Below are positions 1 through 42,584 of a stretch of DNA of 42,584 nt, piece after piece. Numbering within the stretch: the first letter of the stretch is position 1; the number at the start of each line of letters is the position of its first letter. Both the position numbers and the translations under genes were made by a program. The stretch is from Marinobacter sp. (GTDB taxonomy: Bacteria > Pseudomonadota > Gammaproteobacteria > Pseudomonadales > Oleiphilaceae), in contig JAKLLS010000013.1 in the NCBI GenBank assembly GCA_022014155.1, positions 1-42,584 on the forward strand. Reading direction: 5' to 3'. Below the pieces are notes generated by a model. It searched no databases. It worked only from the letters and a program-made list of their open reading frames with translations, and had not been told where the DNA came from.

Positions 1-424
1 TGGCAATCATGAACCCGGCAATCTGACGTTTGGGTTTATCCCCCACGGAACGCAGGGTCAGCAACGCGATCCGCCGGTGAAGGTTCCAGCGTTGCATTGC
101 CAGACCCAGTGTAAAGCCGCCCAGAAACAGGAAGATAATCGGGTTGGCGTAAGGAGCGGTGGCTTCCCTGACCGAGCCCAACCCCAACGCCGGCACCAAT
201 ACGATCGGCAGCAGTGCCGTGGCCGGGATGGGAATGGCTTCCGTGGACCACCAGGTTGCCATGAGCAACATCAGACCGGCTGCCGCCCAGGCAGCGTTGT
301 TCATTCCCTCCGGGGCCGGCAGCACCAGAGTGAGCACCAGAAACAACGGTCCCAGAAACAAGCCGATCAACTGACTTGTCGGCAAACCCTTGTTTTGTTT
401 TTCGCGCTCGGCAGCAGCAGACAT
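1..424 (-). CDS. SLC13/DASS family sodium-dependent anion transporter, N-terminal part
   Basis: The reverse strand reads from an ATG at 424 through about 141 codons and runs off the left edge, so only the N-terminal part is present. After a short charged head (MSAAAEREKQ) come hydrophobic segments typical of the DASS/SLC13 family, including WWSTEAIPIPATALLP and the following NPIIFLFLGGF stretch, which are hallmarks of divalent-anion:sodium symporters (dicarboxylates, sulfate). It would sit in the inner membrane and import an organic acid or sulfate with sodium. The DksA-like gene lies 45 bp upstream on the same strand, so co-transcription is possible. Substrate cannot be told from this fragment. 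Identification of the family is firm. Confidence 0.85.
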   Translation of the reverse strand, partial: MSAAAEREKQNKGLPTSQLIGLFLGPLFLVLTLVLPAPEGMNNAAWAAAGLMLLMATWWSTEAIPIPATALLPIVLVPALGLGSVREATAPYANPIIFLFLGGFTLGLAMQRWNLHRRIALLTLRSVGDKPKRQIAGFMIA

Positions 425-469
425 AACCAGAGTTCCATTAATAGATCATCGATCTTTGCTGCGTGCCGG

Positions 470-790
470 TCAGCCGTCGGCACAATCCACACAAACGGTA
501 GTATAAGGCAGCACCTGAAGCCGGCGCGGATCAATTTCTTCTCCACACCGCTCGCACTCATCTCCCATACCCTGCCGGATTCGCTCCAGCGCATGTTCAA
601 TCTGGGCCAGCTCGGAGCGGGTCTCGGATTCCAGGGAATCCACCACTTCATCGTTCTGGGTCTGTACCGCCTGCTCCTCGAAATCCTTCTCCAGAGCGCC
701 GTCTTCACGGTGCTGGTGAGCCTCAAAGCGTGACAGCCGGGCTTTCAGATCCGCCCGCAGGGTTTCCAACTCGGATTGTCGGTTATTCAT
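470..790 (-). CDS. TraR/DksA family C4 zinc-finger protein
   Basis: 106 residues with a helical, charged N-terminal region (residues 1-75, probable coiled-coil hairpin) and a C-terminal C4 zinc finger: C79-x2-C82 and C100-x2-C103. This is the layout of short DksA/TraR relatives, which reach into the RNA polymerase secondary channel or act as zinc-binding stress proteins. It is much shorter than DksA proper (about 150 residues) and the coiled-coil tip lacks an obvious DxxDxA motif, so a DksA-like transcription role is uncertain. A GGAGG ribosome binding site precedes the ATG at 790. Known family, exact role unknown. Confidence 0.85.
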   Translation of the reverse strand: MNNRQSELETLRADLKARLSRFEAHQHREDGALEKDFEEQAVQTQNDEVVDSLESETRSELAQIEHALERIRQGMGDECERCGEEIDPRRLQVLPYTTVCVDCADG

Positions 791-965
791 CGCGCACCTC
801 CCAAAATAGCCGCCGATGATGTGTCAACATTAGAGGACACAGAGTAAATCATAAGCTGGACTCTGGATTGATGCTTGTCAAAATTGCCGCTCACATTTGA
901 GTATCTCGCCCGATAGCCTGTTATATGTCACTATTTTGCTCTTTCTTACCGGCGGAGCGATTGTC

Positions 966-2330
966 ATGTTTTACACCACCACGGCCGCACTGGCCGTTGC
1001 CCTCATCCTGTTTACCTGGCTTGGCGTGCGGGCAAGATTGGCCGACGGAGGCCTTGATGATTTCGTGACCGCACGGAATACCCAGGGCGCGAGAGCTCTC
1101 GGCCTCAGCTTTCTGGCCTCGGGGATGGGCGGCTGGATCCTGTTTGCACCCCCGGAGGTCGGCGCACTGGTGGGACCGCTGGCGCTGGCGGGTTACGCAC
1201 TCGGCGCCGCCCTGCCGTTCATTGTATTCGCCTTCTGTGGCCCCGCCATTCGTCGGCTTCTACCACAGGGTCGAAGCATTGGAGAGTTTGCACAGGCCTG
1301 CTACGGTAACGGCGTCCGCCGCTATGTATCTCTGATTTCCGTGCTTTATATGCTCTGTTTTGTTACCGCTGAACTCACTGCCATCGGTGCTATTACGTCC
1401 CTGCTCTCAAACGTAAACGGTAATCTGGCAGTTGTGGCCGTGGCTGTGGCAACACTGATCTACACGGCCTGGGGTGGTTTACGGGCAAGCCTCGTGACGG
1501 ACCAATGGCAGGCCTTCTTGCTGATCGCTCTGCTCATCATAGTCGGAGTGGTCGCGATCAATCGTCTGCCCGAGATCAGCCTGGATCATAACCCATCGGT
1601 TCCGGTTGGCAGCGCATTGAGTGTGGCACTCACGCTGGTGATAGCGGTAACTGCGGCCAACCTGTTTCACCAGGGTTATTGGCAACGCTTGTGGTCCGCA
1701 CGTGACACCTCTTCCCTCCAGCGCGGCGCATTCTTCGGAGGCATCATCACCATTGCCGTGGTTGCCCTGGTGGGTTCCATGGGCATCGCAGCGGCCATGA
1801 GCGGAACGGATCTCGGTAATCCACCGATTCCATTCTTCGCCATGCTTTCAGGCGCACCAGCGTGGCTGACCATTCCCGCTCTCGTACTGGCACTGACCCT
1901 GGTCGCCTCCTCGGTGGATACACTGCAGAATGCCCTGGCCTCGCTGGCCGTTACCGAAAAGAAGGGGTTGTCTCTGACCTCCGCCCGCTGGATTACAGTG
2001 TTGCTGATGATTCCCGTGGTGTTGGTAGCGCTGCAGGGCATCTCCGTCCTCCGGCTGTTCCTGATCGCCGACCTGCTGTGTGCAACCGCCGTGATTCCGG
2101 TACTTATGGGGCTGTGGAAAAAAATGTCGACAACCGCAGCCGTAGGTGGAGGGCTGGCGGGACTGGTCGGAGCCATCCTGCCAGGTTGGATCAGCGGTGG
2201 CACCCTGAGCGCCGGCCTGACGGCCGCGAGTTTCCCCGGCGCCATTCCAACCCTACCCCCCTTCCTCGGGGCCTTACTCTGTTCAGTGGCCGTCAGCGTC
2301 ATTCTGGCGGCCCTGGCCGGACGGAAATAG
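966..2330 (+). CDS. Sodium:solute symporter (SSS) family protein
   Basis: Integral membrane protein of about 454 residues with 12-13 hydrophobic segments. The early GLSFLASGMGGWILFAPPE region and the later AWGGLRASLVTDQWQ segment match the SSS (LeuT-fold) family, whose members take up sugars, proline, carboxylates or similar solutes with sodium. I place the start at ATG 966 because GGCGGAG lies about 8 bases upstream and the first helix begins directly after it. An upstream TTG at 897 keeps the frame open but has no ribosome binding site. It precedes an alpha-glucosidase gene, so a sugar is conceivable, but a terminator-like hairpin separates the two and the substrate is not shown. Confidence 0.8.
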   Translation: MFYTTTAALAVALILFTWLGVRARLADGGLDDFVTARNTQGARALGLSFLASGMGGWILFAPPEVGALVGPLALAGYALGAALPFIVFAFCGPAIRRLLPQGRSIGEFAQACYGNGVRRYVSLISVLYMLCFVTAELTAIGAITSLLSNVNGNLAVVAVAVATLIYTAWGGLRASLVTDQWQAFLLIALLIIVGVVAINRLPEISLDHNPSVPVGSALSVALTLVIAVTAANLFHQGYWQRLWSARDTSSLQRGAFFGGIITIAVVALVGSMGIAAAMSGTDLGNPPIPFFAMLSGAPAWLTIPALVLALTLVASSVDTLQNALASLAVTEKKGLSLTSARWITVLLMIPVVLVALQGISVLRLFLIADLLCATAVIPVLMGLWKKMSTTAAVGGGLAGLVGAILPGWISGGTLSAGLTAASFPGAIPTLPPFLGALLCSVAVSVILAALAGRK

Positions 2331-2346
2331 ACGACAAAAACTTCTT

Positions 2347-2370
2347 GGCCTGACCCTTCATAGTCAGGCC
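2347..2370 (+). terminator. Hairpin after the SSS symporter gene
   Basis: A perfect 8-bp inverted repeat, GGCCTGAC at 2347-2354 and GTCAGGCC at 2363-2370 with an 8-base loop, lies 17 bp after the symporter stop. It is followed by a pyrimidine-rich C/T run rather than a clean T tract, so termination is plausible but may be weak. Confidence 0.5.
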
Positions 2371-2508
2371 TCCCCCTCCTACGCCCCCCTCCTCCCCCCA
2401 TCTACGCCAACAAAAACTCGGGCAGGAGGATGAATGGTTGCCATCACCAACGCACTATGACTTCAGGGTAAAAAACAAGATTCACCACCAGAGTGTAAGC
2501 GAGGCAAC

Positions 2509-4119
2509 ATGATCAAAAACCCTGACTGGTGGCGCGGCGCCGTCATCTATCAAGTGTATCCACGCAGTTTTTATGATTCGAATGGCGACGGGATCGGCGA
2601 TTTGCCGGGTGTCACCGCCAAGCTGGATTACATTGCCAGCCTGAACGTGGATGCGATCTGGCTGTCACCGTTTTTTACATCGCCAATGAAAGACTTTGGC
2701 TATGACGTCGCCGACTACCGCAATGTGGACCCCATATTCGGCACCCTGAGCGATTTCGATACCCTGATTGCCGAGGCCCACACACGGGGACTTCGCATCA
2801 TGATTGATCAGGTGCTCAGCCATTCCTCGGACCAGCATCCCTGGTTTGTCGAGAGCCGCGCAAGTCGCAGCAATCCGAAAGCCGACTGGTATGTTTGGGC
2901 AGACCCGAAAGAAGATGGCACCGTACCAAACAACTGGCTGTCGGTATTTGGCGGTCCAGCCTGGACCTGGGACAGTCGTCGCAAGCAGTATTATCTGCAT
3001 AACTTCCTTACCAGCCAGCCCGATCTGAACTTCCACAACCCGGAGGTTCAGGAACAGGTTCTTTCCGATGTGCAGTTCTGGCTTGACCGTGGCGTCGATG
3101 GATTCCGCCTGGATGCGATCAATTTCTGCTTCCATGACCGCAAACTGAGAGACAACTCGCCTAGCAGCACCGTGGCCGAAGGCTCCATCGGGGTTCGCAA
3201 GGAGAACCCCTACGCGTACCAGTTGCATCAGTTCGACAAAACACAGCCGGAGAATATTGCCTTTCTCAAACGGCTCCGGTCCCTGCTTGACCAGTATCCC
3301 GGCACCACCACCGTTGGTGAAATCGGCGATGACAACTCGCTGCAAACCATGGCGGATTACACCAGCGGCGGTGACAAGCTGCACATGGCCTATTCATTCG
3401 ACCTGCTGACTGAACAATACGGTGCGGACTTTTTCCGTAAAACCGTCAACACCATTGAAGACAAGCTCACTGATGGCTGGCCCTGCTGGGCAATTGGCAA
3501 CCATGATGTGACCAGGGTTGCAACCCGCTGGGAAGCCAAATCTGAACAGCAGCTCAAGGCCTACATGGCCATGCTTCTGACGCTGCGCGGCAGCGTTTGC
3601 ATCTATCAGGGCGAGGAACTGGGGCTGGCCGAAGCCGAACTGGCCTATGAGGATCTGGTAGACCCGTATGGCATCACCTTCTGGCCGGAATATAAAGGTC
3701 GTGACGGATGCCGCACACCAATGGTGTGGCACCACAAGGAAAGCCATGGCGGCTTTTCCGATGCGCGCCCATGGCTGCCGGTTTATGATGATCATTATGG
3801 TGCCGCTGTCGCCGTCCAGCAGGATGCAGACAATTCGGTACTGGAAGCCTATCGTGCCTTTCTCGCGTGGCGTCGGGAGCAACCGATACTGCTCAAGGGC
3901 GACATCCGCTTTCACAAAGCACCGAAAAACACCCTTGTCTACTCTCGCAGCTACGAGGGGAAAACCTTGCTGATTGCCCTCAATCTAAGCGATCGGCCGG
4001 TCACTCTGAAATTGCCGAAAACGACGCCCCTGGCCGGCACACCGGACTTTGTCGGTGGCCAGTGGCATGGACAGGAACTGCAACTTGAGGCCTGGGGCGT
4101 AGACATCGCCCAGGGCTGA
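2509..4119 (+). CDS. Alpha-glucosidase, glycoside hydrolase family 13 (oligo-alpha-glucosidase)
   Basis: A 536-residue cytoplasmic GH13 enzyme (no signal peptide) that would release glucose from maltose and short maltooligosaccharides. The (beta/alpha)8 barrel is complete: YQVYPRSF near the start, the nucleophile D202 in GFRLDAINF, the acid/base E271 in TVGEIGDD and D333 in GNHDV. These positions are the same as those published for the Halomonas sp. H11 alpha-glucosidase (D202, E271, D333), which it resembles closely throughout. The start has a GCGAGG ribosome site. It is followed after 37 bp by the MalK-type ATPase gene, so the two probably form an operon that imports and cleaves maltodextrins. 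An oligo-1,6-glucosidase specificity cannot be excluded. Confidence 0.93.
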
Positions 4120-4156
4120 GATAGCATTACACAGATCAAACAAGAAGAGGCTAGTT

Positions 4157-5272
4157 ATGGCCAGCGTAACCTTACGCAACATCTGCAAGAGTTATGACGA
4201 GACCCAGGTTACACGTAACGTGAACCTGGATATTGAAGACGGTGAATTTGTGGTCTTTGTCGGCCCATCCGGCTGTGGAAAATCCACTTTGCTGCGCATG
4301 ATCGCCGGGCTGGAGGACATCACGTCCGGTGACATGTACATCGGCAACAACCGGGTAAACAACCTGCCACCCAAGGAGCGGGAAGTGGGCATGGTTTTCC
4401 AGTCCTACGCGCTCTACCCTCACATGGACGTAGCGGAGAACATGGCATTTGGTCTGAAACTCGCCAAGACCAATAAGGCTGAAATTTACCGCCGGGTCGA
4501 GGATGCCGCAAACCTGCTGCAGTTGGACAAACTGCTGGAACGCAGGCCCAAGGACCTGTCCGGCGGCCAACGCCAAAGGGTTGCCATCGGTCGCACCATT
4601 GTTCGCGAGCCAGCGGTATTCCTGTTTGATGAGCCGCTGTCCAACCTTGATGCGTCATTGCGCGTACAAATGCGTATCGAGATTTCCCGGCTGCACAAAC
4701 GCCTTGGCGCCACCATGATCTACGTGACCCACGACCAGGTGGAAGCCATGACCATGGCAGACAAGATCGTGGCCCTGGACAACGGTGCCATCGCCCAGGT
4801 CGGTAAACCCATGGAGCTCTACCACTACCCCGCAACACGTTTTGTTGCCGGCTTTATCGGCTCCCCGAAGATGAACTTCATCGACTGTACGGTCGCATCC
4901 GCAAGCAGCCAGTCAGCAACCATTGTGATGCCTGGCAACCACCGCCTGGAGCTGCCGGTAAACGGTTCAGAACTCACCGAGGGCGAAACAGTTACCCTGG
5001 GTATCCGCCCTGAGCATCTGAGCGAAAACCAAGAGGCGGATATGTACCTGGAGGGCGAAGTTCACGTGGTCGAACGCCTTGGTTACCAGACTCTGGTGCA
5101 CCTGGTCATGAACAATGTGGAAGGCGTCATCACGATGCGTACCGATGGCGGCAATCCGGTACAGGAAGGCACTCCGGTGACCCTGGGAATGAATGCCAAC
5201 AAATGCCACCTGTTCCGTCAGGATGGCAGTGCCTGCCCTCGCCTCTTCCAGGAACCCTGCATCGATTTCTGA
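4157..5272 (+). CDS. malK: Maltose/maltodextrin-type ABC transporter ATPase (MalK/UgpC family)
   Basis: 371 residues with all nucleotide-binding motifs: Walker [10 protein letters not shown] (36-44), Q-loop in [12 protein letters not shown], signature LSGGQRQR (134-141), Walker B with [12 protein letters not shown] (155-166) and the switch H192 in [11 protein letters not shown]. The C-terminal third is the TOBE regulatory region found in MalK, MsmX and UgpC. It would energise MalF and MalG at the inner membrane. The genes for its likely partners are transcribed towards it from the opposite strand. Because ATPases of this family are often shared between several sugar transporters, it may serve more than maltose. 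Confidence 0.9.
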
Positions 5273-5293
5273 TCCGCCCTGAAATCCCCCCGG

Positions 5294-5314
5294 GGGGCCG
5301 ATTCCGGCCCCTTT
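5294..5314 (+). terminator. Rho-independent terminator after malK (first hairpin)
   Basis: GGGGCCG (5294-5300), loop ATTC, CGGCCCC (5305-5311), then TTT. It lies 22 bp after the malK stop. The T run is short, so the stronger hairpin at 5355-5388 probably does most of the work. Confidence 0.6.
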
Positions 5315-5354
5315 CCAATTCGATCTGTCGTTGCCCTTAACAGGGTTACCCTTT

Positions 5355-5388
5355 GGGCCGGTTCCGTCACGTACCGGCCCCTTTTTTT
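5355..5388 (+). terminator. Strong rho-independent terminator of the alpha-glucosidase-malK operon
   Basis: GGGCCGGT (5355-5362) pairs with ACCGGCCC (5373-5380) across a 10-base loop and is followed by C and seven T residues (5381-5388). This is a textbook intrinsic terminator in the rightward direction. The gene-free stretch 5273-5579 holds this, the hairpin at 5294 and the leftward terminator at 5431-5470; I see nothing else in it. Confidence 0.85.
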
Positions 5389-5430
5389 CCAACTCCCGAA
5401 TACCCATTAGATTTACAGACAGGCAAAACC

Positions 5431-5470
5431 AAAAAAGCCCGGTCAGTAGGGGGGATTCAGCCTGACCGGG
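5431..5470 (-). terminator. Rho-independent terminator of the malEFG operon
   Basis: Inverted repeat CCCGGTCAG (5438-5446) and CTGACCGGG (5462-5470), followed on the reverse strand by G/C and six T residues (complement of 5431-5436). It lies about 110 bp downstream of the malG stop and would end leftward transcription. Confidence 0.85.
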
Positions 5471-5579
5471 TCGCGAAAGTTAACGCTGGAAGACGCAGAG
5501 ATCGCGGAAAGGCCGTGCGGGATCTTCCGTCACGGCCTGGGAGAGAGACTTCAGAGAAGCCAGGAGAACAACGAGGGCG

Positions 5580-6470
5580 TCATCCCTTGACGCCACCGGC
5601 GGTCAGACCGCCCACAATCCATTTCTGGCAGTAGAGGAAAATCAAGGTAATAGGAAGGCCGGATAGCACCGCCGCCGCGGCGAAATCGCCCCACAAATAG
5701 TTTTGCTCATAGAGATACTGCTGTGCACCTACGGCCAGAGTCAGCTTGTCCGTATCAACCAGCAGTACCGACGCCATTGGGTACTCCATGATGGTCATGA
5801 TAAACGCCAGGATGAACACCACCACCAGGATCGGCACGGACAACGGCAGCAGTATATAGCGGAACGCCTGCCAGGTGGTTGCCCCGTCCACAATGGCCGC
5901 CTCCTCCAGGGAGCGGTCGATGGAATCGAAGTAGCCTTTGATCGTCCAGATATGCAGCGCCATGCCCCCCAGGGAAGCAACGATCACCGCCCCATGGGTG
6001 TTGAGCCCCAGCCAGCCGACGTGATTGCCTATCTTGTCAAACAGGGCATACAGCGCCACCAGCGACAATACCGGTGGAAACATCTGGAAGATCAGCATGG
6101 ACTTGAGCACAAAGCCCTTGCCGGCAAACCGCATACGGGCGAAGGCATAGGCACTGGTGGTGGACAGCGCCAGGATCAGCACCGCCGAAACCACGGCTAT
6201 CTTGATGGAGTTCCACAGCCACAATAGCACCGGGAACGGGGGCTGAGTTACCGTGCCATCCTCCCCTGTGTAGGGGATGCCGAGCGCCAGATACCAATGC
6301 TCCAGCGAAGGATTCTCCGGCAGCAGGCTGCCGGACGCGAAGTTCCCACTGCGGAAGGAGATGGAAATCACCATCAGCAGTGGGAAGAGAATGATCACAA
6401 TGAAACCGAGCATGCCCAGATGGGATGCCAGAACGCGATACTTGGTGGAGCGGGGTTGAACCATCGCCAT
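5580..6470 (-). CDS. malG: Maltose/maltodextrin ABC transporter permease MalG
   Basis: 296 residues with six hydrophobic segments and the permease EAA loop ([20 protein letters not shown]) that docks on MalK. Length equals that of E. coli MalG (296 residues) and the N-terminal segment followed by the periplasmic [14 protein letters not shown] region fits MalG. The ATG at 6470 has an AAGGAG site and starts 10 bp after malF ends, so translation is probably linked. With MalF it forms the transmembrane channel that receives maltodextrins from MalE. Confidence 0.93.
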
Positions 6471-6480
6471 GGGTAGCTCC

Positions 6481-8022
6481 TTATACTTTGACTTTGGACA
6501 GTTTCAGGTTGATCAGCGACAGGGCGCCAACCACCAGGAAGATGGCTGTGGCGATGGCAGCCGCCAGGCCAAAGTTCTGTCCGGAATCCTGGAACGCAAT
6601 GCGGTAGGTGTAACTCACCAGCAGGTCTGTGGTACCTGCGGGTGTGCTGGCGCCGATAATATCGGGCGCACCACCGGTCAACAGGGCGATCAGGACGAAG
6701 TTGTTGAAATTGAACGCGAAGCTTGCGATCAACAGTGGCATCAGCGGCTTGATAATCAGCGGCAGAGTGACATTGAACAGGTTGTTCACCGGCCCTGCCC
6801 CATCCATCGCGGATGCCTCATAAAGATCCCGTGGAATCGCCTGCAGCAAGCCCATACAGAGCAACATCATGTAGGGATAGCCAAGCCAGGTATTCACGAT
6901 CAGGATCATGGTGCGGGCGAGCGCCGGGTCGCTGAACCAGTCTGGACGCATCCCGAACAGGCCTTCCAGCACCAGGTTGATTTCACCGAAGTTCTGATTG
7001 AACAGACCCTTGAACACCAGGATTGAAATGAAGGCCGGCACGGCATAAGGCAGGATCAGCATGGTGCGATAGAAGCCTTTGCCCCGGATCTGATCCCACT
7101 GCAGCAGGTTCGCCAGCAGCAACCCAAGTGCCAGGGTAAACACTACCGTCGCCACCGCAAAGGACAGCGTCCAAACGAAGATCTCAAAAAATGGCCCGCG
7201 AATAGTAGGGTCAGATACCACCTTCAGGTAGTTATCCCAACCAATATTCACCGTCCAGCCCGGTGACAGACTGTCACCATCGGCGCTGCGATAAAAGCCG
7301 GTGTCGTGATCCGGGAAATAGGTTACGTCCGTCTGGTTATTGGTAATACTGCCGTTATCGTGCAGTGTGTACTGGTCATGAATCGCGGCGAATGAACGCA
7401 GGCTGGCCATGCTCAGCTCGCGCCCGTCTTCGGTCAGCAGGTTCAGACTGCCCAGATTCGAACGAAGCTGGATGATATCCCGCATAGCCAGAGATTCACC
7501 TGCCGGCCTCTTTGAGGCGGGCAGCGCAGGCACACTTGCTTCCGAGCCGTCCAGTTCCAGGGGGGGCGTGACCAGGTCCTGGTGCTCTCCCTCCAGGTAA
7601 ACCACATACCCGGCATCGGTTTGGTAAAGACCGTAATCATAGCGGATGGAATCGGACTGATAGGTCCTATCCATCAGGTTATCCTGCACTTGCTCGAAGC
7701 TCAGGAGATTACTGGCGCTGTAATTGGTAAAACCAATGCCAACGGTGTACATCAGTGGGAAAATAACAAACAGCCCCATGCCGGCAATGGCAGGAAAGAT
7801 GTAGCGGTGGGCGTATAGCTTCTTATGAACGAAGACAAATACCGCTGATGCGGTCAGCACCAGGAACAGCATCGCAAACACAAATTCCTGCTGGGCATAA
7901 AGCGCCAGTATCAGGTAGAGCGCCATTCCCACCAGCGCGGCCAGAACGCCCCACTTTAGAATTATTCGCATCATTGGAAGTCTGCTTTCGGGTCCGTAGG
8001 AGGACAGGGATTCCGTTATCAT
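6481..8022 (-). CDS. malF: Maltose/maltodextrin ABC transporter permease MalF
   Basis: About 513 residues, close to E. coli MalF (514). The N-terminal helices are followed by a large periplasmic insertion, the P2 domain characteristic of enterobacterial-type MalF, roughly between residues 85 and 260, then the core helices with the EAA loop [16 protein letters not shown]. The long P2 loop separates MalF from shorter sugar permeases. I prefer ATG 8022; an in-frame GTG at 8052 would add ten residues, and an ATG pair further in would shorten the head. None has a strong ribosome site. It lies between malE and malG in a single leftward operon. Confidence 0.9.
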
Positions 8023-8138
8023 TGTAGTCAGCCCGTTTAAAGCCGTCGCCACAATCAGCGGCGGCAGATTTTCAACAACAGGTCAGCACAACCCGAAACG
8101 CCGCCAGCCCGATGGCGGACGACGCTTCCGGCGCCACA

Positions 8139-9338
8139 TTATCGGGTAATGCGCTGTGCTGCGGAGTTCAGGGCATCCTCAACGGATTGTCTTCCAGAAG
8201 TGATGTTCTGCAGAGCTGGCCCCATGGATGACCAGAACGCGCCCATGGCGGGCACACTCGGCATAGGCTCACCCAGTTCGGCGTTCTCGAAGGTTGCAGC
8301 GATGTTGGGGTCAGACGACAGTTCGTCCATGAATTCCTTGTTGGCAACGGCACCCAGGGGCACGTCGTCATTCACCATTTTCAGTCCCTTGACCGACAGC
8401 GCGTAGCTCTCCAGGAACTCAACGGCCAGGTCCTTGTTCGGACTTGCGGAATTCAGCGTTGCCGCCATGACACCCACCATCGGCTTGCTTGGCTGGCCGT
8501 CAACGGTCGGCAGGGTAGTAACACCAAAATTGATACCGCTTTTCTTCAGGTTACCCCAGGCCCAGGGACCATTGATCATCATGGCGACCTCGCCCTTATT
8601 GAAACCGGACTCCATGGCGCTGTAGTCGGCACCGCGAGGCATTACGCCCTCTTCGATCAGGGTTGCAAGCATGTTGCCCCCTTTCAAGGCACCTTCGTTA
8701 TTCACGCCGGTGTCCTTTACGTCATAGCTACCGTCTCCGTTCCGGGCGAAGATATAGCCTCCGGCCGCGGCAACCATCGGCCATGTGAAATAGGTGTTGT
8801 TGTAGTCCCACAAAATGGCGCGTTTACCATCTTCCGCCAGTTTCTTGTGAATAGCTGGAATGTCCTCAAATGCCTTAGGCGGCTCCGGAATCAGATCCTT
8901 GTTGTAGATCAGGCCGATGGACTCAATGGCCATCGGGTAACCGTACATCTTGCCGTCGACCGTCACCGCATCCCAGGTAAAATCGAAGTTGGCGTCGATA
9001 ACGCTCTGTGATGGCTTAACTTCAGAGATAATGCCGCTCTGGGCCCATTCACCAAACCGGTCGTGAGCCCAGATAAAGATATCCGGGCCATTACCGGTGG
9101 CTGCAGACTGCTGGAACTTGTCAGTGGCGCTGTCAGGGTGCGCAACTTCAACGGGGATGCCGGTTTCCTCGGTAAACCAGTTTCCAACTTCCTGCAGGCC
9201 GTCATAGCCCTTGTCACCGTTAATCCAGATCAGGAGCTTGCCCTCATCTATATCGGCATGGGCGGGGGCAGGCAGACCAAAGGTTGCTGCAACAATGGAA
9301 GCGGCGAGCGTGCTGCGGATAAAAGTTCGACGATTCAT
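8139..9338 (-). CDS. malE: Periplasmic maltose/maltodextrin-binding protein MalE
   Basis: 399 residues matching Mal[16 protein letters not shown] at the mature N terminus, then [19 protein letters not shown] and [18 protein letters not shown], and the [18 protein letters not shown] strand. The signal peptide (about residues 1-28, cut after AHA) contains the twin-arginine-like NRRTFIRS, which differs from the Sec signal of E. coli MalE. The protein captures maltodextrins made by the nearby lipoprotein amylase and delivers them to MalFG. It is the first gene of the leftward malEFG operon, 86 bp or more upstream of malF, with AGAGGA before the start. Confidence 0.93.
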
Positions 9339-9412
9339 CAGGTAATTCCTCTGCTTGTACTTGCCTTATTCTTGTTGTCCGTCCTCGCATGAGGTTGGCC
9401 GGACGGGCTTAA

Positions 9413-9431
9413 CGCAAATCTTTCTATTGCG
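9413..9431. promoter_or_regulatory. Dyad in the malE-amylase divergent promoter region
   Basis: The 262-bp region 9339-9600 between the divergent malE and amylase genes must carry both promoters. It contains CGCAA (9413-9417), nine bases, TTGCG (9427-9431), a symmetric site suited to a dimeric repressor such as a LacI-family regulator. No such regulator gene is in the window. Assignment is a guess from symmetry and position only. Confidence 0.3.
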
Positions 9432-9600
9432 AGTAACCCAACTGTGTTGCAATTTGCCGTCGCTGGCATCAGCCCTGATTTCATTCCCTTAGGCGTAGAA
9501 CGGGGGAGTAGTGAGGCGTAGTGAATTCCGCCTACCACCCACCCTCCGGGTCTGGTTTGATTACGGTACGACAACAATAAATGGAACCGGAGCCCATTGC

Positions 9601-11427
9601 ATGAACAAACACCCGAAAAAATTCAGGTTAACTGTCAGCCTTGCGACGTGCCTGTTCCTTGGCGCCTGTGCCGGAAGCCAGTATGAGACCATCGCCCCGC
9701 TGCCTGACAGACCAATCAATTCAATCCACAACGGCCTGTGTACCGCCACGCAATCAGAGATGACAGTTCCTGTTGGCGACGCCTTCGCCGATGGTGACTG
9801 GGTGCGGGACTTTTACAGCGGCGACAAAGCCCGGGTGGAGAACGGTGAAGTTACCCTTACACCTGCACCGGAAGCCGAAGGCCTGATACTGCTTGAGGCC
9901 GCTGATACTGATCAAAAGAGCTTCAACTGGGCCGGTGCCACGGTTTATTTTACCGTGACCGATCGATTCGCCAACGGCCGCACCGATAATGACTGGAACT
10001 ACGGCCGTAAACCCGACGGCAAGGACGAAATCGGCACCTTCCACGGCGGCGACTTCGCAGGCTTGACCGAGAAGCTGGATTACCTCAAGGAACTGGGCGT
10101 TAATGCTGTCTGGATCACCCCGCCCTTCGAGCAGATTCACGGCTGGGTTGGTGGTGGCGACCGGGGCGACTTCCAGCACTATGGTTACCACGGTTACTAC
10201 GCCCTGGATTTTACCCAACCGGACGCCAACTTCGGCACCCGCGAGGAATTCCGCACTCTGGTGGAGGAAGCCCATGCCCGCGGCATTCGTGTGGTGATGG
10301 ACGTGGTCATGAACCACCCCGGCTACGCCACACTCCAGGACATGCAAACCTTTAGTTTCGGCAGTCTGCGCGATGGTTTCGAAAAACACCTGCCGGAACA
10401 ATGGGGCGACTGGCAGCCAGAGTCCTGGGAGAATTTCCACGCCTACCACGCGCTGATCGACTACGATCATCCGAACTGGAGCAACTGGTGGGGCAAGGAC
10501 TGGGTTCGCGCCGGCATCGGCGACTACGACACACCGCCTAATGCCTCCATAGACCCGGTACAGGGCTCCCTGGCCTTCCTGCCGGATTTCAAGACCGGAT
10601 CCTCCCAGAAAGTCAATCTGCCGGTATTCCTTCAGAACAAGGAGAGCTCCCTCGCCAGACAACTTGAGGACGCAACCGTCAGGGATTACCTGGTCACATG
10701 GCTGACAGGCTGGGTGCGTGAATTTGGCGTTGACGGTTTCCGGGTGGATACCGCCAAGCACGTAGAACCGGAAGCCTGGCAGGAACTGAAAACGGAAGCC
10801 CAAAAGGCACTGGATACCTATCGCAGCAACAACTCCGGGCAACCGCTGCCGGCAGAGGATTTCTGGATGGTGGCGGAAGTGTTTCCTCACACCGTTACCC
10901 GCAGCAGTTACTTCGATGCCGGCTTCGACGCAGTCATCAACTTTGATCTTCAGGAAGAGGCCCATGCCGGTGCCACCTGCCTTTCTGCCATGGAGCCGAT
11001 CTACAGCGACTATTCAGACAAGCTGAATGGCGAAACACCGTTCAATGTAATGAGCTACATCTCCTCCCACGACACCCAGCTTTTCAGTAGAATCGCTGAT
11101 AACGACCCTGTGATGCAGAAACGAGTGGCCAGTGCCTTGCTGTTTACACCGGGAACCAGCCAGATATTTTACGGGGATGAGACCGGGCGCCAGTTCGGGC
11201 CTACTGGATCAGACGGCCACCAGGGAACCCGATCCGATATGAACTGGGCCGATATCGAAAGCGGCAAGGCAGAGCCCGTCCTATCCCACTGGAAGAAGCT
11301 GGGGCAGTTTCGCGCGCGCCATCCGGCCATTGGCGCTGGAGAACATAAACGCCTTGGCACCAAGCCCTATGTATTCTCAAGAATTCACGGCGACGACCGC
11401 GTGGTCATCGCCTTTGGTAAGGAGTAA
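9601..11427 (+). CDS. Lipoprotein alpha-amylase, GH13 (MalS-like)
   Basis: 608 residues. The lipobox FLGAC places the lipidated cysteine at residue 23 with Ala-Gly following, which favours the outer membrane. The catalytic GH13 triad is visible: nucleophile D383 in GFRVDTAKH, acid/base E426 in MVAEVFPH and D491 in ISSHDTQLF; DVVMNHP near 234-240 is conserved region I. It would cut alpha-glucans in the periplasm to dextrins for MalE. The start at 9601 has GGAG nine bases upstream; a longer frame from 9511 would bury the lipoprotein signal. The protein ends in DDRVVIAFGKE, exactly where the C-terminal beta domain of GH13 enzymes normally begins, and its stop lies in the ribosome site of the next gene. 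Confidence 0.9.
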   Translation: MNKHPKKFRLTVSLATCLFLGACAGSQYETIAPLPDRPINSIHNGLCTATQSEMTVPVGDAFADGDWVRDFYSGDKARVENGEVTLTPAPEAEGLILLEAADTDQKSFNWAGATVYFTVTDRFANGRTDNDWNYGRKPDGKDEIGTFHGGDFAGLTEKLDYLKELGVNAVWITPPFEQIHGWVGGGDRGDFQHYGYHGYYALDFTQPDANFGTREEFRTLVEEAHARGIRVVMDVVMNHPGYATLQDMQTFSFGSLRDGFEKHLPEQWGDWQPESWENFHAYHALIDYDHPNWSNWWGKDWVRAGIGDYDTPPNASIDPVQGSLAFLPDFKTGSSQKVNLPVFLQNKESSLARQLEDATVRDYLVTWLTGWVREFGVDGFRVDTAKHVEPEAWQELKTEAQKALDTYRSNNSGQPLPAEDFWMVAEVFPHTVTRSSYFDAGFDAVINFDLQEEAHAGATCLSAMEPIYSDYSDKLNGETPFNVMSYISSHDTQLFSRIADNDPVMQKRVASALLFTPGTSQIFYGDETGRQFGPTGSDGHQGTRSDMNWADIESGKAEPVLSHWKKLGQFRARHPAIGAGEHKRLGTKPYVFSRIHGDDRVVIAFGKE

Positions 11428-11429
11428 TC

Positions 11430-12317
11430 GTGCCAAACACCACAGCAACAGGATTTACACCGGAAACACCGCTGATTCTGGGAATGATGCGCCTCCACGA
11501 TCATCCGGAGCTAACGCAAACGGCCAGGCTCGCTGACTGGATAGCCGCCCGGCTGGATGAAGGGCTGAACGTGTTCGACCACGCCGATATCTACGGTGCC
11601 GGCAAATGCGAAAGGTTGTTCGGTGACACACTGCGAGCACACCCGGCCCTGGCCAAACGGGTTCGCGTTATCACCAAAGCGGGAATTGTACCCGCCGGCC
11701 AGGACCGCTCGCCGTGGCAGGTAAAACACTACCGGGCCGAAGCCAATTACCTGGGGAATGCCATCAACAAGGCCCTTGCGTCACTGTCCGTGGAGCAGAT
11801 TGATACCTTTCTCATCCACCGACCGGATCCACTGCTGCAAGCGGGGGACGTAGCCCGGGTTCTGGAACGCGCGGTATCAGCGGGAAAGGTTCGCCAGATT
11901 GGTGTGTCCAATTTCCTGCCCGAACAGTGGCGATGGCTGGCCCGAAATACCAACCTGCCACTGGTGTGCAACCAGAGCCAATTGTCGCTTGCCCACACCG
12001 GCCCGCTGTTCGATGGCACGTTGGAAGCTCACCTTACTGACGGGCTGCGCTGGCTGGCCTGGTCTCCTCTGGGGGGCGGCAATCTAGCCGAACGGATTCC
12101 CGCCGACCTTCTCGACAAGGCGCGGGAGGAAACCGGATTGGATGAAAGCGCACTGGCCATCGCCTGGCTGCGCCAGATTCCTGGAACACCGGTGCCAGTG
12201 CTCGGCTCCATGAACCCTGACCGGATCCACTCTGCCCTTCGGGGCGCCCAAAGCCTGCTGCCCCGCCCGCTCTGGTACCGGCTTCTGGAATCCGTTCGCA
12301 AAACGGCTGTCGCCTGA
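11430..12317 (+). CDS. Aldo/keto reductase family oxidoreductase (YdhF-like)
   Basis: 295 residues of an NADPH-dependent (alpha/beta)8 reductase. The catalytic tetrad of the family is present: D50 and Y55 in FDHADIYG, K83 in VITKAG and H130 in FLIHRPD. The YG-x-x-KCE and LGMMRL features are like those of E. coli YdhF, whose substrate is not known to me. The GTG start at 11430 uses AAGGAG located inside the last codons of the amylase gene, so it is probably translated from the same transcript. Its role beside amylase and glpD is unclear; it might reduce a sugar or triose carbonyl. Confidence 0.88.
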   Translation: MPNTTATGFTPETPLILGMMRLHDHPELTQTARLADWIAARLDEGLNVFDHADIYGAGKCERLFGDTLRAHPALAKRVRVITKAGIVPAGQDRSPWQVKHYRAEANYLGNAINKALASLSVEQIDTFLIHRPDPLLQAGDVARVLERAVSAGKVRQIGVSNFLPEQWRWLARNTNLPLVCNQSQLSLAHTGPLFDGTLEAHLTDGLRWLAWSPLGGGNLAERIPADLLDKAREETGLDESALAIAWLRQIPGTPVPVLGSMNPDRIHSALRGAQSLLPRPLWYRLLESVRKTAVA

Positions 12318-12399
12318 TACAGGGGGCATCGTTACTGTTGATCAACGGCGTTATACTCAGGTGACTAAACGAGTAGATGTGCCAGGGAACGACCGGATA

Positions 12400-13926
12400 A
12401 TGAAAGCACTACAGACAGATTACGATGTCGTCGTTGTGGGCGGCGGCGTTAATGGCACGGGTATCGCCATGGACGCTGCCGGTCGTGGCTTGAAAGTCTT
12501 GCTATGTGAAATGAACGATCTCGCCTCAGCCACGTCCTCCAACAGCAGCAAACTCATTCACGGAGGGCTGCGATATCTGGAGCACTACGAATTCCGATTG
12601 GTACGGGAGGCGCTGGCCGAGCGTGAGGCACTGCTAAAGAATTCGCCACATATCATGTGGCCTATGCGCTTTCGCCTGCCCTACCGGCAGCATCTGCGCC
12701 CTGCCTGGATGATTCGCACTGGTCTTTTCCTGTATGACCACCTGGCCAAACGCGAACTCCTGCCGGGTTCCCGTTCCATCCGATTCGACGCCAACGGCCC
12801 CCTGAAGCCTGAAATAACCCGGGGGTTCGAGTACTCAGATGGATGGGTGGACGACGCCCGCCTGGTGGTTCTGACTGCCCTTAAAGCACAGGAGTGCGGG
12901 GCAACTGTACTTACCCGAACCAAGTGTATCCGCGCGGAACGGGGCAACGACCAGTGGCGCATTACGTTGGAAAACACGATCAACGGCACCACCCGAACCG
13001 TCTCAGCCCGAGCGATGGTCAATGCCTCTGGTCCCTGGGTCAGCCGTCTGTTCAGTGACGCATTCTCCATGCCCGCCCCCAGGATGATCCGCATGGTCAA
13101 AGGTAGCCATATCGTGGTGCCGCGCCTGAACAAAGATACCGAAGCCTACATCCTACAGAATGAAGACGACCGTATCGTCTTCGTGATCCCCTACGAAGAT
13201 CACTTTTCATTGATCGGTACCACCGATGTTGAATATGAGGGGGATCCGCACAAAGCAACAATTTCAACGGAAGAAACCCACTATCTCCTGGACATTGTAA
13301 ACGCCCACTTCAAACATCAATTGACGACGAAGGATGTGGTCTGGTCCTATTCCGGCGTTCGACCGTTGATGGACGACGAACAACAACCGGCCCAGAAAGC
13401 CAGCCGTGACTATTCTTTCGAGGTGGATGCACCTGATGAAAAAGCTCCGGTTATTTCGGTATTCGGCGGCAAGATCACGACTTATCGCAAGCTTGCCGAA
13501 GCTGCCACCGACAAACTGTGCCAGTTCTTTCCGGAAACCGGTCCGGCCTGGACCCGGAACGCCGTACTGCCAGGTGGTGACTTTACTGACCAGATCGCCC
13601 TATCTGAACAACTGAAATCCCGGTGGCCATGGTTGCCTGACGAGCTATTAAACCGCTACGTGAGGACCTACGGTACACGCACTCACCAGATTGTGAACGG
13701 AGCGACTGACGTGGAAGCGCTGGGCAGACGATTTACTGGCAACCTGTACCAGAACGAAGTGGATTACCTCGTGTCCGGGGAATGGGCCATCTCAGCAGAA
13801 GATATCCTATGGCGGCGCACCAAACAGGGCCTTTACGCCACGGCGGAGGACGTCAGGGAACTGGCTTCCTACCTCAAACTCAGGACCGGAGTATCTCCTG
13901 AACCCGCCTCTGAAGCTCCGGAATGA
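12400..13926 (+). CDS. glpD: Aerobic glycerol-3-phosphate dehydrogenase
   Basis: 508 residues, close to E. coli GlpD (501) and alike along its length. The FAD Rossmann motif VVVGGGVNGTGIA lies at residues 10-22, followed by SSNSSKLIHGGLRYLEHYEF, HIVVPR, VFVIPYEDHFSLIGTTDVEY and the FGGKITTYRKLAE segment. It oxidises sn-glycerol 3-phosphate to dihydroxyacetone phosphate at the inner face of the membrane and passes electrons to quinone. ATG 12400 is chosen over the in-frame GTG at 12361 because the flavin fold starts right after it and AGGGA lies upstream. No glpK, glpF or glpR is in the window. Its 3' end overlaps the convergent glycosylase gene by 47 bp. Confidence 0.95.
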   Translation: MKALQTDYDVVVVGGGVNGTGIAMDAAGRGLKVLLCEMNDLASATSSNSSKLIHGGLRYLEHYEFRLVREALAEREALLKNSPHIMWPMRFRLPYRQHLRPAWMIRTGLFLYDHLAKRELLPGSRSIRFDANGPLKPEITRGFEYSDGWVDDARLVVLTALKAQECGATVLTRTKCIRAERGNDQWRITLENTINGTTRTVSARAMVNASGPWVSRLFSDAFSMPAPRMIRMVKGSHIVVPRLNKDTEAYILQNEDDRIVFVIPYEDHFSLIGTTDVEYEGDPHKATISTEETHYLLDIVNAHFKHQLTTKDVVWSYSGVRPLMDDEQQPAQKASRDYSFEVDAPDEKAPVISVFGGKITTYRKLAEAATDKLCQFFPETGPAWTRNAVLPGGDFTDQIALSEQLKSRWPWLPDELLNRYVRTYGTRTHQIVNGATDVEALGRRFTGNLYQNEVDYLVSGEWAISAEDILWRRTKQGLYATAEDVRELASYLKLRTGVSPEPASEAPE

Positions 13927-14479
13927 CGTCCTGTTCAAACCAGGGATTACGCCGCAGCCACATATTGTTTCGCGGACTGGGATGGGGCAGCGGCAACACC
14001 CTGGGCCAGTCTTTTTTCCACTCTTTCACATTGTCGGTCACTGACTTTTTGGGGTCCGACAAATGCCAGGCATGGGCATACTGACCGATGACCAGTGTCA
14101 ACTCAATGTGTTCCAGTCTGGCCAGCAGTGCTTCCCGCCAGGCTGGCGCACATTCGGGGCGCGGCGGGAGATCACCGGACTTACCGGTACCCGGATAGCA
14201 AAAGCCCATAGGCAAAATCGCCAGCCGGTTTTCATCGTAGAAGACGTCGCGATCAATCCCCATCCAGTTCCGCAACCGGTCGCCACTGGGGTCATTGAAA
14301 GGCAACCCGGTTTCATGAACACGCCGGCCCGGCGCCTGACCCACAACCAGAATCCGGGCGGATTCGGAAATCTGGATAACCGGGCGGGGGCCCAACGGTA
14401 AATGGGCTTCGCAGATTCTGCACTGGCGTACCTGCGCCACCAATTCATCAAACGGCATTCGGGAATAGATGCTGGTCAT
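13880..14479 (-). CDS. Uracil-DNA glycosylase family protein with an Fe-S cluster (family 4/5-like)
   Basis: 199 residues. Motif GQAPG (47-51) and the C-terminal HPSPRN are the two catalytic regions of the UDG superfamily. Four cysteines, C20-x2-C23 and C94-x15-C110, have the spacing of the 4Fe-4S cluster in family 4 enzymes. It would excise uracil or another damaged base from DNA. GQAPG followed by RRVHETGLPFND puts it near the family 4/5 group; the subfamily is uncertain. I chose ATG 14479; a TTG at 14500 would add seven residues without a ribosome site. It converges on and overlaps glpD by 47 bp. Confidence 0.88.
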   Translation of the reverse strand: MTSIYSRMPFDELVAQVRQCRICEAHLPLGPRPVIQISESARILVVGQAPGRRVHETGLPFNDPSGDRLRNWMGIDRDVFYDENRLAILPMGFCYPGTGKSGDLPPRPECAPAWREALLARLEHIELTLVIGQYAHAWHLSDPKKSVTDNVKEWKKDWPRVLPLPHPSPRNNMWLRRNPWFEQDVIPELQRRVQEILRS

Positions 14480-14558
14480 CTGTGCCAACCACTCCGTCAA
14501 AAAAGGTCATTGCTGTACCGATTCAGTAAGGATGCACTGGCACATTACCTCTGTGTGG

Positions 14559-14582
14559 CGCTGTCGCAGCGCTGCGACAGCG
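14559..14582. repeat. Perfect 24-bp palindrome between the glycosylase and glk genes
   Basis: The half-site CGCTGTCGCAGC (14559-14570) is followed directly by its exact reverse complement GCTGCGACAGCG (14571-14582). It sits 8 bp downstream of the glk stop. As RNA it would form a tight stem with no usable loop unless the centre opens, and no T tract follows on either strand. It could be a terminator-like stem for the edd-glk transcript or a binding site for the glycosylase promoter. Confidence 0.6.
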
Positions 14583-14590
14583 TTTACACC

Positions 14591-15556
14591 CTACACTTCC
14601 GGATTCGTCAGCGCTTCCGCCGCCCCTAACAGACCGGTATAGCCTTCGGTGACCACGTAAACCGGCGTCCCCTCGAGCAGAGGCCGCATACGCCCCTTGT
14701 CCTCGAAGCCTTTCTGGAATGGACTTTCCAGGAAGAAATCGATAAAACGCGGGAGGATACCCCCGCACAGATAGACACCACCCGTGCTGCCCAGGGTCAG
14801 CACGCCGTTGCCGGCAACGCGTCCCAGAATTTCACAGAAATGACGGAGCGTCTGTCGCGCAAGCGAATCCGACTGTTCCAGCGCTGCTGCCGTTATTTTC
14901 TCCGGCGCATCCAAAGGAGCCGCAACACCCTGTATCTCCGCATGAGCCTGGTACAGGTTCAGCAACCCCTGGCCACAGAGAATCCGCTCCACAGACACCC
15001 GGCCAAAACGGGCCTTGAGGATCCGCAGTATCGCCATCTCAGTATCGTCCGTAGGGGCAAAATCCACATGGCCACCTTCCGTCATTAACGGTACCCAGCC
15101 ATCCTGAAGTGGCACCAGGCCGGACACCCCAAGACCCGTGCCCGGGCCGATCACCAGCCTCGGCCGGCGGGCATCGCCGGGACCGCCACAGACGTGAATC
15201 AGCTTTTCAGCGGCAACATGGGGAACCCCAAGCGCCATCGCCGTGAAGTCATTGATGACCTTGAATGCGCTCCAGCCAAACTGTCGGCGCACTTCTTCAC
15301 TGTCAAAGCGCCAGTGATTGTTGGTCATCCGTACCTTGGTGCCTGAAACGGGCGAGGCCACCGCCAGGCAAACATCCTGGACCTCCCCTACCCCTGACCG
15401 CTGCAAATAATCGGCAATGGCGGAATCGAGATTGTCATAATCACTGCAAGCCAGAACCTCCACCGCCTCCGGCGCGAAGTCACCGGAGCGCACGAGGGCA
15501 AACCTGGCATTGGTGCCCCCGATATCCCCTACCAGCGAGTAATTCGTCGTTGTCAT
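14591..15556 (-). CDS. glk: Glucokinase
   Basis: 321 residues, the same length as E. coli Glk. The phosphate-binding motif [15 protein letters not shown] lies at residues 8-22, followed by [12 protein letters not shown] with the catalytic Asp and [13 protein letters not shown]. It phosphorylates free glucose with ATP, the product of the cytoplasmic alpha-glucosidase upstream in the window. The ATG overlaps the edd stop in an ATGA (15553-15556), so the two are translationally coupled in an edd-glk operon as in Pseudomonas. Confidence 0.96.
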
Positions 15557-17373
15557 GCTTCATGATTCCAGAAAAAGCTGGCACCTTCCTCGGGGGTGCT
15601 GGCCGCACGACGCATCCAGCCAAACATCTCCCGACCGTAACCATGATGATACCCGGTCAGATCTGCCTTTGCAGATTCACGGGCCGCAAATTCCTGCTGA
15701 TCCACCTCGATGGACAGCCTGCCTCTCTCGGCGTCCAGACAAACCAGGTCACCGTCTCTGACCCTGGCCAGTGGACCACCATCCAATGCTTCAGGGTACA
15801 CATGGATGGCGGCAGGCACTTTACCGGAGGCGCCCGACATACGGCCATCAGTGACCAGGCCGACCTTGAATCCCCGATCCTGCAGCACTCCCAGGTAAGG
15901 CGTCAGCTTGTGCAACTCGGGCATACCGTTGGACTTCGGGCCCTGGAAGCGAACAACCACCACGCAATCCTTATCCAGATCGCCGGCCTCAAACGCCGCT
16001 TTCAGCTCGTTCTGGTCATTGAAGACAACGGCCGGCGCTTCCACCGTTCGATGCTCCCTGGCAACGGCAGACACCTTGATCACACCTCGACCCAGGTTGC
16101 CATCCAGCACTCTCAGACCGCCATCCGGTGCAAACGGCTCTGTCGCGGAGCTGAGCACATCGGGCCGCAGGCTTTTCTCGGGCGCTGGCAGCCAGACCAG
16201 TTTATCGCCCTCAAGATCCGGCATTTGGGTATAACGCTCAAGGCCATGCCCTACCACGGTTTCCACATCATTGTGGAGGTAACCGGCGCTGAGCAACTCA
16301 CGAATCAGGAACGGCGTGCCGCCAGCCTCATGGAAAGCGTTTACATCTTCCTGACCGTTGGGATAAATACGGGTCATTGATGGCACAACGGAGGACAGCT
16401 CCGCGTAATCATTCCAGTCGATGATGATGCCCGCCGCCCGCGCAATGGCGATCCAGTGAATAGTGTGGTTTGTGGACCCGCCAGTCACCAGCAGTGCAAC
16501 GAGGGCGTTCACGATGCTCTTCTCATCGACCATATCGCCCAGACCAAGCTCACCGCCGTGAGGTTTGGACAGTTTGATGACCTGCTCCGTGGCGGCACGG
16601 GTAAGCTGGTCGCGCAATGGCGTGTTCGGATTTACAAAGGCCGATCCCGGCATATGCAGACCCATCACTTCCACCAGAAGCTGGTTGCTGTTGGCCGTTC
16701 CGTAGAAGGTACAGGTTCCCGGGCTGTGATAGGACTTGCTCTCGGCTTCCAGCAACTCATCCTTACCCACCTTGCCTTCGGCATACAGCTGGCGAATCCG
16801 CTGTTTTTCCTTATTGGGGAGCCCTGAAGGCATCGGGCCGGCTGGCACAAGAATGGTGGGCAGGTAGCCAAAGCTCAGGGAGCCGATCAGCAGGCCCGGC
16901 ACGATCTTGTCACAGATTCCCAGCAGCAGCGTGGCATCAAACATATTGTGACTCAGAGCCACCGCTGTGCTCATGGCGATGGTATCCCGGGAAAACAGGC
17001 TCAGCTCCATGCCAGGCTGCCCCTGTGTTACCCCGTCACACATGGCGGGTGTGCCGCCGGCAAATTGCGCAACCGACCCCATACCCCGAGCAGCCTCACG
17101 AATCGCATCCGGGAACTTTTCATAGGGCTGATGGGCCGAAAGCATATCGTTGTAGGCGGAAACTATGGCCACATTCGCCTTATTCATGAACTTCAGCGTG
17201 TCTTTGTCTCCCTGATTACAGGCAGCGAAGCCATGGGCCAGGTTACCGCAGGAGAGTGAACTCCGATGCGGCGACTGGGCCTTGAGCTCATTCATACGGC
17301 TGAGATAGTCCTGCCGGGTGGCACGGCTGCGCTCAATGATTCTCTGAGTCACTTTGTCAACGGTCGGGTGCAT
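15553..17373 (-). CDS. edd: 6-phosphogluconate dehydratase
   Basis: 606 residues (E. coli Edd 603). It belongs to the IlvD/Edd family with an Fe-S cluster; cysteine-bearing segments [28 protein letters not shown] and [11 protein letters not shown] are present, as are [15 protein letters not shown] and the C-terminal GREMFGWMR. It converts 6-phosphogluconate to 2-keto-3-deoxy-6-phosphogluconate, the first committed step of the Entner-Doudoroff pathway. The start at 17373 follows GGAG by six bases; an extension to 17409 has no such site. glk follows with a 4-bp overlap. It is divergent from gap, suggesting shared control. The aldolase gene eda is not in the window. Confidence 0.96.
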
Positions 17374-17399
17374 GGTGGACTCCATAGCAAATATTATTA

Positions 17400-17494
17400 A
17401 CGTCGTCATTTTTAGACGTAATTTTACTTTCTTTATTGGATGATTTCACCCATTAATCGTTCATTTCTTCTCTTTTTGTTGTTATATTTACTAC
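17400..17494. promoter_or_regulatory. edd/gap divergent regulatory region with candidate HexR-like sites
   Basis: The 169-bp AT-rich gap between edd and gap holds two candidate operators. One is ACGTC (17400-17404), ten bases, GACGT (17415-17419) beside GTAATTTTAC (17418-17427). The other is TTGT, seven bases, ACTA (17479-17493), one base from the TTGT-N7-ACAA site described for HexR in Pseudomonas, which controls edd-glk and gap there. It overlaps TATATT (17483-17488), a possible gap -10 with a weak TTCATT -35 at 17460. HexR itself is not in the window, so this is inference. Confidence 0.35.
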
Positions 17495-17542
17495 ATCAGA
17501 CTTGGATATCGTACAAAAAACAACCACAAGAGGAGTCAGAAA

Positions 17543-18547
17543 ATGACTATTCGCATCGCAATCAACGGTTTTGGCCGAATTGGCCGCAATGTGCTTCGCG
17601 CACTTTACGAAAACAACTACCGGAACCAGCTTCAGGTCGTTGCGATTAACGACCTGGGCGACGCCGAAACCAATGCGCACCTGCTCAAGTATGACAGCGT
17701 TCACGGCCGCTTTGATGGCGTGGTCAACCATGATGCAGAGTCGCTGACTGTCAACGGCGACCGTATCGCCATCACCGCCATCCGAAACCCTGAAGAGTTG
17801 CCGTGGAAAGACTTCCATATTGACGTGGTCTTCGAGTGCACCGGCCTCTTCACCAAACGCGCCCAGGCTCAGGCGCATCTGACCGCTGGCGCCCGCAAAG
17901 TGATCATTTCCGCACCCTCGCCCGACGCCGATGCCACTGTGGTTTACGGCGTTAACCACGAAAGCCTGACTGCGAGCGACGACATCATTTCCAACGCTTC
18001 CTGCACCACTAACTGCCTGGCACCGGTGGCAGAAGCACTGCATAAGGCCGTCGGCATCGAAAGTGGTCTGATGACCACCATTCATTCCTACACCAATGAC
18101 CAGAAACTGAGCGACGTATACCACTCGGATCTCTACCGGGCCCGGTCCGCAACCCAGTCGATGATCCCCACCAAAACCGGCGCAGCTGCCGCCATCGGTA
18201 AGGTCATCCCCGAACTTAACGGAAAGCTGGATGGACTGGCTGTGAGAGTCCCGACCATCAACGTATCGCTGGTTGACTTCGGCTTTATTGCCAACCGGGA
18301 AACCTCCGTTGAAGAAATTAACGAAGCAGTCAGGATCGCAGCGCAAGACAGCCCTATCCTGGGTTACAACATCGAAAAACTGGTCAGCGTGGACTTCAAC
18401 CATAGCGCGCTTTCCAGTGTTTTTGATGCCAACCACACACGGGTACTGGGTCGTCATGTAAAAGTCATGGCCTGGTACGACAATGAGTGGGGTTTTTCGA
18501 ACAGAATGCTGGATAATGCCATCGCCCTGATCAAAGCCGGCCAGTAA
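17543..18547 (+). CDS. gap: Glyceraldehyde-3-phosphate dehydrogenase
   Basis: 334 residues. The NAD-binding start [15 protein letters not shown] and the catalytic cysteine in [12 protein letters not shown] are intact, and the later [33 protein letters not shown] and [12 protein letters not shown] motifs are standard. The enzyme makes 1,3-bisphosphoglycerate in the cytoplasm. AGGAG precedes the ATG. It is divergent from edd-glk and followed by pyk 67 bp later, so glucose entering by the Entner-Doudoroff route can be carried to pyruvate. Pseudomonas gap-1 has a similar setting beside edd. Confidence 0.96.
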
Positions 18548-18614
18548 ATCTGGTCGGCTGGCGTATATCCACTACCCTTTCGGAAGGCCTCCCATCAATC
18601 AAAGGACACCAAAC

Positions 18615-20063
18615 ATGCTCAGGCGTACCAAAATTGTCGCCACCCTCGGACCCGCAACCGATTCTCCGGAATCCCTCGCTGCCATTATCGAAGCGGGCGT
18701 TGACGTTACCCGACTGAACTTTTCCCATGGCAGCGCCGAAGAGCACATCGACCGTGCTCGCCGCGTCCGCGAAACAGCGGCCAGTCAGAACCGTTTTGTG
18801 GCACTCCTGGCGGATCTCCAGGGCCCCAAACTCCGCATTGCCCGCTTTACGGACAATAAAGTTACCCTGAAGGCTGGCCAGACGTTTGTTCTGGATGCCG
18901 CAATGGATAAAGAAGCAGGCACTGATAAACGGGTGGGTATTGATTACGAGCAACTCATTCAGGACGTGGAACCCGGCGATATCCTGGTTCTGGATGACGG
19001 TCGCATCGAGATGGAAGTGACATCGGTAGACGCCAATAGCATTACCTCCACCGTCCTGATCGGTGGCCCGCTGTCCAACAATAAGGGCCTGAACAAACGT
19101 GGCGGCGGTCTGTCCGCTGACGCCCTGACCGAGAAGGACAAACAGGACATCGTGACGGCGGCTCGTCTTGGTGCGGATTACGTGGCGGTTTCGTTCGTTC
19201 GAACCGCAGAAGACATGCATACTGCCCGCCGATTGCTGAAGGAAGCCGGCTCCGACGCGGGACTGGTCGCCAAGATCGAGCGTGCGGAACTGGCCCATGA
19301 CGTGGACGCCCTGGACGCCGTGATTGAAGCTTCCGACGCAGTGATGGTCGCCCGTGGCGACCTGGCAGTGGAGATTGGCGATGCCGAACTGGTCGGCGTG
19401 CAAAAGCACATTATCTCCCGCGCCCGGGTACTGAACCGCGCCGTCATCACCGCCACCCAGATGATGGAGTCGATGATTACCAGCCCCATGCCCACGCGGG
19501 CCGAGGTTTCAGACGTGGCCAACGCGGTCATGGATTACACCGATGCGGTGATGCTGTCCGCGGAGACTGCCGTAGGCGACTACCCGACAGAAGCGGTGGA
19601 GGCCATGGTCCGCATCTGTCTGGGCGCGGAAAAACAGCCTTCCATGCACCAGTCGAAGCACCGGATTCACGAGAGCATGGGGAAGGTGGATGAAGCCATT
19701 GCGTTGTCTGCCATGTATGCCGCGAACCACCTGGAAGGCGTATCCGCGATCATCTGCATGACGGAAACTGGCGCCACGCCACGACTGATGTCCCGCATCA
19801 AGTCGAGCCTGCCGATTTTCGCGTTTTCCCGCCACCACTCCACGCAGCACCGGGTTGCACTATTCCGAGGCGTTCAGACCGTTCCGTTTGATTCGGCGAA
19901 GATTCCCAACGAGCGCACCAATGCGCTGGCAGTCTCCGAACTGATCAGCCGACAGGTGGTGAAGGAAGGTGATCTGGTGGTGATGACCAAAGGCGATTAC
20001 GTCAACGCCCAAGGTGGGACCAATACTATGAAGATTGTTCGGGTTGGGCAGGATATTCGCTGA
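18615..20063 (+). CDS. pyk: Pyruvate kinase
   Basis: 482 residues, nearer to E. coli PykA (480) than PykF (470). [15 protein letters not shown] opens the barrel, [10 protein letters not shown] follows, and the active-site signature is [10 protein letters not shown] with [13 protein letters not shown] and the TQMMESMI helix; the C-terminal effector domain is complete. It converts phosphoenolpyruvate and ADP to pyruvate and ATP. It lies 67 bp after gap in the same direction with its own AGGA site. A hairpin follows the stop. Confidence 0.95.
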
Positions 20064-20076
20064 TCTCTTCTCACAC

Positions 20077-20100
20077 AGGCCGGGCCCTGTGGCCCGGCCT
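20077..20100. terminator. Long GC-rich hairpin between pyk and the convergent gene
   Basis: AGGCCGGGCC (20077-20086), loop CTGT, GGCCCGGCCT (20091-20100): a perfect 10-bp stem. It sits 13 bp after the pyk stop and 11 bp before the end of the convergent small gene. There is no T tract on either side, but the stability and position suit a bidirectional terminator. Confidence 0.65.
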
Positions 20101-20111
20101 GGAGTAAAAGT

Positions 20112-20594
20112 TTACTGCAAACCACCGCTGACGGAACCGTTCACAGTTCCCTTGACACCATCAGAAACAGATGTCCCGATCTGCTGATTGGATTCTGCCC
20201 GAACCTCGGCATTCCCAGCGCCTTGCATACGCTCCTTCGCCTGCTGGCGTTTTTCGCCAGCCTTTTCGGCACCTGCCTTCGCGGAGGCATTGGCCGTGTT
20301 GCGGACCTTCTGGCCGGTTTCAACACCCGCGCTTACTGCCTGGTCAGCACTCTGGCGAGCCTGGCCACTAACCGCCTTACCCTTTTCACTGGCCTTATCA
20401 CGAACCGCTTGACCGTCAGCGCCGCCTTTCGCCTTGACCGATACGCCACCCTTGGCAGAAACGCCGTTCTGAGCACTGGCCTCAGCACTCATGTTGGTCT
20501 TGGCCTGTGCGCTGGCATTGGCTGAGCCCTCTGCAGCCAGAGCACCGGTAGACAGAACGGAACAGATTGCGATTGTCAGTACATGCTTTTTCAT
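20112..20594 (-). CDS. Alanine-rich exported protein of unknown function
   Basis: 160 residues with a Sec signal peptide (MKKHVLTIAICSVLSTGALAA, cut near residue 21 after ALA). The mature part is almost wholly A, G, K, Q, E, S and N, without aromatic residues or cysteine. Several stretches have an 11-residue-like rhythm such as DKASEKGKAVSGQARQSADQA, which recalls LEA-type or amphipathic-helix proteins that are disordered in solution and helical on drying or binding. It would act in the periplasm. AGGAG precedes the ATG. I do not recognise a family; a role in envelope or osmotic stress is only a guess from composition. Confidence 0.75.
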   Translation of the reverse strand: MKKHVLTIAICSVLSTGALAAEGSANASAQAKTNMSAEASAQNGVSAKGGVSVKAKGGADGQAVRDKASEKGKAVSGQARQSADQAVSAGVETGQKVRNTANASAKAGAEKAGEKRQQAKERMQGAGNAEVRAESNQQIGTSVSDGVKGTVNGSVSGGLQ

Positions 20595-20746
20595 GGATAC
20601 GTTCTCCTTTTTTTACCATTCCTGGTTGGTATGCCTAAGGAGGACGGCAGGCGAGAGGTTTTTGTTCCAAAAAATAGCGAAACGGTGAAAATTAGCGATA
20701 TGAATCCAGCGTGTGTTCCAGACTTTGTTTCACAACAGATTGCCGA

Positions 20747-21577
20747 TTAATGCCGAGCGCGAAACAGGTATTCCCCCGCCAGCATGTCGTTGCGAACAGC
20801 CTCCAGAATAGAGGGATCCACGGAGTCTTCCCGCAAATCGTGCAGACCACAGCTCGCCAGAGCCTTACGTACCCGCACGCTGGGCCCCAGGTATTCATAG
20901 AGCACCCGGGCGCAACAAGGCATACGTTCGCTATTATCAGACACACCGATCTTGAGCCCGGTGAGCCGGCTCAGTCGGTTGCGGAAACTGGGGAACAGTA
21001 TGGTCTGGGTGATTTCGTGGCGATTCAGGGTCTCATAGTCCACCAGGAACAACCGGTCCGTCAGTAGGTAGGCCACACCCTGGTACTGGTTGTGACAGAA
21101 CGGTTCGTGCTTGCTCGGACGCATCCGTTCGGTACGCTGGAATACCACCTGGTCGCCCCGGCGTTCCAGGCAAACCAGGTTCTGCAAAACCTTCCCCGGC
21201 GTGGACATCGACAAATAGTATTCGAAGTAATAGCCGAGATAGCGGTCTATATCGTTGCGCCCCTCCTGCCCCAATTGATCCAGGTGTTCGAGGAGGGTGT
21301 CATCATCCCCCTGCCGTTTCTTCTCGGGAACGGGCCTTACCCGCACCAGCCGCTGGAACTGCCAATGCGGCAGCAGGATTTCCTGTTCATCAACCCCGAA
21401 GAAGTCGCACAGGCGGCGCAGGATATTCGCCGAGGGTCTGTGCTGACCACTGAGGTACCGGTTAAATTGCGGACGATTGATGTCCAGACGACGGCACACC
21501 TCCGCAATCGACTTGTAGTAACTGCACAGCAACCTGAGGTTCTGAGCCAGGTCCTGATGCGTGTTGGCATCACCCAT
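20747..21577 (-). CDS. XRE-type helix-turn-helix transcriptional regulator
   Basis: 276 residues starting at ATG 21577, chosen because GAGAGGG lies 8 bases upstream; the frame continues upstream to 21727 but across the promoter region. Residues 10-65 form an XRE/Cro-like domain with recognition helix RRLDINRPQFNRYLSGQHRPSANILRRLCDFFGVDE. The remaining 200 residues are a mixed domain I do not recognise, which may bind a ligand. It is divergent from the AGCS symporter, aspA and asparaginase operon, with a perfect inverted repeat between them, so local control by asparagine or aspartate status is likely. Confidence 0.75.
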   Translation of the reverse strand: MGDANTHQDLAQNLRLLCSYYKSIAEVCRRLDINRPQFNRYLSGQHRPSANILRRLCDFFGVDEQEILLPHWQFQRLVRVRPVPEKKRQGDDDTLLEHLDQLGQEGRNDIDRYLGYYFEYYLSMSTPGKVLQNLVCLERRGDQVVFQRTERMRPSKHEPFCHNQYQGVAYLLTDRLFLVDYETLNRHEITQTILFPSFRNRLSRLTGLKIGVSDNSERMPCCARVLYEYLGPSVRVRKALASCGLHDLREDSVDPSILEAVRNDMLAGEYLFRARH

Positions 21578-21634
21578 CGTGTTCGCCCTCTCATCCGAAA
21601 GCACCAGCCTGCGCTGGCGCGTTTTGGCGCTATT

Positions 21635-21652
21635 GGTGCGACAGATCGCACC
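21635..21652. promoter_or_regulatory. Inverted-repeat operator between the XRE regulator and the AGCS operon
   Basis: GGTGCGA (21635-21641), CAGA, TCGCACC (21646-21652): a perfect 7-bp dyad lying 58 bp upstream of the regulator start and 86 bp upstream of the symporter start. It is the clearest dimer site in this divergent region and the natural target for the adjacent regulator. Confidence 0.5.
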
Positions 21653-21738
21653 ATGTTGACGCCAATCTACGAATTCTACCAGTCGCCCCGGACTGGTTAA
21701 ATGCAACCTCCTGATAAAAACAACCACCGGAGTTCCCT

Positions 21739-23208
21739 ATGTTGGAGTTACTCAACGACCTGCTTTGGGGCAAGGTCCTGATTGCCCTGCTCGTTGCCGT
21801 TGGCATCGGCTTTACTGTTGCTTCCCGCTTCGTCCAGTTCCGCTATTTCGGCCGCATGTTTCGGATACTCAGCGCCAGCCAGGCTTTCCAACGTGACAAA
21901 CACGGCCATCTCAGTTCTTTCCAGGCCCTGTTACTGTCGATCGCCGGCCGTGTCGGCGGGGGTAATATCGCAGGCGTGGCGGTTGCCATCACCCTTGGCG
22001 GCCCCGGCGCGATTTTCTGGATGTGGGTCGTTGGCCTGATGGGTATGGCCACCAGCTTCCTCGAGTGCTCCCTGGCCCAGACCTACAAGCAGGCAGAGGC
22101 CGACGGCACCTACCGGGGCGGCCCGGCACACTACATTGCCCGGGGCATGGGCCCGAAATGGAAATGGTTGGCGGGGGTGTACTCGGTGTTGCTGCTGATG
22201 ACCTTCGGTTTCGGCTTTACCGCGCTGCAGTCCTACGCTGTGGCCACCTCCGTTGACGACGCCTTTGGTGTGCCAGTCCTGGCGACCGGCATTGCATTGG
22301 CGGTACTGGTGGGCGTAATCATCTTCGGCGGGGTAAAACGCATTGCCCGCGTTACCGAATTCCTGGTACCAATCATGGCGGGCAGCTACCTGCTGATTAC
22401 GGCGGTGGTGCTTGTCCTGAATCTGGAGCAGATTCCCGATGTGTTCATGCTCATCGTCAACAGTGCGTTCGGACTGGAACCGATGGTCGGTGGCGGCATT
22501 GGCGCAGCCATCATGATGGGCGTGAAGCGTGGGCTGTTCTCCAACGAGGCAGGCTTAGGCAGCGCTCCCAACGTGGCGGCGGTTGCCTATGTGCCCCACC
22601 CCGCCAATCAGGGCGTGGTGCAGTCGTTTTCGGTTTTTATTGATACGTTGATCATCTGCTCCTCCACCGCGTTCATTATCCTGCTCAGCGGCATCTACGA
22701 GCCGGCGGGTATGGGCGATGTGGGCGGCGTGGCGCTGACCCAGTCGGCTCTGGCAGACCATGTCGGCGACTGGGGCCGTAGCTTCGTGAGTATCGCCCTA
22801 CTGCTGTTCGGGTTCAGCACCATCCTCTACAACTACTACCTGGGCGAGAACAGCATCAGTTTCTTCAGTTCCGCCAACCTTAAATTCTTCAATATCTTCC
22901 GTGTAGCCGTCATCGGTCTGGTGTGTTGGGGCGCCACCACCGACCTCGGCACAGTCTTTGGTTTCGCCGATGTCACCATGGGGCTGCTGGCCTTGGTCAA
23001 CCTGATCGCCCTGCTGTGTCTGTTCAAGCCCGGGCTGCGCGTGCTGAAGGATTTTGACCGGCAGATCGCCGCCGGCATTGAACAACCGGTGTTCGACGCT
23101 GCCCGCTTCAAGGACATGAACGTGGACGCCGCCGCCTGGACCATCGAGCCCGAAGATCTTGAACGTATCACCCCGAAGGAAATAGCCACCAATGAATACA
23201 CGTCTTGA
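21739..23208 (+). CDS. AGCS family sodium:amino acid symporter
   Basis: 489 residues with about eleven membrane segments. SIAGRVGGGNIAGVAVAI, GPGAIFWMWVVGLMGMATSF and SNEAGLGSAPNVAAVA are the conserved blocks of the alanine or glycine:cation symporter (AgcS/DagA) family. In this setting, directly ahead of aspartate ammonia-lyase (its 3' end overlaps aspA by 17 bp) and asparaginase, the likely cargo is asparagine, aspartate or another amino acid feeding the pathway, which differs from the usual alanine annotation. A CCGGAG site precedes the ATG. Confidence 0.88.
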   Translation: MLELLNDLLWGKVLIALLVAVGIGFTVASRFVQFRYFGRMFRILSASQAFQRDKHGHLSSFQALLLSIAGRVGGGNIAGVAVAITLGGPGAIFWMWVVGLMGMATSFLECSLAQTYKQAEADGTYRGGPAHYIARGMGPKWKWLAGVYSVLLLMTFGFGFTALQSYAVATSVDDAFGVPVLATGIALAVLVGVIIFGGVKRIARVTEFLVPIMAGSYLLITAVVLVLNLEQIPDVFMLIVNSAFGLEPMVGGGIGAAIMMGVKRGLFSNEAGLGSAPNVAAVAYVPHPANQGVVQSFSVFIDTLIICSSTAFIILLSGIYEPAGMGDVGGVALTQSALADHVGDWGRSFVSIALLLFGFSTILYNYYLGENSISFFSSANLKFFNIFRVAVIGLVCWGATTDLGTVFGFADVTMGLLALVNLIALLCLFKPGLRVLKDFDRQIAAGIEQPVFDAARFKDMNVDAAAWTIEPEDLERITPKEIATNEYTS

Positions 23209-24595
23209 ACATGATCTCCTGGGCGACCTGGCGGTGCCCGCAGATGCCTGGTACGGCATCCAGACACAGCGCGCCCTGGACAACTTCGCCATCACCGGCG
23301 TGCCCATCAGCCACTTCCCGGATTTTGTCCGCGCACTGGCTATGGTCAAGAAGGCTGCCGCGCTGGCCAACCGGGATCTGGGCGTGCTCGCCCCCCACAA
23401 GGCGGAAGCCATTGTCGAGGCCTGCGACGACATCGTCGCAGGCCAGTTGCACGACCAGTTCGTGGTGGACCTGATCCAGGGTGGAGCCGGCACCTCCACC
23501 AATATGAACGCCAACGAGGTGATCGCCAACCTGGCACTGACCAAGCTGGGCCATGGTCTCGGGGACTATCAGCACCTGCATCCCAACGATGACGTCAACC
23601 GCTCCCAGTCCACCAACGATGCGTATCCGACAGCGGTGTGCCTCGCGGTCCAGTTCGCTGCCGCCCCCCTGGAGCGGGCCATCATTCAACTGAAGGAACG
23701 TCTGGAGACAAAAGGCCGCGAATTCGCCGACGTGGTGAAAATGGGACGCACCCAGTTACAGGACGCCGTGCCCATGACGCTGGGGCAGGAGTTCGAGGCC
23801 TTTGCCGTCAACCTGGGCGAGGATATCGACCGCCTGCACGAAGCCAGCCTGCTGCTGTGTGAGGTGAATCTGGGTGGCACGGCCATTGGTACCGGCATCA
23901 ACACCCCGCCCCGCTACCAGGCCCTGGCGGTGCGCTACTTGGCGGAGATCTCCGGCAAACCGCTGGTTTCCGCCAGCAACCTGGTGGAAGCCTCCTCTGA
24001 CATGGGCGCCTTCGTACTGTTCTCCGGAATACTCAAGCGCTTCGCTGTGAAGCTCGGCAAAATGTGCAACGATCTTCGGCTGCTGTCCAGCGGGCCAAGA
24101 ACCGGGCTCGGCGAAATCATGCTGCCGGCACGGCAGCCGGGTTCCTCCATTATGCCCGGCAAAGTCAATCCCGTGATCCCGGAAGCCGTCAACCAGACCG
24201 CCTACCAGGTGATCGCCAGCGACCTGGCCGTCACCATGGCCGCAGAGGCAGGCCAGTTGCAGCTCAACGCCATGGAGCCGCTGATCGTCTACAACCTGCT
24301 GAACTCCATGAAAATGCTGGAATCCGCCTGCACGATGCTCGACGAGCGCTGCATCAAGGATATCCGCGCCAATGTTGAACAGTGCGCTCGCCACCTGGAC
24401 AACAGCATCGGCATCATCACCGCGCTGGTTCCCCGGATCGGATACGCCAATGCCACCCGTATTGCCAGCCAGGCGCTGAATTCCGGTGCCACCGTGCGTG
24501 AGTTGGTGCTGGCCGAGGCGCTGTTGCAACCGGACGAACTGGACCGCCTACTCAGCCCCCGCTCGATGCTCGCTCCCGTCGGAGACAGCGCATGA
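23192..24595 (+). CDS. aspA: Aspartate ammonia-lyase
   Basis: 467 residues of the aspartase/fumarase superfamily. The start RLEHDLLGDLAVPADAWYGI, GAGTSTNMNANEVIANLAL, DDVNRSQSTNDAYPTA and the mobile catalytic loop signature GSSIMPGKVNPVIPEAV are present. TSTNMNANEV rather than the fumarase-type sequence favours aspartase, as does the operon. It deaminates L-aspartate to fumarate and ammonia in the cytoplasm. It overlaps the symporter by 17 bp and the asparaginase by 4 bp (ATGA), so the three genes are translated as a unit. Confidence 0.92.
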   Translation: MNTRLEHDLLGDLAVPADAWYGIQTQRALDNFAITGVPISHFPDFVRALAMVKKAAALANRDLGVLAPHKAEAIVEACDDIVAGQLHDQFVVDLIQGGAGTSTNMNANEVIANLALTKLGHGLGDYQHLHPNDDVNRSQSTNDAYPTAVCLAVQFAAAPLERAIIQLKERLETKGREFADVVKMGRTQLQDAVPMTLGQEFEAFAVNLGEDIDRLHEASLLLCEVNLGGTAIGTGINTPPRYQALAVRYLAEISGKPLVSASNLVEASSDMGAFVLFSGILKRFAVKLGKMCNDLRLLSSGPRTGLGEIMLPARQPGSSIMPGKVNPVIPEAVNQTAYQVIASDLAVTMAAEAGQLQLNAMEPLIVYNLLNSMKMLESACTMLDERCIKDIRANVEQCARHLDNSIGIITALVPRIGYANATRIASQALNSGATVRELVLAEALLQPDELDRLLSPRSMLAPVGDSA

Positions 24596-25587
24596 ATCGC
24601 AAGTTGCTGTTGGTCTACACCGGAGGCACCATCGGCATGGTGTCCTCCGGGAAGGGGTACGTACCCAGCCCGGATTTCCGGGGCCGCCTGCAGAGGCACC
24701 TCGATCTGCCCGGCCTGGACGTTATCGAGCTGGACCGACTGATCGACAGTGCCAACCTCACCCCATCGGACTGGGCCGACATCGCGCGGGTGCTGGTGAA
24801 CCATTGGGACAACTACGACGGTTTCGTGGTACTTCACGGTACAGACACCATGGCCTACACTGCCTCGGCCCTCTCCTACATGCTTCGCGGTTGCGACAAA
24901 CCAGTGATCCTGACCGGTGCCCAGATTCCCCTGGACCAGGAACGGACCGACGCCCTGGATAATGTAACCACAGCCCTGGCAATGGCAGCCATGCCACAAC
25001 TCCAGGAAGTCTGCGTCTGCTTCCGCAACCGACTGCTCCGAGGCAACCGGACACGGAAAATCAGCACCAACGGACTCGCTGCGTTCGACTCCCCCAACGC
25101 TCCCTGGCTTGGTGAGGCTGGTATCGACATCAGGCTGCGAGCAGAATTGCTCCTGCCTCCGGGCCATCCTGACTTTCTGATACCGGAATTCGACATCCGG
25201 TCCGTGGCCGCACTCACCCTCTACCCAGGCATTCCAGCCGCCCTCGTTCAGGCGACACTGGAACTACCGGGGCTTCAGGGCCTAATCATCCACAGCTATG
25301 GCGCGGGCAACCCGCCCGACGCCAACCCCGCACTGATCCAGGCCCTGGAACATGGCGTCAATCAGGGCATCACCATCCTGAACATCACCCAATGCTTGAA
25401 AGGCCCGGTTTCCCAAAACGCCTACGCAACCGGCGCGGCACTGGGCAGGATCGGCGTTGTCCCTGGCTCCGACCTGACACCAGAGGCAGCCTTCGCCAAG
25501 TTGCACTACCTGCTGGCCACTGGCCATAAGGGGCAAGCACTCCGCAATGGCCTGATGCAGCCCTTGTGTGGGGACAGTGGTGACTGA
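24592..25587 (+). CDS. ansA: Type I (cytoplasmic) L-asparaginase
   Basis: 331 residues, without a signal peptide, as in E. coli AnsA (338). The two catalytic threonine motifs are YTGGTIGM (residues 9-16) and VVLHGTDTMAYTASALSYML. It hydrolyses L-asparagine to aspartate and ammonia, giving the substrate for the aspA product upstream. ATGA overlap with aspA. The arrangement suggests import of asparagine, deamidation inside the cell and entry into the citric acid cycle as fumarate. Confidence 0.92.
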   Translation: MNRKLLLVYTGGTIGMVSSGKGYVPSPDFRGRLQRHLDLPGLDVIELDRLIDSANLTPSDWADIARVLVNHWDNYDGFVVLHGTDTMAYTASALSYMLRGCDKPVILTGAQIPLDQERTDALDNVTTALAMAAMPQLQEVCVCFRNRLLRGNRTRKISTNGLAAFDSPNAPWLGEAGIDIRLRAELLLPPGHPDFLIPEFDIRSVAALTLYPGIPAALVQATLELPGLQGLIIHSYGAGNPPDANPALIQALEHGVNQGITILNITQCLKGPVSQNAYATGAALGRIGVVPGSDLTPEAAFAKLHYLLATGHKGQALRNGLMQPLCGDSGD

Positions 25588-25624
25588 AATCGGCCCCATC
25601 GTGCCAGGTCTGCTTTCCTGTTAG

Positions 25625-25642
25625 ACTAAACGATCATTCAGT
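25625..25642. promoter_or_regulatory. Putative TetR autoregulatory operator
   Basis: ACTAAACGATCATTCAGT is an imperfect dyad centred on GATC, 16 bp before the TetR-family gene. Its AAACGATC half is identical to the half-site of the perfect palindrome at 26288-26311, which suggests that the same regulator binds both. Confidence 0.5.
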
Positions 25643-25657
25643 TACCAGACTGTCGCC

Positions 25658-26239
25658 ATGCGCTACTCAGCCAGCCACAAAGCCGAAATACGCGAAAAAC
25701 TGATTGCTGCCGCCGGCGCCTTGAGCAAGAAGGAGGGCTTCGGCACCACTGGCGTCGATGCCCTGATGGCCACTGTCGGCCTCACTGGAGGCGCCTTCTA
25801 TGGTCACTTCAAGAACAAGGGGGAGCTGCTTGAGGCCATAGTCGACAATGAGATGCGCTTAACCCAGGCTCAGTTTCTCAACGACGAGTCGAGCCCGACC
25901 CCATTGCGGAAAAGGCTGCAACGCTACCTGAGCCGCAGCCACCTGACCCACCCTGAGCTGGGCTGTCCGTTGCCTTCACTTAGCAGCGAAGTCGCCCGTG
26001 CAAACGCCAGCGTAAAGGCAACCTATGAACGCCACCTTGAGGAGCTAGTAGCCAACCTCAGCGACGCTATGCCAACCCCTGATCCGGAACGAGCCTGGGC
26101 GATACTGGCCATGGCGGTGGGCGGCATCACCCTGGCAAGAGCACTGAACAACCCAGCACTGCGGGAACAGGTACTAAATGCCTGTGTAGAGCAGGCTATG
26201 GTCATCGCCGACAAAAATGGCCCGAATTCCACTGATTAA
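25658..26239 (+). CDS. TetR family transcriptional regulator
   Basis: 193 residues. The N-terminal DNA-binding domain (about 8-55) has the TetR pattern, with recognition helix in LMATVGLTGGAFYGHFKNKGELLEAI. The C-terminal ligand domain contains LGCPLPSLSSEVARAN, typical of the AcrR/NemR-like group with a C47-type region. Operators flank it on both sides, one 16 bp upstream of its own start and one 49 bp downstream of its stop, in front of the molybdopterin enzyme gene. It probably represses both itself and that enzyme until an unknown inducer appears. Confidence 0.88.
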   Translation: MRYSASHKAEIREKLIAAAGALSKKEGFGTTGVDALMATVGLTGGAFYGHFKNKGELLEAIVDNEMRLTQAQFLNDESSPTPLRKRLQRYLSRSHLTHPELGCPLPSLSSEVARANASVKATYERHLEELVANLSDAMPTPDPERAWAILAMAVGGITLARALNNPALREQVLNACVEQAMVIADKNGPNSTD

Positions 26240-26287
26240 CACGCCTTAACCATCGCACTGTTACGAGACAGAGCTTGCCTTTACTTG

Positions 26288-26311
26288 TTAAATAAACGAT
26301 CGTTTATTTAA
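26288..26311. promoter_or_regulatory. Perfect 24-bp palindromic operator upstream of the molybdopterin oxidoreductase
   Basis: Half-site TTAAATAAACGA (26288-26299) is followed by its exact complement TCGTTTATTTAA (26300-26311). The size and centre are those of TetR-family operators. It lies 69 bp before the oxidoreductase start, where it could cover the promoter. Confidence 0.75.
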
Positions 26312-26380
26312 CGGCCATTGAGTTACCCGGGCAACCAAATCCGCCACGTTCAGGCATCAGGGAATTATGACGAGGTCATC

Positions 26381-28642
26381 ATGACGACTACCGACACCAC
26401 CGCTTGCATCCTCTGCTCCCGCAACTGCGGCCTGAGCGTGGAGATCGAAGACAACGGTTTCAAGAAGATCAAGGGCGACAAGGCACACCCCTTCAGTCAG
26501 GGCTATATCTGCCAGAAGGCGGCGCGGCTGGAGCATTACCAGAACCATGACGACCGCCTGACCACGCCCCTGCAGCGGCAGAGCGACGGCTCCTTCAAAC
26601 CGGTGAGCTGGGATGAGGCGCTGGACGATATTGCCCAACGGCTGGTGGCGATCCGCGATCAGCACGGCGGCAACGCCTTTGCCTTTCTCGGTGGTGGCGG
26701 CCAGGGCAATCACCTGGGCGGCGCCTACAGCCGACAACTGCTCGCGGCAATGAAGAGCTATTTCAGCTACAACTCCCTGGGCCAGGAAAAGACTGGTGAT
26801 TTCTGGGTCAACGGTCGCCTGTTTGGTAAGCAGACCTGCCACACCACCGAGGATGTGGAGCACGCCGACTATGTGCTCTTTATTGGCACCAACCCGTTCC
26901 AGGCCCACGGCATTCCCAACGCCCGCGATACCTTGAAACACATTAAAAAAGACCCCGACCGCACCATGGTCGTAGTGGATCCGCGCCGCACCGAAACCGC
27001 CAAGATGGCGGACATCCACCTGCAGCTGCGCCCAGGCACCGACGCCTATCTAATGAGCGCCATGCTGGCGATCATCGTGCGCGAGGGTTTGCACGACCGG
27101 GACTTTCTCGCCAGGCACTGTCGGGGCTTCGATCAGGTGGAGCATGCCCTGAGAACTATCCCTATTGCCGATTATGCGGCCTGCGCCGATGTGCCGTTGG
27201 CAACCCTGGAGAAAGTAGCCCGGGACTTTGCCAACGCAGACAGCGCCTGCGTGCGCATCGACTTAGGCATCCAGCAAACCTTGCACACCACCCTGAACGG
27301 CTACCTGGAAAAGCTTCTATACCTGGTCACCGGCAACTTCGGCAAACCTGGTGGCAACAACCTGCACACCATGCTGCTGCCGATCCTCGGCCACACCGAC
27401 GAGCGCAACCCAAAGTACAAGCGCACCGTCCACCACAAGATGTTCCCGATCGCCGGCATTTACCCGCCCAACATCCTGCCAGATGAAATTCTTCATGAGG
27501 GAGAAGACCGGGTGCGGGCGGTGTTCGTCGACAGCGCCAACCCCCTGCTCACCTGGGCGGATACCTCGGCCTATGAAAAGGCATTTGCCTCTTTGGAGTT
27601 AGCGGTCGTGATCGACGTGACCTTCACCGAAACCGCTCGTGCCGCCCACTATGTGCTGCCCGCTTCGTCCCAGTTCGAAAAATGGGAAGCTACCGGTTTC
27701 AACCTGGAATTCCCGGTTAACGGTTTCCACCTGCGCCACCCCCTGTTTCCGCCTACAACCGGCACCCTACCAGAGCCGGAGATCTACACCCGGTTACTGG
27801 AAAAGATGGGCGCACTGCCAGAACGTTTCCCCAAACTCGAGCGCCTGGCCAGGCTGGAAGCCAAGCGCGGCCAGTATCTCGGCAGCCTTGCGGCATTGGG
27901 TGCTATGCTGGCGAGAAACCGCCAATGGGTTCCCCTCGCCGCCTCCATCGTCTACCGCACCATCGGTAAAACCTTGCCCAACAACGCTGCCGCCACCGCA
28001 CCCCTGTTGGCATTGACCCACGTCTACGCCCAACAGCACTACAAGGCAGTGAAGCGGGCCGGTCACAAGGGCAACCGCGTTACCCTGGGCGCAAACCTGT
28101 ACCAGGCGATCCTGGCCGGGCGCTCTGGCATCAAACTCAGTGAGCATCGTTTCGAAGACCTGTGGTCCTTCATCGCCCACAAGGACGGCCGCATTCACCT
28201 TGCCATTCCGGAGATGCTCAACGAACTGAAGGGCATTCAAACAGAAGCCGCCGCAGACAAGGACTATCCTTTTATCCTCATGGCCGGCGAACGACGCAGC
28301 TACAACGCCAACCAGATCTACCGGGATCCGTCCTGGCGCAAGGTGGATCCCCACGGCGCCATGCGCATGCACCCCGAGGATGCCGCCCGCCTGGGCATCG
28401 ATAACGGCGAAAAGGCCCTGTGCCGCTCGGCCCGGGACAGTATTGAGGTAGTGGTGGAGGTGGACGACAGCGTGCGCACTGGCATGGTCACCCTGCCCCA
28501 CGGTTACGGCATGCGTTACCAGGGCAGCGCACCGATCGGCCCTGAACTGAACCGGCTCACCGATAGCCAGCACTGCGATCCGCTTTCGCGCACCCCATTC
28601 CACAAGCATGTGCCGGTGCAGATCGAGAGGTGTGAAGTGTGA
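26381..28642 (+). CDS. Molybdopterin-dependent oxidoreductase, formate dehydrogenase-like, substrate unknown
   Basis: 753 residues from ATG 26381 (GAGG upstream; a longer frame from 26318 has no site). A 4Fe-4S motif C9-x2-C12-x3-C16-x27-C44 starts the protein, followed by the molybdopterin domains: GGGGQGNHLGGAYSRQLL, DYVLFIGTNPFQAHGIPNAR, VVVDPRRTET and the C-terminal dinucleotide-binding domain with HPEDAARLGIDNGE. There is no signal peptide, so it is cytoplasmic. At the place where formate dehydrogenase has its Sec or Cys metal ligand the sequence reads YNSLGQEKTGDFW, with neither. No electron-transfer subunit is adjacent. It is apparently induced through the TetR regulator upstream. Substrate cannot be named. 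Confidence 0.88.
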   Translation: MTTTDTTACILCSRNCGLSVEIEDNGFKKIKGDKAHPFSQGYICQKAARLEHYQNHDDRLTTPLQRQSDGSFKPVSWDEALDDIAQRLVAIRDQHGGNAFAFLGGGGQGNHLGGAYSRQLLAAMKSYFSYNSLGQEKTGDFWVNGRLFGKQTCHTTEDVEHADYVLFIGTNPFQAHGIPNARDTLKHIKKDPDRTMVVVDPRRTETAKMADIHLQLRPGTDAYLMSAMLAIIVREGLHDRDFLARHCRGFDQVEHALRTIPIADYAACADVPLATLEKVARDFANADSACVRIDLGIQQTLHTTLNGYLEKLLYLVTGNFGKPGGNNLHTMLLPILGHTDERNPKYKRTVHHKMFPIAGIYPPNILPDEILHEGEDRVRAVFVDSANPLLTWADTSAYEKAFASLELAVVIDVTFTETARAAHYVLPASSQFEKWEATGFNLEFPVNGFHLRHPLFPPTTGTLPEPEIYTRLLEKMGALPERFPKLERLARLEAKRGQYLGSLAALGAMLARNRQWVPLAASIVYRTIGKTLPNNAAATAPLLALTHVYAQQHYKAVKRAGHKGNRVTLGANLYQAILAGRSGIKLSEHRFEDLWSFIAHKDGRIHLAIPEMLNELKGIQTEAAADKDYPFILMAGERRSYNANQIYRDPSWRKVDPHGAMRMHPEDAARLGIDNGEKALCRSARDSIEVVVEVDDSVRTGMVTLPHGYGMRYQGSAPIGPELNRLTDSQHCDPLSRTPFHKHVPVQIERCEV

Positions 28643-28665
28643 CGGGAGGCTTCTGGTGCGCCTGA

Positions 28666-30036
28666 TTAACTGGTCGGGGCGGGAACTCTCCGGCCTAACC
28701 ATTGCCGGAGGCTTTCACCAAGGTGGTACTGGGGATAGGACCAGCTCTCTTCTTCCATATCGGCTTCTTCCTCCCAGCTTCTGATTTGCTGGTTGATCTG
28801 TTCGAACATAGCATCAGGATCGGTGAGTGACAGACCCACACTCTGATACACGGCTTTGGTGAACCAAGTCATTTCCGAGTCGTCGCCACAGCCGAAGGAC
28901 GTACGGTCTTCCCGGGCGGAGACCAGGATCAGTGTATCGCTATCTTTGAGTTGGTTGAGCCAGTGTCCGGAATAGCACGCAGAGACCACCAGCAGTTTCC
29001 GGCGGACGTTCAGTGGCTCCAGCATCTCCGCGAAGTCCTCGGGTGCCAGATCAGGCAGCTCGATACCGGGTTGCTGCAGCAGCAGCTGCCCATTCTTCCT
29101 GCCATGGCTGACCAGGTGGACAACGAGCAGGTCTTCTTCCGGATTCATCTGCTCATCCAACGCCTGCAGGGCAGTAGCAATGGAAGGCCGGGTGGCCAGG
29201 GGAAGGGTTTCATAATCCCGGTGATTGAGCAGCATAATGGCCCTCTGTTCCACATCAAACTGCGCCTGAAGGCCCGTTCTGGCAACCTGAATGTCGCGCA
29301 TGAAAACGGACTCAGTCCCGTCTCCACCCACGGCGAGGAAATAGGCGTCGGTTACTCCTGGCCGTTCAGACTCCAGATTGTCGATCTGGTTGTCCAGGCG
29401 CCGGAGGTCTTCCGCGAGTACCTTTTCAGTAGGCGGCGCTGGCGGCTCCTCCGGGATATATGCCTCCCGATCAACAAATTCACCGTATTCCCAAGTGCCT
29501 GAGAAGGTGCCCATATCCTCCGATTCGAAGGTATAAGTGCCTTCACCATGGTAATACCAGTCGCGGAACTCCCCTTCATAGGTGCCATAGTCAGTAACGT
29601 GCTTCCCCTTTACAGGATTGCCCTCCACGAACTCAGCGATATAGACACCGCCACTGTCCTCGTAACGACCTTGCCCATGGAATTCGTTGTCCTGGAAGGC
29701 TCCCTCATAACGACTGTCTTGATCTTCAAACACGCCCTGCCCCGCCATCAGGCCGTTCTGAAACTCGCCCTGGTAACGCCAGCCCGCCGGAGATTCGAGT
29801 TCCCCCTGACCATGCCAATACCCCTCACGGAACTCACCGCTGTAGACAGTACCACTGGCAAATTCCTGAACACCCTCACCATGGAAGAAGCCGTCCCGGA
29901 CATCGCCGGAATAGGTACTGCCATCCGGTAAGCGAGCATCGGGCGGCAGCAGCCGCGGAGCGTCGCAGCCCGCGAGTACAAGAACCGCGATCAGTGACAG
30001 GGCGATTCGCAATGGGCGCGGTAAAACAGTCGTCAT
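28666..30036 (-). CDS. Lipoprotein with MORN repeats and a C13 (legumain/caspase-like) peptidase domain
   Basis: 456 residues. A lipobox (VLVLAGC, C24) is followed by Asp at +2, which in E. coli keeps lipoproteins in the inner membrane. Residues 41-185 hold six or seven MORN repeats of the form YxGEFxxGxxHGxGxxxxxxG. After a Pro/Glu linker (195-210) comes a clan CD protease fold: H311 in VVHLVSHGRK and C354 in LLVVSACYSGHWL, the His-Gly and Ala-Cys pairs of C13 peptidases. Both catalytic residues are present, so it should be active, facing the periplasm. MORN repeats bind lipid or partner proteins. No substrate is known to me. The stop is 23 bp from the convergent oxidoreductase. Confidence 0.85.
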   Translation of the reverse strand: MTTVLPRPLRIALSLIAVLVLAGCDAPRLLPPDARLPDGSTYSGDVRDGFFHGEGVQEFASGTVYSGEFREGYWHGQGELESPAGWRYQGEFQNGLMAGQGVFEDQDSRYEGAFQDNEFHGQGRYEDSGGVYIAEFVEGNPVKGKHVTDYGTYEGEFRDWYYHGEGTYTFESEDMGTFSGTWEYGEFVDREAYIPEEPPAPPTEKVLAEDLRRLDNQIDNLESERPGVTDAYFLAVGGDGTESVFMRDIQVARTGLQAQFDVEQRAIMLLNHRDYETLPLATRPSIATALQALDEQMNPEEDLLVVHLVSHGRKNGQLLLQQPGIELPDLAPEDFAEMLEPLNVRRKLLVVSACYSGHWLNQLKDSDTLILVSAREDRTSFGCGDDSEMTWFTKAVYQSVGLSLTDPDAMFEQINQQIRSWEEEADMEEESWSYPQYHLGESLRQWLGRRVPAPTS

Positions 30037-30109
30037 CTTGTGTTTTATCCTGAGAGTTGTATGAGTGAACGGGACCAGCCAGCGCCTCTGCTGTTTTAGG
30101 GCGGCTATC

Positions 30110-30604
30110 CTATTTGCGTTCTTTCGAACCTATGAGGCGCGAGAATTTTGGCACCACATACAATACGATCCAGGCCAGAAGCGTGCACAGAATTGCTGTC
30201 TGCTCCCGCCCCAGACCAACCGCGATTCCTATTGCGGCAGTGAACCAGATGCCCGCCGCCGTGGTGAGTCCGGATGCACTTTGCTCGTCACTGCGGTTGA
30301 TGATCGTTCCCGCACACAGAAAGCCAATGCCGGTAATCACGCCCTGGATAACACGGCTCATTTCCACGTCAGAGATTCCTGCTTGTTGAGGAATCAGGAT
30401 AAACAAAGCCGCCCCCATGCAAACCAGCATATGAGTACGCACACCGGCTGCTTTGCCTCGTTGTTCCCGTTCAAGCCCCAGCACGCCTCCCAGAAGCACA
30501 GCGAGCAGGAGCCTGATCAGAACAATCAGCATTTCGCCCAGGTCAGTGAGGCCTGAAAACTCGGAAACAACGGTTCTGCCGATCAGTGTTATTTCGTCGT
30601 TCAT
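30110..30604 (-). CDS. MgtC/SapB family membrane protein
   Basis: 164 residues from the ATG at 30604. LIRLLLAVLLGGVLGLEREQRGKAAGVRTHMLVCMGAALF and the following VIQGVITGIGFLCAGTI are the MgtC signature, with four or five membrane helices and a Cys-x-Gly/Ala segment. Family members affect growth in low magnesium, ATP synthase activity and survival in hosts or stress; the job here is unknown. Its start codon overlaps the stop of a truncated LysE gene (ATGA, 30601-30604) and it has no strong ribosome site of its own, so it probably depends on translation of that remnant. Confidence 0.87.
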   Translation of the reverse strand: MNDEITLIGRTVVSEFSGLTDLGEMLIVLIRLLLAVLLGGVLGLEREQRGKAAGVRTHMLVCMGAALFILIPQQAGISDVEMSRVIQGVITGIGFLCAGTIINRSDEQSASGLTTAAGIWFTAAIGIAVGLGREQTAILCTLLAWIVLYVVPKFSRLIGSKERK

Positions 30605-30879
30605 GGCATACCAAGCCATATCAAATATGCGGCGCCGACCCACTTAACAACAGAAAAAGCCAGGGCAGATGTAGCAAGGATTGCCAACAGGCCCACCGCC
30701 GCCATAGCAACGTGCAACGCCGCACCAGTCCAAATGCCGAGCATCGCAGCGAATCCATGCTGACGTTCATTGCGCAGGGTATGCCCTATAATGAAAGCGA
30801 TATCGGGGCCCGGGGAAAGGTTGAGAAGGACCGCCGCAGCAAGAAATGTCACCCAGTGAATTATCGTGTAATCAAACAT
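30601..30879 (-). pseudogene. LysE/RhtB amino-acid exporter, N-terminal fragment
   Basis: 92 residues matching the first two to three helices of the LysE/RhtB family (AAAVLLNLSPGPDIAFIIGH, GIWTGAALHVAMAAVGL, WVGAAYLIWLGMP). Full-length proteins have about 200-215 residues; this one stops exactly at the conserved YLIWLG segment and runs into MgtC. No further LysE sequence is seen in any frame downstream. The ATG has a strong AGGGGGG site, so the fragment is probably still translated and may feed ribosomes to MgtC. A deletion fused the two genes. Confidence 0.75.
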
Positions 30880-30987
30880 TTCGCCCCCCTATGTCCTTAA
30901 TGTAGGGCGAACACAGGTGAAACTCCAGCTCAGTCTCTGCTACTGAAATGGCAGGAGTAACCAGCAACAAGCCAGGCCACGACTTAT

Positions 30988-31056
30988 CTATACTATTTCA
31001 TCGGTGTCTAGCTCGAACTCCTGGGGAATATAGATGAAACGGAGGTTCTCATCCAT
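30988..31056 (-). CDS. Small ORF overlapping the racemase stop (22 residues)
   Basis: An ATG inside the last codons of the racemase-like gene opens a 22-codon frame that reads M-D-E-N-L-R-F-I-Y-I-P-Q-E-F-E-L-D-T and ends in DEIV. The overlap (ATGGATGA) is of the kind used for translational coupling. The peptide is acidic with a central aromatic/aliphatic patch. It could be a real small protein of the operon, or the tail of a lost antitoxin-like gene, since IPQEFEL with DEI resembles the ends of some AbrB-type antitoxins. Coding status is uncertain. Confidence 0.35.
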   Translation of the reverse strand: MDENLRFIYIPQEFELDTDEIV

Positions 31057-32113
31057 CGCGGATGACTTTGGCCACAAACGGAGAGGTCATCGCACGAACC
31101 AGCGCACTGTAGTTCAGCCCGAACCTGACTTCAGCGCCGGCTGCCTGGTGGAGGCTATCAGAGTGGATGATGAGATGGTCGCCGCTGGCGCCCAGTATCC
31201 TGATACCGCAAGGTGCCTGAAGCCCAGACGGATCGACGTCCTGGTGCCCGATGGCGAGAATCGCCCGCGACATGTCTCCTCCACAGTCAACGACCGCTGC
31301 CTCCCCGAACGCTGTTTGTGCGATCGTGCCCCATGGGCGTGCCGGTTTGACCTTTGCCTCGATCACCTCGGCGACCAGCGTAATCGCGTCGGTATACAGG
31401 CCCTTGATCGGTTGGCGGTGGAGAGGCTCACAGCCGAGCAAAATAGCCTCACCGAGGCGGAGGTTATTGATCCTCCCGGTGTCCACCCCGCTTAGCGCCC
31501 AATCAAGGTTGGCCGAGTTGCCACCGGACACCAGCTCAAGGCTCACGCCGAAGAAGGCCTCAACCGAATCCGCCAGCGCAGACAACTCAGACATGTTGTC
31601 CGCATCGGGTGAGACCCCACCATGGCATGCCAGATTGGCACCGATACCGCTTAGATGGATGTTTGGCATACGAAGCACCGCACGCACCACCTCCTTGAGA
31701 TCAGCGGGCATGATACCTTCGCGAAGGTCGCCAAGCTCAACCATAAGCACAATGTTGTGCATCCGATTTACGTCCCGGGCAGCGCACGAAAGCCTGTTGA
31801 TCACCGCCAACTCGGTATTGAAGCTCGTATCGGCTTGTCGTACGACCCGGTCGGCCTGACTGAGCATCGGAGAGCGGATCAACATCATGGGCGCCGCAAC
31901 GTGTCCGCCACGCATCGCCTCAATATTCTCGACACGCGAATCGCCGAGCGCATGCACGCCGGCGCGCAGTAGCGTATTGGCGATATCGAGTGACCCAAGA
32001 CTCGCCTTCGTCACGCCCGTGACCGAGATGCCACGCCTCGCCAGTCTCTCAACCAGGGTACGAGCATTGTGATAAATCTTGTCGAGGTCTATTTCCAGTC
32101 GTGGCGCCGTCAC
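31049..32113 (-). CDS. PLP-dependent alanine/ornithine racemase-fold protein
   Basis: 354 residues with the N-terminal TIM barrel of alanine racemase: LEIDLDKIYHNARTLVERL, then the PLP-binding K36 in VTGVTKASLG, VELGDLREGIMP and LELVSGGNSANLDWAL. It belongs to the alanine/ornithine racemase (YhfX, Orr) branch rather than Alr, and probably interconverts D and L forms of an amino acid. Its start overlaps the DUF1611 gene stop in an ATGA (32110-32113), so the two are made together. The downstream LysE fragment, an amino-acid exporter, fits amino-acid chemistry. The substrate is not determined. Confidence 0.82.
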   Translation of the reverse strand: MTAPRLEIDLDKIYHNARTLVERLARRGISVTGVTKASLGSLDIANTLLRAGVHALGDSRVENIEAMRGGHVAAPMMLIRSPMLSQADRVVRQADTSFNTELAVINRLSCAARDVNRMHNIVLMVELGDLREGIMPADLKEVVRAVLRMPNIHLSGIGANLACHGGVSPDADNMSELSALADSVEAFFGVSLELVSGGNSANLDWALSGVDTGRINNLRLGEAILLGCEPLHRQPIKGLYTDAITLVAEVIEAKVKPARPWGTIAQTAFGEAAVVDCGGDMSRAILAIGHQDVDPSGLQAPCGIRILGASGDHLIIHSDSLHQAAGAEVRFGLNYSALVRAMTSPFVAKVIRDG

Positions 32114-33378
32114 TTGGCGCCAACAGGCTGCTTCTCCATAAGCTCGGGGAAAGCTGCGAAAACCATCTCCAGCAGACGCTGAGGTGAGCGGGCCAGCGCA
32201 TCGGTGGTGGGGATGTCGAGTTCTCCCTCATAAGTGTTGATTGCTGCGCTGACCTCAGCATTGCTCATATGTTCGTGATTGATTGTGAGTCCGATGACCC
32301 GCGTATCAGCAAAGGTCTGAATCAGATTAATTTCGCTGGCTGGCGATGGCATGGCCATATGGTCGAAGTCACAGCGAGCGACACGCCCCGGTGCGTGCTG
32401 CAACACTACCGCATCAGGGCAACTGCCTCTCAGGATAAACGATGTGGTCGAAAACGCCGGATGACTCAACGCGCCCTGCCCTTCAATGAGAATCACATCG
32501 GGCTGCTCTGCTTCGAAAGCTTCAATGATGGTAGCTTCCAGTTCACCGGCACAGAACTGCGACGGTACGGCATCCAGTGCGATGCCGTAGCGGGCACCCT
32601 GGATCAGCCCGGTTTGCCCCGTGCCGACCAGCACCGCTTTCAGACCGACATCCTTGAGGGCGCGGGCGAGAACAGTGGCCGTGGTGCGCTTGCCAATAGC
32701 ACAATCGGTGCCCAGCACCGCGATACGCGGGCAGGTTACATCCCTGATGCGGCCGCTGAACATCCGCAGGTCCTTCTTCGGGCGAGGCTTGCGGACGTCG
32801 AGAATACTGACGCTGTTCGCCAGGCTGGCTGCCGCAAACTCCGGATCATCGTTCAGGAACTCATGAAGACCGTTCACGATGTTCATGCCAAGACCAATGG
32901 CCGTGAGCACGAGCTCACGCTCGTCTATCGATAACATGCCACTGGCGGGCGCCATACCAAAGATAAAGTAATCCGGCACACAGCCCGCCTGCTTGAGTGA
33001 GGCGGCCAGATCATGACAAACCGGGATGCCGTTTGGCTTATCGTCAAGCACCATGCCGGTATCGAAACCGGCCTTCTCACTGTCGATGACCGAAAGGATC
33101 TGATATTTTTCCGAGTAACGCACCAGCCCGTTCGCAGTCTTTCCATCGATCTTGCCGAAGTTTGCCTCGCAATAGACAATCGCGGTAGCGGTCAGCTCAG
33201 GCACGTTACCATCGGCATCCATGATGCCTGTCTTTAACACTATCGGGGACGGGGATGGGGTAAGTTCAGTGGAAGCGGAAAGCGAGGCAGCGGGAATGGA
33301 CAATGGGGCAACGGCAAACGGCGGGCCCTGTGGAGAATACAGACGAGCGCTTTGCGGGCCGGAATATACTGTGAACAT
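32110..33378 (-). CDS. DUF1611 family P-loop protein (DgcN-like)
   Basis: 422 residues. After a Ser/Pro-rich head of about 48 residues come the DUF1611 N domain (TAIVYCEANFGKIDGKTANG, CVPDYFIFGMAPASG) and the C-terminal P-loop domain with GTDCAIGKRTTATVLARAL (223-241) and VILIEGQGALSHPA. A DUF1611 member, DgcN, has been reported to acylate D-glutamate in marine bacteria, so a D-amino-acid role beside a racemase is reasonable. Typical members have about 340-350 residues. The long start is kept because AGAGGA stands 6-7 bases before ATG 33378; a shorter start at 33222 has only a weak site. The head composition is unlike the rest. Confidence 0.8.
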   Translation of the reverse strand: MFTVYSGPQSARLYSPQGPPFAVAPLSIPAASLSASTELTPSPSPIVLKTGIMDADGNVPELTATAIVYCEANFGKIDGKTANGLVRYSEKYQILSVIDSEKAGFDTGMVLDDKPNGIPVCHDLAASLKQAGCVPDYFIFGMAPASGMLSIDERELVLTAIGLGMNIVNGLHEFLNDDPEFAAASLANSVSILDVRKPRPKKDLRMFSGRIRDVTCPRIAVLGTDCAIGKRTTATVLARALKDVGLKAVLVGTGQTGLIQGARYGIALDAVPSQFCAGELEATIIEAFEAEQPDVILIEGQGALSHPAFSTTSFILRGSCPDAVVLQHAPGRVARCDFDHMAMPSPASEINLIQTFADTRVIGLTINHEHMSNAEVSAAINTYEGELDIPTTDALARSPQRLLEMVFAAFPELMEKQPVGAK

Positions 33379-33383
33379 AATAG

Positions 33384-33412
33384 TTCCTCTAGCTGAACGA
33401 AGCTCAGAGGAA
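33384..33412 (-). promoter_or_regulatory. Dyad that includes the ribosome binding site of the DUF1611 gene
   Basis: On the reverse strand TTCCTCT-GAGCT (33412-33401) pairs with AGCT-AGAGGAA (33394-33384) around a six-base loop. The right arm AGAGGAA is the ribosome binding site of the gene starting at 33378. As RNA the hairpin would hide it. A possible -10 (TATATT, reverse strand, 33420-33415) lies just upstream, in which case the dyad would instead sit at the transcription start and could be an operator. The rest of the 232-bp gap 33379-33610 shows no other clear element. Confidence 0.5.
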
Positions 33413-33610
33413 GCAATATAGTGATTGCCGGAGGATTAACCGATCATCAAGAAGAGTCCCCACTAAGCGGCGGGGTGAAGCTGATCGCCAGAGTAACACG
33501 GTTCTTCCGAAGAACCTGAAAATACCTGGGATTACCTCCGAAGATCAGGTTGGGCGACTCATTTCCGGCGAAACCGATACCAACGCTCGCTTTTTACGTC
33601 AGGTAAACGT

Positions 33611-33988
33611 TTAAGAGTCTTTGTCCCATTCAATGTTGTTCTTCGTCCGGTCAAAGTGAGGAGCAAAAACTGACAGCGCCGCAAAACTTTGCCCTTCCTC
33701 TAAAATCGGGCCGTGAAGTGTCGCCTTGGGAATGAACACGAGATCACCCTTTTTTACCTTCTTTGTTTCTTCACCGACTTTGAAGTCCACATTGCCTTCA
33801 ATAATGACGAGTAGTTCATCATGGTAATTCTGGGTGTGAAGTGCATTGCCGCTATCGCTAACCACGCCAACATTCGCTGTCACATGCTCTCCATCGAAAA
33901 CAAACGTTCTCTTAATGGGGTCGCCCTTCGTAGATTCATCAGCTTCGAGGGATGCGACGATCTGATCCAGGTTCTGAAAGTACGTCAT
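33611..33988 (-). CDS. Cupin domain protein
   Basis: 125 residues forming one cupin barrel. Motif 1 is ALHTQNYHDELLVIIEGNVDF, with H-x4-HDE in place of the usual HxH-x4-E pattern, and motif 2 is GDLVFIPKATLHGP with its histidine. A metal site of three ligands is likely. Such small cupins can be dioxygenases, isomerases or regulators, and no substrate can be named. The gene is more AT-rich than its neighbours. The 161-bp stretch 33989-34149 between it and the next gene shows no clear feature beyond a weak attC-like half at 34149. Confidence 0.75.
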   Translation of the reverse strand: MTYFQNLDQIVASLEADESTKGDPIKRTFVFDGEHVTANVGVVSDSGNALHTQNYHDELLVIIEGNVDFKVGEETKKVKKGDLVFIPKATLHGPILEEGQSFAALSVFAPHFDRTKNNIEWDKDS

Positions 33989-34149
33989 CTTTAGTTACCT
34001 CATTGCTGGGAGTGTTAACTCAATAGCCAGGCCCGCTTGAGTCCAGGTCTCTGTAATCTGACCGGTGATACCGGGAATAGTTTTGGGAATCTCTTCGCCC
34101 AGCAACGGACAATTTGAAACGCAGCGGAAAATGACTCCGCGCGCTCTTG

Positions 34150-34680
34150 TTATGCAGCACTGCGTGATCGCAACGCCAAGATGCCAGCTATGACCATGAC
34201 GACAGCACTTGGCCCGAAAAAGGTACCGTAGCCAGTCATACCTATGGCTGCTTGTCCGCCAAGCAGTAATGCGCAGAAGCCTTCAACGACCGGGCGGATT
34301 CCAAGGCTAAAAAACAGCAAGGGTAGAAGCGCGATAAATACCGGAGCGATAAAAAGCGGTAAGACTTCAATACCATTAACTTCTACAAAGGATTTGCTGG
34401 TTTCTTTCGTTGTTGACTGGCTGACAGTGATGCCCGTGCCAGCATCTATTGATATCTGGCCCTGTGTCTCCGTGCCCTGGTACACAGGCGCAACCAGCAG
34501 CGCTGTGAAGCCGGCTACAGCCAAAAAAATTGATGTAAACAGAGCGATATATTCGGGGCGATTGGCAAATAGTTTTGTTAATTGAGTGCGACGGAACAAG
34601 GAAAAGGCAAAACCGATAACCATTAGAAGAGCGCCGCCGATAAAAGCAATGCCGGAGCTCAGAAACAACACCTCATACAT
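34150..34680 (-). CDS. Small membrane protein of unknown function
   Basis: 176 residues with about five hydrophobic segments (10-28, 46-66, 108-125, 130-150, 155-172) and one polar loop of about 35 residues (70-105) rich in Thr, Ser and Gly that would lie in the periplasm. No enzymatic motif is seen and I do not recognise the family. A GGGGATG site precedes the ATG. Lower GC than the flanking blocks suggests transfer. Confidence 0.65.
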   Translation of the reverse strand: MYEVLFLSSGIAFIGGALLMVIGFAFSLFRRTQLTKLFANRPEYIALFTSIFLAVAGFTALLVAPVYQGTETQGQISIDAGTGITVSQSTTKETSKSFVEVNGIEVLPLFIAPVFIALLPLLFFSLGIRPVVEGFCALLLGGQAAIGMTGYGTFFGPSAVVMVIAGILALRSRSAA

Positions 34681-34794
34681 GGTTCATCCCCTATGGTGCA
34701 TGTATCCGTCGCCGTGACTGACCTGGATACGCACAAAGACTCCTCGGAAAAACGGCCCTGAACTAGTGTATGCCTCTTGACGTGGGGAGTCATA

Positions 34795-36378
34795 TCAACG
34801 CCCCGGGTAAACCTCCTTGATCTCAGGATCGGGCTTCATGCCCACGGCGCTCCAGCTCGGCAGCTCATCCACCGCTCGCAGGGCCTGTGGCAGCGGCGAG
34901 CGAACGCTTTCCTCGACCCAGCGTTTACGCTCGATGTCGCCCTGTTCCAGTGCCATCACCATTCGGCGCCGCTCGGCGTCCGGCAGATGGTCCGGCGGAA
35001 TATGGCCAAGGCAGGGGTTGGCGTGATTGAGGGCAACACCATTAACCAGCCCACGCTGCACCTGCAGGGAGTAGTCCAGGGCGCGCATCGGTGGCGACGC
35101 CACCGGCGGACTTTCCGGCTCGCAATAACCCGGTGGCACGGTCATCTGGCCAAACGGCTCGCTGCCGGCGATGTTGCGGAACCAGTATTGCCGCTCGGTG
35201 GCGCTGCAACTGTTGTCCGGCAGCATCCTCGCGGCGGTGTAAGCGCCCACGCTGGTCTGGCCCTCCCTTACCTGGGCCGTGGAGTGGCAGCTCATGCAGG
35301 CAGACTGGGGATTGTCCACCGGACCGTTCAGGCGGCCATGCAGGCCCACGTGACCGTCGAACGGAGCCGGTACCGCCGGGTTGATCCAGGTTTCATCGAG
35401 ATCGGGGTCGCCATCGAAGGTGACGTCCGGGTCGTTCCCCCAGGCCAGCCCCACCGGGGTCAGGTTATACCAGCGCTGTTGCGGCATCGCCGCAGGCAGG
35501 GATTCGTCGTACACATAGGTGGCGAACACCCAACCGGAGTCGGTGGAGCGCGGGTCCTTCACCGCGATATCCATCTGAATCAGCCGCACCTCAAAGGTGG
35601 CGTTCGACGCCGAGAACGGGTCCTGGATCTGCCAGGCAGGCGCATTGGCCAGCGGATCGGGGCCCACTATGGCGGCGGGATCGTACTCGGCGAACAACAC
35701 CTTCACCACCAATGTGCCGTCGATGAACTGCGACTGGCCGGCATCGGCATTGCTCGGCTCCGGGTCGTGGAACACCTGCCCGATGGTGTAGCCGCCGTGC
35801 CAGTTGTACATTCCAATACCAAAGGCCCCCACATCGGAGGACAGCCACGACTGCTCGGACGCCCGCAGCCCGCGTTCGCGGGTCAACCCGTGGCGGGGCT
35901 CGCGGGGGAAGAAGCCGGAGGTCATCATGGGTACGTGGTACCAGCGTTTCTTGCCCAGGGTGTGGTTTTGCGGCACGAAATCATGGGGCACCAGGTCTGA
36001 TAGCGCGTAGTCTTTCAAAGCCTCAAGGTATGAAGCCCGTTCGGTCGGATCGGTAAAATCAAACGCCAGCCAGGGCGCACTGTCAAAGGAGGATAGCGGG
36101 TCCCAACCGGTAATCTCGCCGTCGTCGTTCACCACCGGCACGCCAAGGGGATACCCCTGAGCCAGGCGAAACGCTTCCACGTCACCCGGCGGCGCGGCGC
36201 GGGCTATCCAGTCGGGGAACCAGCCGGAACACTGTACGGTGTAGTCATCCCCGGCGCCGCCACCTTCCCCCGTCGTATCCTGTATGGGCGGATCAAACGT
36301 GGGGCGGCAGCCGGAGACCATGAACGCACTGACAATCGCCAGGTACAACAGTTTACGGATCAGTTGATGGTTATCCAT
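34795..36378 (-). CDS. Lipoprotein with a single c-type heme motif, partner of the copper oxidase
   Basis: 527 residues. The lipobox FMVSGC makes C24 the lipid anchor, with Arg at +2, which suggests the outer membrane. Near residue 361 the sequence SACMSCHSTAQ gives one covalent heme c site (C361-x2-C364-H365). The long N-terminal region has WDPLSSFDSAPWLAFDFTD and aromatic-rich segments I do not recognise. It starts inside the last 19 bp of the upstream copper oxidase gene, so the two are co-translated and the cytochrome may take electrons from that enzyme, or deliver them. Family unknown to me. Confidence 0.72.
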   Translation of the reverse strand: MDNHQLIRKLLYLAIVSAFMVSGCRPTFDPPIQDTTGEGGGAGDDYTVQCSGWFPDWIARAAPPGDVEAFRLAQGYPLGVPVVNDDGEITGWDPLSSFDSAPWLAFDFTDPTERASYLEALKDYALSDLVPHDFVPQNHTLGKKRWYHVPMMTSGFFPREPRHGLTRERGLRASEQSWLSSDVGAFGIGMYNWHGGYTIGQVFHDPEPSNADAGQSQFIDGTLVVKVLFAEYDPAAIVGPDPLANAPAWQIQDPFSASNATFEVRLIQMDIAVKDPRSTDSGWVFATYVYDESLPAAMPQQRWYNLTPVGLAWGNDPDVTFDGDPDLDETWINPAVPAPFDGHVGLHGRLNGPVDNPQSACMSCHSTAQVREGQTSVGAYTAARMLPDNSCSATERQYWFRNIAGSEPFGQMTVPPGYCEPESPPVASPPMRALDYSLQVQRGLVNGVALNHANPCLGHIPPDHLPDAERRRMVMALEQGDIERKRWVEESVRSPLPQALRAVDELPSWSAVGMKPDPEIKEVYPGR

Positions 36379-39300
36379 TGTCCCTCCGATGGCACGCGCT
36401 GATCGTCGATGATAAATAGCAGGTAGGCCCCCGGCGGTGCGATGTTGCCGTTGGGGGGTAGCTCCACCTGCAGGGCAGCACCGTCAAAGGTGAACGCACA
36501 CTCCACAATGCGCTGCGACATATTGAAACCATGGGTGACCGCCCCCGGGGCCAGCAGGTGGACCGTCACGATATCCGCCGCTTCCGGCGAGTCCACGGTT
36601 ATCGTCGCACCGTGGGCAGCGCTGGCCGGTGCGCTGGCAATCGTCGGCCGTGGCCGCTCGAAATACCCCGGCAGGTAACGCTCGAACACGCCCGAATTGG
36701 GATCTCCGCCAACCAGCACACTGCCGTCGGCCAACAGGATCGCGGCGGAGTGGTAACCGCGATGGTGGGTCATCACCGGCCCCAGCCTGAAACCGCTGGC
36801 GACATTGTCGGCGTCGAGCAGTTCCACCGCGCCCCCGCCAGCTACCGCGTTGGCGCCGCCAACCACCAGCACGTGCCCATCCGGCAGCAATACGGAGTTC
36901 ACCTGCTCCGCCCGCTCTAGGTTCAGGTCCGGCAGGCTTTGCCAGGCCGGCATGGCCTCCGACAGGTCGATCAGCTCGGCGGTTTTGCGAGCGGGGGCCG
37001 TATTGCCACCGATGACGACCACACGGGGTGCGTAATCCGGTGGCCGCAACGGCAACAGCACCGAGGTGCCCTTCTCTCCCCCGGTGCTCCGGTTGCCTGC
37101 AATGGTGGCATAGGTTTCCAGGCCGCCGATGGGCTCAATGGTGAAGCGGTGGGTCGGATCGTGGGGGCCGGCGATGAACAGCCGGCCGTCCGGCAGCAGA
37201 TAGGTCCATGGATAATACTGGTGGTGGTCCATCGCCGCCGGGAAATCAACCGGCGCGCTCCAGGTGCCACTGGCGGAATCCCAGATCTCCAGGGATTTCG
37301 AGGCGGAGCCGTAAATGGTGGCAATGCGACCGTCGGCCAGGGTCAGGGTGGTGGCGTAAAACCGTGGCTCGGCGGTGGACCCGGTCTGCGACCATTGTTC
37401 CGTGGCCGGGTCGAAGACAAAGGCATTCACCCAGTCGCTACCGGGGCCGGCAAAGCCGCCGTGGCCCAGCACGCGACCGTCGGGAATAAAGGCGTGGGCC
37501 GCCGACCACAGGTCGGACAGGTCGCTGTCCATACCCGGCAACGCCGCCGGCTGCGGCGAGGGCTCGGCAACCGTTGGACCCGGTGGATCGTAGAGGCGGG
37601 ACTGGTCATCCCGGGTATAGCCCCAGTACAGCACTTTGTTGGTATCGGGCAACAGGCAGGCGTGCATGAAGGTGACTTCCGGATCGACCTCCAGCTCCTC
37701 CCAGGTTCCGGGGCTGAGCTTGTCGCAGTAGCCCATCTCAGCCATCGGTATGGGGTTGCTATCATCGAACAGCTGAATACGCCCTTCCGCCAGCAAGGTC
37801 TCCTTCATGGATTCGGTAAGCCACACATCCTGGTAGGAGCGCACAACCGCGATCATGCCATTAAGCATGTGGTGGTGGACGTGGCAATGCACCAGGAAGT
37901 CCCCCATCAACCGCACTTTCTCGGCGTCGGGTGGGCGGTCGTCGGCGTCCTGGATTGCCTCAATCTCCTCCGGCAGAATCAGCGCCGGTGGCGCCACCGT
38001 GTCGAGAGTGAACGACTCCGCCGGGCCAATGGAGCGCACATCATGGTTCTCACCGGCCAGTTCCCAGCGGATGTTGTGGGGATGGAAGTTGTGCCATTCG
38101 TGGCCGAAATCCAGGTTGAACACATACCAGCGGATTTTTTGCCCGGCACGAACGATGATGGTTGGTGTGTTGCCCACGAACCCACGGCCATTGATGCAGT
38201 GGGTGACCAGCGCCGCCCCGTCCCTCGATGTCACGGTGTGATGCTGCATGCTCAGGTTATTCCAGGTAACCGTGCCGCCGGGCGCGATATCGATGGAATC
38301 CGGGTAGAAGCCCATCGCCGGCACATCGAGGATATTGACAGTGGCCACAGCGGGCCCGCCGGAGACGACATTCACAGTGCCGGTCATCCCTGGGTGGAAG
38401 GAACAGAAATACTCGTAGCTGCCGGCATCGTCGAAGGTGTGGTCAAAGGTGCCGGCGCCATTTTCCTCCATATCGCCGCTGTCGAATGCGGGTTTGGCCT
38501 GGTCGCTGACCATCTGGTGCAGGAAAAACGGCACGTGCAGCGTATTCCAGTCCGGCCGTGGCCAGAACCGTATGCGCAGGTCGCGCATCAGCCATTCCCG
38601 CAAGTCCTCGTATTGATGCTGAAGCAGCAACTCCTGCCGTCGGGTCAAACGAGCCCGCAGGGGCGTGCGAGGGTCCCGCCCCCTTGCCGGTTTCGCCTGC
38701 TTCTTGGCGGGCGCACACAACGGCAACTTGAGCCCCTTGTACACCATGTCGGGGAAGCGTTCCGGCAGCGGGAGTGGAATGGGCCAACGAAACGGGCGCT
38801 TACGAATGATGATCCCGCCAAACAGCCCCAGCCTGGAACTACCGTGGGAGGCGTGTGAGGAATGGTCGTGAAACGGCCAGGCACCAATCATGCTTTCACG
38901 CACCTGGTAGATATACGTCCAGGATTTCCCCGGGCAGATCTCGTCAGATCGGCTACCATCCGCTGCCTGTGTCCCCATCGGCCAGGCACCATCGGAATCG
39001 ATACCGTATTCAACGCCGTGGATATGCAACGAATGGGGGCGGTTATCGGCGTTATGCACGTGAATACGAACGTTATCGCCAACGTAGGCATAGAGCACGC
39101 ACCCGGGTGCCCGTCGATTCCACACCGGTTCATTGATGTCCGCATGGATCAGCTTGCTGGTATACGGAATTAGGTAGTCGGCATCCTGATACTGACGGAA
39201 AACCACCGCGCGCAGTGCGCGGGCATCACGCTCGGCATCCGGGATCACCCCCATGGGGTGCCCCATGTAGTGCATGCCGTCGCGTTTGTATTGAATGGGG

Positions 39301-39380
39301 GGAATGGCAAAGGGGTCCGGCTCAACCGGGCTGTAATCCTCCATTGCCTCGATACGCAGGTAGAAATCGCGGTCCGCCAT
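36360..39380 (-). CDS. Multicopper oxidase fused to a galactose-oxidase-like (AA5-type) domain
   Basis: 1006 residues. The multicopper oxidase part (1-520) has all four His pairs of the trinuclear cluster: H119/H121 in HSLHIHG, H171/H173 in FHDHSSH, H433/H435 in HNFHPH and H498/H500 in HCH, with type 1 ligands H430, C499, H504 and M509. A second blue-copper site, C326/H329/M332 in YFCSFHPGM, lies in an inserted cupredoxin. Residues 620-1006 form a kelch propeller plus DUF1929 domain, keeping the galactose oxidase ligands Y675, Y876/H877 and H950. S626 stands where the cross-linking Cys is expected. AAGGAGG precedes the ATG and there is no signal peptide. Substrate unknown; it overlaps the heme lipoprotein gene by 19 bp. 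Confidence 0.85.
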   Translation of the reverse strand: MADRDFYLRIEAMEDYSPVEPDPFAIPPIQYKRDGMHYMGHPMGVIPDAERDARALRAVVFRQYQDADYLIPYTSKLIHADINEPVWNRRAPGCVLYAYVGDNVRIHVHNADNRPHSLHIHGVEYGIDSDGAWPMGTQAADGSRSDEICPGKSWTYIYQVRESMIGAWPFHDHSSHASHGSSRLGLFGGIIIRKRPFRWPIPLPLPERFPDMVYKGLKLPLCAPAKKQAKPARGRDPRTPLRARLTRRQELLLQHQYEDLREWLMRDLRIRFWPRPDWNTLHVPFFLHQMVSDQAKPAFDSGDMEENGAGTFDHTFDDAGSYEYFCSFHPGMTGTVNVVSGGPAVATVNILDVPAMGFYPDSIDIAPGGTVTWNNLSMQHHTVTSRDGAALVTHCINGRGFVGNTPTIIVRAGQKIRWYVFNLDFGHEWHNFHPHNIRWELAGENHDVRSIGPAESFTLDTVAPPALILPEEIEAIQDADDRPPDAEKVRLMGDFLVHCHVHHHMLNGMIAVVRSYQDVWLTESMKETLLAEGRIQLFDDSNPIPMAEMGYCDKLSPGTWEELEVDPEVTFMHACLLPDTNKVLYWGYTRDDQSRLYDPPGPTVAEPSPQPAALPGMDSDLSDLWSAAHAFIPDGRVLGHGGFAGPGSDWVNAFVFDPATEQWSQTGSTAEPRFYATTLTLADGRIATIYGSASKSLEIWDSASGTWSAPVDFPAAMDHHQYYPWTYLLPDGRLFIAGPHDPTHRFTIEPIGGLETYATIAGNRSTGGEKGTSVLLPLRPPDYAPRVVVIGGNTAPARKTAELIDLSEAMPAWQSLPDLNLERAEQVNSVLLPDGHVLVVGGANAVAGGGAVELLDADNVASGFRLGPVMTHHRGYHSAAILLADGSVLVGGDPNSGVFERYLPGYFERPRPTIASAPASAAHGATITVDSPEAADIVTVHLLAPGAVTHGFNMSQRIVECAFTFDGAALQVELPPNGNIAPPGAYLLFIIDDQRVPSEGQWITIN

Positions 39381-39599
39381 AATATGCCTCCTTGCAGATT
39401 ACTTGCGTCCTGGAGCGTTGCCCGACGGCGACGCGCTGATGCGTATTTAATGCATACTTACAACAGAGTAGCCCCCCTAGAATATTCAACAAGATCGAAG
39501 TGTTCTTTAAAGTTCCTGCATAGAAGAACGGCTTATTTCCGGGCTAGATAACGCAGATCAGCGGTTTTGGCAAAGACATGGTAACGCTTCTAAAGCTCA

Positions 39600-39760
39600 A
39601 CCACTTGAATGCCAGGTCCTGAAACTCCTCGTCTTTATTGCGCGGTAGCGCGTTGTTCCTACAAGACGGTCACCGCGGCGAAAAGAGCATCACTATGCGA
39701 AGACTTCAAGGACTCCAGTTCGACGTGCTTACCCTTGAGTGTAACTGGTGATACTTCCAT
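39600..39760 (-). pseudogene. Decayed GNAT acetyltransferase cassette
   Basis: From ATG 39760 (GGAGG upstream) 33 codons read as the N terminus of a GNAT enzyme (MEVSPVTLKGKHVELESLKS) and stop at 39659. In another frame just beyond, at about 39665-39630, the motif LVGTTRYRAIK of the same family appears, although about 50 intervening residues are missing. An internal deletion and frameshift thus destroyed it. The remaining sequence to about 39540 holds no clear continuation. Confidence 0.6.
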
Positions 39761-39772
39761 GTAGCCTCCTGT

Positions 39773-39827
39773 GCTTAACGCGGAGCAAAGCGCAGGTTAT
39801 GGCATCCGGTGCATGGCCTGGTTAAAT
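39773..39827 (-). other. attC-like site after the ParE/RHH cassette
   Basis: On the reverse strand ATTTAAC (39827-39821) matches the R'' consensus RYYYAAC and GCGTTAAGC (39781-39773) contains the R' core GTTAAGC, 55 bp overall. The R boxes pair, but the L boxes pair poorly, so the site may be a hybrid. Confidence 0.4.
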
Positions 39828-39829
39828 TA

Positions 39830-40111
39830 CTACCGCTCACCTTCAAGGCCATGCCATACCCGGAGAATGATGATGGCAGTGGTATGGAGCGAATATCGAA
39901 AGACAAATTTCCCGAAAACCATATCTCGAACAGAGTCAGGCACCGGTGCCATTTCAACTGGCGTGCCCATCTTGGGAAAATCAGGAAGCAATTCGATTTT
40001 GCCAACCAGTTCGGTGGCGATCCGGGCTGCCGCCGATGGATTGTGGACTGCAATGAACTCCCTGAGGCGCTTTAAATCTTCAATGGCTTCGTCCGTGTAA
40101 ACCAGTTTCAC
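39830..40111 (-). CDS. RelE/ParE family toxin
   Basis: 93 residues from a GTG at 40111 that overlaps the antitoxin stop (GTGA). The compact fold pattern LVYTDEAIEDLKRLREFI, ARIATELVGKIELLPDFPKMG and FRYSLHTTAIIILRVWHGLEG is that of RelE/ParE toxins, which act as mRNA endonucleases or gyrase poisons. Because the RelE-type catalytic Arg/Lys/Tyr set is not obvious, ParE is more likely. It forms a pair with the upstream ribbon-helix-helix protein. Confidence 0.85.
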   Translation of the reverse strand: MKLVYTDEAIEDLKRLREFIAVHNPSAAARIATELVGKIELLPDFPKMGTPVEMAPVPDSVRDMVFGKFVFRYSLHTTAIIILRVWHGLEGER

Positions 40112-40380
40112 TTACCTGACCTCGGTGCATCGTGCTCGTTGTCGGTTCCCCAACTATTAAGCCAGTTGTGAACCTCGCTGGCATCAACAACCTTGCCTTG
40201 GGCAGCGGACTCCATTGCTTCCAAGGTCTGTTTCCAGCGCTCTTGCTCCAGCTGCTGCTTTTCTATGTACTCCGATAATGCTTGGTTAATTACCCAACCT
40301 TTGCTCCGGTGCAACCTACCAGCAATTGCTTCCAGGTGCTGTTCAACTTCTGCTTGAAGGCGAACCGTGGTGACGCTCAT
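40108..40380 (-). CDS. Ribbon-helix-helix antitoxin (CopG/ParD-like)
   Basis: 90 residues. The N-terminal RHH domain is VTTVRLQAEVEQHLEAIAGRLHRSKGWVINQAL (3-35), and the acidic C terminus would wrap the toxin. GAGGG lies 7 bases before the ATG and the 3' end overlaps the toxin gene by 4 bp. Such antitoxins repress their own operon; inverted motifs GACTAT and ACCCTCG recur in its promoter region. Confidence 0.85.
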   Translation of the reverse strand: MSVTTVRLQAEVEQHLEAIAGRLHRSKGWVINQALSEYIEKQQLEQERWKQTLEAMESAAQGKVVDASEVHNWLNSWGTDNEHDAPRSGK

Positions 40381-40412
40381 GACTATACCCTCGAGTTTGG
40401 CGACTACAACGT

Positions 40413-40442
40413 ATTACAGCATAGTCGACGAGGGTGCGGCAA
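40413..40442 (-). promoter_or_regulatory. Candidate promoter and operator of the ParE/RHH cassette
   Basis: On the reverse strand TTGCCG (40442-40437) and TGTAAT (40418-40413) are 18 bp apart, a fair sigma-70 promoter. GACTAT (40381-40386) and ATAGTC (40421-40426), and ACCCTCG (40387-40393) and CGAGGGT (40429-40435), are inverted pairs flanking it, which may be antitoxin sites. Confidence 0.4.
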
Positions 40443-40446
40443 AAAA

Positions 40447-40490
40447 TTTAACGCCCGCCATCATGCGCTTGTCGCATGCATGGCATTTAC
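40447..40490 (-). other. Short attC site after the first HEPN cassette
   Basis: On the reverse strand GCGTTAAA (40454-40447) gives R', and GCCATGCATGCG pairs with CGCATGATGGC leaving one unpaired base, the extrahelical base typical of attC. The R'' box is degenerate (TGTAAAT). Confidence 0.55.
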
Positions 40491-41122
40491 AGAGGGATTG
40501 AGCGAAACTGGAACTCACGTCCGGCCCTCATTGCGTCATAAAGGACTTTTTCATTGATCTGGAGCTCCCGGAAAATTGCCCAGTATTCGCTTTTTGCTCC
40601 GATGAATCTCGCCCTAAGATCACATAGCACCTCATCCATTGAGGAGCTCCCAATAACAGTCCTTATAATTTCCTCGTACTCTTGCCTCGGGATGTGCTTT
40701 TCGACCAACTGTCCACGCTCAACGTAGCGAATCAGGCGATTGCTTTCGTGCCTGCCGGCTAAAAAGCCATGAACCAACTGATTTCGAAAATCAGTAAGAA
40801 ATACTTGCTCTTCCCGTGAAAATAAACTGAGCAAGTTTTTCATGGACTGGAAAAAATATTGAGCCTGCTTTGCGTAGCGCTCCAAGTGAATCAAGTTGAG
40901 TGCTTGCGCTTTCTCGAGATAGTTATTCAGCCATCCTTCCTCTTTCAATATTGGGTCAATGAGCGAGGAGATCCAAATGGCGATTACCTTATTCTTCAGC
41001 TCAGGCTCCTGATCGAATTCCTTCGCTTGCAGATACACGCCCCAGTTTTTCGCGCAGTTTAAGTGGTCATGGAACAGACAGTAGATCCCTGACGTCACAT
41101 AATTTATCTCGATATCTTGCAC
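40487..41122 (-). CDS. HEPN-motif protein of unknown function, cassette gene
   Basis: 211 residues from a GTG at 41122. All-helical by appearance, with R113-N114-x3-H118 in DFRNQLVHGF, the RNxxxH active-site motif of HEPN ribonucleases found in toxins, CRISPR effectors and abortive-infection proteins. The rest (WGVYLQAKEFDQEPELKNKV, ESNRLIRYVERGQLVEKH) I do not recognise. No partner gene is in the same cassette, so it could be a solitary toxin or defence protein. The start has only a weak AGAG site. Confidence 0.65.
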   Translation of the reverse strand: MQDIEINYVTSGIYCLFHDHLNCAKNWGVYLQAKEFDQEPELKNKVIAIWISSLIDPILKEEGWLNNYLEKAQALNLIHLERYAKQAQYFFQSMKNLLSLFSREEQVFLTDFRNQLVHGFLAGRHESNRLIRYVERGQLVEKHIPRQEYEEIIRTVIGSSSMDEVLCDLRARFIGAKSEYWAIFRELQINEKVLYDAMRAGREFQFRSIPL

Positions 41123-41133
41123 AAGCTAGTCTC

Positions 41134-41190
41134 TGTATCGCTCCGCTAATGTGCGCCGCCTGCGGCGTCACCATTGAGCGGCTTGTTAGC
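41134..41190 (-). other. attC site (57 bp) inside the 3' end of brnA
   Basis: On the reverse strand GCTAAC (41190-41185) is R'', AAGCCGCT is L'', GACGCCGCAGGCGGCG forms the terminal hairpin and AGCGGAGCG the L' arm, with a degenerate R' (GCGATAC). It resembles classical 59-base elements. The last codons of brnA, encoding NKPLNGDAAGGAH, read straight through it. Confidence 0.6.
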
Positions 41191-41415
41191 AGATTCTGCC
41201 TGAAGACGCTCCACCAGCCACACCTTGATGATCGATTGGCGGGTAACGCCTATGCGCGCAGCCTCACGGTCCAACGACTCGACAACCCAAGCCGGGAAAT
41301 CGACGTTGATTCGCTTTTGTTCCTGATTAACGCGACGAGCAGAGGACAGGTCCAGGTCATCAACAATGTCTTCCTGACCTTCCTCAAATTTTTTATCGAA
41401 GTCTTTAGCTTTCAT
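41146..41415 (-). CDS. brnA: BrnA-type antitoxin
   Basis: 89 residues from the ATG at 41415, preceded by AGGAGG at nine bases; a TTG at 41424 would add three residues. The RHH-like core VNQEQKRINVDFPAWVVESLDREAARIGVTRQSIIKVWLVERL binds DNA and the toxin. It follows brnT with an 11-bp overlap, the usual toxin-first order of brnTA. Its C-terminal 13 residues are encoded by the cassette attC site. Confidence 0.85.
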   Translation of the reverse strand: MKAKDFDKKFEEGQEDIVDDLDLSSARRVNQEQKRINVDFPAWVVESLDREAARIGVTRQSIIKVWLVERLQAESANKPLNGDAAGGAH

Positions 41416-41668
41416 AGAGCTCAACCTCCTTCTTGCGGGAACGTCTGACTGAAATCAGACGAATACGAGCATCCCTGTACGTGACGACAGCCGACCAGTG
41501 CTTTTCACCAATCTTGCCTATCAGCAAAAACCTCTGCTCATCCTCTGATTTTGCGCGGATCTCCAGCAGGTATGGATCTTTCCACAGCCCTTGGGCAGCA
41601 ACGAAATCGATACCGTGCTTGTCCAGATTGGCCTGGCTTTTGGCTTCGTCGAATTCAAATTCGTCCAT
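41405..41668 (-). CDS. brnT: BrnT-type ribonuclease toxin
   Basis: 87 residues of the DUF497/BrnT family: FEFDEAKSQANLDKHGIDF at the start, then RFLLIGKIGEKHWSAVVTYRD and IRLISVRRSRKKEVELYE. BrnT is a small RelE-fold RNase that blocks translation, and the catalytic K/R/H pattern of the family is retained. AGGGA precedes the start. The gene stands just after an attC end. Confidence 0.85.
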   Translation of the reverse strand: MDEFEFDEAKSQANLDKHGIDFVAAQGLWKDPYLLEIRAKSEDEQRFLLIGKIGEKHWSAVVTYRDARIRLISVRRSRKKEVELYES

Positions 41669-41725
41669 GAGTACAAATTATCCCTTTTTTACTCACTCCG
41701 CAAGATCTGGAAGGACGCTGTAGCT

Positions 41726-41811
41726 GCTAACGCCAGCCATAAGGGGCGCCCTGACAAGGGCGTCCCGTGGAGGGCCATCGGCCCGGAACAGACTTAATGG
41801 CCTTGTTAGGC
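41726..41811 (-). other. attC site (86 bp) after the second HEPN cassette
   Basis: On the reverse strand GCCTAAC (41811-41805) fits R'' exactly and GCGTTAGC (41733-41726) fits R'; L'' GGCCA pairs with L' TGGC. The stem between contains GGGCGCCC and GGGCC repeats. The stop codon of the preceding gene lies inside R'', as in mobile cassettes. This is the best attC in the window. Confidence 0.8.
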
Positions 41812-42426
41812 ATGATTCTCTTTAGTTCTATTTGCTAAGGCCGCTCGCTCTCCTTCTGAGAGACCACTGAGTAGCGAATTAACCCTTTCATTAAAGAGCT
41901 TTTGGAACTCGCTTTGAACCCACATGCCGGCAACCGTATGGCAGTGCATGTCATAGTCGGTAACTTCTATATCGTAAGCAGTACGCGGATGAGTCAGTTT
42001 GTTTCGAGCTTTTTTTGCTGCCAAGAAGTCCCTGAAGTCCTCCCCATCGGTCGAAAGACTGAAATTCAGCGCCCAAACCTTAGCAGCCAGTTTGAAAGTT
42101 CTTTTTAGGTTCTGATCTAGCGGCAAAAACTTTCCTGACGGCGCGCCAATGATGGCTAACGGCCCAAGTGTATCTTGTTCTTTTTGCGTGAGGTTTCCCG
42201 TATAGAGACCGGTTCTGATAGTTGACCTGATCTCAACCTTTACACACTCAATCATGGCCTCAATGTAGGAGAAAATCGCTCTCACAACACCGCGGCGAAG
42301 AAACTGAGATTCTCTATCTTCGTCTAGATTTTCGTATGCCATATCGATGTCGGTGCGGAGAGCCTGAAGTAGGTCATATGTACGAATTAGCCCCTCCCCT
42401 TTGTCCACTCTGGGAGCTCCTGGCAT
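41806..42426 (-). CDS. Second HEPN-motif protein of unknown function, cassette gene
   Basis: 206 residues from ATG 42426 (GGAG six bases upstream). R141-N142-x3-H146 in KARNKLTHP is the HEPN ribonuclease motif. It sits behind a long helix-rich region (RGVVRAIFSYIEAMIECVKV; LKRTFKLAAKVWALNFSL). It is not recognisably related to the other HEPN protein 700 bp away outside the motif. The stop codon falls in the attC box. No partner is present. Confidence 0.65.
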   Translation of the reverse strand: MPGAPRVDKGEGLIRTYDLLQALRTDIDMAYENLDEDRESQFLRRGVVRAIFSYIEAMIECVKVEIRSTIRTGLYTGNLTQKEQDTLGPLAIIGAPSGKFLPLDQNLKRTFKLAAKVWALNFSLSTDGEDFRDFLAAKKARNKLTHPRTAYDIEVTDYDMHCHTVAGMWVQSEFQKLFNERVNSLLSGLSEGERAALANRTKENHA

Positions 42427-42439
42427 CAATCTCTCCTTT

Positions 42440-42572
42440 GCCTAACGCTGAGCACAGCGGCGACCTTGGAATGGCGACGAAGGAGCCATGGAAAGGGCGT
42501 CCGGCGGCCATCGGCCGCGTACTGCTGCGACTTGATACTGATTGAGCCTTCTCCCCAGCCCAGCGGTTGCCC
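42440..42572 (-). other. attC site (133 bp) at the right edge
   Basis: On the reverse strand GTTAGGC (42446-42440) is R' beside GCTCAGC of L'; at the other end CCGCTGGGC and GGGCAAC (42572-42566) form L'' and a degenerate R'' with one extra unpaired C. Internal AAGGGCGTCC and GGCCATCGGCC are shared with the site at 41726-41811. It belongs to a cassette lying beyond the window. Confidence 0.5.
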
Positions 42573-42584
42573 GCTAAGCTGGAA

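Follow-up and report, generated by a model that had tools for sequence, protein, structure and literature searches.

What does a single protein chain do with oxygen when it carries the copper ligands of both a multicopper oxidase and a galactose oxidase? The window analysed here (the whole stretch of 42,584 nucleotides, contig JAKLLS010000013.1 of a Marinobacter sp.) encodes such a chain. An earlier note on this DNA held that both halves of the protein would reduce O2, one to water and the other to peroxide, and that an internal electron or peroxide relay was conceivable.

The fusion gene and its oxidase core

36360..39380, minus strand: fusion gene, 1006 amino acids, encoding a two-domain-type multicopper oxidase, an inserted permuted cupredoxin and a galactose-oxidase-like propeller
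38781..39380, minus strand: cupredoxin domain 1 of the oxidase core (residues 1-200) with trinuclear-cluster ligands H119, H121, H171 and H173, from Pfam, alignment and structure match
37818..38204, minus strand: C-terminal core cupredoxin (residues 393-521) with type-1 copper and the remainder of the trinuclear cluster, from alignment and structure match

The gene comprises one uninterrupted frame with an ATG start and no internal stop, as expected of the single 1006-residue chain that the earlier note described. It is the sole full copy in its host genome (3.76 Mb, 249 contigs, 82% complete), a second match spanning the early-set region only. The note had proposed a domain search together with a search for proteins possessing both halves. 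Pfam matches above the curated cut-offs were obtained for Cu-oxidase_3 (residues 86-194), Cu-oxidase_2, the plastocyanin-type Copper-bind (306-337), Glyoxal_oxid_N (621-791) and GO-like_E_set (910-1004). A whole-protein search at E <= 1e-3 revealed 1842 proteins, the best 120 of which (48-97% identity) combine the oxidase and propeller families in the same layout; with the query, these 120 make up the 121 rows that we term clade A. Database names, where given for the 120, refer to single domains only. Relatives were found in records named Nitrosomonas, Variovorax, Piscinibacter, Lewinellaceae, Mangrovivirga and Candidatus Troglogloeales, among others; the bin of one relative carries the label Nitrosopumilus and may be misassigned. 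The protein is rare and patchy: the full-length form is present in 2 of 61 searched genomes of the genus, and in a sample of the phylum only 1 of 398 genomes gave a match at E <= 1e-60, this being the window's own.

The earlier note had named an assembly error as one finding that would overturn its reading, and this was looked for. That unrelated genes were joined by an artefact of assembly or frame has next to no chance of being correct. Nothing was found in its favour beyond the general worry attached to a draft genome in 249 contigs, while a same-genus genome carries the gene at 97% identity on a 4.47-Mb contig and at least 120 relatives have oxidase and propeller in one protein. We therefore rejected this explanation.

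No signal peptide was apparent in the window protein or in any of the 121 clade A rows (best 120 of 1842 plus query) by a crude hydropathy test, which sought, within the first 60 residues, 15 consecutive residues with a mean hydropathy of >= 1.6; the same test found a hydrophobic N-terminal stretch in 1 of the 122 rows of a second alignment, that of the sister clade described below. Many clade A relatives begin with a domain of approximately 110 residues that the window copy lacks (for example, residues 1-110 of P0028, with a weak match to CarboxypepD_reg below the cut-off).

The oxidase core is complete, in agreement with the claim of a full multicopper oxidase. Its C-terminal domain possesses the motifs H430-x2-H433-x-H435 and H498-C499-H500-x3-H504-x4-M509. 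No clade A row lacks H119, H121, H171, H173, H430, H433, H435, H498, C499 or H504, and a single row each departs from H500 and from M509, so that all 12 core ligands stand at 120-121 of 121 (best 120 of 1842 plus query). Among the 23 loci L003-L025, ligands were read in 12 (L003, L005, L009, L010, L013, L018 and L020-L025). The type-1 copper pattern is confined to the C-terminal core domain, the first domain having HxH without cysteine.

The predicted structure matches ceruloplasmin and two-domain laccases, domain 1 included, and its core is arranged like a two-domain monomer (247 residues across both domains, 2.7 Å, in the predicted model). Type B two-domain oxidases are described, in PMC13151041, as trimers with clusters at the subunit interfaces. 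On the strength of the resemblance of the core to two-domain oxidases and ceruloplasmin, a homotrimer with trinuclear clusters between subunits is predicted.

The inserted cupredoxin

38358..38504, minus strand: permuted cupredoxin, C-terminal half in first place (residues 293-341), with C326, H329 and M332
38226..38354, minus strand: permuted cupredoxin, N-terminal half in second place (residues 343-385), with H381

The second cupredoxin copper site proposed in the earlier note was recovered, its type-1 motif C326, H329, M332 and H381 being present in 121 of 121 clade A rows (best 120 of 1842 plus query). The domain scores above the PF00127 (plastocyanin-type) cut-off of 21.2 and has the type-1 ligands, but its strands do not follow the canonical order of that family. 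When the two halves were restored to the usual order, one continuous PF00127 match covering nearly the full profile was obtained for five of five proteins. A model of the isolated domain (pLDDT 87.9) found as its best PDB match 5syd, an engineered permuted azurin, albeit with a modest score. Because the rejoined halves match the profile in one piece and the best structural match is itself permuted, we conclude that the blue-copper domain in the middle of the chain has been circularly permuted in nature, its swapped halves being legible in the sequence. The 50 rows listed for the isolated domain include no native-order cupredoxin, an absence that proves nothing alone.

An alternative rejoining, in which the strand of H288 replaces that of H381, also produced one continuous PF00127 match, with lower scores (P0001, 39.9 against 44.6 bits; P0028, 28.0 against 32.2 bits). 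The profile scores thus favour H381 as the partner on the ligand strand, with H288 as the less likely alternative. H282 and H288 sit in strand 280-290; H288 is kept in both clades and falls outside the well-ordered part of the model of the isolated domain. The permuted cupredoxin is common to the sister clade, although for its row L021 the PF00127 table contained the C-terminal half alone (alignment A3 left out L006, and also L019, which is partial). We found no description of a natural permuted cupredoxin in the open-licence literature; the domain represents a natural counterpart of the azurin built by protein engineers.

The propeller and its cofactor shell

36363..37715, minus strand: galactose-oxidase-like kelch propeller and early-set domain (residues 556-1006)
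37503..37508, minus strand: W625-S626, serine at the place of the galactose oxidase cofactor residue Cys228, preceded by Trp where the sister clade has Phe
37356..37361, minus strand: F674-Y675, the copper-ligand tyrosine (Tyr272 equivalent), preceded by Phe at the GlxA W288 place
36750..36755, minus strand: Y876-H877, propeller copper ligands (Tyr495 and His496 equivalents)
36531..36533, minus strand: H950, propeller copper ligand (His581 equivalent)

Galactose-oxidase chemistry is taught as dependent on a Tyr-Cys cofactor. Measured against the AA5 family of copper radical oxidases, the window protein has the kelch propeller and the early-set domain (Pfam and predicted structure) as well as the Tyr, Tyr, His, His ligand set. 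Y675, Y876, H877 and H950 are found in 121 of 121 clade A rows (best 120 of 1842 plus query); the galactose-oxidase-like propeller of the earlier note is thereby upheld, and the note's own counter-possibility, an unrelated kelch domain lacking copper ligands, is contradicted. Two other features of the family are missing. In the same 121 rows the cofactor cysteine is always serine (S626) and the second-sphere Trp equivalent to GlxA W288 is always Phe (F674), while a new Trp (W625) always stands next to S626. The GlxA model NCBIfam NF052501 scores 156.1 bits against a curated cut-off of 800.

A propeller-only search gave the same picture at greater distance, its best 120 of 1101 matches having serine at the cofactor position in 99, a gap in 20, glycine in 1 (a row in which this stretch is misaligned) and cysteine in none. 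We sought a stand-in cysteine and found no conserved Cys column across residues 556-1006, the best reaching 85 of 121 clade A rows (best 120 of 1842 plus query). C552 was rejected as a replacement partner for the cross-link because it is invariant in both clades.

These results bear directly on the proposal that a laccase has been joined to a standard, peroxide-making galactose or glyoxal oxidase with an internal electron or peroxide relay. Domain content and ligands agree with it, and it suits the sister clade, which keeps both Cys and Trp and is therefore better described by it than the window protein is. Yet with the cofactor cysteine in 0 of 121 close rows (best 120 of 1842 plus query) and 0 of 120 in the propeller-only search (best 120 of 1101), we regard this explanation as improbable for the window protein, and the claim that the propeller half makes peroxide is not sustained. 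A relay inside the chain, as the note conceived it, may exist. Since the Tyr-Cys cofactor cannot form at its usual place, a standard two-electron, peroxide-forming turnover at the propeller appears unlikely.

A serine-type propeller might still act as a radical oxidase, with an uncrosslinked radical on Tyr675 or Trp625 and alcohols or aldehydes as substrates, with or without release of H2O2. W625 lies next to S626 in every close row (best 120 of 1842 plus query), and PMC13094651 reports that loss of the cross-link in GlxA shifts the unpaired electron to the second-shell Trp. However, the place of that GlxA-type Trp is Phe in all 121 close rows, and W625 is replaced by His in 8 of the 99 more distant serine-type rows (best 120 of 1101). 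We judge this possibility to be distinctly unlikely, though less so than the preceding one.

A stronger competitor, unlikely but deserving of consideration, is that the propeller is a non-catalytic scaffold, or a module for copper binding or substrate docking, and that the multicopper oxidase works alone on a phenol, a metal or a cuprous substrate. Both cofactor residues are gone, the oxidase core is intact and no substrate is known, all of which suit a scaffold. Conversely, the four propeller copper ligands are retained throughout clade A, and the replacing residues are themselves invariant in the same 121 rows (best 120 of 1842 plus query), unlike the outcome of decay. Among the 99 distant serine rows (best 120 of 1101), HCH is present upstream of the propeller in 49 and absent from 50; 48 of the latter begin 53 residues or fewer from the propeller, and those inspected start mostly in sequence continuing the oxidase or the linker. 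The remaining two, P0316 and P0320, contain oxidase sequence that has lost the core HCHxxxH motif and nonetheless retain the serine-type propeller, a further argument against a mere scaffold. No clear case of a stand-alone serine-type propeller was found among the 99 rows, not every one of which was settled. Nor did the open-licence literature yield a description of a serine-type AA5 site in nature.

The standard shell is found in a sister clade (clade B), represented by 121 rows consisting of the best 120 of 1407 matches and a Nitrosospira query, P0001 being left out. In six of six loci, belonging to Pedococcus, Nitrosospira briensis, Variovorax, Actinoplanes and a gammaproteobacterial bin, the fusion is of the Cys type. 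All 121 clade B rows (best 120 of 1407 plus query) have Cys at position 626, Trp at 674, Phe at 625 and Leu at 509, and they keep the four propeller copper ligands without exception. Three outgroup AA5 propellers of the same order, matched outside the oxidase half only, likewise have Phe, Cys and Trp (3 of 3).

FastTree gave clade A a support of 0.51 from the propeller and 0.67 from the oxidase half, and clade B 1.0 from both. A more careful tree of the same propeller rows with the outgroup (28 rows from clade A and 27 from clade B, out of 121 each) placed each clade on its own side of a branch supported at 100/100. In another tree, built from 18 of those clade A rows, 18 of those clade B rows and 38 serine-type rows of the propeller search, a single branch (SH-aLRT 100) set all 56 serine-type rows apart. 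Both later trees kept the cofactor columns in and have long outgroup branches, with a warning of odd outgroup composition; the root and the direction of change are thus less sure than the grouping of the clades. With that caution over long outgroup branches, the cysteine would most simply have been lost once and the new shell retained. That all serine-type rows lie together beyond a single branch makes the serine form look like a derived state that was retained, rather than the product of random decay.

At thresholds of 97% in clade A and 90% in clade B, the propeller shows 13 fixed differences between the clades, including three at the cofactor; the oxidase half shows three, including the axial Met/Leu. 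A coupling between this axial core residue and the cofactor change, suggested by the two sets of 121 rows, was rejected, as Leu is found in 30 of 48 readable distant serine-type rows and Met rows nest within Leu rows in the tree. The axial residue being untied to the cofactor, there is no evolutionary evidence for the modules changing together.

Some sister-clade proteins are larger still. In P0155 (residues 996-1416) and P0220 (1005-1439) the propeller is followed by a LodA-type (CTQ) amine oxidase, giving four redox modules in a chain of approximately 1450-1500 amino acids. P0198 ends in a second, NHL/virginiamycin-lyase-like propeller (residues 1137-1268), families that are listed for several others.

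Proposed electron flow, gene neighbourhood and known systems

34795..36378, minus strand: downstream gene for a 527-amino-acid lipoprotein-like protein, overlapping the fusion gene by 19 bases
34797..39535, no strand assigned: two-gene unit shared with the same-genus genome G054 (93.9% identical) and flanked at either end by unrelated DNA

With all ligands invariant or nearly so across 121 rows (best 120 of 1842 plus query), none of the copper sites is likely to be idle, and electrons probably reach O2 without peroxide being made in the manner of galactose oxidase. Our preferred reading, to which we give rather less than an even chance, is that electrons from the copper of the propeller, which lacks the cofactor cysteine, from an outside donor or from both would reach the trinuclear site by way of the permuted blue copper and would there reduce O2 to water, all within a single chain. 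In this scheme a substrate would deliver electrons at the propeller copper, and the outside donor might be the haem lipoprotein of the same operon. Electrons would proceed from the permuted type-1 site to the core type-1 site and thence to the trinuclear cluster, with six coppers per chain. Instead of acting as a peroxide-making radical oxidase, the propeller would then serve as a one-electron copper-tyrosine (or copper-tryptophan) site. In a more specific version, which we consider doubtful, the permuted blue copper wires a propeller site with a rebuilt cofactor into a trimeric 18-copper oxidase that reduces O2 to water and releases no peroxide; the rebuilt cofactor would have no Tyr-Cys bond, and a Trp shifted from beside the Tyr to beside the lost Cys. 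Were the modules electrically coupled, oxidation would be linked to four-electron reduction of O2 with no release of peroxide.

The candidate donor possesses one CxxCH haem motif. It scores 26.4 bits against cytochrome P460 (PF16694), just below the cut-off of 27, and a search of solved structures gave one match only (E 0.15). The gene is present in 2 of 97 related genomes and is frameshifted in G054 (L055, 8449-10031). A tblastn search of L001-L035 detected it in L001, the window itself, and in none of the 33 relatives' loci. For these reasons the haem lipoprotein is at most an optional partner.

G+C content in 1-kb bins is 61-65% inside the two-gene unit and 49-54% beside it (33-35 kb and 39-42.6 kb). 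The unrelated flanks, together with a G+C content higher than that of the nearest neighbours, suggest horizontal arrival of the unit. No inverted repeats of 12 bases or more were found at either unit edge in the window or in G054, and no tRNA was found in the window. A further stretch of the window, 19210-20064, also matches G054 (34 kb compared) at 91.7%, so that the two genomes share some chromosomal neighbourhood. Upstream of the fusion gene there are two toxin-antitoxin pairs, in which a ribbon-helix-helix protein accompanies ParE (39830-40380) and BrnT (41146-41668), respectively. In Nitrosomonas sp. Nm166 (L014) the genes that follow the fusion gene (10226-11098 and 12601-13810) resemble, on inspection by eye, those for a subtilisin-type peptidase and small PGFT-motif peptides.

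The earlier note knew of no characterised enzyme with this layout, and we likewise found neither a description nor a characterised enzyme in the open-licence literature. Taken singly, the parts are of established types; as a combination, and with the rebuilt cofactor shell, they make up a new variant. A whole clade retains the copper site with a different cofactor shell fixed, while its sister clade keeps the standard shell on the same scaffold. The two clades thus constitute a natural experiment in which the roles of the thioether and of the second-shell Trp are directly testable.

Type B two-domain multicopper oxidases (SLAC, and CjMCO of Cellvibrio japonicus) share the ligand pattern and the predicted core arrangement of the fusion protein. 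They have only two cupredoxin domains, whereas the fusion protein has a third, permuted one inserted: approximately 190 more residues lie between its core domains, comprising a helical hairpin and the permuted cupredoxin with its own type-1 ligands. It also differs from them in having a C-terminal propeller and no signal peptide that we could see. Ceruloplasmin and the six-domain multicopper blue proteins contain three two-domain units per chain; the fusion protein contains one. Plastocyanin, amicyanin and halocyanin (PF00127) resemble the inserted domain in their type-1 ligands (H381, C326, H329 and M332 in the fusion protein), but its halves are in swapped order. For the LodA/GoxA family, PMC4417212 describes LodA fused to a catalase domain as well as operons that include multicopper oxidases, and makes no mention of galactose oxidase; the fusion of LodA with oxidase and propeller is found in relatives and not in the window. 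Compared with the AA5 copper radical oxidases (GlxA of Streptomyces, galactose oxidase and glyoxal oxidase), the propeller of the fusion protein is without the Tyr-Cys cysteine and has Phe at the GlxA W288 place and Trp beside the lost Cys. The sister clade (Nitrosospira briensis, Pedococcus, Actinoplanes and others) shares the modules, the permuted cupredoxin and all copper ligands of the window protein, but retains the cofactor Cys and Trp and has Leu in place of Met as the axial residue of the core type-1 site.
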